From the NCBI GenBank assembly GCA_028869175.1, contig JAGWTB010000005.1, positions 1 to 58,614 of the forward strand: DNA of 58,614 bases. The letters are read 5' to 3'. This stretch comes from Sphingomonadales bacterium (GTDB taxonomy: Bacteria; Pseudomonadota; Alphaproteobacteria; Sphingomonadales; Sphingomonadaceae). Made by a program: the position numbers and the translations under genes. Of the stretch, positions 1-58,614 are shown one piece after another. The notes under the pieces are model-generated. The model saw only the letters and a program-made list of their open reading frames with translations. It was not told the origin of the DNA and made no database searches. The number at the start of each line of letters is the position of its first letter. The stretch's first letter is position 1.

Positions 1-2
1 AC

Positions 3-1124
3 CGGGCGACGACCATTGCCCAGTTCGAGGAACTGCTCGCCGCGATGGACAGCGACGCCGAGTGGCTCGACCGCTTCCGCCCACCCGCGACGCTGCATTT
101 TGCCGGACATATGGCGCTGGAGCCGGGCGGTGCGGGCGAACGGGCACTCGCCGCGCGAGTCGATGCACTGCTGGCCGAGCATTCCATCGGCTTCGCCTTT
201 GGCGCGGCGGCTTCGGGCTGCGACGTGGTGATCGGCGAGCGCGTGCTGGCGCGCGGCGGCGAGCTGGCGCTGGTCCTGCCTTCACAGCAGGACCATTTCG
301 AACGCCAGTCGGTGGCTCCGGCAGGCGAAGCCTGGGTGGAGCGCTACCGCGCGCTGCTTGACCGGGCGACTTCGGTGGTTGCCGTGGGCGACGGGCGCGA
401 GACGCTGCACGATCCGCTGGCGACCTATCTGGCGGGTCAGGTGGCGCTGGGCGATGCCCTTACCAAGGCCAGTACCCTGTCGAGCCACGCGCACCAGCTC
501 ATCGTGCTCGACAACGACGGTGGCGGACCGCACAGCCGCGCGCTTGCCGCCGCCTGGCCGCTGCGCGAACGCGCCCACCTGCTGGCGCTGGACCGCGAAT
601 CCGATGTCGCGGCACTGTTCGCGCCCGATGCCGACGATCCCGCCCGGCGGCTGGCCTTTCCGCTGGCGATCCGGCTGAACATGCGCGGCGGCGATTCGGC
701 AGCGATAGCGCGCCAGCGCGAGCCGGTTTGGCGGGCCCTGGCGGCGGTATCCAGCACGGCGGTACGGGCCGTGCCCGAAGGGTGGGACGTGCTGGCGGAA
801 AGCGCGGGCGAGGCTGCGCGGCTGGCGCAGGAGATCATGTCGGCCTGCGCCGCGGGCCCCGGGCGGATGCCGTCGATCGGCCTTTCCGCCGGGATCGTCC
901 TTGCCATTGACGACCGGGCGGCGGGTCACGTCGTGCCGATCGGCCCGGCGGTGGCCCAGGCGGGACGCATGGCGCAGATCGCGCCGGGCGGTGCCATCCT
1001 TGCCTCACAACATTTCGCCGCTGTCCTCGCCGCCTCGGGCGAAACGGCGCTGCGCAGCGAATATTACCACGGCGGCGAGGGTGGCCCGGCGGACGGCGTC
1101 TATCTCATCGTACCGCGCGGTTGA
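3..1124 (+). CDS. C-terminal part of a larger protein, probably with a nucleotide-cyclase-homology-like C-terminal domain (5' end outside window)
   Basis: Frame is open to the window edge upstream of the first Met at 45. C-terminal 'GLSAGIVLAIDD...IGPAVAQAGRMAQIAPGGAILAS' resembles a class III cyclase-homology domain. Confidence 0.5.
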   Translation, partial: RATTIAQFEELLAAMDSDAEWLDRFRPPATLHFAGHMALEPGGAGERALAARVDALLAEHSIGFAFGAAASGCDVVIGERVLARGGELALVLPSQQDHFERQSVAPAGEAWVERYRALLDRATSVVAVGDGRETLHDPLATYLAGQVALGDALTKASTLSSHAHQLIVLDNDGGGPHSRALAAAWPLRERAHLLALDRESDVAALFAPDADDPARRLAFPLAIRLNMRGGDSAAIARQREPVWRALAAVSSTAVRAVPEGWDVLAESAGEAARLAQEIMSACAAGPGRMPSIGLSAGIVLAIDDRAAGHVVPIGPAVAQAGRMAQIAPGGAILASQHFAAVLAASGETALRSEYYHGGEGGPADGVYLIVPRG

Positions 1125-1136
1125 GATTGCTGCCCC

Positions 1137-1841
1137 TCAGTGGATCATTTCCGCCAGCCGGTGCGGTGCGACCACGCGCAGGGCATCGGCTTCACGCACG
1201 ATAATGCCGCGCTTTTCGAGCTGCGAGACGGTGCGTGACACGGTTTCGCGCGTCGTCTGTGCAACCAGGGCAAATTCGACGAAGACCGGGATCGGCCGCA
1301 CCACGCCTTCGCCCGAAGCATCGGCCCGCCGAGCCAGTTCGGCGCAGATCCGTCCCGTCGCGGACAGCAGCACGGTTTCCGCCATGCGCTGGCGCATCGT
1401 GCGCAGCCGCGCGGACAACTGGCGGGCGATGGCAAGCGCGATGCAGGAGTAACTCTCCATCAGGTGGAGCAGTGTCACCTGGCTGAAGCCCGCGCCGCGC
1501 AGGTCGGTAAGCGGGACGACTTCCATCTGGTCTTCGGAGCCGGAGGCGGCCAGCAGCGAGCCGAACAGGTCACCCGGCCCCAATTCCTGCAACACCACCG
1601 CGCCGCCATCGAGCCCGTAGGCCAGTTCGTGGGCGCGGCCCGCCAGCAACAGCACGGTGCGATCGGCGTCGTCTTCCGAGGTCTGGATGGAACGGCCCCG
1701 CGCGTGGCCTACGGGGCGGGCAGCGGTGGCGATCACCCGCAACAGCGCTTCGCCACAGCCGAAGGCGATGGCGATAGTCGCACATTCCGCTTCGGTGAAT
1801 TCCGGCACGCGATCCCCTTTATCCGCGTGCATCCATGTCAT
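1137..1841 (-). CDS. Crp/Fnr family transcriptional regulator
   Basis: cNMP-binding-like N-terminal region and C-terminal HTH 'QTTRETVSRTVSQLEKRGIIV'; no obvious FNR Fe-S cysteine cluster. Confidence 0.85.
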   Translation of the reverse strand: MTWMHADKGDRVPEFTEAECATIAIAFGCGEALLRVIATAARPVGHARGRSIQTSEDDADRTVLLLAGRAHELAYGLDGGAVVLQELGPGDLFGSLLAASGSEDQMEVVPLTDLRGAGFSQVTLLHLMESYSCIALAIARQLSARLRTMRQRMAETVLLSATGRICAELARRADASGEGVVRPIPVFVEFALVAQTTRETVSRTVSQLEKRGIIVREADALRVVAPHRLAEMIH

Positions 1842-1892
1842 TTGCGCGCCCCGCAGTCCAGCGCCGCAAGACGCCGGACTGCGGGGAAATGC

Positions 1893-2699
1893 CTATTGTG
1901 CCCGTACGGGAGGACGCGCCTTGCCCGGGCGCAGGCCGGACTTGTGCCCCTCGCCATGGTCGATCGTCCCGAACATCCAGTCATAGAGCAGCGAAATCGT
2001 CGCGAAATTGCCGCCGGTGAACATGGCGTGGTGATGGTGGTGCATCGCCGACATGTACTTCAGGTACTTGAAGGGAAAGCGGTCAGCCTCCCACAGGTTA
2101 TGGTTCTGCAGGTTGATGTGGCTGAAGGCGAGCCAGGTGACGATGATCGTCACCACGTGGAAATTGCCCAGCCAGTGCGACAGCACGAAGATCGAGGCGG
2201 CATAGAGCCCCAGTCCCAGCCCGACCTCGATGGGGTGGATATAGCTCGAATCGTTGCGGCAGGGATTGTGCTGGCGGTGGTGCACCGCGTGAACCCACAT
2301 CAGTGGGCCGCCCAGCAGCCCGCCATCGTGGAACAGGAACCGGTGTACGAGGTAATAGAAGAAATCATAGAACATCAGAATCACCACCATGTCGCGCAGC
2401 ACCCGCCACCATGGTTGCGGATCGGCGGTGATGCAGAATGGCAGGATCACACCGAAGATCGCCACCCAGTAGAATGCGCCCCACTTGCGGTTCCACGCCT
2501 GGTTGGCGGCATAATTCGGCTTCTGCATTTTGGTGGCGTAGGCTTCTGCGTTGATTCGGGCGGCCTCGCGGAAGGGCGGCACCAGCATGGTCAGCAGCTT
2601 CCCACCCGCTACCGACAGGGCGATGATCGCTACAGCGGCGATCAATGACAGCGTACCTTCGTAGTGCGTCGCGAGCGACGCGATCAGCGGATTGTTCAT
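1893..2699 (-). CDS. Sterol desaturase / fatty acid hydroxylase superfamily protein
   Basis: Histidine boxes HRFLFH, HAVHHRQHN and HHHHH with several TM segments. Confidence 0.85.
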   Translation of the reverse strand: MNNPLIASLATHYEGTLSLIAAVAIIALSVAGGKLLTMLVPPFREAARINAEAYATKMQKPNYAANQAWNRKWGAFYWVAIFGVILPFCITADPQPWWRVLRDMVVILMFYDFFYYLVHRFLFHDGGLLGGPLMWVHAVHHRQHNPCRNDSSYIHPIEVGLGLGLYAASIFVLSHWLGNFHVVTIIVTWLAFSHINLQNHNLWEADRFPFKYLKYMSAMHHHHHAMFTGGNFATISLLYDWMFGTIDHGEGHKSGLRPGKARPPVRAQ

Positions 2700-2828
2700 C
2701 CTTCCCTCCTGCGCGGACCCTGCCGCGATGCAGTTGTGACGAATCAGCGCTTCTTAGTGCGAGAACGCTGTTCTCAGATGATGTGGTATTCGGTGTATCG
2801 CATATTGACAAGCCCTTTTGTGTCGGAA

Positions 2829-3386
2829 TTAGCCGCGCGCGGCCGGAGCGTCACACCAGGCACCGGGCTCGAGATCGCCGAGCGTCCAGTCGCCCACGGC
2901 CCAGCGCACCAGCCGCAGCGTTGGCAGGCCGACGGTGGCGGTCATGCGGCGCACCTGGCGGTTGCGACCCTCGCGGATGGTCAGCCGCAGCCAGCTGTCG
3001 GGCACCGTCTTGCGGAACCGCACCGGCGGATCGCGCGGCCAGAGAGCTGGCGGGTCGATCACTGCAACCTCCGCCGGACGGGTGACGCCATCCTTGAGCA
3101 CTACCCCGCCCCGCAGCGCCGCCAGCGCTGCTTCCGTGGGTTCACCTTCCACCTGCACAAGGTAGGTCTTGGCCAGCTTGAAGCGAGGATCGGCAATCCG
3201 CGCCTGCAGCCGCCCGTCATCGGTCAGCAGCAGCAGCCCCTCGCTGTCCTGGTCGAGCCGGCCTGCCGGATAGACGCCGGGCAGGTCGATGAAGCCCGAC
3301 AGGGTGGCTCGCGGCGAGCCATGCGTCCCCTTGGTGAACTGGCTGAGCACGCCGTAGGGCTTGTTGAACAGGATCAGGCGCGACAT
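2829..3386 (-). CDS. rluE: rRNA large-subunit pseudouridine synthase E-like (RsuA family)
   Basis: '[15 protein letters not shown]', '[19 protein letters not shown]', '[24 protein letters not shown]'; start placed at [10 protein letters not shown] rather than the longer ORF start at 3407. Confidence 0.8.
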
Positions 3387-3406
3387 GGGCGGGAAATGGA
3401 CCGTCA

Positions 3407-5236
3407 CTAACCCTTGTACAAGCCGTCCAGCCGATCACCATAGCGCGCCTTCAGTTTGTGGCGGCGGATCTTGAGGCTGGGGGTCATTTCCTCGTTGTCG
3501 ATGGTAAAAGCCTCGTCGGCGAAGGCGAACTGGCGGACCTTCTCGATCACCGACAGGTCCTGGTTCACCCGGTCTATCGCCGCGCGCACTGCCGAGCGGA
3601 AGGCGGGCAGGTCCTGCAGCGCCTTGAGGTCGAACTTCTCGTCCTGTCGCCGCGCCCAGTCGAGCGCCCATTCGGCATCGGGGACGATCAGGCCGACGAT
3701 GTAGGGTCGCTTGTCGCCCACCACCATGGCCTGGGCAATCTCGGGCTGCAGCGTCAGCATGCCCTCGATCCGCTGCGGAGAGACGTTGTCACCCTTGTCG
3801 TTGACGATCATGTCCTTCTTGCGGTCGGTGATGACGATGCGGCCCTTGTCATCGAGATGGCCGATGTCGCCGGTGTGCAGCCAGGGGCCCTTATCCGGCT
3901 CGGCCGGGTCGGGGATCAGCACCTTTGCCGTCTCGGAATCGTTGCGCCAATAGCCCTGCATCACCAGTTCGCCGCGCACGAGGATTTCGCCGTCGTCGGC
4001 GATCTTCACCTCCACACCGCGCATCGGCGGACCGACCGTGTCCATCTTCAGCCCGACCGAGGGACGGTTGCAGCTGATCACCGGCCCGGCCTCGGTCTGG
4101 CCATAGCCCTGCAGCATGGTCAGCCCCATGGCATCGAAGAACACACCGATCTCGGGATTGAGCGGCGCGCCGCCCGATACCATCGCTTTCAGCCGTCCGC
4201 CGAACTTGGCGCGGATTTTCGGGCGCAGGGTACGCTCGATCACCAGGTTCATCGGCAGGTCGCGCAGCCGCGTCCGCCCGCGCGCGGCCTTCGCCTCACC
4301 AATGGCGAGCGCGCGGTCCATCAGGTAATTGGCCAGCTTGCCCTGTTTTTCCACCTGCTTCATGATCCGCGTGCGCAGCACCTCGAACAGGCGCGGGACG
4401 ACGACCATGATCGTCGGGCGCACTTCCTCGATATTGCTGGCGAGCTTGTCGAGCCCTTCGGAGTAGTAGATCTGCGCCCCCACCGCGATGGGCAGGAACT
4501 GGCCGCCGGTATGCTCGTAGGCATGGCTCAGTGGCAGGAATGACAGGAACACATCGTTATCGAGGCCGAAGTCCTCGGACAGGATGCGGGCCGCGCCGTC
4601 AACATTGCACAGGATCGCGCCGTGCTGCTGGCGCACCCCGCGCGGCGCGCCGCCGGTGCCGCTGGTGTAGATGATGCAGGCCAGCGCATCGCGGCCGATC
4701 GCGGCGAGCCGGGTATCGACCGCCGCGCGGGCTACCGCCGCATCGCCTTCAAGCATCGCCGCCCAGGGATGATACTCGGTTGCGCCGGTCTGCTGGATCT
4801 GCAGCGGATCGATGCCGATGACATGACTGGCGGCATCGGTCCGCATCACTGCCGGCAGCAGCGGTTTCGCCAGCTTGCCGTTGGCGACGATCACCGCGCG
4901 CGCGCCCGAGTTTTCGAGGATATGGATGTGATCGCGTTCGGTATTGGTGGTGTAGGCTGGCACGGTGACGCAGCCGGCGGCCATGATTCCCAGATCGGCG
5001 ATGCACCATTCGGGCCTGTTTTCGGACACCAGCATAACCCGGTCGCCCGCGTTCAGCCCGATGCGGCGCAGCCCTTCGGCTAGCAGGCAGACCTGGCGCG
5101 CGGCCTCTGCCCAGGACATCGCCTGCCAGCTGCCCTCGCGCTTGGCCCAGAGAAACGGCGCTTCGCCGCGCGCATCGGCGCGTGCGAGGAACAGCGACAC
5201 TAGGTTCGGACTGGCATCAATATCGTCAAGCTGCAT
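3407..5236 (-). CDS. Long-chain acyl-CoA synthetase / AMP-binding protein
   Basis: '[14 protein letters not shown]', '[11 protein letters not shown]', '[23 protein letters not shown]' adenylate-forming enzyme motifs. Confidence 0.9.
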
Positions 5237-5310
5237 GGTCGCCTCGGTCCCCTCCCGCTGCTTCAGGCAGGATTAGGACGGCTTTGCCGCAGCGGCAAGC
5301 ACCCGAGAAG

Positions 5311-7107
5311 CTATTCCCCCACCGCACGTCCTTCGCTGCGCGGGTCGGCGGCACCTTGCAGGTGGCCGCCCTGCACTTCCACGGCATTGGCCTTGAAGCT
5401 CGCCTCGCGCGGCTGCAGGTCGGTATGGCCAAGCGCGGTGAGCGCCGGGGCCATGGCCTCCAGCGCCGTGCCTTTCTCCAGGAACACCGTGTTACCGCCG
5501 GGCGCGAAGATCACCGGCAGGGCGATGGCCTGCTGCGCGGACAAATCCCAGTCGACCACGCCGATGATCGCCTTCAGCACCTGCGCCGGGATCGTGGCCC
5601 CGCCCGCCGCCCCGATGGCGAGCCGCAGCTTGCCGTCGGGACCATAGACCAGGGTCGGGCTCATGGCCGAGCGCGGGCGCTTGCCGCCTTCCACCCGGTT
5701 CGCCACCGGCTTGCCATCGCGCTGCGGCACCAGGCTGAAATCGGTGAGCTCGTTATTAAGGAAATAGCCGTTGGCCATCAGCCCCGAACCGAAGGCGCTT
5801 TCCACCGTGGAGGTCAGCGAAACCGCCGCGCCGGAGCGGTCCACGGCGACGAAGTGCGAGGTGGAGGGCACGTCGGGCGTCAGCGTATCGGCCTGCGTCA
5901 CTTTCACCCCCTGCGGGTTGCCCGGCGCAACCGAGGCCATCGTACGGTCCTGCGCGATCAGCTGCGCGCGCGCCGCGAGGTAATCGGGCGCGAGCAGCCC
6001 GGCGACCGGGACCGGCACGAAATCGCTGTCCGCCAGGTAGCGCTCGCGGTCGGCATAGGTCAGCCGCTGGGCTTCGGCGATCAAGTGCCAGGACACCGGA
6101 TTGTCCTTGCCCAGCCCGTGCAGGTCGAAATGTTCGAGCAGGCCCAGCACGCCGAACACCGTGGTCGCGCCCGATGAGGGTGGACCCATGCCGCAGAGGC
6201 GGTAGGCACGGTAGGAGACGCAGACCGGCGGGCGCTGCCTGGCGCGGTAGGCGGCAAGGTCCGCCGGCTTCATCGGCGCGGGGTTGAACGGTGCGGTGTT
6301 TACCGCCGTGGTCACCGCCTGCGCGTTGGCCCCGGCATAGAAAGCCCCCGGTCCCTTGGCCGCCAGCGTCTCAAGGAAGCTGGCCAGCGCCGGGTTGCGG
6401 ATCGTTTCGCCTGCGGGCTTGGGCTTGCCGTAGCCTTCGATGAAGATCACCGGGTTCTTCGGATCCTGCCACTGCTCTTCGGGCAGATAATAGAGCGCCC
6501 GCCCCTCCGCCGTCAGCGCGCCGGTGCGCATCGCGCGTTCGAGGAACTGGTTCAGCCGGGGGGACACGGCAAAGCCGTCGCGCGCCAGCCGGATCGCTGG
6601 CTGGAACAGCGCCTTCCATGGCAGGCGGCCATGGCGTTGGTGTGCCAGCTCCATCAGCCGCAGGTTGCCGGGCACCCCCACGCTGAGCCCGCCGGGAATC
6701 GCCTGCGGCACGGAAAGGTACTGCCCGTTCATGCGGAACCAGTCCGGCCCGGCGGCTTGCGGCGCGGTCTCACGGCCATCGATGGTATCGACATGGCCCT
6801 TGCCGTCATCCGCAACATAGAAGCCGCCGCCGCCGATGCCCGAGCTTTGCGGCTCGACCACGGTCAGCGCCAGCAGGGTGGCGAGCGCGGCATCGGTGGC
6901 GCTGCCGCCCTGGCGCAACATCTCCGCCCCTGCCTCCGCCGCGCGCGGATCGGCGGCGCTGACCATGCCCCGGTCAAACCGGGGCGGTGGAGTGGACGTG
7001 GTGCGCGGGCCGGCGGTGCAGCCGGCGAGCAGCAAGGGCGCGGCGAGAAAAGCGAGGAACCGTGGCAACATGGCGCGAAGGCTATTCGCTTCCGACCGCC
7101 TCGGCAA
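5311..7107 (-). CDS. ggt: Gamma-glutamyltransferase
   Basis: 'TSHFVAVDRSGAAVSLTSTVESAFGSGL' (catalytic Thr region) and 'SAMSPTLVYGPDGKLRLAIGAAGG'; lipobox-like signal 'LLLAGC'. Confidence 0.9.
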   Translation of the reverse strand: MPRRSEANSLRAMLPRFLAFLAAPLLLAGCTAGPRTTSTPPPRFDRGMVSAADPRAAEAGAEMLRQGGSATDAALATLLALTVVEPQSSGIGGGGFYVADDGKGHVDTIDGRETAPQAAGPDWFRMNGQYLSVPQAIPGGLSVGVPGNLRLMELAHQRHGRLPWKALFQPAIRLARDGFAVSPRLNQFLERAMRTGALTAEGRALYYLPEEQWQDPKNPVIFIEGYGKPKPAGETIRNPALASFLETLAAKGPGAFYAGANAQAVTTAVNTAPFNPAPMKPADLAAYRARQRPPVCVSYRAYRLCGMGPPSSGATTVFGVLGLLEHFDLHGLGKDNPVSWHLIAEAQRLTYADRERYLADSDFVPVPVAGLLAPDYLAARAQLIAQDRTMASVAPGNPQGVKVTQADTLTPDVPSTSHFVAVDRSGAAVSLTSTVESAFGSGLMANGYFLNNELTDFSLVPQRDGKPVANRVEGGKRPRSAMSPTLVYGPDGKLRLAIGAAGGATIPAQVLKAIIGVVDWDLSAQQAIALPVIFAPGGNTVFLEKGTALEAMAPALTALGHTDLQPREASFKANAVEVQGGHLQGAADPRSEGRAVGE

Positions 7108-8113
7108 TGGTGCTGAACCCGTGCTGGCGCATCAGCGCTTCGAGCCCGCGCACGATCCGCCGGGCGATACCCGGCCCCTCATAGGCCATGGCGCTGTAGA
7201 GCTGGACCAGGCTGGCGCCGGCGCGGATGCGGGCGAAGGCATCTTCGGCGCTGGCGATGCCGCCGACCCCGATCAGGGGCAGTGCCCCGCCGGTTTCGCT
7301 GCGGAAATCGCGCAGCCGCTGCTGGGCCAGATCGCGCAAGGGTGCGCCGGAAAGACCGCCGGTTTCCGCGGCGTGGCGTGAATGCAGCGGCGGGCGCGAT
7401 ATAGTGGTGTTCGAGACGATCAGCGCGCCCAGCCGCTTGTCGATAGCGATGCGGGCTATCGCGGAAATGTCCGCCGGCTCCAGATCGGGGGCGACCTTGA
7501 GGAACACCGGCGGGCCCGACGGCCCGCGCGCCGCCAGCACCGCGTCCAGCAGTTCGGTCAGCGCGCCTTCGTCCTGCAGCGCGCGCAGGCCGGGGGTGTT
7601 GGGGCTGGAGATGTTCACCGCCAGATAGCTCGCCAGCGGGGCCATCAGCCGGGTCATCGTGCCGTAATCGGCGATCCGGTCCGCCGAATCCTTGTTCGCG
7701 CCGATGTTGATGCCGACCACGCCTGGCCGGCCATAGCGCTCCGCCAGCCGCAGCACCGCTGCTTCCGAGCCGCCGTTGTTGAAGCCCATTCGGTTGATCA
7801 CCGCGCGGTCCTCTGCCAGCCGGAACAGCCGCGGGCGCGGGTTGCCCGCCTGCGGCAGCGGGGTGATCGAGCCGACCTCGGCAAAGCCGAAGCCGAGGCC
7901 GAGCAGCGCGTCAGGCACCTCGCCGTCCTTGTCGAAACCGGCGGCCATGCCCAGCGGGTTGGGAAAGTGCAGCCCCGCCACCTCGCTGGCGAGCGGGCCG
8001 TTCGGCGCAGGGGGCTTGCCCTCGCGCCCCAGCTTGAGCGCGAGCAGCGCCAGTCCGTGGGCGAATTCGGGATCGAGGCGGAACAGCAGCGGGCGCAGGA
8101 GAGCGTAGATCAT
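7082..8113 (-). CDS. pyrD: Dihydroorotate dehydrogenase (quinone)
   Basis: 'NPLGMAAGFDKDGEVPDALLGLGFGFAEVGSITP', 'NRMGFNNGG', 'NISSPNTPGLRALQ', 'IGVGGIASAEDAFARIRAGASLVQLYSA'. Confidence 0.95.
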   Translation of the reverse strand: MIYALLRPLLFRLDPEFAHGLALLALKLGREGKPPAPNGPLASEVAGLHFPNPLGMAAGFDKDGEVPDALLGLGFGFAEVGSITPLPQAGNPRPRLFRLAEDRAVINRMGFNNGGSEAAVLRLAERYGRPGVVGINIGANKDSADRIADYGTMTRLMAPLASYLAVNISSPNTPGLRALQDEGALTELLDAVLAARGPSGPPVFLKVAPDLEPADISAIARIAIDKRLGALIVSNTTISRPPLHSRHAAETGGLSGAPLRDLAQQRLRDFRSETGGALPLIGVGGIASAEDAFARIRAGASLVQLYSAMAYEGPGIARRIVRGLEALMRQHGFSTIAEAVGSE

Positions 8114-8161
8114 GGGCGAAAGCCGCTATGGCAGGTCACGCCGGGCCTGTCGAATTTCTCC

Positions 8162-8255
8162 TATACGCCCCGTGACAGCGCGTGCGATGTCCCGCCTGCG
8201 ACCCGAAGGACTCGCCGCTCCTTGCCATTTCCGGCAAGCGGCGGCGGGGACTTTT
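8162..8255 (+). ncRNA. Candidate structured leader RNA / sRNA upstream of the AraC-type gene
   Basis: TATACG (-10-like) at 8162-8167, motif TGCGACCCGAAGGACTCG at 8197-8214, stem CTCGCCGC-TC-CTTGCC/GGCAAG-CG-GCGGCGGG (8211-8226/8233-8248) followed by TTTT. Confidence 0.35.
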
Positions 8256-8342
8256 GTCTGTGCAATCCCTTGCAATTTGCCCGGCAATGCGTTTCTCTCG
8301 ATCCGGCTCAGGGTCTGGGCCGTTTTCGGGGACTGCGCGCGC

Positions 8343-9197
8343 GTGACGCTGCCATATGCCATCGTCTACCGGCCGCCGCCGGAGCATCTGGCCGACCGGG
8401 TATCCTCGTTCTACGAATTCACCGATCCCGCCCCGCTGCACGATGATGTCGAGCGGTCCGACCGCCAGCAATTGCGGCTGATGCTGCAGGGGAGCGGGCA
8501 CTATCATTTCGCCAATGGCCGGGTCGATCCATCGCCCCGTGTCGGGCTGCTGGGGCCGACCAGTGGTTCGATCCGGGGGATCAGCAAGGGTCCGACCCAG
8601 ATCGTCGGGGCCGGGCTGTGGCCGGCGGCATGGCATGCACTGGCGGGCCAGCGCTCGCCCGACTGGCTCGATCACATCGTCGATGCCCGCGAACTGTTCG
8701 GTGCGCGGGCCGACGCGCTGTGGCACGATGTCGCGGCCGCGCCTGACATGGAAGGCCGCTTCGCCGCGCTGGCCGAATTCATCGCGGAACTGACCGAACC
8801 CGCAGATCCCGAGCACCTGCGCTTCACCCGGCTGGTCGATGCCTGGCTCACCGGTAACACCGATCCGCATATCGACCAGTTGCAGGCCACCACCGGCTAT
8901 AACCAGCGCAAGCTGGAGCGGATGACGCGGCGTTACTATGGCCTCCCGCCCAAGACGCTCTCGCGCAAGTACCGCGCGCTGCGGCTCGCGGCGGCACTGG
9001 CGCGCGGCGAGGACCCAGACCTGCGGGGGCTGGGCGAGGGTTTCTACGATCAATCGCACCTGATTCGCGAAGTGAAGCGCTTCGCCGGGTTGACCCCGCA
9101 GCGCCTGAAGCAGCGCGAATCGCGGCTGCTCACCGAAATCGCGGAAGGCCGAGTCGCCCTGCGCGGCAGTGTCAGTGCACTTGTATCCGATGCCTGA
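8343..9197 (+). CDS. AraC family transcriptional regulator
   Basis: C-terminal HTH region 'TTGYNQRKLERMTRRYYGLPPKTLSRKYRALRLAAAL...GFYDQSHLIREVKRFAGLTPQRL'; likely GTG start at 8343 in frame with the longer ORF 8112..9197. Confidence 0.8.
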   Translation: MTLPYAIVYRPPPEHLADRVSSFYEFTDPAPLHDDVERSDRQQLRLMLQGSGHYHFANGRVDPSPRVGLLGPTSGSIRGISKGPTQIVGAGLWPAAWHALAGQRSPDWLDHIVDARELFGARADALWHDVAAAPDMEGRFAALAEFIAELTEPADPEHLRFTRLVDAWLTGNTDPHIDQLQATTGYNQRKLERMTRRYYGLPPKTLSRKYRALRLAAALARGEDPDLRGLGEGFYDQSHLIREVKRFAGLTPQRLKQRESRLLTEIAEGRVALRGSVSALVSDA

Positions 9198-9291
9198 GGC
9201 GAAATGACCGGCTGCAATGGATTGTATCGCCAAAGCTAACGCAGATTGTCATGATTTGACCCTGTTGCCTGACGATTCCGTACAATTCTTG

Positions 9292-9402
9292 TCGCGCGTC
9301 CCCGCCTAGGAAGGCTGTGCGACCCGAAGGGCTCGTGGCATTCTTGCAGCGAGTTCTCTACTTTACGGCGGCTCTCCACCTATGCGGAGAGCCGCCTTTT
9401 TT
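9292..9402 (+). ncRNA. Candidate small RNA ending in an intrinsic terminator
   Basis: TACAAT -10-like box at 9281-9286 with TTGACC about 19 nt upstream; internal hairpin 9332-9353; perfect 11-bp terminator stem GGCGGCTCTCC/GGAGAGCCGCC followed by six T. Confidence 0.45.
9367..9402 (+). terminator. Rho-independent terminator
   Basis: GGCGGCTCTCC-acctatgc-GGAGAGCCGCC-TTTTTT. Confidence 0.85.
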
Positions 9403-9592
9403 CTTGTTGGCGACAGTGTCTGATTCGAAACTTTCGTTTCGCGTGGTCAGTGCCGGCCAGAACATCGCTCTTTCGCTAATGTCGCGAATTTCCACCGATC
9501 TCGCAGGCGATTGCCAAGCGCGCGCCATCCGACTAGGGGAAATGCGAACGAATCAATCCGATTTCGAACGCAACCATACGGGACCGCCGCTC

Positions 9593-10006
9593 ATGCGCTT
9601 GTCGAGCATGGCAGATTACGCCGTCGTTACCATGTCCGCCGCCGCGCGGCATTGCGGCGGTGCGCGGGTTTCAGCCGGGCAACTGGCCGAGGAAACCGGG
9701 CTACCGGCCCCCACGGTGCAGAAACTGGTCAGCCGCCTCACCGCCGCCGGGCTACTGCGGTCGTCGCGCGGAGCGGGTGGCGGGCTCAAGCTGGGGCGGC
9801 CGGCAGCGGCGATTTCGCTAGCCGACATCGTCGAGGCAGTGGAAGGCCCTATCGCCCTGACATCGTGCCTTGATGAAGAGCGCAACAGTTGCTCGCTCGA
9901 AGCGGGCTGCACGGTGCGGCCGCACTGGCCGGTGGTAAACGAGGTGCTGCGCAGCGCGCTGGGCGGGGTGAGCCTGATGCAGATGTCGCAAGGCCACGCC
10001 GCATGA
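9593..10006 (+). CDS. sufR: Rrf2 family SUF-system regulator (SufR/IscR-like)
   Basis: '[20 protein letters not shown]', '[33 protein letters not shown]', cysteine pattern '[13 protein letters not shown]'; overlaps sufB by ATGA. Confidence 0.85.
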
Positions 10007-11484
10007 CCGAACAATCGACCGTGAAGGACCAGGCCGCGCGCGATGCCGCCGCAAAGGTGGCGGACTATGAGCACGGCTGGTCGGCCGACATCGAGACCGA
10101 CTTTGCCCCCAAGGGGCTGCGCGAGGATACCGTCCGCTTCATCAGCGCGAAGAAGAACGAGCCCGAATGGATGCTCGAATGGCGGCTCAAGGCCTATCGC
10201 CACTGGCTGACCATGCCAATGCCCGACTGGGCCAAGCTCAACATTTCGCCGATCGATTACCAGGACGCCTATTACTACGCCGCGCCCAAGGCGAAGAAGC
10301 AGCTCGCCAGCCTCGATGAAGTCGATCCCGAGATCCTGCGGGTGTATGAGAAGCTCGGCATCCCGCTGGAGGAGCAGAAAGTGCTCGCCGGGGTGGAGGG
10401 CGCGCGGCGCGTCGCGGTTGATGCAGTGTTCGATTCGGTCTCCGTCGCCACCACCTTTCGCGAGGAACTGAAGCGCGCCGGGGTGATCTTCCTGTCGATC
10501 AGCGAGGCGATCCGCGAATATCCCGACATGGTGAAGAAGTGGCTTGGCCGGGTCGTGCCGATGCACGACAACTTCTTCGCCGCGCTCAACTGCGCGGTCT
10601 TTTCCGACGGGACCTTCGTCTATGTACCCGAAGGCGTGCGTTGCCCGATGGAGCTCTCCACCTATTTCCGCATCAACGCGGAGAACACCGGCCAGTTCGA
10701 ACGCACGCTGATCGTCGCCGACAAGGGGGCCTATGTCTCCTACCTCGAAGGCTGCACCGCGCCGATGCGCGACGAGAACCAGCTTCACGCCGCCGTGGTC
10801 GAGTTGGTTGCGCTCGATGATGCCGAGATCAAGTATTCCACCGTGCAGAACTGGTACCCCGGCAACGCCGAGGGACTGGGCGGCATCTACAACTTCGTCA
10901 CCAAGCGCGCGCTGTGCCAGGGCAAACGCAGCAAGGTCAGCTGGACCCAGGTCGAAACTGGCAGCGCGGTCACCTGGAAGTACCCGTCCTGCGTGCTCAA
11001 CGGCGAGGATTCGGTGGGCGAGTTCTACTCAGTAGCAGTGACCAACAATTACCAGCAGGCCGATACCGGCACCAAGATGATCCACAACGGCAAGGGCAGC
11101 TGCTCGACCATCGTCTCCAAGGGTATCAGCGCGGGCAAGAGCAGCAACACCTATCGCGGCCTCGTGCGCGTCGGCGCGGGCGCGGACAACGTGCGCAACT
11201 TCACCCAGTGCGACAGCCTGCTGCTGGGCGGGGACTGCGGCGCGCATACCGTGCCCTATATCGAAGTGCGCAACCCCACCGCGCAGATCGAGCACGAGGC
11301 GACCACCAGCAAGATTTCCGACGACCAGTTGTTCTACGCGATGCAGCGCGGACTGGGTCAGGAGGAAGCCGTGGCGCTGATTGTCAACGGCTTTGCCAAG
11401 GAAGTCCTGCAGCAATTGCCCATGGAATTCGCAGTCGAGGCGCAGAAGCTGCTGGGGATTTCGCTTGAGGGGAGCGTGGGATGA
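10003..11484 (+). CDS. sufB: Fe-S cluster assembly protein SufB
   Basis: '[30 protein letters not shown]', '[43 protein letters not shown]', '[29 protein letters not shown]'. Confidence 0.97.
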
Positions 11485-11984
11485 CTGCTTTTCTCGACAA
11501 GGGCTGGGCCAGGAAAGCCCCTCCCCTTCAGGGGAGGGGTTTGGGGTGGGGCTTGTCGCAAGAGCAGATCGAATGGCTGCACACGCGCGCTCGCGAGATG
11601 CGGCGCAACCCGACGGAACCCGAGAAGCGCTTGTGGCGCAACCTGTCCAATGGACAGCTTGATGGTCTGAAATTCCGGCGTCAGGAAGTGATCGGTCGCT
11701 TCATAGCCGATTTCATGTGCCCGGCTCGTTCGCTCATTGTCGAGGTCGACGGCGATACGCACGACGAGGACAAGGACAGGCTTCGGGACGAAGAGCTGGC
11801 CGAATTCGGCTTTCTGGTGGTGCGGGTGACCAATCTGGAGGTGATGGGCAATCCCGAGGGCGTGCTTACGGCGATCAGCCTGGCCGCTACCGGACGGTCT
11901 TCGCGCCACATTCCCCACCCCAACCCCTCCCCTGAAGGGGAGGGGCTTGTTAAGTCCCGCACGCCGGAAGGAACGCCCGCATGA
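11481..11984 (+). CDS. DUF559 domain (Vsr-like/PD-(D/E)XK fold) endonuclease-like protein, copy 1
   Basis: '[66 protein letters not shown]'; start and stop overlap neighbours by ATGA. Confidence 0.85.
11515..11551. repeat. Left arm of inverted REP-like repeat pair
   Basis: aagcccctccccttcaggggaggggtttggggtgggg; near-perfect inverted copy at 11913-11948. Confidence 0.9.
11913..11948. repeat. Right arm of inverted REP-like repeat pair
   Basis: ccccaccccaacccctcccctgaaggggaggggctt; reverse complement differs from the left arm by a single T indel. Confidence 0.9.
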
Positions 11985-12427
11985 CCACTCGCAAGACCCT
12001 CGGCATCCGGGCCGATGCTGCCGACACGCCGCCCGATCCGCGCGCCTGGGCCGCCACCGGCGAGCGGCTGGAGCGGCTGCGCGACCGCGCCCGGGATCTG
12101 CGCCGCCACCCCACCGATGCGCAGGTCATGCTGTGGGAACAGCTTTCCGGTGCACGGCTGGGCGGGGTGAAGTTCACCCGGCAGGCGGTGGTCGGCAGCA
12201 CCATCGTCGATTTCGCCTGCCCGTCGCGCTGGATCGTCGTCGAGATCACCGGCGCGGAAGACAGCGCCGAACTTGCCGAACTGCAGGACGGCAAGCTGAC
12301 CGCCGCCGGCATTCGCGTGCTGCGCTTTGCCGAGTGCGAAGTGCTGGACCGGCTCGACGCGGTGATGGCCGAAATCAACGCCGCCGTGAGCGCCCCGTTC
12401 GACCGCAAGACCGCGCGACGGGGGTAA
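11981..12427 (+). CDS. DUF559 domain protein, copy 2 (divergent, altered catalytic motif)
   Basis: 'LRRHPTDAQVMLWEQLSGARLGGVKFTRQAVVGSTIVDFACPSRWIVVEITGAEDSAEL' aligns with copy 1, but EVDGDTH is replaced by EITGAED. Confidence 0.8.
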   Translation: MTTRKTLGIRADAADTPPDPRAWAATGERLERLRDRARDLRRHPTDAQVMLWEQLSGARLGGVKFTRQAVVGSTIVDFACPSRWIVVEITGAEDSAELAELQDGKLTAAGIRVLRFAECEVLDRLDAVMAEINAAVSAPFDRKTARRG

Positions 12428-12431
12428 TAGG

Positions 12432-13181
12432 ATGACCATGCTCCAGATTCATAACCTCCATGCCACGGTCGCCGACAAGCCGATCCTCAAGGGCCTGAGC
12501 CTCACCATCAACGCGGGCGAGGTCCATGCGATCATGGGGCCGAACGGCGCGGGCAAGTCGACGCTGGGCTATACGCTGGGCGGGCGGCCCGGCTATGACG
12601 TGACCGGCGGCGAGGTGCTGTTCTGCGGGCAGGATCTGCTCGCGCTGGCACCGCACGAGCGGGCCGCTGCCGGCCTGTTCCTCGGCTTCCAGTACCCGGT
12701 CGAGATTCCCGGTGTATCCTTCGTCCAGTTCCTGCGCGAGGCGGCCAATGCCCAGCGCCGGCACCGGGGCGAGGAGCCGCTTTCGGGCGGCGAATTCCTC
12801 AAGCTGGCGCGCGAGAAGGCGGCGCTGCTGCGCATGGACATGGACATGCTCAAGCGCCCGGTGAACGTCGGTTTCTCCGGCGGCGAGAAGAAGCGTGCCG
12901 AGATGGTGCAAATGGGCATTCTCGCGCCCAGGCTGGCGATCCTCGACGAGACCGATTCCGGGCTCGACATCGATGCCCTGCGCATCTGCGGCGAGGGGAT
13001 CGAGGCGATCATGCGCAAGCCGGACAAGGCCGTGCTGCTGATCACCCATTACCAGCGCCTGCTCGACTATGTGAAGCCCGACTTCGTCCATGTCCTCGCC
13101 GGTGGCCGCATCGTCCGCACTGGCGGGCCGGAACTGGCGCTGGAACTGGAAGAGCAGGGCTATGAGGCGGTAGCGGCGTGA
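12432..13181 (+). CDS. sufC: Fe-S cluster assembly ATPase SufC
   Basis: Walker A 'GPNGAGKST', signature 'GFSGGEKKRAEMVQM', 'ILDETDSGLDIDAL'. Confidence 0.97.
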   Translation: MTMLQIHNLHATVADKPILKGLSLTINAGEVHAIMGPNGAGKSTLGYTLGGRPGYDVTGGEVLFCGQDLLALAPHERAAAGLFLGFQYPVEIPGVSFVQFLREAANAQRRHRGEEPLSGGEFLKLAREKAALLRMDMDMLKRPVNVGFSGGEKKRAEMVQMGILAPRLAILDETDSGLDIDALRICGEGIEAIMRKPDKAVLLITHYQRLLDYVKPDFVHVLAGGRIVRTGGPELALELEEQGYEAVAA

Positions 13182-13912
13182 GCGAGGTTCTCGCCCTTCC
13201 TGCCCACAAGGACGAGGCCTGGCGCTATGCCGACCTCGAAGCGCTCGCCGCGCTGTGGCCCTTGCCCGATGCGGAAGCCGTGGTCGTGCCGGCAAACGGC
13301 GCTTTCGCGCGCGCCGTGGTGCAGGATGCGGGCGGGGTCACCCGGCTGAACCTGACGCTTGAACGCGGTGCGCGGGCGGCGGTGCATGTGCTGAACACCG
13401 GCGCGGTCTTTGGCCGGGTCGAACTGGCCGTGACGCTGCACGAAGGTGCGGATTTCACCCTTGGCGCGGCGCAGCTGGGCGGGGGCGAGGCGACGCTGGA
13501 AGTGGTCGCCACGGTCCGCCATGCCGAACCGGGCGCAACGTCGCGGCAGGTGGTGCGCTCGGTCCTGGCGGGCAGGGCTACCGGCACCTGCCTGGCGCGG
13601 GTGGAAGTGGCGAAGGGTGCCGTCGGCACCGATGCCGTCCAGTCGATCCGCGCCATGCTGCTTGACCGGACCGCCACGGCCAACGCCAAGCCCGAACTCG
13701 AAATCTTCGCCGACGACGTGAAGTGCGCGCACGGCTGCGCGGTTGGCGAACTCGATCCGGCGGGGCTGTTCTACATGGCCTCGCGCGGGATCGCGCCGGC
13801 AGAGGCCAAGAAGCTGATGCTGCAGGCGTTCATCGCCGAGGCTTTCGTTGGTGCACAGGCCGAAGAGCGCCTGCTGGCGCTGGCGCTGCATGCCCTGGGG
13901 GCGCTGGTATGA
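13178..13912 (+). CDS. sufD: Fe-S cluster assembly protein SufD
   Basis: 'KPELEIFADDVKCAHGCAVGELDPAGLFYMASRGIAPAEAKKLMLQAFIAEAF'; overlaps sufC stop by GTGA. Confidence 0.93.
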   Translation: MSEVLALPAHKDEAWRYADLEALAALWPLPDAEAVVVPANGAFARAVVQDAGGVTRLNLTLERGARAAVHVLNTGAVFGRVELAVTLHEGADFTLGAAQLGGGEATLEVVATVRHAEPGATSRQVVRSVLAGRATGTCLARVEVAKGAVGTDAVQSIRAMLLDRTATANAKPELEIFADDVKCAHGCAVGELDPAGLFYMASRGIAPAEAKKLMLQAFIAEAFVGAQAEERLLALALHALGALV

Positions 13913-15162
13913 GCGGCGATCCAAGCCGCCAGGCGCTGTCGCGCTGGGAGAACGAGGGTGGCGGCCTGCCGCCCCGGCCGCATCGGGCAGACTTCCCCGG
14001 CCTGGCGAACGGCTGGCACTATCTAGATACTGCGGCCACCGCGCAGAAGCCGCAGGTGGTAATCGACGCCACGGTTACCGCGATGGGGCGCGACTATGCG
14101 ACCGTGCACCGGGGGGTCTATGCCCGCTCGGCGGACATGACGCTCGCCTTCGAAGCGGCGCGCCGCAAGGTTGCTGCGTTCATCGGCGGGCAGGAGCGCG
14201 AAGTGGTCTTCACCCGCGGCGCGACCGAGGCGATCAACCTTGTCGCGCAGACCTGGGGCGCGGCGAACCTCACGGCGGGCGACCGGATTCTGCTCTCGGT
14301 GCTGGAGCATCATTCCAATATCGTCCCCTGGCAATTGCTGGCGCAGCGCACCGGCGTTGCCATCGATGTCTGCCCGCTCACCCCGGACGGACGGATCGAC
14401 CTCGACGCGGCGGAAGCGATGCTCACCCCTGCACACAAGCTGGTGGCCTTCGCGCATGTTTCCAACGTGCTGGGTTCGCTGCTCGACGCGCCGCGCGCCG
14501 TGGCGCTGGCGCATGGCGTCGGCGCGAAGATCCTGCTCGATGGCTGCCAGGCCGTGCCGCGGCTGCCGGTGGATGTCGCTGTGCTGGGCTGCGATTTCTA
14601 CGTGTTTTCGGCGCACAAGCTCTATGGTCCCACCGGGATCGGCGCGTTGTGGGGCCGGGCCGAGCTGCTCGAGGCGATGCCGCCGTGGCAGGGCGGCGGC
14701 GCGATGATCGACCGGGTGAGCTTTGCCGGCACCACTTTCGCCCCGCCGCCGCAGCGCTTCGAAGCTGGCACGCCGGCGATTGTCGAGGCCATCGCGCTGG
14801 GCGCGGCAGTGGACTATGTTTCCGCCGTGGGCCTCCCCGCGATCCATGCGCACGAAGCCGCGCTGGTCGCCACCTGCCGCGAGGAACTGCGCCGGATCAA
14901 CGCGGTGACGCTGTTCGGGCCCGAGGATTCGGCCGGCATCGTCTCCTTCGCGCTTGACGGCGTACATCCGCATGACCTCGGCACCATATTGGACGAGGAA
15001 CATGTGGCGATCCGGGCCGGGCATCACTGCGCCCAGCCGCTGATGGACCACCTGGGCGTGGCGGCGACGGCTCGGGCCAGCTTCGGCCTCTACAACGACG
15101 AAACGGACATCGCTGCCCTGCTGCGCGGTATCGAACGGACAAGAAGGATATTCGCTACATGA
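13909..15162 (+). CDS. sufS: Cysteine desulfurase SufS
   Basis: 'YLDTAATAQKP', 'VFTRGATEAINLVAQTWG', PLP-Lys motif 'FSAHKLYGPTGIGALWG', 'IRAGHHCAQPLMDHLG'; ATG at 13909 overlaps sufD. Confidence 0.95.
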   Translation: MSGDPSRQALSRWENEGGGLPPRPHRADFPGLANGWHYLDTAATAQKPQVVIDATVTAMGRDYATVHRGVYARSADMTLAFEAARRKVAAFIGGQEREVVFTRGATEAINLVAQTWGAANLTAGDRILLSVLEHHSNIVPWQLLAQRTGVAIDVCPLTPDGRIDLDAAEAMLTPAHKLVAFAHVSNVLGSLLDAPRAVALAHGVGAKILLDGCQAVPRLPVDVAVLGCDFYVFSAHKLYGPTGIGALWGRAELLEAMPPWQGGGAMIDRVSFAGTTFAPPPQRFEAGTPAIVEAIALGAAVDYVSAVGLPAIHAHEAALVATCREELRRINAVTLFGPEDSAGIVSFALDGVHPHDLGTILDEEHVAIRAGHHCAQPLMDHLGVAATARASFGLYNDETDIAALLRGIERTRRIFAT

Positions 15163-15647
15163 CCCCTGACGTTAGCGGGGAAGAACCACGGTTTACCGTC
15201 GAGGAAGTGGCGAGCGTGCCGCCGCCCGCACGGGCACGGGTGGAAGACGCCGAAGCGCCCGCCGAAAAGTTGGAGCGCAAGAAGGATTACCTTGAAGGTT
15301 TCCTTGCCGCCAAGCCGGCGGACGTTGCTCCGGGTGAACCTGGCGGTGACCTTTACGAAGGCGTGATTGCCGCGCTCAAGGACATCTTCGATCCGGAAAT
15401 CCCGGTGAACATCTATGATCTCGGGCTGATCTACGGCGTCGAAGTGGATAACGATGCCGCCGTGGTGGTGACGATGACGCTGACAACACCGCATTGCCCG
15501 GTGGCTGAATCGATGCCCGGAGAAGTGGAACTGCGCGTCAGCGCGGTACCCGGCGTGCGCGACTGCGAGGTCAATCTCGTCTGGGACCCGCCGTGGGACA
15601 TGGCCAAGATGAGCGACGAGGCGAAGCTCGAACTGGGCATGTTATAG
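15159..15647 (+). CDS. sufT: SUF-system MIP18/DUF59 protein (SufT-like)
   Basis: 'VIAALKDIFDPEIPVNIYDLGLIYGVEVDNDAAVVVTMTLTTPHCPVAESMPGEVE'. Confidence 0.85.
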   Translation: MTPDVSGEEPRFTVEEVASVPPPARARVEDAEAPAEKLERKKDYLEGFLAAKPADVAPGEPGGDLYEGVIAALKDIFDPEIPVNIYDLGLIYGVEVDNDAAVVVTMTLTTPHCPVAESMPGEVELRVSAVPGVRDCEVNLVWDPPWDMAKMSDEAKLELGML

Positions 15648-15648
15648 C

Positions 15649-15754
15649 CCTTTTCTCCCGCATGCGGGAAGGGTTGGGGGTGGGCAAATGGCCGAACCGT
15701 CCCCAGATGAGCATGGCCCACCCCCGTCCCCTCCCGCACCCGGGAGGGGGGAAG
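15649..15754. repeat. MITE-like inverted-repeat element between sufT and sufA
   Basis: Left cccttttctcccgcatgcgggaagggttgggggtgggc and right gcccacccccgtcccctcccgcacccgggaggggggaagg are imperfect inverted copies, each containing its own palindrome. Confidence 0.7.
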
Positions 15755-15762
15755 GATCTGGA

Positions 15763-16119
15763 ATGACCGAAACCCGCACTCGCCAGCGCCCCGCCGCCGT
15801 CATCCTGACACCCAGTGCCGAGGCGCGCATCGCGCATCTGATGGGCGCGGCCCCTGCCGGCGCGATCGGGGTGAAGCTTTCCACCCCGCGCCGCGGCTGT
15901 TCGGGGCTGGCCTATTCGGTCGACTATGTCACCGAGGCGAATGGGCTGGATGAGAGGATCGACACCCCCGGCGGAGCCTTCTTCATCGATGCGGCATCGG
16001 TGCTCTACCTGATTGGCAGCACGATGGACTGGGTGGAAGACGATTTCCAGGCGGGCTTCGTGTTCCAGAACCCCAACGCGAAGGGCTCCTGCGGCTGCGG
16101 CGAGAGCTTTACCGTCTGA
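15763..16119 (+). CDS. sufA: HesB/IscA-type Fe-S assembly protein SufA
   Basis: 'VKLSTPRRGCSGLAYSVDYV' and 'NPNAKGSCGCGESFTV'; likely start ATGACCGAAACC at 15763 downstream of the repeat. Confidence 0.88.
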   Translation: MTETRTRQRPAAVILTPSAEARIAHLMGAAPAGAIGVKLSTPRRGCSGLAYSVDYVTEANGLDERIDTPGGAFFIDAASVLYLIGSTMDWVEDDFQAGFVFQNPNAKGSCGCGESFTV

Positions 16120-16179
16120 GTTTGCCCAAGGCTGGTACCGAACCGAAATTCGCTCTTCCGCGAATTCCCCATCAAACCC

Positions 16180-16599
16180 TCAGGGCTTCCTCAGCGCCGC
16201 GACACAGGCCACCTTGTCGACTTCGCGCCCGTCACTGCGGCGGGCATCGACATAGGTTGCCCTGGGATCGCGGCCCTGCGCGGGCGGATAGAGGAACACG
16301 TCGAGCACGCAGGGCGTGCCGGTGAACTGCAGCTTGCGGGCATCTCCCTCCCACACGTCGAGCCGCGCCGGGCCGAACTGGCGGACAAGGTCGTCCACGC
16401 CTGCGCCGATCACCCCTTCCAGCCCCGGTATCATCTGCACCTGCGCCGGTGGCGGTGGGCGATGGACCGGCGGACGCACCACGGCGGTGCTGGCCGGGTG
16501 GTGCGGCAAGGGCGCGCTGCGCACCGGGGCATTGCCCGATCCGCCGCAGGCAGCGAGCAGCGGCAGCAGGGCGAGCAAGGCGATGGTATCACGCCGCAT
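16180..16599 (-). CDS. Putative lipoprotein
   Basis: Signal peptide with lipobox 'LLPLLAACGG'; 139 aa, function unknown. Confidence 0.65.
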   Translation of the reverse strand: MRRDTIALLALLPLLAACGGSGNAPVRSAPLPHHPASTAVVRPPVHRPPPPAQVQMIPGLEGVIGAGVDDLVRQFGPARLDVWEGDARKLQFTGTPCVLDVFLYPPAQGRDPRATYVDARRSDGREVDKVACVAALRKP

Positions 16600-17266
16600 C
16601 GGGCAGGGTTCCCTTCCGGTGGATGAGGTGCGCGGCGAGCGCCGCAGACAGGATCGGGGCGATCAGGTTGACCACGGGCACCAGCAGCAGCGCGGCGGCA
16701 ATGCCGCCCAGCATCAGCCGTTCGGCGCGGCTGATCGGCGGCAGCGCATCGGCGGCGTGGCGGTGGCGCAGCCAGACCATGTCGGTCAACTCGCGCCCCA
16801 GCAGCAATGCGTTGACTGCCCAGAACACCAGCGCGGTGCCCACACCGGTGATCAGCAGCGCCAGCGCGAAGGGCAGGGCGATAAGGTTGAACAGCAGAGC
16901 ACGGCCCGCACCCTTGAGGCCGTTCGCCAGTTCCTCGCGCCAGCCCAGCCGCCGCGCTCCGGCCAGCGCGGCGGGATAGTGGCGGGCTTCCACCGCTTCG
17001 ACCACTTCGTCAGCGAAGAACTGCAGCACCGCGATGGCGACGAGCCGCCACAGCAGCCACATGCCCACCAGCACCAGCACGGCGGCGATCAGTTCGCTTG
17101 CGCCCGAGGTGGCGGTCGATGTCGCCAGCATCTGCTGCACCGCCCACCAGCCCGCCGCACCCAGCAGCGCGACGATCAGCAGGGTTAGTGCCAGGCTCTT
17201 CACCAGCACGCGCAGCACGCGGGGATCGCCAAGCTGGCGAAGGGCAAGAAACAACGCGGAAATCAT
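16589..17266 (-). CDS. EI24/CysZ-like integral membrane protein
   Basis: Multiple TM segments, 'LGWREELANGLKGAGRALLFNLIALPFALALLITGVGTALVFWAVNALLLGRE'. Confidence 0.75.
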   Translation of the reverse strand: MISALFLALRQLGDPRVLRVLVKSLALTLLIVALLGAAGWWAVQQMLATSTATSGASELIAAVLVLVGMWLLWRLVAIAVLQFFADEVVEAVEARHYPAALAGARRLGWREELANGLKGAGRALLFNLIALPFALALLITGVGTALVFWAVNALLLGRELTDMVWLRHRHAADALPPISRAERLMLGGIAAALLLVPVVNLIAPILSAALAAHLIHRKGTLPDAA

Positions 17267-17386
17267 GGCTGGACAGGCGAATCGCCGCTTGCCGCCGCGC
17301 TGTCAACGGCGGTGTGGCTTGCCATGCGGCAGGCCGGGCGCTAGGCGCGCCGGCAGCACCGCCCTCCAGCACCGGGAATTCCTTGC

Positions 17387-18382
17387 ATGTCGCAGCCTTC
17401 CATCGATGTCATCGCCATCGGCAACGCCATCGTCGACGTCATGTCGCCCTGTGACGATGCCCTGATCGAACGGCTGGGGCTGGAGCGTGGCGGGATGACC
17501 CTGATCGATACCGAGCAGGCCCACGCACTCTATGACGCCATGGGCCCGGCGCGCGAGATTTCCGGCGGTTCGGCGGCGAACACGCTGGCCGGGCTTGCCG
17601 CGCTCGGTTCTAACTGCGCCTTCATCGGCCAGGTTGCCGACGACCAGCTGGGTGAGGTTTTCGCGCATGACATTCGCGCCGGTGGCATCCACTTCGCCAC
17701 CGCAGCGCGCGCCGGCGATCCGCCGACGGCGCGCTGCCTGATTTTCGTTACCCCCGATGGCCAGCGGACGATGAACACCTTCCTCGGCGCGTCGCAGTTC
17801 CTGCCCGCCGCCGCGCTGGACGAAAGCCTGATCGCCTCGGCCAGGGTGCTCTACCTCGAAGGCTACCTGTGGGACCCGGAAGAGCCGCGCGCCGCCATGC
17901 GCCGCGCCATCGCCGCCGCGCGCAATGCCGGCCGCGAAGTGGCCTTCACCCTGTCAGACGCCTTCGTCATCAGCCGCCACGGTGACGATTTCCGTGCGCT
18001 GATCGATGCTGGCGAGATCGACATCCTGTTCGCCAACCACGTCGAACTGGCGGCGCTGACCGGTGAGGACGATTTCGATGCCGGCCTTGCCAAGCTGGCC
18101 CCCAAGGTACCGGTGCTGGTCGTCACTCGCTCGGAACAGGGTGCGGTGGCGATCAAGGGCGGCGAGCGCAGCGAAGTGCCGGCGCAGCCGGTGGCCCACG
18201 TGGTCGATACCACCGGCGCGGGCGACCTGTTCGCCGCTGGCTTCCTGCACGGCCACGTGCGCGGTCGCCCGGTGGCCGAATGCCTGACCCTGGGTGCCAT
18301 CGCCGCCGCCGAGATCATTTCGCACTACGGTGCCCGGCCCGAAGCCGACCTCAAGGAACTGGTCGCCGAAAAGCTGGGCTGA
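17387..18382 (+). CDS. PfkB-family adenosine/sugar kinase
   Basis: 'GGSAANTLAGLAALGSNCAFIGQVADDQLGE' and 'DTTGAGDLFAAGFLHG'. Confidence 0.9.
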   Translation: MSQPSIDVIAIGNAIVDVMSPCDDALIERLGLERGGMTLIDTEQAHALYDAMGPAREISGGSAANTLAGLAALGSNCAFIGQVADDQLGEVFAHDIRAGGIHFATAARAGDPPTARCLIFVTPDGQRTMNTFLGASQFLPAAALDESLIASARVLYLEGYLWDPEEPRAAMRRAIAAARNAGREVAFTLSDAFVISRHGDDFRALIDAGEIDILFANHVELAALTGEDDFDAGLAKLAPKVPVLVVTRSEQGAVAIKGGERSEVPAQPVAHVVDTTGAGDLFAAGFLHGHVRGRPVAECLTLGAIAAAEIISHYGARPEADLKELVAEKLG

Positions 18383-18472
18383 CCGGCTGGCGGTTCACCG
18401 CTCCAGACCAGGCCACGTCCTAACCCCGTTTGGAGTGCCAGCAACCTCCCGCGCGAAGGCTGGCGCGCCGGG

Positions 18473-18808
18473 CTACTCCGCCGGCTGCCGGGTGATCCGC
18501 ATCTCCTTGCGGAACTTCGCATGGCGCGCTTCGCCATCGGTGAGCATTTCCACCGCGTGGGTCACGTGGGTGAAGCTGAGCAGCAGGTCGAGCAGTCGCC
18601 GCTCCTTATCGTCGAGTTCGGCGATCGGCTTGGCATCAAGCTGCGCCAGCGCCTGCGGAACAAGGTCCTTGGCGATGGCGTAGAACGCGTTGCGCTGCGC
18701 CGGGGTGCTGTCGCTGCGGCGCTGGTCGCGGTTGGCGGTGCCGGAGACGGCCCAGTAATCGACGAAGGGTTCGAGCACGGCGTAGCCATCGGGCAGCTGG
18801 TTGCTCAT
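18473..18808 (-). CDS. Small conserved-looking protein coupled to the Rieske oxygenase
   Basis: 111 aa ORF; start overlaps the Rieske oxygenase stop by 4 nt. Confidence 0.6.
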   Translation of the reverse strand: MSNQLPDGYAVLEPFVDYWAVSGTANRDQRRSDSTPAQRNAFYAIAKDLVPQALAQLDAKPIAELDDKERRLLDLLLSFTHVTHAVEMLTDGEARHAKFRKEMRITRQPAE

Positions 18809-20007
18809 GCGCGTTCTCCCGCTGGCTGGCTTTCGTTGCGGTAGGCTTCCACTTCCGCGACGACCTGCTGGTAGAGGTGGCGGCAGAGGCCTTCCATCGA
18901 CATGAAGTGAACGTTCTTGATGGCGCCCGAAAGCAGGCCCTTTTGCGCGCGGTTGATGATGTTGACGTCTTCGGTGTGGATGTCGCGGATGCCGGCGAGG
19001 GCATATTCGCGGGCGTAGCGCTTGGTCGCGGTATCGCCCTCGCCGATCCAGTAGACGCGAAACACCCCGCGCGATCTGGTCGCCGAGATCGGATAGACCT
19101 TGTGGCTGAAGTGCTGGATCGGCGTGCCGATGATGAACAGACTGGGGAACACAGCGAAATAGGTGCGGTCTTCCGGCCCGCCGATGATGCCCTGCTCCAT
19201 GCCGATCTTCGCCGCGAGGCCGAAGTTGTAGCCCTGCATCGGCTTGATCTGCGGTTCCGGGTTGCTCCAGATGGTCTGGGTGCGATGCTTGCCGTGGAAG
19301 GTGTAGCCGGTCGGATAGCCATAGAGGTTGTCGGCATGGACCGTGGCGATGCCGGTGCGGCCATGGACATGGCGCAGGTGGTAGTTCTCCTGGAAATTGT
19401 CGTAGGTGATCTTCCAGTTGGCATCGATGTCATAGCAATATTCGTGGAAGGTGGTCGCCCGCGCCACGGGCAGCGTTTCCAGCCGGTCGGCAAAATCACC
19501 GAGGAATTCGCGCAGCGTCTGTTTCGGGGCGGGATCAAGGTTGACGAAGATCAGCCCGGCGCAGGTATCGACCGAAACCTTGGGGATCTTGCAATCCTCC
19601 TTGGTCAGGGCAAAGCGGTTGAAATCGGGCGCGGCGACCAGCCGGCCGTCATCGCCGAAGTTCCAGAAGTGATAGGGGCACAGGAAGTTCGTGCCCTTGC
19701 CGCTTTCCTCCTCCACCAATTGCGTGCCGCGATGGGTGCAGGCGTTGTAGAACGCGCGGATCTGCCCATCCTTGCCGCGCACGATCAGGATGGAAGCCTG
19801 GGCGAATTCCAGCTCGCGGCGAATCCAGGTACCCGGCTCGGGCAGCTCGCAGACGTGGCCGACTTCCAGCCAGGTTCGCATGAAGATCGCGCGGCGTTCC
19901 AGTTCGAACCATTCGGGATCGTAGTAGGCCTTGGCCGGGATCGGATCGGTGCCCATCCAGGCCACCTGCTCTTCGGGCGCGGTGTAGATCGGGGTGTGTT
20001 CGTTCAT
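18805..20007 (-). CDS. Aromatic ring-hydroxylating (Rieske) oxygenase alpha subunit
   Basis: Rieske motif 'CTHRGTQLVEEESGKGTNFLCPYHFWNF' and mononuclear iron region 'DNFQENYHLRHVH'; start at MNEHTP has SD-like AAGGGAG upstream. Confidence 0.9.
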   Translation of the reverse strand: MNEHTPIYTAPEEQVAWMGTDPIPAKAYYDPEWFELERRAIFMRTWLEVGHVCELPEPGTWIRRELEFAQASILIVRGKDGQIRAFYNACTHRGTQLVEEESGKGTNFLCPYHFWNFGDDGRLVAAPDFNRFALTKEDCKIPKVSVDTCAGLIFVNLDPAPKQTLREFLGDFADRLETLPVARATTFHEYCYDIDANWKITYDNFQENYHLRHVHGRTGIATVHADNLYGYPTGYTFHGKHRTQTIWSNPEPQIKPMQGYNFGLAAKIGMEQGIIGGPEDRTYFAVFPSLFIIGTPIQHFSHKVYPISATRSRGVFRVYWIGEGDTATKRYAREYALAGIRDIHTEDVNIINRAQKGLLSGAIKNVHFMSMEGLCRHLYQQVVAEVEAYRNESQPAGERA

Positions 20008-20031
20008 CGGCGTCCAGCTCCCTTGTGACAT

Positions 20032-20057
20032 GTTTTTCGACATGTGTGTCGAAAAAC
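20032..20057. promoter_or_regulatory. Operator-like perfect palindrome upstream of the Rieske oxygenase
   Basis: GTTTTTCGACA-TGTG-TGTCGAAAAAC, 11/11 bp arms. Confidence 0.7.
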
Positions 20058-20113
20058 TGCCGGGAGTGGGGCAGGGAGTCGTTGATCTGGATCAAGCGCG
20101 GCGGCGAAACGAC

Positions 20114-21406
20114 TCAGCCACCCTTTTCACGCGCCACTTCGCGCCAGCCGATGTCGCGGCGGCAGAAACCGTCGGGAAAATCGAGCGCGTCGACCGCCGC
20201 ATAGGCTGCCGCCTGCGCCTCGGTAACCGTGCGGCCTCGCGCGGTGACGTTCAGCACGCGCCCGCCGCTGGCTACCAGCACATCGTCGTTCAGGGTGGTG
20301 CCGGCGTGGAACACGCGCGCGCCGCCCGCTTCAGCGGCCGCGATCCCGCCAATCGTCCCGCCCTGTTTCGGCGTCCCCGGATAGCCTTGCGCAGCCATGA
20401 CCACGGTCAGCGCGGTATCGGGTGAGAAGCGCGGCGGTTCCACCGCTGCCAGCCGGTTTTCCGCGCAGGCGAGCAGCAGTTCACCCAGATCCGATTCGAG
20501 CCGCATCAGCATGACCTGCGTTTCGGGATCGCCGAAGCGGCAGTTGTATTCTATCAGTTGCGGGCCGGTGGCGGTGAGCATCAGGCCGAGGAACAGCACG
20601 CCGGAATAGGGCATGCCTTCGTCCGCCAGCGTCTTCACCGTCGGCACGATGATCCGGGTCAGCGCCTCGGCCTCGAGCGCCGGGGTCAGCACCCGTGCCG
20701 GGCTGTAGGCACCCATGCCGCCGGTGTTCGGGCCGGTATCGCCGTCACCGACGCGCTTGTGGTCCTGCGCCGAGGCGAAGGGGACAACGGTGTGGCCGTC
20801 GGTCAGCGCGAAGAAGCTGGCTTCTTCGCCCTCGAGAAACTCCTCGATCACCGCTTCCGCCCCGGCCGCGCCAAAGCGTCCGGCGAAGATGTCCGCCACC
20901 GCTGCTTCGGCCTCGGCCATGGTCATGGCGACGGTGACGCCCTTGCCGGCGGCGAGGCCATCGGCCTTGATCACCACCGGCGCGCCGAAGCGGGCGAGCG
21001 CGGCCATGGCGGCAGCGTGCGAGGATACGCGCGCGTAGCCGCCGGTGGGGATATTGGCGCGGGCGCAGAGGTCCTTGGTGAAGCCCTTGCTGCCTTCGAG
21101 CTGCGCCGCTGCCTGCGATGGTCCGAACACTGGCACGCCGGCCCCGCGCAGCGAATCGGCCAGGCCATCGACCAGCGGGGCCTCCGGGCCGACCACCACC
21201 AGCCCGATGCGCTGTTCCTCGCAGAAGGCCAGCACGGCGGCATGATCGGCGGCGTCCAGCTTGACGCAGGTGGCATGCGCGGCAATGCCCGGATTGCCGG
21301 GGGCGGCGTAGAGCGTGTCCCCATCATTCGCCAGCAGGCGGGATTGCGCCAGCCGCCACGCCAGCGCATGTTCGCGCCCGCCCGACCCCAGAAGCAGGAT
21401 ATTCAT
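20114..21406 (-). CDS. purD: Phosphoribosylamine-glycine ligase
   Basis: '[22 protein letters not shown]', '[12 protein letters not shown]', '[15 protein letters not shown]', '[18 protein letters not shown]'. Confidence 0.95.
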
Positions 21407-22871
21407 GCCGCCGTCCCTCGATGATGATGATGCGTCCGCCGGGCTGGTAGCGAAGGACTCCGCCGGCGACAACGCCGCCGCGCTCTCGGTCAGCGAGATT
21501 TCCGCGATGCTGAAGCGCACGGTGGAAGACCGTTTCGGCTTCGTGCGCATCCGGGGCGAGCTTTCGGGGGTCAAGCGGGCGGCGTCGGGACATTTGTACT
21601 GCGCGCTGAAGGACGAGAACGCGAGGATCGACGGGGTGATGTGGAAGGGCAACGCGCAGCGCCTGTCGTTCCGCCCGGAAGACGGCATCGAGGTTGTCGC
21701 CACCGGCAAGCTCACTACCTATCCGGGCCGCTCGAACTACCAGATCGTCATCGACCGGATGGAGGTGGCGGGCGAAGGCGCGCTGCTTGCCATGCTGGCC
21801 AAGATGCGTGCCCGGCTGGAGGCCGAGGGTCTGTTCGATCGCGCGCGCAAGCGGGCACTGCCCTTCCTGCCGCGCGTGATCGGCGTGGTCACTTCGCCTA
21901 CCGGTGCGGTGATCCGCGACATCCTGCACCGCCTGGCAGACCGCTTCCCCAGCCATGTTCTCGTCTGGCCGGTGCTGGTCCAGGGCCAGGGCGCGGCGGC
22001 GCAGATCGCCGCTGCGGTGCGCGGGTTCGGCGCGCTGGCCCCCGATGGCCCGGTGCCGCGCCCCGACCTGCTGATTGTCGCGCGCGGCGGCGGCTCGATC
22101 GAGGATCTCTGGGCGTTCAACGAGGAGGCGGTGGTCCGCGCCATCGCCGAAAGCCCGATTCCGGTGATTTCCGCCGTGGGGCACGAGACGGACACCACCC
22201 TCGCCGATTTCGCCGCCGACCTGCGCGCGCCCACGCCCACCGCCGCTGCCGAGATCGCCGTGCCGGTGCGCGAGGAACTGCTGGCCCAGATCGCCGAACT
22301 GGCACTGCGCCAGCGCCGCGCGGCGGTGCGCCCGCTCACCCTCGGGCGCGAGCGGCTGGAGGTGCGCTCACAGCGGCTGCCCCGCCCCGATGCGCTGCTC
22401 ACGCCGCAGACGCAGCGGCTTGACGATCTGGCGGAACGGCTGCGGCGCGGGCTGGGTGACCGGATCGTCATCGCCCGGCAGGCGCTCCAGCACGATGCCG
22501 CGCGGCTGTCCGGGCCGCTGCTTTCCGCGCGCCTGGCCCGGGCGCGCGACCGGCTGGCGGCGCAGCGGCTGTCGCCGGTGCTGCTTTCGCGGCGGTTGGA
22601 GCAGCAACGCGGCGCGCTCGACGGCTTGCACCGCGTGATGCGCTCGCTCGATCCTGACCGGGTGCTCGAACGCGGCTATGTCCGTGTGACCGGCGCGCGT
22701 GGGCAGACGCTGGTCAGCCGCACCGGGGCTGCTGCCGAAGCCGCGCTCACCCTGCATTTCCGCGATGGCGAACTGGCGGTGACGCCGCTTGACCCTGCCG
22801 CCGCGCCGCGTCCCTCCACCCCGCGCCGGGCACCTCCCGTCGCGCCGCCCGAGCAGGGGAAATTGCTTTGA
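21405..22871 (+). CDS. xseA: Exodeoxyribonuclease VII large subunit
   Basis: '[58 protein letters not shown]', '[17 protein letters not shown]', '[16 protein letters not shown]', '[28 protein letters not shown]'. Confidence 0.93.
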
Positions 22872-22898
22872 GCCGCACGAGGGGCTAAGACTTTCGCC

Positions 22899-23102
22899 AT
22901 GCTGATGAATTCCGCCGACCGCGCCGCCACGCTGCGCTTCGAACCCAACGGTTTCCGTGTCGTCACTGCCGGCAACCATGTGCTCTGCGCCGTTTCGGGC
23001 GAAAAGGTGTCGCTCGAGGCGCTGCGGTACTGGAGCGTCCCGCACCAGGAAGCCTACGCCTCGTGCGAGCTTGCCACCCGGCGGCTGACCGGCGCGGCGT
23101 GA
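22899..23102 (+). CDS. DUF2093 domain protein
   Basis: 67 aa, 'RFEPNGFRVVTAGNHVLCAVSGEKVSLEALRYWSVPHQEAYAS'. Confidence 0.75.
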   Translation: MLMNSADRAATLRFEPNGFRVVTAGNHVLCAVSGEKVSLEALRYWSVPHQEAYASCELATRRLTGAA

Positions 23103-24031
23103 ACTGGCTGCGCAATCCTGCACTCTGGGCGCTTGCCGGTGGCTTGCTGGTCGCGCAGGGGAGCTGCAACGGCAACAGCCTCAGCCGTTCCGCCGCCGTG
23201 CCCGCACCCCGGCCGGCCGCGCCACTTGCCGCCGCGCCCGCACGCCCCGCGCCGCCGCCGGCGCGCGGCGCGGACATCCAGATCACCGGGGAACTGACCC
23301 AGGGCGGCTGGATCAAGGGCCTGGCACCGCTTGGGGCCACCGCCGTCGCGCTTGATGGCATGGCGCTGCCGCTGGCGGCTGACGGCAGCTTCTTCGCTGC
23401 GTTTGATCGCGATGCCGGCCCCTCGGCACGACTGGTCGCCAGCCTGCCGGGCGGGCGCAGCACCAGCCGCGCGCTGGTGGTTTCGCCGCGCGCCTGGAAT
23501 ATCGAGAACGTCGCGGTCGGTCCGCGCCCCGGCGCGCTGCCCAGCGCGGAGTACGAACGCCGCCGCGCGATCGAGCTGGCGCGAATCAACGCCGCTCGCC
23601 GGATCGACGCGCAGAGCGATGGCTGGCGGCAGAAATTCATCTGGCCGGTCACCGGGCGGCTTTCGGGGCTGTTCGGCTCGCAGCGGATCTATCGCGGCCA
23701 GCCGGGTTCCTACCATTCGGGCATGGATATCGCCACCGGCGGCAGCGGCACGCCCTATGTCGCCCCGGCGGACGGGGTGGTGATCCTGGCGGCGGAGAGT
23801 CCCTTCACGCTGGAGGGAAACCTGCTGATGATCGATCACGGCATGGGGCTCAACAGCGCCTTCCTGCATTCCTCGCGCCTGCTGGTGAAAGAGGGTGACG
23901 TGGTGAAGCAGGGACAGGTGATCGGCCTGATCGGCATGACCGGCCGCGCCACCGGCCCGCACCTGCACTGGTCCATCAAATGGCGCAGCGCCCGGCTTGA
24001 TCCGCTGCTGTTCACCGGCCCGATGCGCTGA
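23099..24031 (+). CDS. M23 family metallopeptidase
   Basis: 'GQPGSYHSGMDIATGGSGTPYVAPADGVV', 'MTGRATGPHLHWSIKW'; GTG start overlaps the DUF2093 stop. Confidence 0.88.
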   Translation: MNWLRNPALWALAGGLLVAQGSCNGNSLSRSAAVPAPRPAAPLAAAPARPAPPPARGADIQITGELTQGGWIKGLAPLGATAVALDGMALPLAADGSFFAAFDRDAGPSARLVASLPGGRSTSRALVVSPRAWNIENVAVGPRPGALPSAEYERRRAIELARINAARRIDAQSDGWRQKFIWPVTGRLSGLFGSQRIYRGQPGSYHSGMDIATGGSGTPYVAPADGVVILAAESPFTLEGNLLMIDHGMGLNSAFLHSSRLLVKEGDVVKQGQVIGLIGMTGRATGPHLHWSIKWRSARLDPLLFTGPMR

Positions 24032-24283
24032 CGCATCCGGGGTTCCCGCCCCCACACAATTTTTTCCCGGCACGCGGCGCAGGCCGATCTTCCCCGTTGT
24101 GGCGACGCGGCGCGAATGCGCATGGTTTGCCAAGCGATGTCCACTGCCGTTGTAACGATGCGACACGATTGCTGGTATCACTTGCAACAATATTGCCAAG
24201 ACGCCCATCTCGCCCCGGATTTCCGCGCGATTCACCGCCGTGTGGCACTGTGGCAGTTTGGTTACAACCCGCCGTCAATGTGC

Positions 24284-24297
24284 TGACAGGCCTGTCA
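24284..24297. promoter_or_regulatory. Perfect 14-bp palindrome upstream of TonB receptor 1
   Basis: TGACAGGCCTGTCA. Confidence 0.5.
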
Positions 24298-24469
24298 ATT
24301 GCTTTGCCTGAACCGGGGCTTTCAGCCATCAAAGCGCATCTTTCCCGGCTGGCGACCGGTGCGCGCAACGTCCGTGGGGGCACCAAGCGCCGATCGCATC
24401 CAAACAGTCCGGGAAATGCTCATGGGTGACAGCCGATCCCGGCGCACCCAATGAAAAAGGGACTGACAC

Positions 24470-27400
24470 GTGAAGAAAACCACTCTTAGCGCTCTGAAGG
24501 CAGGTGCGGCACCGCTGGTGCTCGGCCTCGCGTTCGTCAGCAGCTCGGCCTATGCCCAGGCGGCGAACGTCGATTGCGCCGCCAACCCGAACGACGCCGC
24601 TTGCGTCGATGACGGTTCGACCATCGTTGTCACCGGTTCGATGTTCCGTCGCACCGACACCGACACGCCTTCGCCGGTCACCACCGTGACCACCGAGAAC
24701 CTCGATCAGCGCGGCGTCAGCACCATCCAGGATGGCCTGCAGCAGCTCGCGTCGAACAACGGTCCGGCGCTGACCAACAGCTTCACCGCCAACGGCGCAT
24801 TCGCCGGCGGCGCATCGGCGGTTTCGCTGCGCGGTCTGTCGACCAACTCCACGCTGGTGCTGTTCGACGGCATGCGCGCGGCCTACTATCCGCTGGCCGA
24901 TGACGGTTCGCGCAACTTCGTCGATCTCAACACCATTCCTGACGACATCATCGACCGTATCGAAGTGCTTCGTGACGGCGCTTCGTCGTCCTACGGTGCC
25001 GACGCGATCGCGGGCGTGGTCAACATCATCACCAAGAAGCAGTTCACCGGCATCGCCGGTCGCGCCGAAGCGGGCGTTTCCTCGCGCGGCGACGCGCCGA
25101 GCCAGCGCTTCAGCCTGACCGCCGGCTTCGGCGATCTCGAAGAAAAGGGCATCAATGCCTACGTCAGCGGCTTCTACTACAATTCGACCGCGCTGAAAAA
25201 CAGCGACCGCCCCTATCCGTACAGCTCGGATGACCAGAGCGGCATCTGCTTCGACGGCAGCTGCGGCCCTGACAACCGGATCAACGCCGATGTTTCGGGC
25301 GGTCTTGCCGCGCGCAGCAACTTCCTGGTCCGTCCCTACACCACCCCGGCGCTGACCACTGCGGTCGGTCCGTGGCAGTCGCTCAACACGGACTGCATCG
25401 GCGGCGCGCTGCGCACCGTCACGGCGGCGGAAAAGGCGAACAACCCCTCCGCGCCCAATACGATCTGCACCTTCGACCAGACCAAGACCTACGGGTACAT
25501 CACCCCGAACGTCCAGCGCTGGGGCGTTTCGGGCCGTGTCACCGCGAAGCTGAATGACAGCATCGAAGCCTATGCCGAAGTCAACTTCATGCAGAGCAAG
25601 AGCTCGTACCAGGGCCTGCCCGAAGCGGTTTCGCGCAACGCCAACACCGGTATCCTCTATCGTCGCTTCTCGACGTCGAGCGCCTCGGCGATCAACGCGC
25701 CGGGTTCGTTCGTGCTGTACCTGCCGGTCTATGTCTGCCCCGAGCGCACGAATTGCGCCGCTTCGCCCAACCGCAAGCTGAACCCGAACAACCCGTTCGC
25801 GGCGCAGGGTCAGGTTGCGCGCATCCTGGGTGCCGATCTCAACCACGTCGAATACAACGAGACCCGCAACCGCGCCTATCGCGGTGCCATGGGCATCTCG
25901 GGCGATCTGTCCGACAAGATCACCTTCGACGTCGGCGTGACGGCGATGCACACCGATCTGCGTCGCACGCAGAACGGCTACATCCACATCCAGCACATGC
26001 TCGACGTGATCAACGACGGTACCTACAACTTCGTCAATCCGTCGGCGACGCCGGACTCGGTGCTCAGCTACCTCTATCCGAACAACGTCCACACGGCGAC
26101 TTCGGACGAAGTGCAGTTCCAGGCTACCCTGGGCACCACCCTGGCCCAGCTGCCGGGCGGTCCGCTGCAGCTTGGCGGTGGCGGGTCGATCACCTACGAA
26201 GCCGTCGATGCGCCCAGCGCCAACGATGACTACAATGGCCCGACGCAGCGCTACTTCGTGCTCAACGCCTTCGGCACCACCGGCCATCGTACGGTCTATT
26301 CGGGTTTTGCCGAACTCGAAGCGCCGGTTCTCGAAAATCTGGTGATCAACGCTTCGGGCCGGTACGACAAGTACTCGAGCGGGCAGCACGCCTTCTCGCC
26401 GAAGATCGGGTTCAAGTTCACCCCGATCCGCCAGTTCGAAATTCGCGGCACCTATTCGAAGGGCTTCCGTATCCCTTCGTTCGGTGAAGCGAACGCCCTG
26501 CCGACCACTGGCTTCGTCAGCAACACCGCTGCTGCGTTCAACAATGCCTACCTTGCCCAGTACACCGTTCCGGGCAACACGGCTGGTGCCGGTGGCACCT
26601 TTGCGCAGTGCACCGTGGCGACCTTCAGCACCGCTGCCTGCCCGACCTACATCCGTTCGGGTTCCTACGGGCAGACCCAGCTGGCTTCGCCCAACCTCGA
26701 TCCGGAAAAGTCGCGCAGCTTCACTGCCGGCATCCGCTTCGAGCCGATGCGCAACCTCTCGCTGACGGTTGACTACTACAACATCAAGAAGACCGGCGGC
26801 ATCACCTCGCCGTCGAACGCGCCTGCACTGGTCGCCTACTACGCTGGTGCAGCGATCCCGGGCATCTACACGGTCATTCCGGATGCGCCGGATCCGGCCT
26901 TCCCGAATGCCAAGCCGCGGGTTGCGTTCGTTCAGGCCTCGCTGATCAATGCCGACGAGATTCGTTCCGAAGGTCTCGATTTCGGCCTCGAAGCGAAGCT
27001 TGACCTGACCGACCACATCACCTGGGAAACCAGCCTGGACGCCAGCTACATCCTGAAGCTGTCGACCAACGATGAACGGTATGACGGTACGCTGGGCAAC
27101 TTCAACCTGACCGCCGGTTCGGGTACGCCGAAGTGGCACGGCAGCTGGCTGAACTCGCTCAGCTTCAACGATCGCTTCCAGTTCAATACGACAGTCAACT
27201 ACTTCGGTGGTTACAACCTGTCGGCGATGGACCAGGGAACCGGCTACAAGGATTGCGGCCTCTCCGGTGGCTTCACTCCCTGCGACGTTCCGAAGTACAT
27301 CACCATCGATCTGGGTGCGCGCGTGAAAATCAACGACCACTTCACCTTCTACGCCATCATGAACAACGCGTTCGACAAGATGCCGCCGATCGATGCGGTC

Positions 27401-27490
27401 ACCTACGGTGCGAACAACTACAACCCCGTCCAGGGCGGCAACGGCATCCTGGGCCGGTACTTCAAGGCAGGCGTGAAGGTCGGCTTCTAA
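24470..27490 (+). CDS. TonB-dependent receptor
   Basis: Signal peptide, plug 'IVVTGSMFRR...PSPVTTVTTENLDQRGVSTIQDGLQQL', 'VLRDGASSSYGADAIAGVVNIITKK', C-terminal beta-strand ending 'AGVKVGF'. Confidence 0.95.
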   Translation: MKKTTLSALKAGAAPLVLGLAFVSSSAYAQAANVDCAANPNDAACVDDGSTIVVTGSMFRRTDTDTPSPVTTVTTENLDQRGVSTIQDGLQQLASNNGPALTNSFTANGAFAGGASAVSLRGLSTNSTLVLFDGMRAAYYPLADDGSRNFVDLNTIPDDIIDRIEVLRDGASSSYGADAIAGVVNIITKKQFTGIAGRAEAGVSSRGDAPSQRFSLTAGFGDLEEKGINAYVSGFYYNSTALKNSDRPYPYSSDDQSGICFDGSCGPDNRINADVSGGLAARSNFLVRPYTTPALTTAVGPWQSLNTDCIGGALRTVTAAEKANNPSAPNTICTFDQTKTYGYITPNVQRWGVSGRVTAKLNDSIEAYAEVNFMQSKSSYQGLPEAVSRNANTGILYRRFSTSSASAINAPGSFVLYLPVYVCPERTNCAASPNRKLNPNNPFAAQGQVARILGADLNHVEYNETRNRAYRGAMGISGDLSDKITFDVGVTAMHTDLRRTQNGYIHIQHMLDVINDGTYNFVNPSATPDSVLSYLYPNNVHTATSDEVQFQATLGTTLAQLPGGPLQLGGGGSITYEAVDAPSANDDYNGPTQRYFVLNAFGTTGHRTVYSGFAELEAPVLENLVINASGRYDKYSSGQHAFSPKIGFKFTPIRQFEIRGTYSKGFRIPSFGEANALPTTGFVSNTAAAFNNAYLAQYTVPGNTAGAGGTFAQCTVATFSTAACPTYIRSGSYGQTQLASPNLDPEKSRSFTAGIRFEPMRNLSLTVDYYNIKKTGGITSPSNAPALVAYYAGAAIPGIYTVIPDAPDPAFPNAKPRVAFVQASLINADEIRSEGLDFGLEAKLDLTDHITWETSLDASYILKLSTNDERYDGTLGNFNLTAGSGTPKWHGSWLNSLSFNDRFQFNTTVNYFGGYNLSAMDQGTGYKDCGLSGGFTPCDVPKYITIDLGARVKINDHFTFYAIMNNAFDKMPPIDAVTYGANNYNPVQGGNGILGRYFKAGVKVGF

Positions 27491-27516
27491 GCCGGGCGAC
27501 TCTGCTTGACCCATTG

Positions 27517-27545
27517 GGGGCGGTCCTTCGGGACCGCCCCTTTTT
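27517..27545 (+). terminator. Rho-independent terminator
   Basis: GGGGCGGTCC-TTCG-GGACCGCCCC followed by TTTTT. Confidence 0.92.
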
Positions 27546-27614
27546 CTTTGTCCGCCGCGAATGTGCCGGGTGGCGCTTCCCCATCGCCGGCGGTCGGCCT
27601 ATGGCGCAGGCTGG

Positions 27615-28610
27615 ATGCGCCGCCTGCTTGCCCTGTTCCTGCTGATCGCCATCGCGCCGCTTACCCTGCTGCGCGATCCGCCGCTGCGGCCCAGCTGGGC
27701 GCAGCAGATGAGCGCACGGCCGCTGCCGGAACCGCCGCTTGCCGCGCGGCAGGCGCTGCTGGGGGCTTTCCGGCTGGAAGGTGCCTGGCAGCTCAGCAGC
27801 CCGCACGCGCTGTTCGGCGGCTATTCGGCGCTGGTGCCGCTGTCTCCCGGCCATTTTCTGGCGATCAGCGACAAGGGCCAATGGCTTGATTTCACCGCGC
27901 CGGGCGTGACGCCGCCGGCCATGCGGATCGGGTCTATCTTCCCGGTCACACGCGCCAGCCGCAAACAGCAGCATGACATCGAATCGGCCACCCGCGACCC
28001 GCGGAGCGGGACGATCTGGTTCGGCTGGGAAGGCCCCAACGCCATCTCGCGCCACGCACCGGACCTGACGATGCAGGCGCGGGTGCGCCCGCAAGCGATG
28101 CAGGGCTGGTATGGCAACACCGGGCCCGAATCGATGGTCCGGCTGGCGGACGGACGCTTCGTGGTGCTGTGCGAGGGCTTCACCTCATGGCTGGGCGGCC
28201 CCGATCACGAAGCCGTGGTATTTTCCGGCGATCCCACCCGGGGCGGGCAGGGCGAGCGATTCACCTTTGCCGGGGCAGACGGTTTCCGCCCGACCGACAT
28301 GGCCCAGCTGCCCGACGGGCGGGTGCTGGTGTTGATGCGGCGCATGCTCTGGCCGCTGCCGCTGCGCTTCGCCGGGCGCATCATGCTGGCCGATCCGGCG
28401 CAGATCAGATCGGGAAAGGTCTGGCAGGCGCGCGAAGTGGCGCGGCTGGAAGCACCGCTGTTGATCGACAATTTCGAAGGCATGGCCGTGGAGCCGCAGG
28501 GTGACCGCACGGTGCGAGTCTGGCTGATTTCCGATGACAATGACGCCGTGACCCAGCGCACCTTGCTATGGCAGCTGCGCCTCGATCCGAAAGACCTGCC
28601 GCCGCGCTAG
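27615..28610 (+). CDS. Esterase-like activity of phytase family protein (periplasmic)
   Basis: Signal peptide 'MRRLLALFLLIAIAPLTLL', 'GGYSALVPLSPGHFLAISDKGQWLDF', 'HDIESATRDPRSGTIWFGWEGPNAI'. Confidence 0.7.
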   Translation: MRRLLALFLLIAIAPLTLLRDPPLRPSWAQQMSARPLPEPPLAARQALLGAFRLEGAWQLSSPHALFGGYSALVPLSPGHFLAISDKGQWLDFTAPGVTPPAMRIGSIFPVTRASRKQQHDIESATRDPRSGTIWFGWEGPNAISRHAPDLTMQARVRPQAMQGWYGNTGPESMVRLADGRFVVLCEGFTSWLGGPDHEAVVFSGDPTRGGQGERFTFAGADGFRPTDMAQLPDGRVLVLMRRMLWPLPLRFAGRIMLADPAQIRSGKVWQAREVARLEAPLLIDNFEGMAVEPQGDRTVRVWLISDDNDAVTQRTLLWQLRLDPKDLPPR

Positions 28611-28928
28611 CGCTTCAAGTCAGGCCTGCTCCGGCAAACCGCGGGACCAAACACGGCGGCGGTGCCAATGCCAACTACTCCGCACGGGCGCAGATCAGCA
28701 CCCGCAGCACTGCCCGGCTGAGACCTGCCTGGACCTGTCGCTATGGCGCTGGTTCCAGCAGTGCGGGCAATCAGGGCCTCGACTACCGGATCAAAGTCAC
28801 GCCGTTGCCGATCGGCGGCGTCATGTACATTTCCATGTCGGCGAGTCCGTTGAAGCCTGATCTCGAGGCGGCGGTGGCGGCGATATGCCCCAATGCCTTC
28901 AGGCCTCGCCGCCGGGCGCACCAATCCC

Positions 28929-30398
28929 TCACCCCAGCATAGCTGCCGGCACCACGATGGTGTTGAACGAATCCGCCGGCAAGGTCGGGGAGATCTGCTT
29001 GCCGCCCAGTACCATGCCGATGGTCAGCGGGGTTGATTCCTCGTTCTGGACGACGATGACCATTTCGCCGTCGGGGTTGCGGAAGGCGATCTGGTTTTCG
29101 AAACCCATGAAGCTGGAGTTCGGGATGAAGCGCGCGCCCGGTTTCACGAAGGCGGAAAGGTGGCGCAGCATCCAGTAGTCGTTGGTCAGCTGGTAGGTGC
29201 CGCGCTGCGTGTCGATCCACACCAGCGCGTTCTGCGGCCAGCCCCAGCCTGACATGCCGCCCAGCGGCATGGCGAAGTTCCAGTAGTGCCAGGCCCGCGC
29301 CCCGGCGTTGAAATAGCGGCGGATGGTGTTCCAGCCGTAGCGGGCATAGTGCCAGGCATTGTCGCCGAAACCGCATTCCTGTTCACTGCCCCAGATCGGC
29401 AGGTCGGGATGACGGCGACGGATTTCCTCAAGCGCGCCCTTGCCAGCCCACTGCACGCCCACGCCCTTGATCAGCGGCCCGGCCTGCGGATCGGCCAGCG
29501 CCTTGCTCAGCAGATCGGCATTGCCGCGCTCCAGCGTGCCGAAGAAGATGTCCGTCCCGGTCTTCGCCATCTCGCGGCCGAGATAGGGCAGGAAGCGGGC
29601 GAGGCCCTCCGGCGTCCAGCAGCAGCTTGGAAAGGGCTGGGCGGAATTGAATTCGTTCTGCGGCATGACCATGCCGATGCGGATGCCTTCCTTGCCGTAT
29701 TCCTCCACATAGCGGCGGAAATAGCGGGCATAGGCATCGAAATAGCGCGGGTCCTGGATGAAGGAATCCTTGCCCTCGGTGCCCAACTGGTCAGGCTTGA
29801 TGCCGTTGGCGGGGCGGCCGGGCCAGGCGGGAGCCTGGGCATAGTGACGGCCCTGCTTCATCCAGGTCGGCGGTGACCATGGCGAGGCCCACAACTTCAG
29901 ATCGGGGCGAATCCGCTGCGCCGCCTTGATGAAGGGGATCAGCGTCTCACGATCATTGGCGATCGAGAAGTGATCGAGCGCAAAATCGCCGTCGGTCTCG
30001 TCATAGGAGTACCATCCGCGCGAGATGTCGTTGGCACCCAGCGGCGTGCGGCACAGGTCCAGCGCCGCGCCATCGTCAGCGAACAGCGCCGCCATGGCCG
30101 CATCGCGGCTGCGCTGGGGCAGGGCGGAGAGCGCTTGCCAGCCCTTTTCACTGAACGCCCCGCCAAAGCCCTCGATCGGCTGGGCGGGCTTGTCGAGCGC
30201 GAACTGGACGTGCTGCTTGAACATGTCGGCAGCGGGCGCGGTGGGAGTGAGGCCGGTCATCGCCTGCCAGCGGCTGCGCTGGGTCGTGGCGTACCAGCGC
30301 AGGCCTGGCGCGGCGGGCGCGGCAAAGGCGCGCGGTGCGGCGGCGGTTACGGCAGCGGCGGCGATGAGGCCCAGCGAGTGGCGGCGGTCGATCTTCAT
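28929..30398 (-). CDS. Glycoside hydrolase family 30 (glucosylceramidase-type)
   Basis: 'IEGFGGAFSEKGWQAL', 'LWASPWSPPTWMK', 'MVMPQNEF', 'IWGSEQECGFGDN', 'RAWHYWNFAMPLGG'. Confidence 0.88.
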   Translation of the reverse strand: MKIDRRHSLGLIAAAAVTAAAPRAFAAPAAPGLRWYATTQRSRWQAMTGLTPTAPAADMFKQHVQFALDKPAQPIEGFGGAFSEKGWQALSALPQRSRDAAMAALFADDGAALDLCRTPLGANDISRGWYSYDETDGDFALDHFSIANDRETLIPFIKAAQRIRPDLKLWASPWSPPTWMKQGRHYAQAPAWPGRPANGIKPDQLGTEGKDSFIQDPRYFDAYARYFRRYVEEYGKEGIRIGMVMPQNEFNSAQPFPSCCWTPEGLARFLPYLGREMAKTGTDIFFGTLERGNADLLSKALADPQAGPLIKGVGVQWAGKGALEEIRRRHPDLPIWGSEQECGFGDNAWHYARYGWNTIRRYFNAGARAWHYWNFAMPLGGMSGWGWPQNALVWIDTQRGTYQLTNDYWMLRHLSAFVKPGARFIPNSSFMGFENQIAFRNPDGEMVIVVQNEESTPLTIGMVLGGKQISPTLPADSFNTIVVPAAMLG

Positions 30399-31858
30399 TT
30401 GTCTCTCCCGGATTTTCGGACGGTGAGGATCACCCGGCGGTAGCGCGTGAGCGCGGGCCTGCCGTTGTCGGTGATCGCCAGAATGGCGTGGGCTTCAAGG
30501 CCATCGGGGCAAGTGCCCATGGCCAGCCAGTTCTGTCCGCAGGCTGCCGTGGCGGTGATCGTCGCGCGAGGACCTGCCGCGCCGCTGATGGCAAGCGGCG
30601 GCGGCGGGAACATGCCGCCGGCAAACCCGGCCTCGCCATAGCCAAACCAGCGGTAGGTCAGCCGGTTGCCGTCAGGATCGCGCGAGGCCGATGCATCGAG
30701 CCGCACGGCCTGGCCAACCTGCGCCTCCAGTCGCAGCGGTTCATTCCCGCCCTGGCCGTTCACCACCACCTCGGGCGGATGATTGGCCGCCTTGTAGGGC
30801 TTCACCGTCCAGTCCATCCGCGCGGCGAAATCGTGCTGGAAGGCCTCGCGCCAGCGCCAGATCGTCGCCTGGTCGGAGGTGACGCCGTTCACCGTATCGG
30901 CGCTGGTCACGCGCGGGAAACTGTCGCCGCCCTGGGTCCACAGCGCACGGGCTTCGCCGTGCGGCCGGCGCAGCAGGTAGCGCCCGCCCCAGCCGCCCCA
31001 GTCTGGCCGGTCGCCGTTTTGCAGCCCGTTGGGGATCAGCCCGAGGAAACTGGGGGTATCGCCCTCCATGATGAACATGAAGCGCGGATAGTGCGCGCCC
31101 AGCGGGCCCTTGGCGCGCACGTTGGCGTCGAGCCAGGCGTTGGTTACCGTGCGCCCGTCCGCGCCCTGGCCGTTACGGTAGAACAGGTCGCCGGAAATAC
31201 CAGTCCAGGTGGCGGCGGCATAGTTGGCGCTGTCTTCGCCCGAAGGCGTGCCGATCCAGAACAGTCCGGGAAATTCGCGCCGCAACCATGGCCCGGCATC
31301 GTCCTGATCGCTGATCGCATAGACCCGCAGCCGCGCGACCAGCGCCTTGACCTCGGTTTCCGGCAGTGTCTTGCGCGCCAGCAGCAGCGCTTCGGCCAGG
31401 GTGTTGGTGCCGCCCCAGGCGCTGACCCACAGCGGCTGCCCCACATCGCGCCGCGCCGCTGCCAGCAGGGCGAGCGCTCCGGCAGAGGGCTTGTCGGGGT
31501 TGACCGCAGCCAGGCCATACCCCGCCACGCCGGGATGGAGCCGGGCGCGCAGTTGTGCGGCATCGGGCCAGCCCGGCGCATTTTCGCGCAGGTGCGGCAG
31601 GACTTCGCCATAGGCATCGATCACCCCCGCGGCGATTTCAGGCGAAACCTTGCCGCGCTGCCAGACCGAGGTAGTCGCGGCGATGCCTTCGATATCGATC
31701 TCGTTGGCGTAGAGCAGCAGCCGCACCAGCGACATCTGGTCATCGGGCTCGTTGCCGATGTCGGTCAGAACGAAAAGGCGGGGCGGCTGCGCGGCAGCAT
31801 GGGCCGGGACCATGGCCAAAGCCAGCGCGAACAGCGCCGGTGCCAATACCCGCCTCAC
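30395..31858 (-). CDS. DUF1593 (Sde182-like, nucleoside hydrolase-like) secreted protein
   Basis: Signal peptide, 'RLFVLTDIGNEPDDQMSLVRLLLYANEIDIEGIAATTSVW'. Confidence 0.82.
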   Translation of the reverse strand: MRRVLAPALFALALAMVPAHAAAQPPRLFVLTDIGNEPDDQMSLVRLLLYANEIDIEGIAATTSVWQRGKVSPEIAAGVIDAYGEVLPHLRENAPGWPDAAQLRARLHPGVAGYGLAAVNPDKPSAGALALLAAARRDVGQPLWVSAWGGTNTLAEALLLARKTLPETEVKALVARLRVYAISDQDDAGPWLRREFPGLFWIGTPSGEDSANYAAATWTGISGDLFYRNGQGADGRTVTNAWLDANVRAKGPLGAHYPRFMFIMEGDTPSFLGLIPNGLQNGDRPDWGGWGGRYLLRRPHGEARALWTQGGDSFPRVTSADTVNGVTSDQATIWRWREAFQHDFAARMDWTVKPYKAANHPPEVVVNGQGGNEPLRLEAQVGQAVRLDASASRDPDGNRLTYRWFGYGEAGFAGGMFPPPPLAISGAAGPRATITATAACGQNWLAMGTCPDGLEAHAILAITDNGRPALTRYRRVILTVRKSGRDK

Positions 31859-32892
31859 GGCGCGTCTGCCACCGAATCGCGCTCGATCAGGGCGAACCGC
31901 AGGCTCACTTGAGGGTTCGTGTCCACCGCGAGTGCACGATCAAGCAGCTGGACGGCGGCGGCATGGGCCATGTCCTCGATCGGCTGGTGGACCGTGGTCA
32001 GGTAGGGCCAGACCGACTTGGCCACCCAACTATCGTCGAAGCCGCAGATCGATACGTCGCGCGGCACATTGTAGCCGAGCTGGAAGCAGGCGACGATGGC
32101 CCCGGCGGCGGAATCATCGTTGGCGGCGAAGATCGCGGTGGGATAGCGCCGCGCCGACATCAGGTCACGCCCCGCCGCAATGCCTCCTTCGAAGGTAAAT
32201 CCGCCCTCGGTCTCGTTGACGATGGCATCGGGATCGAGCGCGCGCAGCCGTCCGATGAAGCCCCGTCGGCGGGTGATGGCGGCACCGTGGCTGGGCTGGC
32301 CGTTGATCAGGCCGAAACGGCGATGGCCGCGATCCCAGAACATCTGGGCGATCTGCGCGGCGGCGGCCTCGTCGTCGATCAGCACGGCGGGCGAACGGCC
32401 GGGGTCGAGCACCGGGGCGATGCGCGAATAGCGCACACGGTGGCGTTCGAGGAAGTCCAGCACTTGCGGGTTGTCGCTCAGCGGCGGGGTCAGCACGAAG
32501 CCGTCGGTCCGGCCATTGCGCAGCAGCGCCGCCAGCTGGCTCTCCAGTCCGGCCGTGCCGGCAAGCGAATCGAGATTGTCGATCCGCAGGTGGTGCTGAT
32601 GTTCCACGCAGGCGCGGTAGACACCGGACTGCACCTTCATCGTGTAGTTCGGGCTGGGGTTGTCGAACAGGACGCCGATGGTGAAGCTGCGGGCCCCGGC
32701 GAGTGACCGCGCCGCCGTATCCGGCACGTAGTTCAGCGCACTGATCGCCGCTTCCACCTTGTCGCGCAGGCGCGGCGACACGTGCGGTTCGTTGTTGATC
32801 ACCCGCGAGACGCTCTTGAGCGAAACGCCTGCCAGTTCGGCGACATCAGCCATGGTGGCATGCCCGGGCGGCGCAGTTTGCACGAAGTTCAT
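31855..32892 (-). CDS. LacI family transcriptional regulator
   Basis: 'ATMADVAELAGVSLKSVSRVINNEPHVSPRLRDKVEAAISALNYVPDTAARSLAG'. Confidence 0.95.
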   Translation of the reverse strand: MNFVQTAPPGHATMADVAELAGVSLKSVSRVINNEPHVSPRLRDKVEAAISALNYVPDTAARSLAGARSFTIGVLFDNPSPNYTMKVQSGVYRACVEHQHHLRIDNLDSLAGTAGLESQLAALLRNGRTDGFVLTPPLSDNPQVLDFLERHRVRYSRIAPVLDPGRSPAVLIDDEAAAAQIAQMFWDRGHRRFGLINGQPSHGAAITRRRGFIGRLRALDPDAIVNETEGGFTFEGGIAAGRDLMSARRYPTAIFAANDDSAAGAIVACFQLGYNVPRDVSICGFDDSWVAKSVWPYLTTVHQPIEDMAHAAAVQLLDRALAVDTNPQVSLRFALIERDSVADAP

Positions 32893-32942
32893 GGCGCCAC
32901 CCTAGTCAGACCTGATCATTCTGTCAGGTCGATACCTCTCCA

Positions 32943-32972
32943 TTGACAGCGATGTCTTGACAGCGATGTCAA
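32943..32972. promoter_or_regulatory. Tandem LacI-type operator candidate
   Basis: TTGACAGCGATGTC repeated twice head to tail, then AA; each unit approximates TTGACA-N4-TGTCAA with a central CG. Confidence 0.7.
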
Positions 32973-33054
32973 ACGAAGTCAACACGAGCGCCTGTGATTG
33001 GTAGCGATCACATCAGCAACCGGGTTTGACCCGCAATACCCTGGGAGGGGTTCT

Positions 33055-35490
33055 ATGAAGAAAGCGCTGCTGGCCGGAACGGCCATGATTTTCGCCATGT
33101 CGTCCGCGCCTGTCTGGGCACAGTCGGCTGACCAGAAATCCGCCGAAGACGAGGCCGCCGCAGCTGGCGATATCGTCGTCACCGCCACCCGCAGCGAAAC
33201 GCTTCTGTCCAAGACGCCGCTGGCGCTGACCGCCGTGACCGGCGACGCGCTGCGCGACCAGGGCATCACCGGGCCGACCGACCTGGGCGATTCGGTTCCC
33301 AACCTGTCGATCGACCGCACCAACGGCCTCCAGATCACTATTCGCGGCGTGACCAGCACCGACGGCACCGAGAAGGGCGATCCTTCGGCGGCCTTCCTGC
33401 TGGACGGCATCTACCTCGCCCGTCCGCAGCAGGCGGATATCGGCTTCTTCGACGTCGCTCGCGTCGAAGTGCTGCGCGGACCGCAGGGCACGCTATATGG
33501 CCGCAACACCACGGCGGGCGTGGTCAACGTCATCACCAACAAGCCTGAAATCGGCAAGTTCGGCGTTGGCGTGAACGCCGGTTACGGCAACTACAACGCC
33601 GCCAGCGCTGACGGTTATATCAACCTCCCCGCCGGTGACATGGCCGCCTTCCGCGTTGCTGCCACCTTTGATCAGCGTGACAGCTATATCCACAGCACCC
33701 CCGGCGACCCGAACGACAACGTCGATCGTGATCCGTTCCGCCGCAACTTCGCGATCCGCGGCTCGGCGCTGGTCAAGCTGGGTGATCGCGGTGATCTCAT
33801 GCTGCGCGCCAACTACGGCCACCTAGGCGGCACCCGTGCTACCGGCGTGCCAACCAGCAACTTCTACCGGCAGACCGCCAACGGCACTGCCACAACGCTG
33901 GACGCCAACGGCAACGCCATCTGGTCGCCGATTGCCAACGTCGACTCGCGCCTGACCCGCAACCTTTGGACGATCCCGCTGAAGACCAGCGCTACCGGTG
34001 GCGGCGGCACGGGCAGTTCCAAGCCGTTCGACATCGACGATACGAGCTGGGGCATCGATGGCGAGCTGAACTACGACCTCGGCGGCTTCACCGTGACCTA
34101 TCTGGGTTCGTACCGCGAATACAAGGCGCACGAAAACTCGCAGCTCGACATTCGCGGCCTGCTGCCGGCCAGCCTGCCCGGGTTTCTCTCGACGCCCGGC
34201 GCCGGCCTGATGGATAACTTCCTGAAGGACTGCACCCAGCCGGCCGAGCAGTGCAACTATCCCGGTTTCTTCGATGGCAACTACCAGCAGCAGAGCCATG
34301 AGTTCCGCATCGCCACCAACGGCGATGGTCCGCTCAAGCTGCAGGCCGGTGGCTACTACTTCCGCGAACACTCGGTGATCGGTTTCTACATTCCGGACTT
34401 CCCGGAATTCATCATCGGCAGCAACAAGCTCTATGGTTTCCCGCAGGAAACCACCTCGAAGACGCTGGGTGCCTTCGCGCAGGGCACCTATGCGATCACG
34501 CCGGCCTTCCGCCTGACGGCGGGCGTGCGGTATACCCATGACGACAAGTTCCGTTATGGCCACACGGTTGCCACCAATAACATCAACTCGCCCATCGTCA
34601 TCGGTGGCAGCACCTATGCCAACGATGCCGAGGTGAAGAACAACCGCGTCACCTGGCGTCTCGGCTTCGACGCCGACCTCGCTGGCGGCCTGGCCTATGG
34701 CAGCATCGCCACCGGCTACAAGCAGGGCGGTTTCGGCGACGGCTGTTCGACCGGCCTGACCACCAAGATCACCACCAAGGGCGAAAGCTGCGCCCCGACG
34801 CTGCCCCAGGCGATCTACTACCAGCCGGAAACGCTGACTGCCTACGAACTGGGCTATCGTGGCCGGATCATGGATGGGCTGCGCATCGATACCAGCGTGT
34901 TCTATTACGATTACAAGAACATGCAGCTCAGCTCGCAGCTCAACATCAATGGCGCGCCAACGCTGGTTACCACCAACGCGGGCAAGTCCTCGGTGTTCGG
35001 GCTTGAGTTCCAGGCCTTCATCACGCCGGTGAAGAACTTCTCGGTCAATGTCGGCTTCAACATCACCGATGCCAAGTACAAGCACTTCTGCCCGGGCGGC
35101 ACCGTCACCGGCAAGCCGCTTGATGCATGCTCGGCCGGCACGCCCGACTTCAAGGGCCGTCCGCTCGACCGGTCGCCGAAGCAGGTTGCCTTCGCCTCGT
35201 TCGACTGGACGGTGCCGATGGGGGCCAGCGATCTGGTGCTGTCGGCCGGAACACGCCTGACCTCGCGGTACTCGATCACCCAGTTCGGGGCTGCGCCGAC
35301 GCAGTATTTCACGCCGTCGCACAGCAACAGCCAGGCCAGCCTGACCTTCAACGCGCCGGACCGTGCATGGTATCTGCAGGCCTACGTCAAGAACATCGAG
35401 AACTTCATCGAAGTGCGCAACGCCACTTCCGATTCGGTTACCCCGGGCGATCCGCGCACCTTCGGCGTGCGGGCCGGTTTCAAGTTCTGA
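33055..35490 (+). CDS. TonB-dependent receptor
   Basis: Signal peptide 'MKKALLAGTAMIFAMSSAPVWAQ', plug 'DIVVTATRSETLLSKTPLALTAVTGDAL', 'EVLRGPQGTLYGRNTTAGVVNVITNKP', C-terminal 'AGFKF'. Confidence 0.95.
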   Translation: MKKALLAGTAMIFAMSSAPVWAQSADQKSAEDEAAAAGDIVVTATRSETLLSKTPLALTAVTGDALRDQGITGPTDLGDSVPNLSIDRTNGLQITIRGVTSTDGTEKGDPSAAFLLDGIYLARPQQADIGFFDVARVEVLRGPQGTLYGRNTTAGVVNVITNKPEIGKFGVGVNAGYGNYNAASADGYINLPAGDMAAFRVAATFDQRDSYIHSTPGDPNDNVDRDPFRRNFAIRGSALVKLGDRGDLMLRANYGHLGGTRATGVPTSNFYRQTANGTATTLDANGNAIWSPIANVDSRLTRNLWTIPLKTSATGGGGTGSSKPFDIDDTSWGIDGELNYDLGGFTVTYLGSYREYKAHENSQLDIRGLLPASLPGFLSTPGAGLMDNFLKDCTQPAEQCNYPGFFDGNYQQQSHEFRIATNGDGPLKLQAGGYYFREHSVIGFYIPDFPEFIIGSNKLYGFPQETTSKTLGAFAQGTYAITPAFRLTAGVRYTHDDKFRYGHTVATNNINSPIVIGGSTYANDAEVKNNRVTWRLGFDADLAGGLAYGSIATGYKQGGFGDGCSTGLTTKITTKGESCAPTLPQAIYYQPETLTAYELGYRGRIMDGLRIDTSVFYYDYKNMQLSSQLNINGAPTLVTTNAGKSSVFGLEFQAFITPVKNFSVNVGFNITDAKYKHFCPGGTVTGKPLDACSAGTPDFKGRPLDRSPKQVAFASFDWTVPMGASDLVLSAGTRLTSRYSITQFGAAPTQYFTPSHSNSQASLTFNAPDRAWYLQAYVKNIENFIEVRNATSDSVTPGDPRTFGVRAGFKF

Positions 35491-35617
35491 TCGACGTGCC
35501 CGGACGGGTCGCACGTAAAGTTCGCCGGGCACACAGAGAATGAGGGTGGAGGCGGATGCGGGCTTGCCCGTGTCCGCCTTTGCCGTGATGATCCCCAGAA
35601 ACAAGGACATGGAGACG

Positions 35618-37825
35618 ATGATGAAGGTCCGTAATGCGCTCATCTGCAGCGCTGCCGCTGCAATCCTGCTGCCCCAGGCCGCTCTGGCCAAGCCTGCTGC
35701 GGGCACCGCCGATGCCGAAGCCCGCGCCGCAGCCACGGTCAAGGCGATGACGGCAGAGGAAAAGACCGTGCTGACCCACGGCATCATGGCGATCCCGGCC
35801 TTCGCACCCGTCGCGCTGCCCGCCGATGCCGTGCCGGGCGCGGGCTATGTTGCGGGCATTCCGCGCCTGAACGTGCCTTCGCTGCGCGAGAGCGACGCCA
35901 GCCTGGGTGTGTCCTGGGTGATGGGCATGCGCAAGGACGGGGCGACCGCCTTGCCCGCCGGCGTTGCCATGGCGGCAACCTGGAACCCTGCGCTGCTGCG
36001 CCAGGGCGGTGCCATGATCGGTTCCGAAGCGCGGGCCAAGGGCTTCAACGTGCTGCTGGCCGGCGGCACCAACCTGATGCGCGATCCGCGCAACGGGCGC
36101 ACCTTCGAATACCTCTCCGAAGATCCGCTGCTGTCGGGCGTGCTGGTGGGCAACGCGATTGCCGGCATCCAGTCGAACCACATCATTTCCACCATCAAGC
36201 ACTTCGCGCTCAACGGGCAGGAGACCGCGCGCAAGACGGTCGACGTGCAGATTTCCGACGCCGCCGCGCGCGAGAGCGACCTGCTGGCGTTCCAGATCGG
36301 CATCGAAATCGGCCAGCCCGGCTCGGTGATGTGTTCGTACAACCGGCTCCACGGCCAGCAGGCCTGCGACAGCGACTATCTGCTCAACACCGTGCTCAAG
36401 CGCGACTGGGGCTGGAAGGGCTTCGTCATGTCGGACTGGGGCGCGGTTCCCGGCGTGCAGGCGGCGCTGCACGGTCTTGACCAGCAATCGGGCGAGCAGC
36501 TTGATCCGGCAGTGTTCTTCACCGACAAGCTCTCCGCTGCTGCCAAGGCCGACCCCGCCTATGCCGCGCGGCTCGATGACATGAACAAGCGGGTGCTCAC
36601 CGCGATCTATGCCGGCGGGCTGGACAAGAACCCGGCAACCCCTGGCACGCCGATCGATTTCAAGGCCAACGGGGCCGTCGCGCTGGAAACCGCGAAGCAG
36701 GCCATTGTCCTGCTGCGCAACGAGCGCAATGTCCTGCCGCTGGCGCGCACGGCGAAACGCATCGCGGTGATCGGTGGCTACGCCGATACCGGCGTGCTTT
36801 CGGGCGCGGGTTCGAGCCAGGTCCATGACGAGAAGGGCCCGGCACTGACCATCTCCAACGGCGGCGATGGCCCTTTCGCCGCGCTGATTTCGCAGCAATA
36901 CCACCGCTCGCCGCCGCTCGCGGCGATCAAGGCCATGGCCCCGCAGGCGGATGTCCGCTTCCGCACAGGCAACTATGTCTCGGAAGCTGTCACTCAGGCG
37001 AAGCAGGCCGATGTCGCCATCGTCTTCGCCACCAAGTGGGCGACCGAAGGCATCGATCAGCCCGACCTGAGCCTGCCGAACGGGCAGGACGCGCTGATCG
37101 CCGCCGTGGCGGCAGCCAACCCCAACACCATCGTCGTGCTGGAAAGCGGCAACCCGGTCGCCATGCCGTGGCTGGGCCAGACCGCTGCGGTGATCGAGGC
37201 ATGGTATCCCGGCGCGCGCGGCGGCGAGGCGATTGCCTCGGTGCTGTTCGGCGAGACCAACCCATCAGGCCACCTGCCGATCACCTTCCCCGCCAGTACC
37301 GGCGACCTGCCGCGCGCCAGCATTGACGGTTTCGACACCACTGAAACCAGCTTCTCGGGTGACGTACCGGCAAACGCCGCGCCGCTCCATGCCAACTATG
37401 ACATCGAAGGATCCGATGTCGGCTATCGCTGGAATGCGCGCCAGGGCCACAAGGCGCTGTTTCCCTTCGGTTTCGGGCTGAGCTACACCAGCTTTGAAAG
37501 CAGCGGGCTGAAGGTTTCCGGCACCAGCGCCAGCTTCAGCGTGAAAAACACCGGCAGCCGGGAAGGTGCCACCGTGGCGCAGGTCTATCTGGTCAGCCGC
37601 AATGGCCAGGCCAAGCAGCGCCTGGTCGGCTTCAGCCGGGTCAACCTGGCCCCCGGCGCGGCGCAGAAGGTGACGCTGGCGATCGATCCGCGCCTGCTGG
37701 CCGACTGGAAGGATGGCGGCTGGTCGATCCCGGCAGGCAGCTATGCCTTCGCGCTGGGCGACAATGCGGAAAAGCTGGGGCCCACCGTTACCGTACGCAT
37801 GGCGGCAAAAGCCTGGAAGGACTGA
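35618..37825 (+). CDS. Glycoside hydrolase family 3 beta-glucosidase
   Basis: 'STIKHFALNGQE', 'GFVMSDWGAVPGVQAALHGLDQQSGEQLD', fibronectin III-like C-terminus; start placed after GGAG SD-like sequence. Confidence 0.92.
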   Translation: MMKVRNALICSAAAAILLPQAALAKPAAGTADAEARAAATVKAMTAEEKTVLTHGIMAIPAFAPVALPADAVPGAGYVAGIPRLNVPSLRESDASLGVSWVMGMRKDGATALPAGVAMAATWNPALLRQGGAMIGSEARAKGFNVLLAGGTNLMRDPRNGRTFEYLSEDPLLSGVLVGNAIAGIQSNHIISTIKHFALNGQETARKTVDVQISDAAARESDLLAFQIGIEIGQPGSVMCSYNRLHGQQACDSDYLLNTVLKRDWGWKGFVMSDWGAVPGVQAALHGLDQQSGEQLDPAVFFTDKLSAAAKADPAYAARLDDMNKRVLTAIYAGGLDKNPATPGTPIDFKANGAVALETAKQAIVLLRNERNVLPLARTAKRIAVIGGYADTGVLSGAGSSQVHDEKGPALTISNGGDGPFAALISQQYHRSPPLAAIKAMAPQADVRFRTGNYVSEAVTQAKQADVAIVFATKWATEGIDQPDLSLPNGQDALIAAVAAANPNTIVVLESGNPVAMPWLGQTAAVIEAWYPGARGGEAIASVLFGETNPSGHLPITFPASTGDLPRASIDGFDTTETSFSGDVPANAAPLHANYDIEGSDVGYRWNARQGHKALFPFGFGLSYTSFESSGLKVSGTSASFSVKNTGSREGATVAQVYLVSRNGQAKQRLVGFSRVNLAPGAAQKVTLAIDPRLLADWKDGGWSIPAGSYAFALGDNAEKLGPTVTVRMAAKAWKD

Positions 37826-37844
37826 ACCGCCGGTTCCGAAAAAG

Positions 37845-37880
37845 AAGGAGGCGGGCCCCAACCGGCCCGCCTCCTTTTTT
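37845..37880 (+). terminator. Rho-independent terminator
   Basis: AAGGAGGCGGGCC-ccaacc-GGCCCGCCTCCTT-TTTT. Confidence 0.92.
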
Positions 37881-38090
37881 GCGTCCGATGCCTTGGACGG
37901 GGCAAGGCGCAAGCGCGAACTGGAGCCTATGTGACCGCGCTGCCAGCCGGCCGTTCCGCAACTGACTGTCACGCATTGGGCACAGTGCCCACGGGGTTTG
38001 GCTTCGCGCAAACGAATGCTTGTTGCCGCCCGCCTGCCGATTACCTAGCAAGGTGACGGGAAGAGTCATGCAATCAGGAAAGGGCATCGG

Positions 38091-38813
38091 ATGGCGCGCG
38101 TTGCAATCGTTACCGGCGGAACCAGGGGCATTGGCGAAGCGATCAGCCTGGCACTGAAGGAGATGGGCTTCACCGTCGTCGCCAACTATGGCGGCAATGA
38201 TGCCAAGGCCGCCGAATTCACCGCGCGCACCGGCATCCCCGCCTACAAGTGGGACGTTGGCGATCACCAGGCCTGCATCGATGGCTGCGCCAGGGTGGAG
38301 GCCGAAGTCGGCCCGATCGACGTGGTGGTCAACAACGCCGGCGTCACCCGCGACGGGGTGCTGCACAAGATGAGCTTTGACGACTGGAACGATGTCATGC
38401 GCATCAACCTTGGCGGCTGTTTCAACATGGCCAAGGCCACGTTCGGCGGCATGCGCGAACGGCGCTGGGGCCGCATCGTCAACATCGGTTCGGTCAACGG
38501 GCAGGCCGGCCAGTACGGGCAGGTCAACTACGCCGCCGCCAAATCCGGCATCCACGGCTTCACCAAGGCGCTGGCGCAGGAAGGTGCCAAGTTCGGGGTG
38601 ACGGTCAACGCCATTGCACCGGGCTATATCGATACCGACATGGTCGCCGCCGTGCCCGCGCCGGTGCTGGAGAAGATCGTCGCCAAGATCCCGGTGGGCC
38701 GCCTCGGCCAGGCCAGCGAAATCGCCCGCGGCGTCGCCTTCCTTTGCTCCGAAAACGCCGCCTTCGTCACCGGATCGACCATGTCGATCAACGGCGGGCA
38801 GCACATGTATTGA
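38091..38813 (+). CDS. phaB: Acetoacetyl-CoA reductase (SDR family)
   Basis: 'TGGTRGIGEAIS', 'NNAGVTRDGVLHKM', 'YAAAKSGIHGFTKALAQEGAKFGVTVNAIAPGYIDTDMVAAV'. Confidence 0.9.
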   Translation: MARVAIVTGGTRGIGEAISLALKEMGFTVVANYGGNDAKAAEFTARTGIPAYKWDVGDHQACIDGCARVEAEVGPIDVVVNNAGVTRDGVLHKMSFDDWNDVMRINLGGCFNMAKATFGGMRERRWGRIVNIGSVNGQAGQYGQVNYAAAKSGIHGFTKALAQEGAKFGVTVNAIAPGYIDTDMVAAVPAPVLEKIVAKIPVGRLGQASEIARGVAFLCSENAAFVTGSTMSINGGQHMY

Positions 38814-38824
38814 GGCTGTAAACC

Positions 38825-39358
38825 GTGGAGGGATTGGTGCGCTGGGCGCAAACGGCGGATTCAGAGATGATCGCCGCAATCTATGCGCACCATGTCCGCC
38901 ACTGCACTGCAACCTTTGAAACCGAAGCCCCCGCGCCAGCAGACATGGCTGGCAAGATTGAGACGTGCCATGTGCGGGGCTGGCCGTTCCTGGTCATGGA
39001 ACTGGATGGCAATATCATCGGCTATGCCTATGCTACCCAGTTCCGTGATCGACCGGCCTACGGGCTGACCTGCGAAAACTCGATCTACATCGATCCACAC
39101 CATGTCGGGCGCGGGGCTGGTAAGGCGTTGCTCTCCAGCCTGCTGACGGCAGCCCAAACCGCTGGTTTCCGTCAGATGATTGCGGTGGTCGGTGGCGGCG
39201 AGCCAGCTTCGATTGCGTTACATCGGGGCTTGGGCTTCACCGAAACTGGCAGGATGCGGTCGGTCGGGCGCAAGTTCGGGCGCTGGCTCGATACGGTCTA
39301 CTTGCAGATTGCCCTCGGCGAGGGCGACACATCGCCACCCGGCACGGAGCCCGCTTGA
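38825..39358 (+). CDS. GNAT N-acetyltransferase (phosphinothricin acetyltransferase-like)
   Basis: 'YAHHVRHCTATFETEAP', 'ENSIYIDPHHVGRGAGKALLSSLL', 'GLGFTETGRMRSVGRKFGRWLDTVYLQ'. Confidence 0.87.
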   Translation: MEGLVRWAQTADSEMIAAIYAHHVRHCTATFETEAPAPADMAGKIETCHVRGWPFLVMELDGNIIGYAYATQFRDRPAYGLTCENSIYIDPHHVGRGAGKALLSSLLTAAQTAGFRQMIAVVGGGEPASIALHRGLGFTETGRMRSVGRKFGRWLDTVYLQIALGEGDTSPPGTEPA

Positions 39359-39606
39359 GTCCAGTGCTCTACCCAAACCCCTATCACCCCCCGGTCAAGC
39401 GCTCGGTCGAGATCGCCGGGCACAAGACCTCCATCAGCCTCGAACCGCTGTTCTGGACCCTGCTGCGCCAAGCGGCCGAGGAAGAGGGTTTGCCGATCAA
39501 CGCGCTGGTTGCCCGCGTCGATGCCGAACGGATCGCGGCGAAAGTGCCGCCCGGGCTGGCCGGGGCGATCCGGCTATGGCTGGCGGCGCGGTTCCTTTCC
39601 GCCTGA
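39355..39606 (+). CDS. Ribbon-helix-helix domain protein
   Basis: 'KRSVEIAGHKTSISLEPLFWTLLRQAAEEEGLPINALVARVD'; TTG start overlapping the upstream stop. Confidence 0.75.
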   Translation: MSPVLYPNPYHPPVKRSVEIAGHKTSISLEPLFWTLLRQAAEEEGLPINALVARVDAERIAAKVPPGLAGAIRLWLAARFLSA

Positions 39607-39645
39607 CCGCTGGCGCAGCGGCGCGATTCCGCTTAAGGCGCACGC

Positions 39646-40437
39646 ATGGTCTCTATCGCTACCTGGAACATCAATTCCGTCCGCCTGCGCGCCGATCAGG
39701 TGGTGCGCTTTCTTGAGCAAGAAGCGCCCGACGTGCTGTGCCTGCAGGAAATCAAGACGCAGGAACACCTGTTCCCGCACGATGTGTTCGAGGCTGCCGG
39801 CTACGTTCACCGGGCGGTGCATGGACAGAAGGGCTACCACGGTGTCGCCACGGTCAGCCGCATTCCGCTGCGCGAAGTCAGCCGGCGGGACTGGCAGGAT
39901 AATGGCGAGGCGCGGCATGTCGGCGTGGAACTGCTCGGCCCCGGTCAGGGACTGGTGCTGGAGAACGTGTACATCCCGGCGGGCGGCGACATTCCCGACC
40001 GCGACGCAAATCCGAAATTCGGCCAGAAGCTGGATTTCCTGGAGCGCATGACCCGCTGGGCTGACACGCTGGATCGGCCAACGCTGATCGTCGGCGATTT
40101 CAACATCGCCCCGCTGGACAGCGACGTCTACGATCACAAGGCGCTGCTCAAGGTGGTCAGCCATACGCCTATCGAGGTGGAGGCGCTGGGCCGCTTCCGC
40201 GATGCCCACGGCTGGGAGGATCTGGGCCGCAAGTTCATCCCCGCGCCCGAACGCAACTGGACCTGGTGGTCTTACCGCACCTATTGGCAGGAAAAAGATC
40301 GCGGACGGCGGCTGGACCACATGTGGGCCTCGCCCGAACTGGCCGCACAGGCGCGCAGCCACCGCTTTGTCGAGGAAACCCGGCGGTGGGACCAGCCATC
40401 CGACCACATCCCGCTGGTGACGGAATTCGATCTGTGA
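39646..40437 (+). CDS. xth: Exodeoxyribonuclease III
   Basis: 'SIATWNINSVRLRADQVVRFLEQEAPDVLCLQEIKTQE', 'VGDFNIAPLDSDVYDHK', 'RLDHMWASPELA', 'SDHIPLVTEFDL'. Confidence 0.93.
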   Translation: MVSIATWNINSVRLRADQVVRFLEQEAPDVLCLQEIKTQEHLFPHDVFEAAGYVHRAVHGQKGYHGVATVSRIPLREVSRRDWQDNGEARHVGVELLGPGQGLVLENVYIPAGGDIPDRDANPKFGQKLDFLERMTRWADTLDRPTLIVGDFNIAPLDSDVYDHKALLKVVSHTPIEVEALGRFRDAHGWEDLGRKFIPAPERNWTWWSYRTYWQEKDRGRRLDHMWASPELAAQARSHRFVEETRRWDQPSDHIPLVTEFDL

Positions 40438-41492
40438 CCAGCCCGGCGCGGCAGGTTGCGCTGGCGATCGATGCGCTGCGCCATGGTTGGCCAGTGACCT
40501 TTCCCGGTGCCTTCACCCTGCTGCCCGCCGAAACCGGACTGGGTGCGGAGGCCCATGCACCGCGCATGCTGATTTCATCGGCGCGGGCGGTTACGCTCAA
40601 GCTCGCCAACCAGCGCGAGGCGGCGGTGCCCGATGCGCCCGTGCTGATCCGCGCCGCCAGCCCGTTCGACCTGCCGCTCGCCCGCGCAATCGCCGATCCG
40701 GCGCTCGATCTGGTCCACCCGATGAAGGGACCGTTCGTCGCCGAACCGATGGGTTCGGGCGAGGCAGCGCGGGCCGCGATGGAACTGGCACGGCTGGCCG
40801 GGGTGCTGCCGGCCTACCTCGTCGATCCGGTGCCGGCGGGCGAGGCGCAGGAGGTCTATGCCGCCGATCTGGCCGCATGGAAGGACACCGCCCGCCTGAC
40901 CATCGCCACCCGCGCGCACCTGCCAGTCGCCGCTTGCGACAGCGCCGAGATCGTCGCCTTCCGGTCTGCGGACGACCTGCGCGAACATGTCGCACTGGTG
41001 ATCGGCGACCAGCGCGGAGAGCGTCCGCCCTTGGTACGGCTCCATTCCGAATGCCTTACCGGCGACATCCTCGGTAGCCTCAAGTGCGATTGCGGCCCGC
41101 AGCTCGACGCCGCACTGGCGGCCATGGCAGACGAAGCGCAGCGCGGCGGTTGGGGTGTGCTGCTCTACCTGCGGCAGGAGGGGCGCGGCATCGGCCTGAT
41201 CAACAAGCTGCGCGCCTACCGGCTGCAGGATCAGGGCTTCGATACGGTCGATGCCAACAACCGCCTCGGCCTGCCCACCGAAGCGCGCGACTTTCCGGTG
41301 GCGGCGCGCATGCTGGCGTTGCTCGGCGTGTCTGCGATCCGGCTGATGACCAACAATCCGGCCAAGGTCGCGGCGCTTGCGGCAGAGGGCGTGGGTGTGA
41401 CCGAACGGGTACCGCACCAGCTCCCACCGAACCCACACAACGCACGCTACCTCGATACCAAGCGCGACCGGACGGGGCACTTGCTGCGCTGA
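40434..41492 (+). CDS. ribA: GTP cyclohydrolase II with N-terminal degenerate RibB-like extension
   Basis: 'VRLHSECLTGDILGSLKCDCGPQLDAAL', 'LYLRQEGRGIGLINKLRAYRLQDQGFDTVDANNRLG', 'MTNNPAK'; GTG start overlapping xth stop. Confidence 0.9.
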   Translation: MTSPARQVALAIDALRHGWPVTFPGAFTLLPAETGLGAEAHAPRMLISSARAVTLKLANQREAAVPDAPVLIRAASPFDLPLARAIADPALDLVHPMKGPFVAEPMGSGEAARAAMELARLAGVLPAYLVDPVPAGEAQEVYAADLAAWKDTARLTIATRAHLPVAACDSAEIVAFRSADDLREHVALVIGDQRGERPPLVRLHSECLTGDILGSLKCDCGPQLDAALAAMADEAQRGGWGVLLYLRQEGRGIGLINKLRAYRLQDQGFDTVDANNRLGLPTEARDFPVAARMLALLGVSAIRLMTNNPAKVAALAAEGVGVTERVPHQLPPNPHNARYLDTKRDRTGHLLR

Positions 41493-41606
41493 TCGCACCT
41501 GCGGTCGCGGCGGGTTGATGCAAGAGTATAGATCTCGTTCGTGTCGAGCGTGGTCTCGGTATTCGTCTCCGCGACTTGCGCAAACGCTTTGACGGGGCGC
41601 GGAAGG

Positions 41607-42557
41607 CTACCGCCGCTCGTACCGGGTGAGGCCCTGCGCCAGGGCATTGCTGCCCATCGCCAGCCGGTCTCCGGTCCAGTCGGCGACGAAAGCGCTCTTG
41701 CGCTCCACCCCGGGCGCATAGCGAGCATCGTTGGCGTCGATAGACAAGCCGTCGGCACTGTGGGCATGGCCCTCGGCACCGATGGCGATAAAGGCCGAAT
41801 AGTTCTCCTTGTCGGAGCCCTGGAGGAACCAGTTGTTGGTAATCCGCCCGGTGGCCCCGGCGGAGAGGTCGATCATGTAGTTGGTCGTGCGCCCCGCCGA
41901 ATCGTCAAAGCTCGATGCCAGCACCGCGACGCGGCCGGCGCGGGTCTTGACGTAGTGCCCGCCGCGTCCTGCCTCGAAGCGCGAGCGGGTGACGGTCAGC
42001 GCGCCATAGTCGCCGGTATAGATCGAATGGGCGCAGGACAGCCCCCGGTCGCAGCGCCCCAGACGGGTGAAGGTGGATTTGTCGATGGCGATAGTGCCGG
42101 CAGGATTGTCGCCAGTGATGATCCCTTCCTCGCTGTCCTTGAACCACGACTGGGTGACCGACAGGCTGCCCTTTTCCAGCCGGATGCCCGCGCCGTTGCC
42201 GTCAGGCACGCGCAGATTGGCAAAGGTCAGCCCCTCGACCCGCGCCGACCGCCCGCGCAGCACCAGCGCCGCCTTGCCTTCGCAAATCATCGAATCGAAC
42301 ACCACCGTGCCGGGCGTGGCGGAGTAGAGCACGTCGCCGTCGGCCTGTATCGCGCAGTCGCCATAGCGGCCCGGCGCGATGCGGATCGTGCCCGCGCCAT
42401 TGCCAATGGCATCGACCGCCAGTTGCAGGCGCGGGAAGGTCTGCCCGGTTTCGACGATGGTGTAGGGCGCGGCGGTCTGGGCCGAAACCAGCGCGGCGGG
42501 AAGCGCCAGTGCGCCAAGCGCGGCAGCGGCGAGCAGGATGCGGTGTGCCTGTTTCAT
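41607..42557 (-). CDS. Right-handed parallel beta-helix repeat secreted protein
   Basis: Signal peptide 'MKQAHRILLAAAALGALALPAALVSAQ', repeats 'GTIRIAPGRYGD', 'ARVEGLTFANLRV', 'GSLSVTQSWFKDSEEGI'; longer track ORF to 42854 rejected as a frameshift fusion. Confidence 0.75.
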   Translation of the reverse strand: MKQAHRILLAAAALGALALPAALVSAQTAAPYTIVETGQTFPRLQLAVDAIGNGAGTIRIAPGRYGDCAIQADGDVLYSATPGTVVFDSMICEGKAALVLRGRSARVEGLTFANLRVPDGNGAGIRLEKGSLSVTQSWFKDSEEGIITGDNPAGTIAIDKSTFTRLGRCDRGLSCAHSIYTGDYGALTVTRSRFEAGRGGHYVKTRAGRVAVLASSFDDSAGRTTNYMIDLSAGATGRITNNWFLQGSDKENYSAFIAIGAEGHAHSADGLSIDANDARYAPGVERKSAFVADWTGDRLAMGSNALAQGLTRYERR

Positions 42558-42609
42558 GCGCGCGACCATAGCCGCGCGAGGGTTAAGATCGGGCAAACAC
42601 GCCGGCCGG

Positions 42610-42854
42610 TCAGTCGCGCGAGGAACGCCACTTCCAGCCGCCACGCGTCTTGGCGGCGTAGACCGGCATGGCCAGGATCGACAGGCCGGCAACGCCGCGA
42701 TGGCAGCCGGCGGGCTGCGTTGCAGCCACAGTGCGGTGCCGATGGTCACCGCGACGTGCGCCAGCATGAAGACCCAGCCCTGCCACGCCACCGGCAGGCC
42801 GGAGCCATAGCCAAAGCGCTTAGGCGCGAACCATGCATTGTCGTCAGCTGCCAT
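42610..42854 (-). pseudogene. Small membrane protein gene with apparent frameshift
   Basis: Frame 1 reads MAADDNAWFAPKRFGYGSGLPVAWQGWVFMLAHVAVTIGTALWLQR; another frame continues GLSILAMPVYAAKTRGGWKWRSSRD* to a TGA at 42610-42612. Length 245 nt is not a multiple of 3. Confidence 0.6.
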
Positions 42855-43056
42855 CGTCTATCTCCTTCGGCGGCCTGCCCCGGCGTGCCGGTTCACTGGC
42901 CGCAACCTTGATCCCGCGCCGGGCCAGCGCTTCGCGCAACAGGAATTCCACCTCGCCGTTGACCGAGCGCAGGTCGCTGGCCGCAGCCCGCTCCAGCGCC
43001 GCGAACAGCGCCGGATCAAGCCGCAGGGGGAACGCCTTCTTTGCTGGTGCCGCCAT
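42844..43056 (-). CDS. Arc-like ribbon-helix-helix DNA-binding protein
   Basis: 'AFPLRLDPALFAALERAAASDLRSVNGEVEFLLREALARRG'. Confidence 0.8.
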   Translation of the reverse strand: MAAPAKKAFPLRLDPALFAALERAAASDLRSVNGEVEFLLREALARRGIKVAASEPARRGRPPKEIDDGS

Positions 43057-43064
43057 CGCTCAGA

Positions 43065-43976
43065 TCACTGGTAGAGCGAACCTGCGTTGACCACGGGCTG
43101 GGTATCGCGCTCGCCGCAAAGCACGACCATCAGGTTCGAGACCATCGCCGCCTTGCGTTCGTCGTCCAGGTGGACGACGTTCTTTTCGGACAGTTGGTTG
43201 AGCGCCATTTCCACCATGGTCACCGCGCCTTCGACCAGCTTCTTGCGCGCGCTGATCACCGCCTCGGCCTGTTGGCGGCGGAGCATGGCCCCGGCGATTT
43301 CCGGCGCATAGGCCAGGTGGGTCAGGCCGCAGCTGTCGACGGTGATGCCGGCGGTTTCGAGCCGCGAGTTCAGCTCGGTGCGCAGCTCGGCGTTCACCTG
43401 ATCGTGGCTGCCGCGCAGGGTCACCTCCATGTGCTCGATATCGTCATAGGGATAGCGCGAGCCGATCGAGCGCACCGCCGCCTCGATCTGGACGAAGACG
43501 AAGGCCTTGTAGTCATCGACGTCGAACAGCGCCTGCGCCGTATCGGCCACGCGCCAGACCACGGTGGTGGCGATCTCGATCGGGTTGCCGCGCAGGTCGT
43601 TGACCTTGAGCTTTTCCGACACGACGTTGTTGGCGCGCACCGACATCTTGGTCTTGCCCATCCACGGCCAGACCCAGCGCAGACCGGGGTTGCGATCCGT
43701 GCCGCGATAGGAACCGAACAGGGTGATCGCGGCGGCCTGGTTGGGCTGGATCATGTAGAAACCCTTGGCGATGATCACCAGCGCCACCGGGCCGAGAAAC
43801 ATCGAGGCAACGAAGCCCAGCACTTGTGAATCGTTCGGCTCGGTCCCCGAGAAGGTGATGACGCGGACCACGGTCAGAACCAGCAGTGCAATGAAGATCA
43901 CCAGCATCAGATAGCCGCTGGTGCTCCAGGCGCGGGTCTCGCGGCTCGAATTCATGGCAGGATGCGAATCGGTCAT
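43065..43976 (-). CDS. SPFH/band 7 domain protein
   Basis: '[35 protein letters not shown]', '[55 protein letters not shown]'; start at MTDSHP with AAAGGGG upstream. Confidence 0.9.
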
Positions 43977-43994
43977 GGAATGCCCCTTTAAATA

Positions 43995-44013
43995 CGATAT
44001 CATATTAATATCG
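43995..44013. promoter_or_regulatory. AT-rich inverted repeat upstream of SPFH gene
   Basis: CGATAT-catatta-ATATCG in an otherwise GC-rich sequence. Confidence 0.5.
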
Positions 44014-44401
44014 ATTCGATCTCGCCCCGCAAGCGAAATCGGCAGAGGCGTAATCGTTGTCAGCATACGACCGGATTATCGCAAGAATACCTGCGGACAC
44101 CTGATGGCCCGCGCGGCAGAAATCCGAGGCTTTCGAGGGCTCGTCAGTCAAGGCAGCATCCTTGGCTTGGTCGCCCAGATCCACAAGATCACCGGGGGCA
44201 AAGGCGGAAATGCGGTTTCGCCAGGCAAGCCATTGCTTTGAACGGCGAGACATCTCGCAAAGCCATTGATTATCAGCCGCATTTTCGCGGTCAGGGTCGA
44301 GCTAAAGCCGTTGCAAGGGATTTCGCGGTGTGTCTGCCGCACGCAAATGACCGTTCCACTCTTGCTGTGGAATCGTACCAGTCTTGCTGTGGCTGAATAA
44401 C

Positions 44402-44475
44402 TGGATGCCCCGCGAGGATTCGAACCTCGATAGACGGAATCAGAATCCGTAGTCTTACCATTAGACGACGGGGCA
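44402..44475 (-). tRNA. tRNA-Gln (anticodon CTG), CCA encoded
   Basis: Minus strand TGCCCCG-TC-GTCTAATGGTAAGAC-T-ACGGA-TTCTGAT-TCCGT-CTAT-CGAGG-TTCGAAT-CCTCG-CGGGGCA-TCCA folds as a cloverleaf. Confidence 0.92.
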
Positions 44476-44609
44476 ACAGGCGCGTGCCTCTAGGCGGGCG
44501 CGGAAGGCTCGTCAAGAACCTCTGCTTGCCGCCGGGGCGCGGTGCGGCTACCATGGCTGTCAGATATCCGTCGCTCCAGGCGGGAAAACGGTTTTTCGAG
44601 TGTTTTGAC

Positions 44610-45845
44610 ATGGCGGAACAAATTCCGCCGGCGTGGCGTCAGGAGGTTCCTAGCGACGGGAACGATGTGCAGGCAGATGCGCGCGGCAATGGCCGGACGG
44701 CGCATGGCGACATGCCCAACCCGTCGACGAACTCGAGCCCGGCCGGCGGCCGACCGGAGAGCGCTGACGCGCCCTTGCGCGGCGGCGATGGTGGCAGCGA
44801 AGGCTGGCGCGGCGCGGCGGCAAGGCGGCAGGCCTATGCCGCGATCGATCTTGGCACCAACAATTGCCGGCTGCTGATCGCCCGCCCATCGGGTGAGAAC
44901 TTCATCGTGGTCGATGCCTTCAGCCGCGTGGTGCGGCTGGGCGAGGGGCTGGCGCAGACCGGGCGATTGAGCCAGCAGGCGATGGACCGCGCGTTGTCCG
45001 CGCTGCAGATCTGTTCGGACAAGCTGCGCCGCCGCAATGTCCACCTCGCCCGCTCGGTGGCGACCGAGGCGTGCCGTCGCGCGGAAAACGGCTATGATTT
45101 CATCGACCGGGTCAAGCGCGAAACCGGCATCGTGCTCGACATCATTTCCGCGCGCGAGGAAGCCCGGCTGGCGGTGCTGGGCTGCCACATCCTGCTCGAG
45201 CCGGGGATTGGCCCGGCGATGATCTTCGACATCGGTGGCGGATCGACCGAACTGGTGCTGATCGAGAGCGGCCCGACCGTACCGCGCATTCTCGACTGGA
45301 AGAGCGTGCCCTGGGGCGTGGTCTCGTTGACCGAAACCTGCGGTCCGGAAGGGGATGGACTGCCTGCGCGGGTGGCGCGCTATGCCGAAATGCGGCGGCT
45401 CGTGGCCGAAAGCTTTGCCGATTTTGCCGAGCGGATCGGTCCGGCGCGCGAATCGGCGACGCTGGAACATGAACTGCGCCTGCTGGGCACCAGCGGCACG
45501 GTTACCACGCTGGCCAGCCTGCACCTGGAACTGCCGCAGTATGATCGGCGCGCGGTCGACGGGCTCAACGTGCCCGCCGAGGCGATGCGCGACATCTCCA
45601 CCCGGCTGTCATCGATGTCTCCCGAGGAACGGCGTGAACTGCCCTGCATCGGGCGCGAGCGGGCCGATCTGGTGGTGGCGGGCTGCGCCATTCTTGAAAC
45701 GATTCTCGATCTCTGGCCGGCAGCCCGGCTGGGCGTGGCCGACCGCGGCATTCGCGAAGGCATCCTGCGCAGCCTGATGGCGGGTGGCAGCACCTCGGCC
45801 CGGATCGGCGCTGCGCTGCGGGCGCGGCAGGGGGGAACAGCGTGA
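44610..45845 (+). CDS. Ppx/GppA family phosphatase
   Basis: 'YAAIDLGTNNCRLLIARPS', 'IFDIGGGSTELVLIE', 'RIGAALRAR'; start uncertain (upstream Mets at 44484 and 44553). Confidence 0.9.
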   Translation: MAEQIPPAWRQEVPSDGNDVQADARGNGRTAHGDMPNPSTNSSPAGGRPESADAPLRGGDGGSEGWRGAAARRQAYAAIDLGTNNCRLLIARPSGENFIVVDAFSRVVRLGEGLAQTGRLSQQAMDRALSALQICSDKLRRRNVHLARSVATEACRRAENGYDFIDRVKRETGIVLDIISAREEARLAVLGCHILLEPGIGPAMIFDIGGGSTELVLIESGPTVPRILDWKSVPWGVVSLTETCGPEGDGLPARVARYAEMRRLVAESFADFAERIGPARESATLEHELRLLGTSGTVTTLASLHLELPQYDRRAVDGLNVPAEAMRDISTRLSSMSPEERRELPCIGRERADLVVAGCAILETILDLWPAARLGVADRGIREGILRSLMAGGSTSARIGAALRARQGGTA

Positions 45846-46510
45846 GCCGTTCGGGACGCGATCCGGGCGAGCGGCTGCGCAGCGCCAAGAAGCGGTCGAC
45901 CAGTTCGGCCCGCTGGCTGACGCGCCAGCTCAACGATCCCTATGTGCGCCAGGCTAAGGCCGACGGCTACCGCAGCCGCGCGGCCTACAAGCTGGCCGAG
46001 CTGGACGAGCGCTTCGGCCTGCTCAAGTCGGCGCAGCGCGTGGTCGATCTGGGCATAGCCCCCGGCGGCTGGAGCCAGGTGGTGCGCGAAAGGGCACCCA
46101 AGGCGGCGATTGTCGGCATCGATCTGCTGCCCACCGATCCGATCGACGGCGTTACCATCTTCGAGATGGATTTCATGGCCGACGACGCTCCCGCTGCACT
46201 GGAAGGCGCGCTGGGCGCGGCACCCGATCTGGTGCTGTCTGACATGGCGGCGAACACCGTCGGCCACAAGCAGACAGACCACCTGCGCACCATGGGTCTG
46301 GTCGAGGCAGCCGCATGGTTCGCCATCGACGTGCTGACCCCGGGCGGCGCCTTCGTTGCCAAGGTGTTTGCCGGCGGCACCGACACCGAACTGCTCACCC
46401 TGCTCAAGCGCAATTTCACCACGGTGAAGCACGCCAAGCCGCCCGCCAGCCGCAAGGATTCGTCGGAATGGTACGTCGTGGCTCAGGGGTTCAAGGGGCG
46501 GAGCGCGTAG
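45842..46510 (+). CDS. rlmE: 23S rRNA 2'-O-methyltransferase RlmE (FtsJ)
   Basis: 'DPYVRQAKADGYRSRAAYKLAELDERFGLLKSAQRVVDLGIAPGGWSQV', 'DLVLSDMAANTVGHKQTDHLR', 'KPPASRKDSSEWYVVAQGFKG'. Confidence 0.95.
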   Translation: MSRSGRDPGERLRSAKKRSTSSARWLTRQLNDPYVRQAKADGYRSRAAYKLAELDERFGLLKSAQRVVDLGIAPGGWSQVVRERAPKAAIVGIDLLPTDPIDGVTIFEMDFMADDAPAALEGALGAAPDLVLSDMAANTVGHKQTDHLRTMGLVEAAAWFAIDVLTPGGAFVAKVFAGGTDTELLTLLKRNFTTVKHAKPPASRKDSSEWYVVAQGFKGRSA

Positions 46511-46593
46511 AGCACGCTGCGCAAAACCTGAATCATTCGTCATTGTGATCGAAGCGACGGGCGCGGCTGACTTCAGTCAGAAAATTCGTCAGA

Positions 46594-47385
46594 TCAGAAG
46601 TGGAACTGCGTGCCTACGTAGACCGCCTGGCTGTTCTGCTTGCCATCGACGATCGGGGCCAGCCGGTCACGCTCCTGCGAATAGCGCACCCCGGCAGTGA
46701 CATCGAGATTGCGCGTCAGGCGGTAACTGCCGCCAAGGTCGACCGTCTGGTCGCCGGAGCCTTCGAACGTGCGCGGGGCGCGGCCCGGCTTCTCCCGTTC
46801 ATCCAGCGCGATGCGCGGGCTGAAGCGCGATGGCCCGCCATCGGGGTTGCCGCCCGGTTTGTAGGCGGCAAGGTCAGGCATTTCGATCCGGCGAATATCG
46901 GGCGACAGGCCGGTGACCGGGGCAGTGCCGCGCGACAGGCCGGCGACGCCGAGGTTGTAGGCGGTCGGCGCGATGTGCACAGCAGCGGCAGCCGTGGCGA
47001 CCTGCGGCCGTTCCGGCAGGATGCCGCGCACGGTAATCGCGCTGGCGGTTGCCGGATCGACGCGCACCGCCACGGTGATCGAGCGGTCGGGTCGGGTCGC
47101 CGTGCCGGCCGGAGTGAAGCGGAACAGTCCGCCGGCGTGGGGCTGCGCGGCAATGGCCGAGGCGAGGCGCGGATCGAGCCGCGGATCCACCGCAGAGGAG
47201 CCGAGCTTGCCGACGCCTTCGCTCACCCCCATCTCGGGAGATTGCACGTCAAACCGCGCGGAAACCGCCAGAACCGCGCTGGGCAGGGCGAGGATGCCTA
47301 CGGCCCCGGCGATGACCAGCGCAGGCGTGGTCGCGGCGCGCGGTGCGCCGGCCTTTGCCTTGCCCTGGGTCTTGCCGGTTTTCAT
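46594..47385 (-). CDS. Hypothetical exported protein with a short C-terminal outer-membrane beta-strand-like tail
   Basis: N-terminal hydrophobic segment; C-terminal 'VDLGGSYRLTRNLDVTAGVRYSQERDRL...QAVYVGTQFHF' with terminal Phe. Confidence 0.6.
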   Translation of the reverse strand: MKTGKTQGKAKAGAPRAATTPALVIAGAVGILALPSAVLAVSARFDVQSPEMGVSEGVGKLGSSAVDPRLDPRLASAIAAQPHAGGLFRFTPAGTATRPDRSITVAVRVDPATASAITVRGILPERPQVATAAAAVHIAPTAYNLGVAGLSRGTAPVTGLSPDIRRIEMPDLAAYKPGGNPDGGPSRFSPRIALDEREKPGRAPRTFEGSGDQTVDLGGSYRLTRNLDVTAGVRYSQERDRLAPIVDGKQNSQAVYVGTQFHF

Positions 47386-47716
47386 GTGTTCCCCGTTTGC
47401 CTGTCCCGGTATTGCCGACACCAGTCTTGCCGATACCCGTCTTGCCTGTGCAGGAGCCAATCCGCGCGACTCGACATGGTGACAGTGGCCCGGCCTAGCT
47501 TAACCTGCGCTTGATGATGCGCGCTTTGTCGCGATTTCCAAGTGGAATCTGCCGATGGTGGCGTTCAGCGGCAGTTCACCGCCATTCGCGCCTCTGCGCC
47601 GGGCGGGCAAACTGGGCGAACGCCACACTTGCCGCGCCCGCGCCTGCGGCTATAGAGGCTCGGGACCCTGCCCGCCCTTCGGGGCGCGCGCACCAAAGAC
47701 AGGACCTTGAACGACG

Positions 47717-48181
47717 ATGACTGGCAGCCTCGAAACCGGCAAGACCTTCCCCCGGATCCTCGCCAAGGCCGGTGTGGCGGCGATGATGGCGCTGTCGCTG
47801 GTCGGCTGCGGTCACAAGGGGCGCCCCAAGGCCGATCTCGCCGCCTCGCAGGTGACGACCATCGGGGTGAACTCCTACCTGTGGCGTGCCAGCCTGGATG
47901 CGCTGTCGTTCATGCCGCTGCTCCAGACCGACAGCAACGGCGGCGTGATCGTCACCGACTGGTACGCCAATCCCGCCAACCCGGGCGAGCGGATGAAGGT
48001 AACCGTCACCATCCTCGATCAGGATCTGCGCGCCGATGCCTTGCGCGTCGCCGCCAGCCGCCAGGTTTCGCAGAACGGTGGCTGGGTCGATGCCCCGGTT
48101 CAGGCTGCAACCGTGCAGCGTCTCGAAGACGTGATCCTGACCAAGGCCCGCGACCTGCGCCGCAGCGCCGTGGGCGGCTGA
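47717..48181 (+). CDS. DUF3576 domain protein
   Basis: 'IGVNSYLWRASLDALSFMPLLQTDSNGGVIVTDWYANPANPGERMKVTVTILDQDLRADALRV'; immediately upstream of leuS-lptE-holA. Confidence 0.85.
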   Translation: MTGSLETGKTFPRILAKAGVAAMMALSLVGCGHKGRPKADLAASQVTTIGVNSYLWRASLDALSFMPLLQTDSNGGVIVTDWYANPANPGERMKVTVTILDQDLRADALRVAASRQVSQNGGWVDAPVQAATVQRLEDVILTKARDLRRSAVGG

Positions 48182-48213
48182 TCCCGCAAGCGCCCAACCC
48201 GGAAACCATATGC

Positions 48214-48283
48214 CCTGAGCGTGTCGAAGGGCTGCATTTCCCCTCGCCCTCGACAAGAAGGACCACCCTTCGACAAGTTCAGG
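48214..48283. repeat. REP-like intergenic palindromic repeat
   Basis: CCTGAGCGTGTCGAAGGG (48214-48231) and CCCTTCGACAAGTTCAGG (48266-48283) are inverted with 2 mismatches over 18 nt. Confidence 0.75.
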
Positions 48284-48311
48284 ACGGGCGGATTCAAGAG
48301 AATTCGCAATC

Positions 48312-50840
48312 ATGACCGCCGAACGCTTTGACCCTGCCACCGCCGATTCCCGCTGGCAGCGCATCTGGGACGAGCGCCAGTGCTTCCGCGCCGATGACGC
48401 CAGCACCAAGCCGCGCAGCTTCGTGCTGGAGATGTTTCCCTATCCCTCTGGCCGGATCCACATCGGCCACGTCCGCAACTATACCATGGGTGACGTGCTG
48501 GCCCGCTACAAGCGGATGCGCGGCTACGAAGTGCTGCACCCGATGGGCTGGGATGCCTTCGGCATGCCGGCGGAAAACGCGGCGATGGAAAAGGGCGTCC
48601 ATCCCGGCGGCTGGACGCGAGACAACATCGCCAACATGAAGGCGCAGCTGAAGCGGCTTGGCTTCGCGCTCGACTGGAGCCGAGAACTGGCGACCTGTGA
48701 GCCGGAATATTACGGCCACGAACAATCGCTGTTCCTCGATCTCTATGCCGCTGGCCTTGTCTACCGCAAGGAAAGCGCGGTCAACTGGGACCCGGTCGAC
48801 ATGACCGTGCTGGCCAACGAACAGGTGATCGACGGGCGCGGCTGGCGTTCGGGCGCGCTGGTGGAGAAGCGCAAGCTGAGCCAGTGGTTCCTGCGCATCA
48901 CCGACTTCGCCGACGAACTGCTCGAAGGCCTGTCCAGCCTCGACACCTGGCCGGAAAAGGTCCGGTTGATGCAGGAAAACTGGATCGGCAAGAGCCAGGG
49001 CCTGCGCGCGAAGTTCCACTTCGTGGACAGCGAGGACGGGATCGAGGTGTTCACCACCCGCCCCGATACGCTGTTCGGCGCCAGCTTCGTTGCCATCGCG
49101 GCGGACCATCCCTTTGCGCAAGGCATGGCGGCGAACCTGCCCGAGCTGGCGGCGTTCATCGCCGAGTGCAAGCGCGGCGGCACCACGGCGGCCGAGCTGG
49201 AAACAGCGGACAAGCTGGGTTTCAACACCGGCTACACCGTCGAGCATCCGCTCAAGAAGAGCAGGCACCTGCCGGTCTATGTCGCCAATTTCGTGCTGAT
49301 GGACTATGGCACCGGCGCGGTGTTCGGCTGCCCGGCGCACGACCAGCGCGACCTCGATTTCGCCCGCAAGTATGATTTGCCCGTCACCCGGGTGGTGGCG
49401 GAAGGCGATGATACCGCCAGCCGGTTCGATGGAGACGAGGCCTATAGCGGGCCGGGCCGCATCGTGAATTCCGAATGGCTTGACGGCATGACCATCGCCG
49501 AGGCCAAGGCGGCGGTGATCGCCAGGGCCCAGCATGACGGCTGGGGCACGGCGGAAACGCAGTACCGCCTGCGCGACTGGGGCGTCAGCCGCCAGCGCTA
49601 TTGGGGCACGCCGATCCCGTTCATCCATTGCGAGATCTGCGGCATCGTGCCGGTGCCCAAGAAGCAGCTCCCCGTGGTGCTGCCCGAGGACGTCAGCTTC
49701 GACGTGCCCGGCAACCCGCTGCTGCGCCACCCGACGTGGAAGCACGTCGATTGCCCGCAATGCGGCAAGCCGGCCACGCGCGAGACCGATACGCTCGACA
49801 CCTTTGTCGATTCCTCGTGGTACTTCCTGCGCTTCGCCAGCCAGCCTGCCGACCGTCCGTTCGATCCGGAGGAAATCAAGCGCTGGCTGCCGGTGGAGCA
49901 GTACATCGGCGGGATCGAGCACGCGATCCTGCACCTGCTCTACGCTCGCTTCTGGACCCGCGCGCTCGCCCGGATTGGCAAGATCGACGTGAAGGAGCCC
50001 TTCGCCAGCCTGTTCACCCAGGGCATGGTGACGCACGAGACTTATTCGCGCATCGATTCGGCCAACGGTCAGCCGGTGTTCTTTTCGCCGCAGGAAGTCG
50101 AGCGTGGCGGCGAAGCAGCGACGCTCAAGGTCGATGGCGCGCCGGTGGAAATCGGCCGCGTCATCAAGATGTCGAAGTCGAAGAAGAACGTGGTCGATCC
50201 AGACGAAATCGTCGCGACCTATGGCGCCGACGCGATCCGCTGGTTCATGCTGTCCGACAGCCCGCCCGAGCGTGACCTGCCGTGGTCCGAGGCCGGGATC
50301 GAGGGTTGCGCCCGCTTTGTCCAGCGGCAGTGGCGGCTGTTCGGCCAGTACGATGCCCATGCAAGCGGCGAAGACAAGGCGCTGGACCGCAAGCGCGACC
50401 AGACCGTCCATGCCGTGGCGCAGGACATCGAATCGCTCGGATTCAACAAGGCGGTGGCGCGAATCTACGAGCTGACCTCCGCTACCGAAAAGGCAGCGCC
50501 CTCGGCCAGCCGTTCGGCGGCGATCAAGGCGCTGCTGCTGCTGGTCGCGCCGATGATGCCCCATCTGGCCGAGGAAGCCTTTGCCCGCTTCGGCGAAGGC
50601 CTCGCCGCCGAAGCGCTGTGGCCCGCAGTCGATCCGGCGCTGCTGGTGGACGACGAGGTGACCGTGGCGGTGCAGGTCAAGGGCAAGCTGCGCGACACGC
50701 TCACCGTCGCCAAGGGCATGCCGAAGGACGAGCTGGAGAAGCTTGCCCTCGCCTCCGACAAGGTGCAGCGTGCGATCGACGGGGCGGAAGTGAAGAAGGT
50801 GATCGTCGTGCCCGACCGCTTGGTGAACATCGTCGCATGA
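48312..50840 (+). CDS. leuS: Leucyl-tRNA synthetase
   Basis: '[17 protein letters not shown]', '[14 protein letters not shown]', '[14 protein letters not shown]'. Confidence 0.98.
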
Positions 50841-51328
50841 GGAAGGCAGCCGCCTTGCTGCCGCTGGTGCTCGCGCTCTCCGCCTGCGGGCTGCAGCCGA
50901 TGTATGCCGGCGGTGGCAGCGGCGCGGTGGCGCAGGGGCTGGCGGGCATCGAGGTGCCGGCGATCGAAGGCAAGGCCGGCTGGCTGGTGCGCAACGCGCT
51001 GCATGACCGGCTCGGCCAGGGCGGCACATCTGCGGCATCGCGCTACCGGCTCGACGTGCGGCTGGATGACAAGCTTGAAGGGCTGGGCCTGCTGTCGGAC
51101 GATACCATCGGCCGCGAACGCCGCACCCTGCGTGCGCGCTACCAGCTGGTCGATCTGGCAAGCGGCGACATCGTGCTCGATGCCACCGCCGGTTCGGATG
51201 CGGGGATCGACGTCGTCTCTTCCGAATATGCCACCATCGCCGCCGAACAGGCCGCGCTGGAAAACCTGTCCAAGGACGTTGCCGACCGCATCGTCACGCG
51301 GCTGGCGCTGCAACTGCGCAAGAACTAG
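50837..51328 (+). CDS. lptE: LPS assembly lipoprotein LptE-like
   Basis: Lipobox '[17 protein letters not shown]'; position between leuS and holA; ATGA overlap with leuS. Confidence 0.8.
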
Positions 51329-51331
51329 CCG

Positions 51332-52363
51332 GTGAAGGCCAGCCAGAAGGACTTTATCGGCATCGCCCCGCGCGCGGCCAAGGCGGCGCGGGTGTTCTTT
51401 TTCTGCGGCCCGGACGAGGCCGGCGCACACGATGCGGCCAACCGCATCATCTCGCTGCTGGACGATGCCGGCGAACGGCTCGACCTGTCGGGCGGCGAGA
51501 TCAAGCGCGATCCGGTGCGACTGGGCGACGAGGCGCGCTCCACCTCGCTGTTCGGCGATTCGCGCCACATCGTCCTGCGCGTGCAGGGCGACGAGGCAGC
51601 GGAAGCGGTCGAGATCCTGCTGGCTGGTGAGGCCGAGCCCTGCCCGGTGCTGATCCTGGCCGCCGGGGCGACCGACAAGTCGCGCACCGCCAAGCTGCTG
51701 GCTGACCGGCCCGATGCGCTGGTGGCCATGTTCTACCCGCCGGACCTGCGCTCGGTGTCCTCGATGGTACGCGATTTCGCCGATGCCTCGGGCCTGCGGA
51801 TCGGCGGCGACATGGCTGATCGGATCGCCCGCGCGTCCGGGCTCGATACCCGGCTGGCGCGGTCCGAAGTGACCAAGCTGGCGCTCTATCTCGATGCCAG
51901 CCCGGAAGCACCCCGCAGTGCCGATGCTGCCGCGCTCGACGCGGTGGGGGCGAAGACCGAGGACGACGGGTTCAATCCGCTGCTCAACGCGGTGCTGGGC
52001 GGGGAGGCCGCCAAGGTGCCGCACGAACTGCGCCGGATGCGCGAGCTGGGGATGAACCCGGTCGGCCTGCTGCTCGCCTTCGAACGGCGCGCGGCGCAGC
52101 TGGTCCAGCTTGCCGGCAAGCTTGGCCCGCGCGGCGACGTTGCATCATTGCTCAAGGCAGAGTCCGCTGCGCGGCGCATATTCTGGAAGGACGAACGCGA
52201 TCTGGCGGCCCAGCTGAAGCGCTGGCGCGGGCGGCGGCTGGAGCGTCTGGTCGAGCGGCTTGCCGCACTGCACCGTGCGCTGCTCGCCAACAGCCAGAGC
52301 GCCGAACTGCTGCTCGCCCAAAGCCTCGCGGAGATCGCCCGCGCCGCTGCCGCCGCGCGTTAA
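51332..52363 (+). CDS. holA: DNA polymerase III subunit delta
   Basis: 'RVFFFCGPDEAGAHDAANRI', 'NPLLNAVLGGEAAKVPHELRRMRELGMNPVGLLLAFERRAAQLVQLAG'. Confidence 0.88.
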   Translation: MKASQKDFIGIAPRAAKAARVFFFCGPDEAGAHDAANRIISLLDDAGERLDLSGGEIKRDPVRLGDEARSTSLFGDSRHIVLRVQGDEAAEAVEILLAGEAEPCPVLILAAGATDKSRTAKLLADRPDALVAMFYPPDLRSVSSMVRDFADASGLRIGGDMADRIARASGLDTRLARSEVTKLALYLDASPEAPRSADAAALDAVGAKTEDDGFNPLLNAVLGGEAAKVPHELRRMRELGMNPVGLLLAFERRAAQLVQLAGKLGPRGDVASLLKAESAARRIFWKDERDLAAQLKRWRGRRLERLVERLAALHRALLANSQSAELLLAQSLAEIARAAAAAR

Positions 52364-52499
52364 GCCATGGCAGGCCAAGCGTTTCAGTCAGAGACGTTGC
52401 CCATTTCCTGAGCAAAGTTACGCGTTGTTACCTATCCACAACGGAGCTATGTTTGCGCCACAGCTCAGGGGGTCGCACCACTCCAGCTTTTGCAGTGCA

Positions 52500-53909
52500 A
52501 TGAACGTTCAATCTCGATGGGTTCCCCCTCGCCTGGCCCGCTCCGATGCGGTTCGGCGCGTCCAGCTTCCGCTGGCTCCTTCGCTGGAGCGCCGGCGCGT
52601 GCAGATGTATCTGCTGCTGATGCTGGTTGATGCGGCGGCCATTCTCGCCGGTTTCGCCGCCACCGCGTGGTTCTATTACGCCGACCCGCTGGCCAATGAC
52701 ACCTTGCTGGCCGCGCAGCTGCTGATCCCGTTCTACTGGAGTGCGGCGCTGACCCTGCAGGTCTACAGTCTGTCCGGCCTGCTCTCTCCCGGTTTTGCCC
52801 GGCGGCGGGCGCTGCTGGCGATGCTGATCGGCGCGGTGGCCATCCTGGTCGTGGCTTTCTTCACCAAATCGAGCGCCAACTATTCGCGCGTCGCCGTGCT
52901 GCTCGGCGGCTTCACCTCCACCGCGCTGATCCTCATGCTCAAGCGTGAGCTGAAGCCGCTGATCGAACGCCATTGCGGCACGACCGCGATCAACGTGCTG
53001 GTGATCGACGATGGCGGCGAAGCGCTGCGGGTGCCGCACGCCTTCCATGTTGATGCGCGCGAGCATGGGCTTTCGGCCGATCTGGCCGATCCGCACATGC
53101 TCGACCGGATCGGGCTCTACCTGATGAATATGGACCGGGTGCTCGTCACCTGCCCGCCGGAGCGGCGCGCCGCCTGGGCGCTGGTGTTCAAGAGCGCCAA
53201 TGTCCAGGGTGAGATCGTTGACCGCGAGGTTTGGGATCTTGGCGTGGTCGGCGCGCGGCGCGGCAACAATTTCGGCTCGCTGGTCGTGTCAGCCGGGCCG
53301 CTGGGCATGCGCAGCCGCGTGGTCAAGCGCGCCTTTGACACCGCCGTGGCCCTGACCGCGCTGCTGCTGCTGGCGCCGCTGCTGCTGCTGGTCGCGCTGC
53401 TGATCAAGCTGGAAGACGGCGGCCCGGTGTTCTTCATCCAGCCCCGCACCGGACGCGGCAACCGCTTCTTCCCGATCTACAAGTTCCGCTCGATGAGGGT
53501 GGAAAGGCTCGATCACGCCGGCAATCGCTCCGCCAGCCGCGACGATGACCGGGTGACCCGCATCGGTCGGATCATTCGCAGCACCAGCATCGACGAACTG
53601 CCGCAGCTGCTCAACGTGCTGCGCGGCGACATGAGCATCGTCGGCCCGCGCCCCCACGCCATCGGCAGCATGGCGGGCGAGAAGCTGTTCTGGGAAGTGG
53701 ACAGCCGCTACTGGCTGCGTCACTCGCTCAAGCCGGGGCTCACCGGGCTGGCGCAGGTGCGCGGCCTGCGCGGTGCCACCGAACAGGAAAGCGACCTCGC
53801 CGACCGGCTGCAGGCCGACCTCGAATATCTCGACGGCTGGACGGTGTGGCGCGATTGCCGCATCATCCTGCAGACCGCCGCCGTGCTGGTGCACCGGCAG
53901 GCGTACTAG
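52500..53909 (+). CDS. Exopolysaccharide polyprenyl glycosylphosphotransferase (bacterial sugar transferase)
   Basis: N-terminal TM segments; '[57 protein letters not shown]', '[27 protein letters not shown]'. Confidence 0.93.
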
Positions 53910-53987
53910 GCGGCGGGGGAGTTGGGGTAGGTTGACGTTCAAAATCCTCCCCGCTCGCGGAAATCTGGCCTCGCCGCCCAGGCCCGG

Positions 53988-54344
53988 CTAGGCGCCGGGC
54001 TGCATCGCGGCGAACTGGTCGAACGCTTCCACCGCTTGCGCGGCGTACATCAGGCTGGGTCCGGCCCCCATGTAGAGCGCCATGCCCATGGCCTCCATCA
54101 CCTCGTCACGCGTCGCACCCAGCTTTACCGCGGCCTTGGCGTGAAAGGCGACGCAGCCGTCGCAGCGGATGGCAACCGCAATGGCAATGGCGATCAGTTC
54201 CTTGGTCTTCGCATCGAGCGCCCCGCCCTTGGTCGCCGCCTGGGCCATGGCCGAGAACGCCTTCATGACATCCGGGGTGCCGAGGCGCACTTCCTTGATC
54301 GCGACGTTCAGCTCGTCGGCCATCGCCGGCCAGTCCTTGTGCAT
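53988..54344 (-). CDS. Carboxymuconolactone decarboxylase / AhpD-like protein
   Basis: 'KELIAIAIAVAIRCDGCVAFHAKAAVKLGATRDEVMEAMGMALYMGAGPSLMYAAQAVEAFDQF' with CxxC...H motif. Confidence 0.88.
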   Translation of the reverse strand: MHKDWPAMADELNVAIKEVRLGTPDVMKAFSAMAQAATKGGALDAKTKELIAIAIAVAIRCDGCVAFHAKAAVKLGATRDEVMEAMGMALYMGAGPSLMYAAQAVEAFDQFAAMQPGA

Positions 54345-54360
54345 GCGCCATACTCCTTCC

Positions 54361-54384
54361 GATTGCACTTATATAAGTGCAATC
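54361..54384. promoter_or_regulatory. Perfect 24-bp palindrome upstream of the CMD-family gene
   Basis: GATTGCACTTAT|ATAAGTGCAATC, 17 bp upstream of the 54344 start codon. Confidence 0.8.
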
Positions 54385-54440
54385 TAATTAAACGGGAGCA
54401 AATGGCAAGTCCGGACCGCACATGCGGCCCGGCAGGCGGA

Positions 54441-54917
54441 TCAGGGCGCGCGCGACGTCCAGGTTACCGAAAGAATTTTCCAGCGCCCGTCGATCTTGCG
54501 CAGCACCCAGTGTTCCAGCCCGACGTTGCTGATCTTGCCATCCTCGATGAACTGGTAATCGAAGGTCACCATCCCCATCGGGCCATCGGTTCGCACGGCG
54601 ATATTGGCGAATCGTTCCTCTACCGGCACCTTGGATTCGGTGATCATGCGCGCAAATCCGGGAAAGCCGGGAATGTCGAATCCCTGGTAACGGGCGTTAT
54701 AGCGGCGCCGACGGTCGACCCCCTCCTGCCCGTCGATCTGGAGGAAGGGGATCAGCGGATCGACCATGAGTTCCGAGAGCGCGCGGCCATTCCGGTTGAT
54801 GACCGCCTGGCGGAAATCCTCGACCAGCGCGTCGATTGCGACGCGGTCGGGATCGGGCGAGGCGGCGGGCAGCGGTGCTGCGGCAAGGGCTGCGGCGGCA
54901 AACAGGGAAAGCAGCAT
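54441..54917 (-). CDS. Secreted SnoaL/NTF2-like (DUF4440-type) protein
   Basis: Signal peptide 'MLLSLFAAAALAAAPLPAA'; 'DALVEDFRQAVINRNGRALSELM...GLEHWVLRKIDGRWKILSVTWT'. Confidence 0.75.
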   Translation of the reverse strand: MLLSLFAAAALAAAPLPAASPDPDRVAIDALVEDFRQAVINRNGRALSELMVDPLIPFLQIDGQEGVDRRRRYNARYQGFDIPGFPGFARMITESKVPVEERFANIAVRTDGPMGMVTFDYQFIEDGKISNVGLEHWVLRKIDGRWKILSVTWTSRAP

Positions 54918-54943
54918 GATCGGCTCCTGCCAGTGGCCGGGGA

Positions 54944-56269
54944 CTATTGCCCGGCGGCGTGCAACCGGTCCAGCGCCGCATCGCGCCCGATCAAGGGAAG
55001 CAGCGCCGCCATCTCGGGGCCGTGATCGTGCCCGGTGAGTGCCTGGCGCAGCGGCAGGAACAGCGCCTTGCCCTTGCGCCCGGTGCGATCCTTGAGTGCG
55101 CCGGTGAGCGCGGCCCAATCCGCCCCGACACGTTCCAGAACCTCTGCCGCCTCGGCCAGATAGGCGCGGTCCTCGTCGGTGAAATCCGGCGCGGTGACCG
55201 AGCCGTTGACCACCTGCCACCAGTCGGCTGCCTCGGCGACGCGCGACAGGTTGGGGCGGATCGCGTTCCAGCCGGCTTCGTCCATCCCCGGCGGCAACTG
55301 CGCGGCGACGCGGGCGTGGGGCAGCCGGTGGATCACCGCCGCGTTGAGCCGGTGCAGTTCGGCCTCGTCAAAGCGCGCCGGGGCGCGGCCGAAGCGCGAG
55401 AGATCGAAGCTGGCCGCCAGTGCGGCACTGTCCAGCGCGGGATCGACCGGATCGGCGGTGCCCAGCCGGGCCAGCAGCGCCACCAGCGCCTCGGGCTCGA
55501 CACCCGCCGCGCGCAGTTCTTCGACACCGAGCGAGCCGAGCCGCTTGGACAGCTTGCCCTCGCTGCCGGTCAGCAGCGCTTCGTGGGCAAAGGCAGGCGG
55601 CTCGGCCCCCAGCGCGGTGAACATCTGCAGCTGCGAGGCGGTATTGGAGACATGGTCCTCACCCCGCAGCACGTCGGTGATCCCCATCGCAACGTCATCG
55701 ATCGCCGAGGGCAGCATGTAGAGCCATGAGCCATCGGCGCGGCGCACCACCGGATCGGACAATTGCCGGGGATCGAACTGCTGCGGCCCGCGTATGCCAT
55801 CGGTCCAGGCAATGGGGCTTTCGTGATCGAGCAGGAAGCGCCAGTGGGGCCGCTCGCCGGCAGCGGCGCGGGCATCATGCTCCGCCTCGCTCAGTGACAG
55901 CGCCGCGCGATCATAGATCGGCGGCAGTCCGCGTCCGAGCTGTACCTTGCGCTTGAGGTCAAGCTCCTGCGCGGTTTCGTAGCAGCGATAGACCCGGCCC
56001 GCCGCGACGAGCCGGGCAAATTCGCGCTCGTACACCTCGAACCGTGCCGACTGCCGTTCTTCGCCGTCAGGATGCAGGCCAAGCCAGGCCAGATCGGCGC
56101 GGATCGCTTCGACATGGTCCTCGCGGCTGCGCGCCGCGTCGGTATCGTCGATCCGCAGCAGGAAGCGCCCACCGCCACGCCTGGCCAGCAGCCAGTTGTG
56201 CAGCGCCGTGCGAATGTTGCCGACATGAAGGCGGCCAGTGGGCGATGGTGCGAAGCGGGTAACGGTCAT
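54944..56269 (-). CDS. gltX: Glutamyl-tRNA synthetase
   Basis: 'TRFAPSPTGRLHVGNIRTALHNWLLARR', 'LRIDDTDAARS', 'GSEGKLSKRLGSLG'. Confidence 0.95.
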   Translation of the reverse strand: MTVTRFAPSPTGRLHVGNIRTALHNWLLARRGGGRFLLRIDDTDAARSREDHVEAIRADLAWLGLHPDGEERQSARFEVYEREFARLVAAGRVYRCYETAQELDLKRKVQLGRGLPPIYDRAALSLSEAEHDARAAAGERPHWRFLLDHESPIAWTDGIRGPQQFDPRQLSDPVVRRADGSWLYMLPSAIDDVAMGITDVLRGEDHVSNTASQLQMFTALGAEPPAFAHEALLTGSEGKLSKRLGSLGVEELRAAGVEPEALVALLARLGTADPVDPALDSAALAASFDLSRFGRAPARFDEAELHRLNAAVIHRLPHARVAAQLPPGMDEAGWNAIRPNLSRVAEAADWWQVVNGSVTAPDFTDEDRAYLAEAAEVLERVGADWAALTGALKDRTGRKGKALFLPLRQALTGHDHGPEMAALLPLIGRDAALDRLHAAGQ

Positions 56270-56392
56270 GATGGCAATGCGCCTATCGCGCTTCGCCGGC
56301 TCTTGCCAGCGCCCTGTGGTGCGGGAGGTTGCGCAAGCCAATCTTCACCTTGAATTTACCCGATTTTCAGCATTGCCCGTTAACCAGCAGCC

Positions 56393-57553
56393 ATGGACTG
56401 GCGAAGGACATTGCGGCACCGCATCTGGCCAAGCGTACCTGCAGAGGTTCGCGAAGCCTACTATCTCGCCCAGTACAACCAGCTCGCGCGGCAGGTGCCG
56501 ATGCTCTACTGCGCGCTGATCCTGATCACTTTCGCGGCGATGGCCTGCGCGGATCCCACCGATCATCCGCTGATCCGCCTGGGCATCCCGATGGGCGTGG
56601 AGCTGATGTTTTGCGCCCGGCTGGTGGTCTGGCTGCGCCGGCCGCAGGAAGCCATCTCCGCCGATCAGGCGCGCCGGGTGATCAGGACGACCAACGGGAT
56701 CTCGATCACTGCAGGCGCGCTGTGCGCCGCCTGGTCGATCCAGGGCTGGGCTACCGCCGCGCCGGATCGGGCAATGTATTTTCCCCTGTTCATGGCCATG
56801 GGATCATTCGCCACGATCTCCAGCCTGTCGATGAGCCGCACCGCCGGCTTCGGCCATATCTTTGCCGGACTGGTGCCAGTGACCCTGGCGCTGCTGACCA
56901 GCGGAAACCCGATGGCGACCGCCGCCGGGGCTTCCATCGCCACCACCTGCCTGTTCCTCCTCGCCCTGCTGCGCCGCCAGCATGAGCGCACGGTGGAAGT
57001 GCTGCTGCTGCAGCATCGCATGAAACGGCTGGCCGATACCGATCCGCTGACCGGGCTGATCAACCGCCGTGTGCTGCGTGACCGGTTGCTGAGTGAGCTC
57101 GAAGCAGCGGCAGGCAGCCAGGGGCCAGCGCTGATGCTGCTCGATCTCGATGGCTTCAAACCGGTCAATGACTGCTATGGCCATGCCGCTGGCGACGAAG
57201 TGCTCCGCCAGGTTGCCGCGCGGCTCACCCTTGCCGCGGCTGGCGAGGCGGAAGTGTGCCGGATGGGCGGCGACGAGTTCGCCGTGCTGGTGCCCGCCAC
57301 CGCCCGGCGCAGCGCCGACGTCATCGGCAGTGCCATGCTTGCCGCGCTGGCGCGCCCGTTCATCCACGATGGCAACACGATGCGCGTGGGTGCCAGCCTT
57401 GGTCTGGCGCAATGGGACCGCGATGGCGCATCGATCGAGGCGCTGTTCGAATCCGCCGACCGCGCGCTCTATGCCGCCAAGGCGCAGCACGGCAGCGATG
57501 CTGCCAGTGCGCCGGCTCCTCAGGCCGTGCGGAAGGCGTGGGTTATCGGATAG
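56393..57553 (+). CDS. Membrane-anchored GGDEF diguanylate cyclase
   Basis: N-terminal TM segments; 'DTDPLTGLINRRVLRD', 'LDLDGFKPVNDCYGHAAGDEVLRQVA', intact 'MGGDEFAVLV'. Confidence 0.92.
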   Translation: MDWRRTLRHRIWPSVPAEVREAYYLAQYNQLARQVPMLYCALILITFAAMACADPTDHPLIRLGIPMGVELMFCARLVVWLRRPQEAISADQARRVIRTTNGISITAGALCAAWSIQGWATAAPDRAMYFPLFMAMGSFATISSLSMSRTAGFGHIFAGLVPVTLALLTSGNPMATAAGASIATTCLFLLALLRRQHERTVEVLLLQHRMKRLADTDPLTGLINRRVLRDRLLSELEAAAGSQGPALMLLDLDGFKPVNDCYGHAAGDEVLRQVAARLTLAAAGEAEVCRMGGDEFAVLVPATARRSADVIGSAMLAALARPFIHDGNTMRVGASLGLAQWDRDGASIEALFESADRALYAAKAQHGSDAASAPAPQAVRKAWVIG

Positions 57554-58614
57554 CGCCGGTCACGCCCGAAGTTGCGTGACCCCAGCTTGACCCCCGGCGG
57601 TGCCTGCCGGCGCTTGTATTCGGCCAGGTGCAGCAGCCGCTCGATCCGCACCACCACATCGCGGGCAAAGCCTTCCTGCACCAGCTGGTCGACGCTCTTC
57701 TCATGTTCGACCAGCCCGAGCAGGATGCCGTCGAGCACCGGATAGGGCGGCAGCGAATCCTCGTCCTTCTGGTCGGGCCGCAGTTCGGCAGAGGGGGGAC
57801 GGGTGATGATACCCTCGGGCATGACCGGGCCATCCGGGCCGAGCCCGATCTTCGGCTTGTGGCCATTGCGCCACGTGCTGATGGCAAAGACGGTCATCTT
57901 GTAGGCGTCCTTGAGCGGGTTGTACCCGCCCGCCATGTCACCATAGATCGTCGCATAGCCGACGCTCATCTCGCTCTTGTTGCCGGTGGTCAGCAGCATC
58001 GGCCCGAACTTGTTGCTCAGCGCCATCAGCGTGACGCCGCGAATGCGCGACTGGACGTTTTCCTCGGTAATATCGACTTCGCGGTCGGCGAAGCTGCCGG
58101 CGAGCATCTCGTCGAAGGCGGCGACGGCGGGCGCTATGGGGATCGTGTCATACCGGCAGCCGATCATCGCCGCGCAGCCGGTGGCGAGATCAAGGCTTTC
58201 CTGGCTGGTGAAGCGGCTGGGCAGCATGACACAGTGGACCCGGTCCGGCCCCAGTGCATCGGCGGCGATGGCGGCGCAGATCGCGCTGTCGATCCCGCCC
58301 GACAGGCCCAGCACCACGCCGGGGAAACGATTGCGGTTCACATAGTCGCGCAGCGCCATGACCATGGCGCAGTAGATGTCCTCCGGATGGTCGGCCAGCA
58401 CGGCCAGTTCGCCCCGGTCGCAGCGCCAGCCAGTGGCGGTGCGGGTCCAGCGGGTGGTGACTTCCTGCTCTTCCCAGTCCTTCATCTGCACGGCCAGGCT
58501 GCCGTCGCCATTGACCACGAAGCTGGCGCCGTCGAACACCAGTTCGTCCTGCCCGCCGACGCGGTTGAGGTAGGCCAGCGGCAGGCCGGTATCGACCGCG
58601 CGGCGCTTGGCCAC
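57520..58614 (-). CDS. nadE: NAD+ synthase, C-terminal part (runs off the window)
   Basis: 'GVVLGLSGGIDSAICAAIAADALGPDRVHCVMLPSRFTS', 'GNKSEMSVGYATIYGDMAGGYNPLKD', C-terminus 'RNFGRDRRYPITHAF'. Confidence 0.95.
   Translation of the reverse strand: MAKRRAVDTGLPLAYLNRVGGQDELVFDGASFVVNGDGSLAVQMKDWEEQEVTTRWTRTATGWRCDRGELAVLADHPEDIYCAMVMALRDYVNRNRFPGVVLGLSGGIDSAICAAIAADALGPDRVHCVMLPSRFTSQESLDLATGCAAMIGCRYDTIPIAPAVAAFDEMLAGSFADREVDITEENVQSRIRGVTLMALSNKFGPMLLTTGNKSEMSVGYATIYGDMAGGYNPLKDAYKMTVFAISTWRNGHKPKIGLGPDGPVMPEGIITRPPSAELRPDQKDEDSLPPYPVLDGILLGLVEHEKSVDQLVQEGFARDVVVRIERLLHLAEYKRRQAPPGVKLGSRNFGRDRRYPITHAFRTA

Follow-up and report, generated by a model that had tools for sequence, protein, structure and literature searches.

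What two nuclease-like genes are doing inside an operon for Fe-S cluster assembly is the question raised by the suf locus of the window, the window being the whole 58,614 nucleotide stretch of Sphingomonadales DNA that was analysed. Between sufB (10003..11484, forward strand; TIGR01980/PRK11814 over cut-off) and sufC (12432..13181, forward strand; TIGR01978) lie DUF559-1, referred to here as copy 1 (11481..11984, forward strand, 167 aa), and DUF559-2, referred to as copy 2 (11981..12427, forward strand, 148 aa). The family assignment made in the initial annotation is confirmed by a protein search, in which both match PF04480 above its curated cut-off of 20.6 (copy 1, E 2.6e-32, 111 bits; copy 2, E 2e-22, 80 bits). 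The tight packing of the four genes, also described there, is present as well. The sufB TGA at 11482–11484 overlaps the copy 1 ATG at 11481, the two DUF559 genes are joined by ATGA at 11981–11984, and the sufC ATG at 12432 is 4 nt past the stop of copy 2. The motifs that had been quoted are exact, with ADF...EVDGDTH in copy 1 and VDF...EITGAED in copy 2.

The initial annotation did not notice that the same perfect palindrome is located just inside both ends of copy 1, in mirror orientation. The left palindrome, CCCCTCCCCTTCAGGGGAGGGG (11518–11539), is followed by an inner arm, TTTGGGGTGGGGC (11540–11552), this whole unit (11518..11552, forward strand) being within the N-terminal part of the copy 1 ORF. 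The right unit (11913..11945, reverse strand) is within the C-terminal part and consists of an inner arm, CCCCACCCCAA (11913–11923), and the palindrome CCCCTCCCCTGAAGGGGAGGGG (11924–11945). These are the 2 copies found in the window, against 0.01 expected from shuffling. The left palindrome is translated in frame, therefore copy 1 could start either at the ATG that overlaps the sufB stop or further on, at a TTG at about 11553; the frame is open across the left palindrome in 10 out of 10 suf-linked loci caught by a start-codon survey. The G-rich inner arm just upstream of the coding region may also aid translation. Further along the same operon, between sufT-like and sufA-like genes, there is a gene-less pair of palindromes of a second subfamily, the CTCCCGC type (15648..15751), which is REPIN-like. 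The listed ORF start at 15688 is inside this pair, and the sufA-like gene therefore probably begins at an ATG near 15763. Rfam searches for structured RNAs gave only sub-threshold microRNA matches, all of them on this pair, and PADLOC and PHROGs searches gave no convincing match that would indicate a defence-system or phage origin.

Few bacterial repeats are as common as REP sequences and REPINs, and the enzyme with a known link to them is the RAYT, a Y1 transposase. The palindrome of copy 1 is likewise a genome-wide repeat. The genome from which the window comes (2.77 Mb, 67% complete) contains 89 copies of CCCCTCCCCTTCAGGGGAGGGG with three or fewer mismatches, compared with 1 for the reversed control pattern. 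Many of these copies are mirror pairs 60–116 bp apart, with arms TTGGGGTGGGG pointing inwards and a short variable middle, and a single strand of such a pair forms a long continuous hairpin when folded (z about -8.6 and -8.8). This paired layout is the REPIN architecture. Among the listed close pairs (<1 kb) in this genome all are short except the pair around DUF559-1, which is 406 bp. The coordinate lists of two other genomes, G343 and G353, are similar, with nearly all pairs less than 120 bp apart and the pair of about 400 bp being a DUF559 gene. There are eight DUF559 genes in the genome of the window; copy 2 is the only one of these without palindromes, and the genes other than the suf-linked pair are accompanied by palindrome variants of their own, most of these genes having them on both flanks.

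Enclosure by palindromes is a general characteristic of DUF559 genes. Using inverted repeats with an alignment score of 15 or more as the definition of enclosure, inverted flanking repeats are found at 50 of 59 DUF559 loci (85%) in other genera of the same family, compared with 0.42% of 7621 offset control positions in the same DNA, so that enclosure is about 200 times commoner at the DUF559 genes. The enclosing arms are palindromes that carry the G-rich inner arm, and they are near-constant around genes that are merely about 55% identical. Beyond this family, 31 of 48 loci from the same class and from other classes of the phylum are enclosed; for the other classes alone the figure is 7 out of 9.

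The number of palindromes in a genome also follows the presence of the genes. Copies of CTCCCCN{2,6}GGGGAG and of CTCCCGCN{2,4}GCGGGAG were counted in 58 genera, intact genes being defined in this survey as DUF559 genes other than those of the copy 2 type. Loci were sorted by clade rather than by suf linkage, L056 and L058 being of the copy 1 type and also suf-linked, and L054 being a copy 2. Palindrome count and number of intact DUF559 genes are correlated across the 58 genera (rho 0.78, p 6e-13). At least five palindromes are present in 34 of the 43 genera with an intact gene versus none of the 15 that have no DUF559 gene or only copy 2, where the count is at most 4. In the remaining nine genera that have an intact gene, copies of the two palindrome types amount to fewer than five. 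Each of the 37 genomes selected because it has a copy-1-type gene contains the cognate palindrome of that gene, between 2 and 158 times, and the reversed control is found 0 times. On the SufB tree there are four independent contrasts on well supported branches, none of which is in the wrong direction and which are too few for significance.

Copy 1 is a catalytically intact, Vsr-type nuclease gene. Residues E48, D77, E88, D90, H94 and D99 (copy 1 numbering) are all present, and the set E48, W52, Q68, D77, E88, D90, H94, D99 and R102 is 97–99% conserved in 113 DUF559 genes outside the copy 2 type. The closest solved structures are 3hrl, an endonuclease-like protein from Neisseria, and 3r3p, the homing endonuclease I-Bth0305I, with which there is also a weak profile similarity (E 0.0046). 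The Vsr structures 1vsr (E 0.01) and 1cw0 (E 0.027) are matched as well, being less close than these two. Since the closest solved relatives are an endonuclease-like protein and a homing endonuclease, it is plausible that copy 1 encodes a site-directed cutter.

The location of copy 1 is stable. Its closest relatives were surveyed in 80 named records from another collection, where 68 of the 80 loci with copy-1-type genes belong to the suf operon and the mirror palindromes are kept in 73 of the 79 records scored. This suf location rules out a recent random insertion of copy 1 and, together with the kept palindromes, suggests that copy 1 is a long-established resident whose place is stable and whose repeat family is mobile. 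It is the palindrome population that is dispersed, not the copy 1 gene. Of the earlier description of copy 1 as more intact and possibly mobile, the first part is borne out by the complete catalytic residues and the second only in its mobile-element-like ends, the gene itself not being a recent stray insertion. There are three gene-plus-palindrome units in G041 that are 86–98% identical over about 510–680 bp in otherwise unrelated surroundings, which suggests that gene and palindromes can spread together as one unit. No target-site duplication was seen at the G041 units or at the loci of the window's genus, and there is no close pair of empty and filled sites among them. Within that genus copy 1 is also present in G089, two genomes have a unit similar to copy 1 on the opposite side of copy 2, and ten or so congeners carry copy 2 only. 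One congener has no DUF559 gene between sufB and sufC (L131), and in another a deletion scar of copy 1 is seen (L133; G064), where the gene is gone but its left flank persists, as does the right palindrome.

Copy 2 (11981..12427) is a non-catalytic, suf-linked DUF559 gene without palindromes. The loss of an Asp and a His near its active site, noted in the initial annotation, corresponds to D90 to T and H94 to D, with D77 and E88 kept; E48 to Q and D99 to A are further changes in the copy 2 of the window. Erosion of this kind is general in 49 copy-2-type genes, with D77 present in 96%, E88 in 20% and D90 in 55%, and both H94 and D99 gone. The copy-2-type genes group together in a single clade (SH-aLRT 99), which neighbours the copy 1 lineages in the tree and in which all 43 members are suf-linked between sufB and sufC. 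Among close congeners dN/dS is about 0.05–0.3, which suggests that the copy 2 protein is retained for some purpose; when the copy 2 of the window is one of the two genes compared, the values are 0.56–0.80, indicating weaker constraint or saturation. The single suf-only clade, the lost residues and the purifying selection in close congeners largely uphold the suggestion of an old domesticated non-catalytic copy, copy-2-type genes being for the most part under purifying selection.

The predicted fold of copy 2 is still Vsr-like (pLDDT 78.5). Its model matches 3hrl, 3r3p and ribosome-bound proteins of the mitochondria of Toxoplasma and Tetrahymena, the latter giving a hint only that a Vsr-like fold can serve in RNA-protein assemblies. 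None of 25 copy-2-only sufB-sufC intervals contains the palindromes. Genera with an intact DUF559 gene have a median of 4.5 palindromes when copy 2 is present versus 40 when it is not, an association that is confounded by phylogeny, since most genera with copy 2 belong to one clade. Many copy 2 proteins (for example L141, L200 and L214) have KKGRGWxIS near the start, a motif similar to what the inner arm on the left side of copy 1 encodes, and possibly a fossil of the lost palindrome.

The association of DUF559 genes with the palindromes is demonstrated by the enclosure of the genes, the cognate repeats, the covariation with intact genes and the dispersal of whole units, the palindromes numbering tens to hundreds in these genomes and often forming inverted pairs with no gene between them. 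Judged from these comparisons, copy 1 is probably the resident nuclease of a REPIN-like system with a Vsr-type enzyme and copy 2 its domesticated, non-catalytic relative. The DUF559 nuclease would be the mobiliser of the palindromes. It would recognise the palindrome, as a hairpin or as a duplex, and cut at or beside it, and this cutting would lead to palindrome pairs being copied or moved at a low rate. The copy 1 gene itself would stay at sufB-sufC and be inherited mostly vertically. Copy 2, as a relative of copy 1, would have shed both its palindromes and its catalytic residues at an early stage of the family's history. It may now be an operon-borne non-catalytic protein that is perhaps nucleic-acid-binding.

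The REPIN-RAYT system has high-copy short palindromes, mirror-paired as hairpin units of about 60–120 bp, and a small gene enclosed by inverted copies (PMC8049555, PMC3116915), the RAYT having a stable place alongside a mobile repeat family (PMC8049555). High-copy palindromes in mirror pairs, hairpin-forming units and a cognate gene, mostly at one place, between inverted copies of the same palindrome are found here too, as is a greater number of palindromes where the gene is present, for which the phylogenetic control is underpowered here. The enzyme differs, however, being a PD-(D/E)XK nuclease with the Vsr fold (DUF559) rather than a Y1 HUH transposase. Read against the description of GTAG or CGTC tags beside REPs (PMC3733652), the palindromes here have neither tag, and several intact genes, each with its own palindrome variants, often share one genome. 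With both the Y1 HUH enzyme and the tags missing, the system should not be filed under REPIN-RAYT. Inverted ends, gene-free miniature derivatives and the discrete near-identical copies in G041 are likenesses to insertion sequences and MITEs, from which the system differs in lacking a known transposase; nor was a target-site duplication seen at the loci compared.

That the palindromes are instead ordinary REPs, moved by a RAYT or another transposase, with the DUF559 genes as passengers or at permissive sites where REPs accumulate, is unlikely. Operon junctions do gather both REPs and small accessory genes, sufB-sufC holds other small genes and repeats, and there are somewhat more palindromes in Y1-positive genomes. 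Y1_Tnp is, however, absent from 15 of 23 palindrome-rich genomes, all 23 of which have an intact DUF559 gene, and of the 15 Y1 genes not one has these palindromes on its flanks. The link between DUF559 and palindromes persists when Y1-negative genomes are taken alone (p 0.0013). A RAYT as the mobiliser is not supported, Y1 being so often missing and unflanked, and the correlation being left unexplained by it. The mirror-image enclosure close to the gene, at its frequency over controls, and the lengths of the pairs in G343 and G353 also argue against ordinary REPs. No Y1_Tnp above cut-off was found in the window's own genome, at its 67% completeness. As a separate observation, the Y1 transposase gene L340 of G057 is flanked by a 31 bp perfect inverted repeat, an arrangement already described in TIR-flanked RAYT-like genes. 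A slightly less probable reading takes DUF559-1 as a mismatch repair nuclease of the very-short-patch type or a methylation-linked nuclease, with the palindromes serving only expression, through transcript stability or ribosome binding by the G-rich inner arm. The Vsr fold, with 1vsr and 1cw0 among the structure matches, and the frequent location of the inner arm GGGGTGGGG upstream of the start codon are consistent with this. So is Caulobacter VsrA, a DUF559 protein studied in vivo, which triggers SOS in cells without a cytosine methyltransferase and has been read as a mismatch-repair nuclease that is harmful without a methyltransferase, with no mention of palindromes (PMC12907096). VsrA and Neisseria NGO0050 (3hrl) have the domain, the catalytic residues of copy 1 and the predicted fold in common with the genes here; the differences are that VsrA is described as a repair nuclease without palindromes and that copy 2 has no active site. 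A repair function leaves unexplained the two-sided mirror palindromes, the gene-free pairs across the genome, the absence of palindromes without an intact DUF559 gene and their near-constancy around such divergent genes.

The fold and profile matches to I-Bth0305I and the near-identical units in G041 would also fit a selfish gene like a homing endonuclease, with the nuclease cutting empty sites, repair spreading the gene and the palindromes being decorative. This is improbable, as such spread is allelic, at one site, and does not cover dispersal to unrelated places or gene-free pairs, and the nuclease would recognise the empty site rather than the palindrome. Besides the related fold there are differences from I-Bth0305I in that there is no intron or intein here, the gene being between operon genes and within palindromes. 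Least probable of all, and very doubtful, is that one or both DUF559 proteins serve Fe-S cluster assembly, a role that had been raised speculatively in the initial annotation. The conserved place of copy 2, the frequency with which its start codon overlaps the sufB stop and the purifying selection that it shows among close congeners could be seen as indications of it. Against this, of the 58 genera of the family 25 have copy 2 alone at sufB-sufC, 4 have copy 1 alone, 1 has both and 28 have neither; copy 1 is patchy among congeners, missing at L131 along with any other DUF559 gene and lost with a scar at L133. Unrelated small genes are also found at this junction in congeners (L143, L127, L129, L130, L132, L136, L137 and L140, one of them acetyltransferase-like), which suggests that the junction collects genes. 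A role in Fe-S assembly therefore has no support here.

Taken more widely, the reading of copy 1 as the nuclease of a REPIN-like system would make DUF559 the family of enzymes behind a second class of REPIN systems, one independent of HUH enzymes, across the Alphaproteobacteria and other classes of the phylum. Each nuclease lineage would maintain a palindrome subfamily of its own. Copy 2, no longer catalytic, would have been domesticated from this class, possibly as a restrainer of it. The balance is slightly in favour of this extension. If true, many genes that now carry no annotation beyond 'DUF559' or 'endonuclease domain-containing protein' would gain a function, the GC-rich palindromes of many Proteobacteria would gain a likely cause, and the persistence of such sequence populations would become testable in a second, independent system. 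Copy 2 would be a case of the domestication of such an enzyme within an important operon. Searches of the open PMC literature, with subscription papers and preprints outside their scope, found no report linking DUF559 with palindromes or REP sequences, and no match for REPIN, RAYT and Alphaproteobacteria together. Within the open-access literature, DUF559 as the enzyme of a REPIN-like system therefore appears to be new.

The sufB-sufC junction has further variations among the relatives. In G016 a copy-1-type and a copy-2-type gene are fused in one 316-aa ORF between sufB and sufC (L036; G016:C1:571728-572612). The palindromes of this fused ORF have decayed, and there are almost none elsewhere in that genome. 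At L127 and L138 the junction carries repeats resembling the described CGTC-type REPs (CGTCATCCCGG...).
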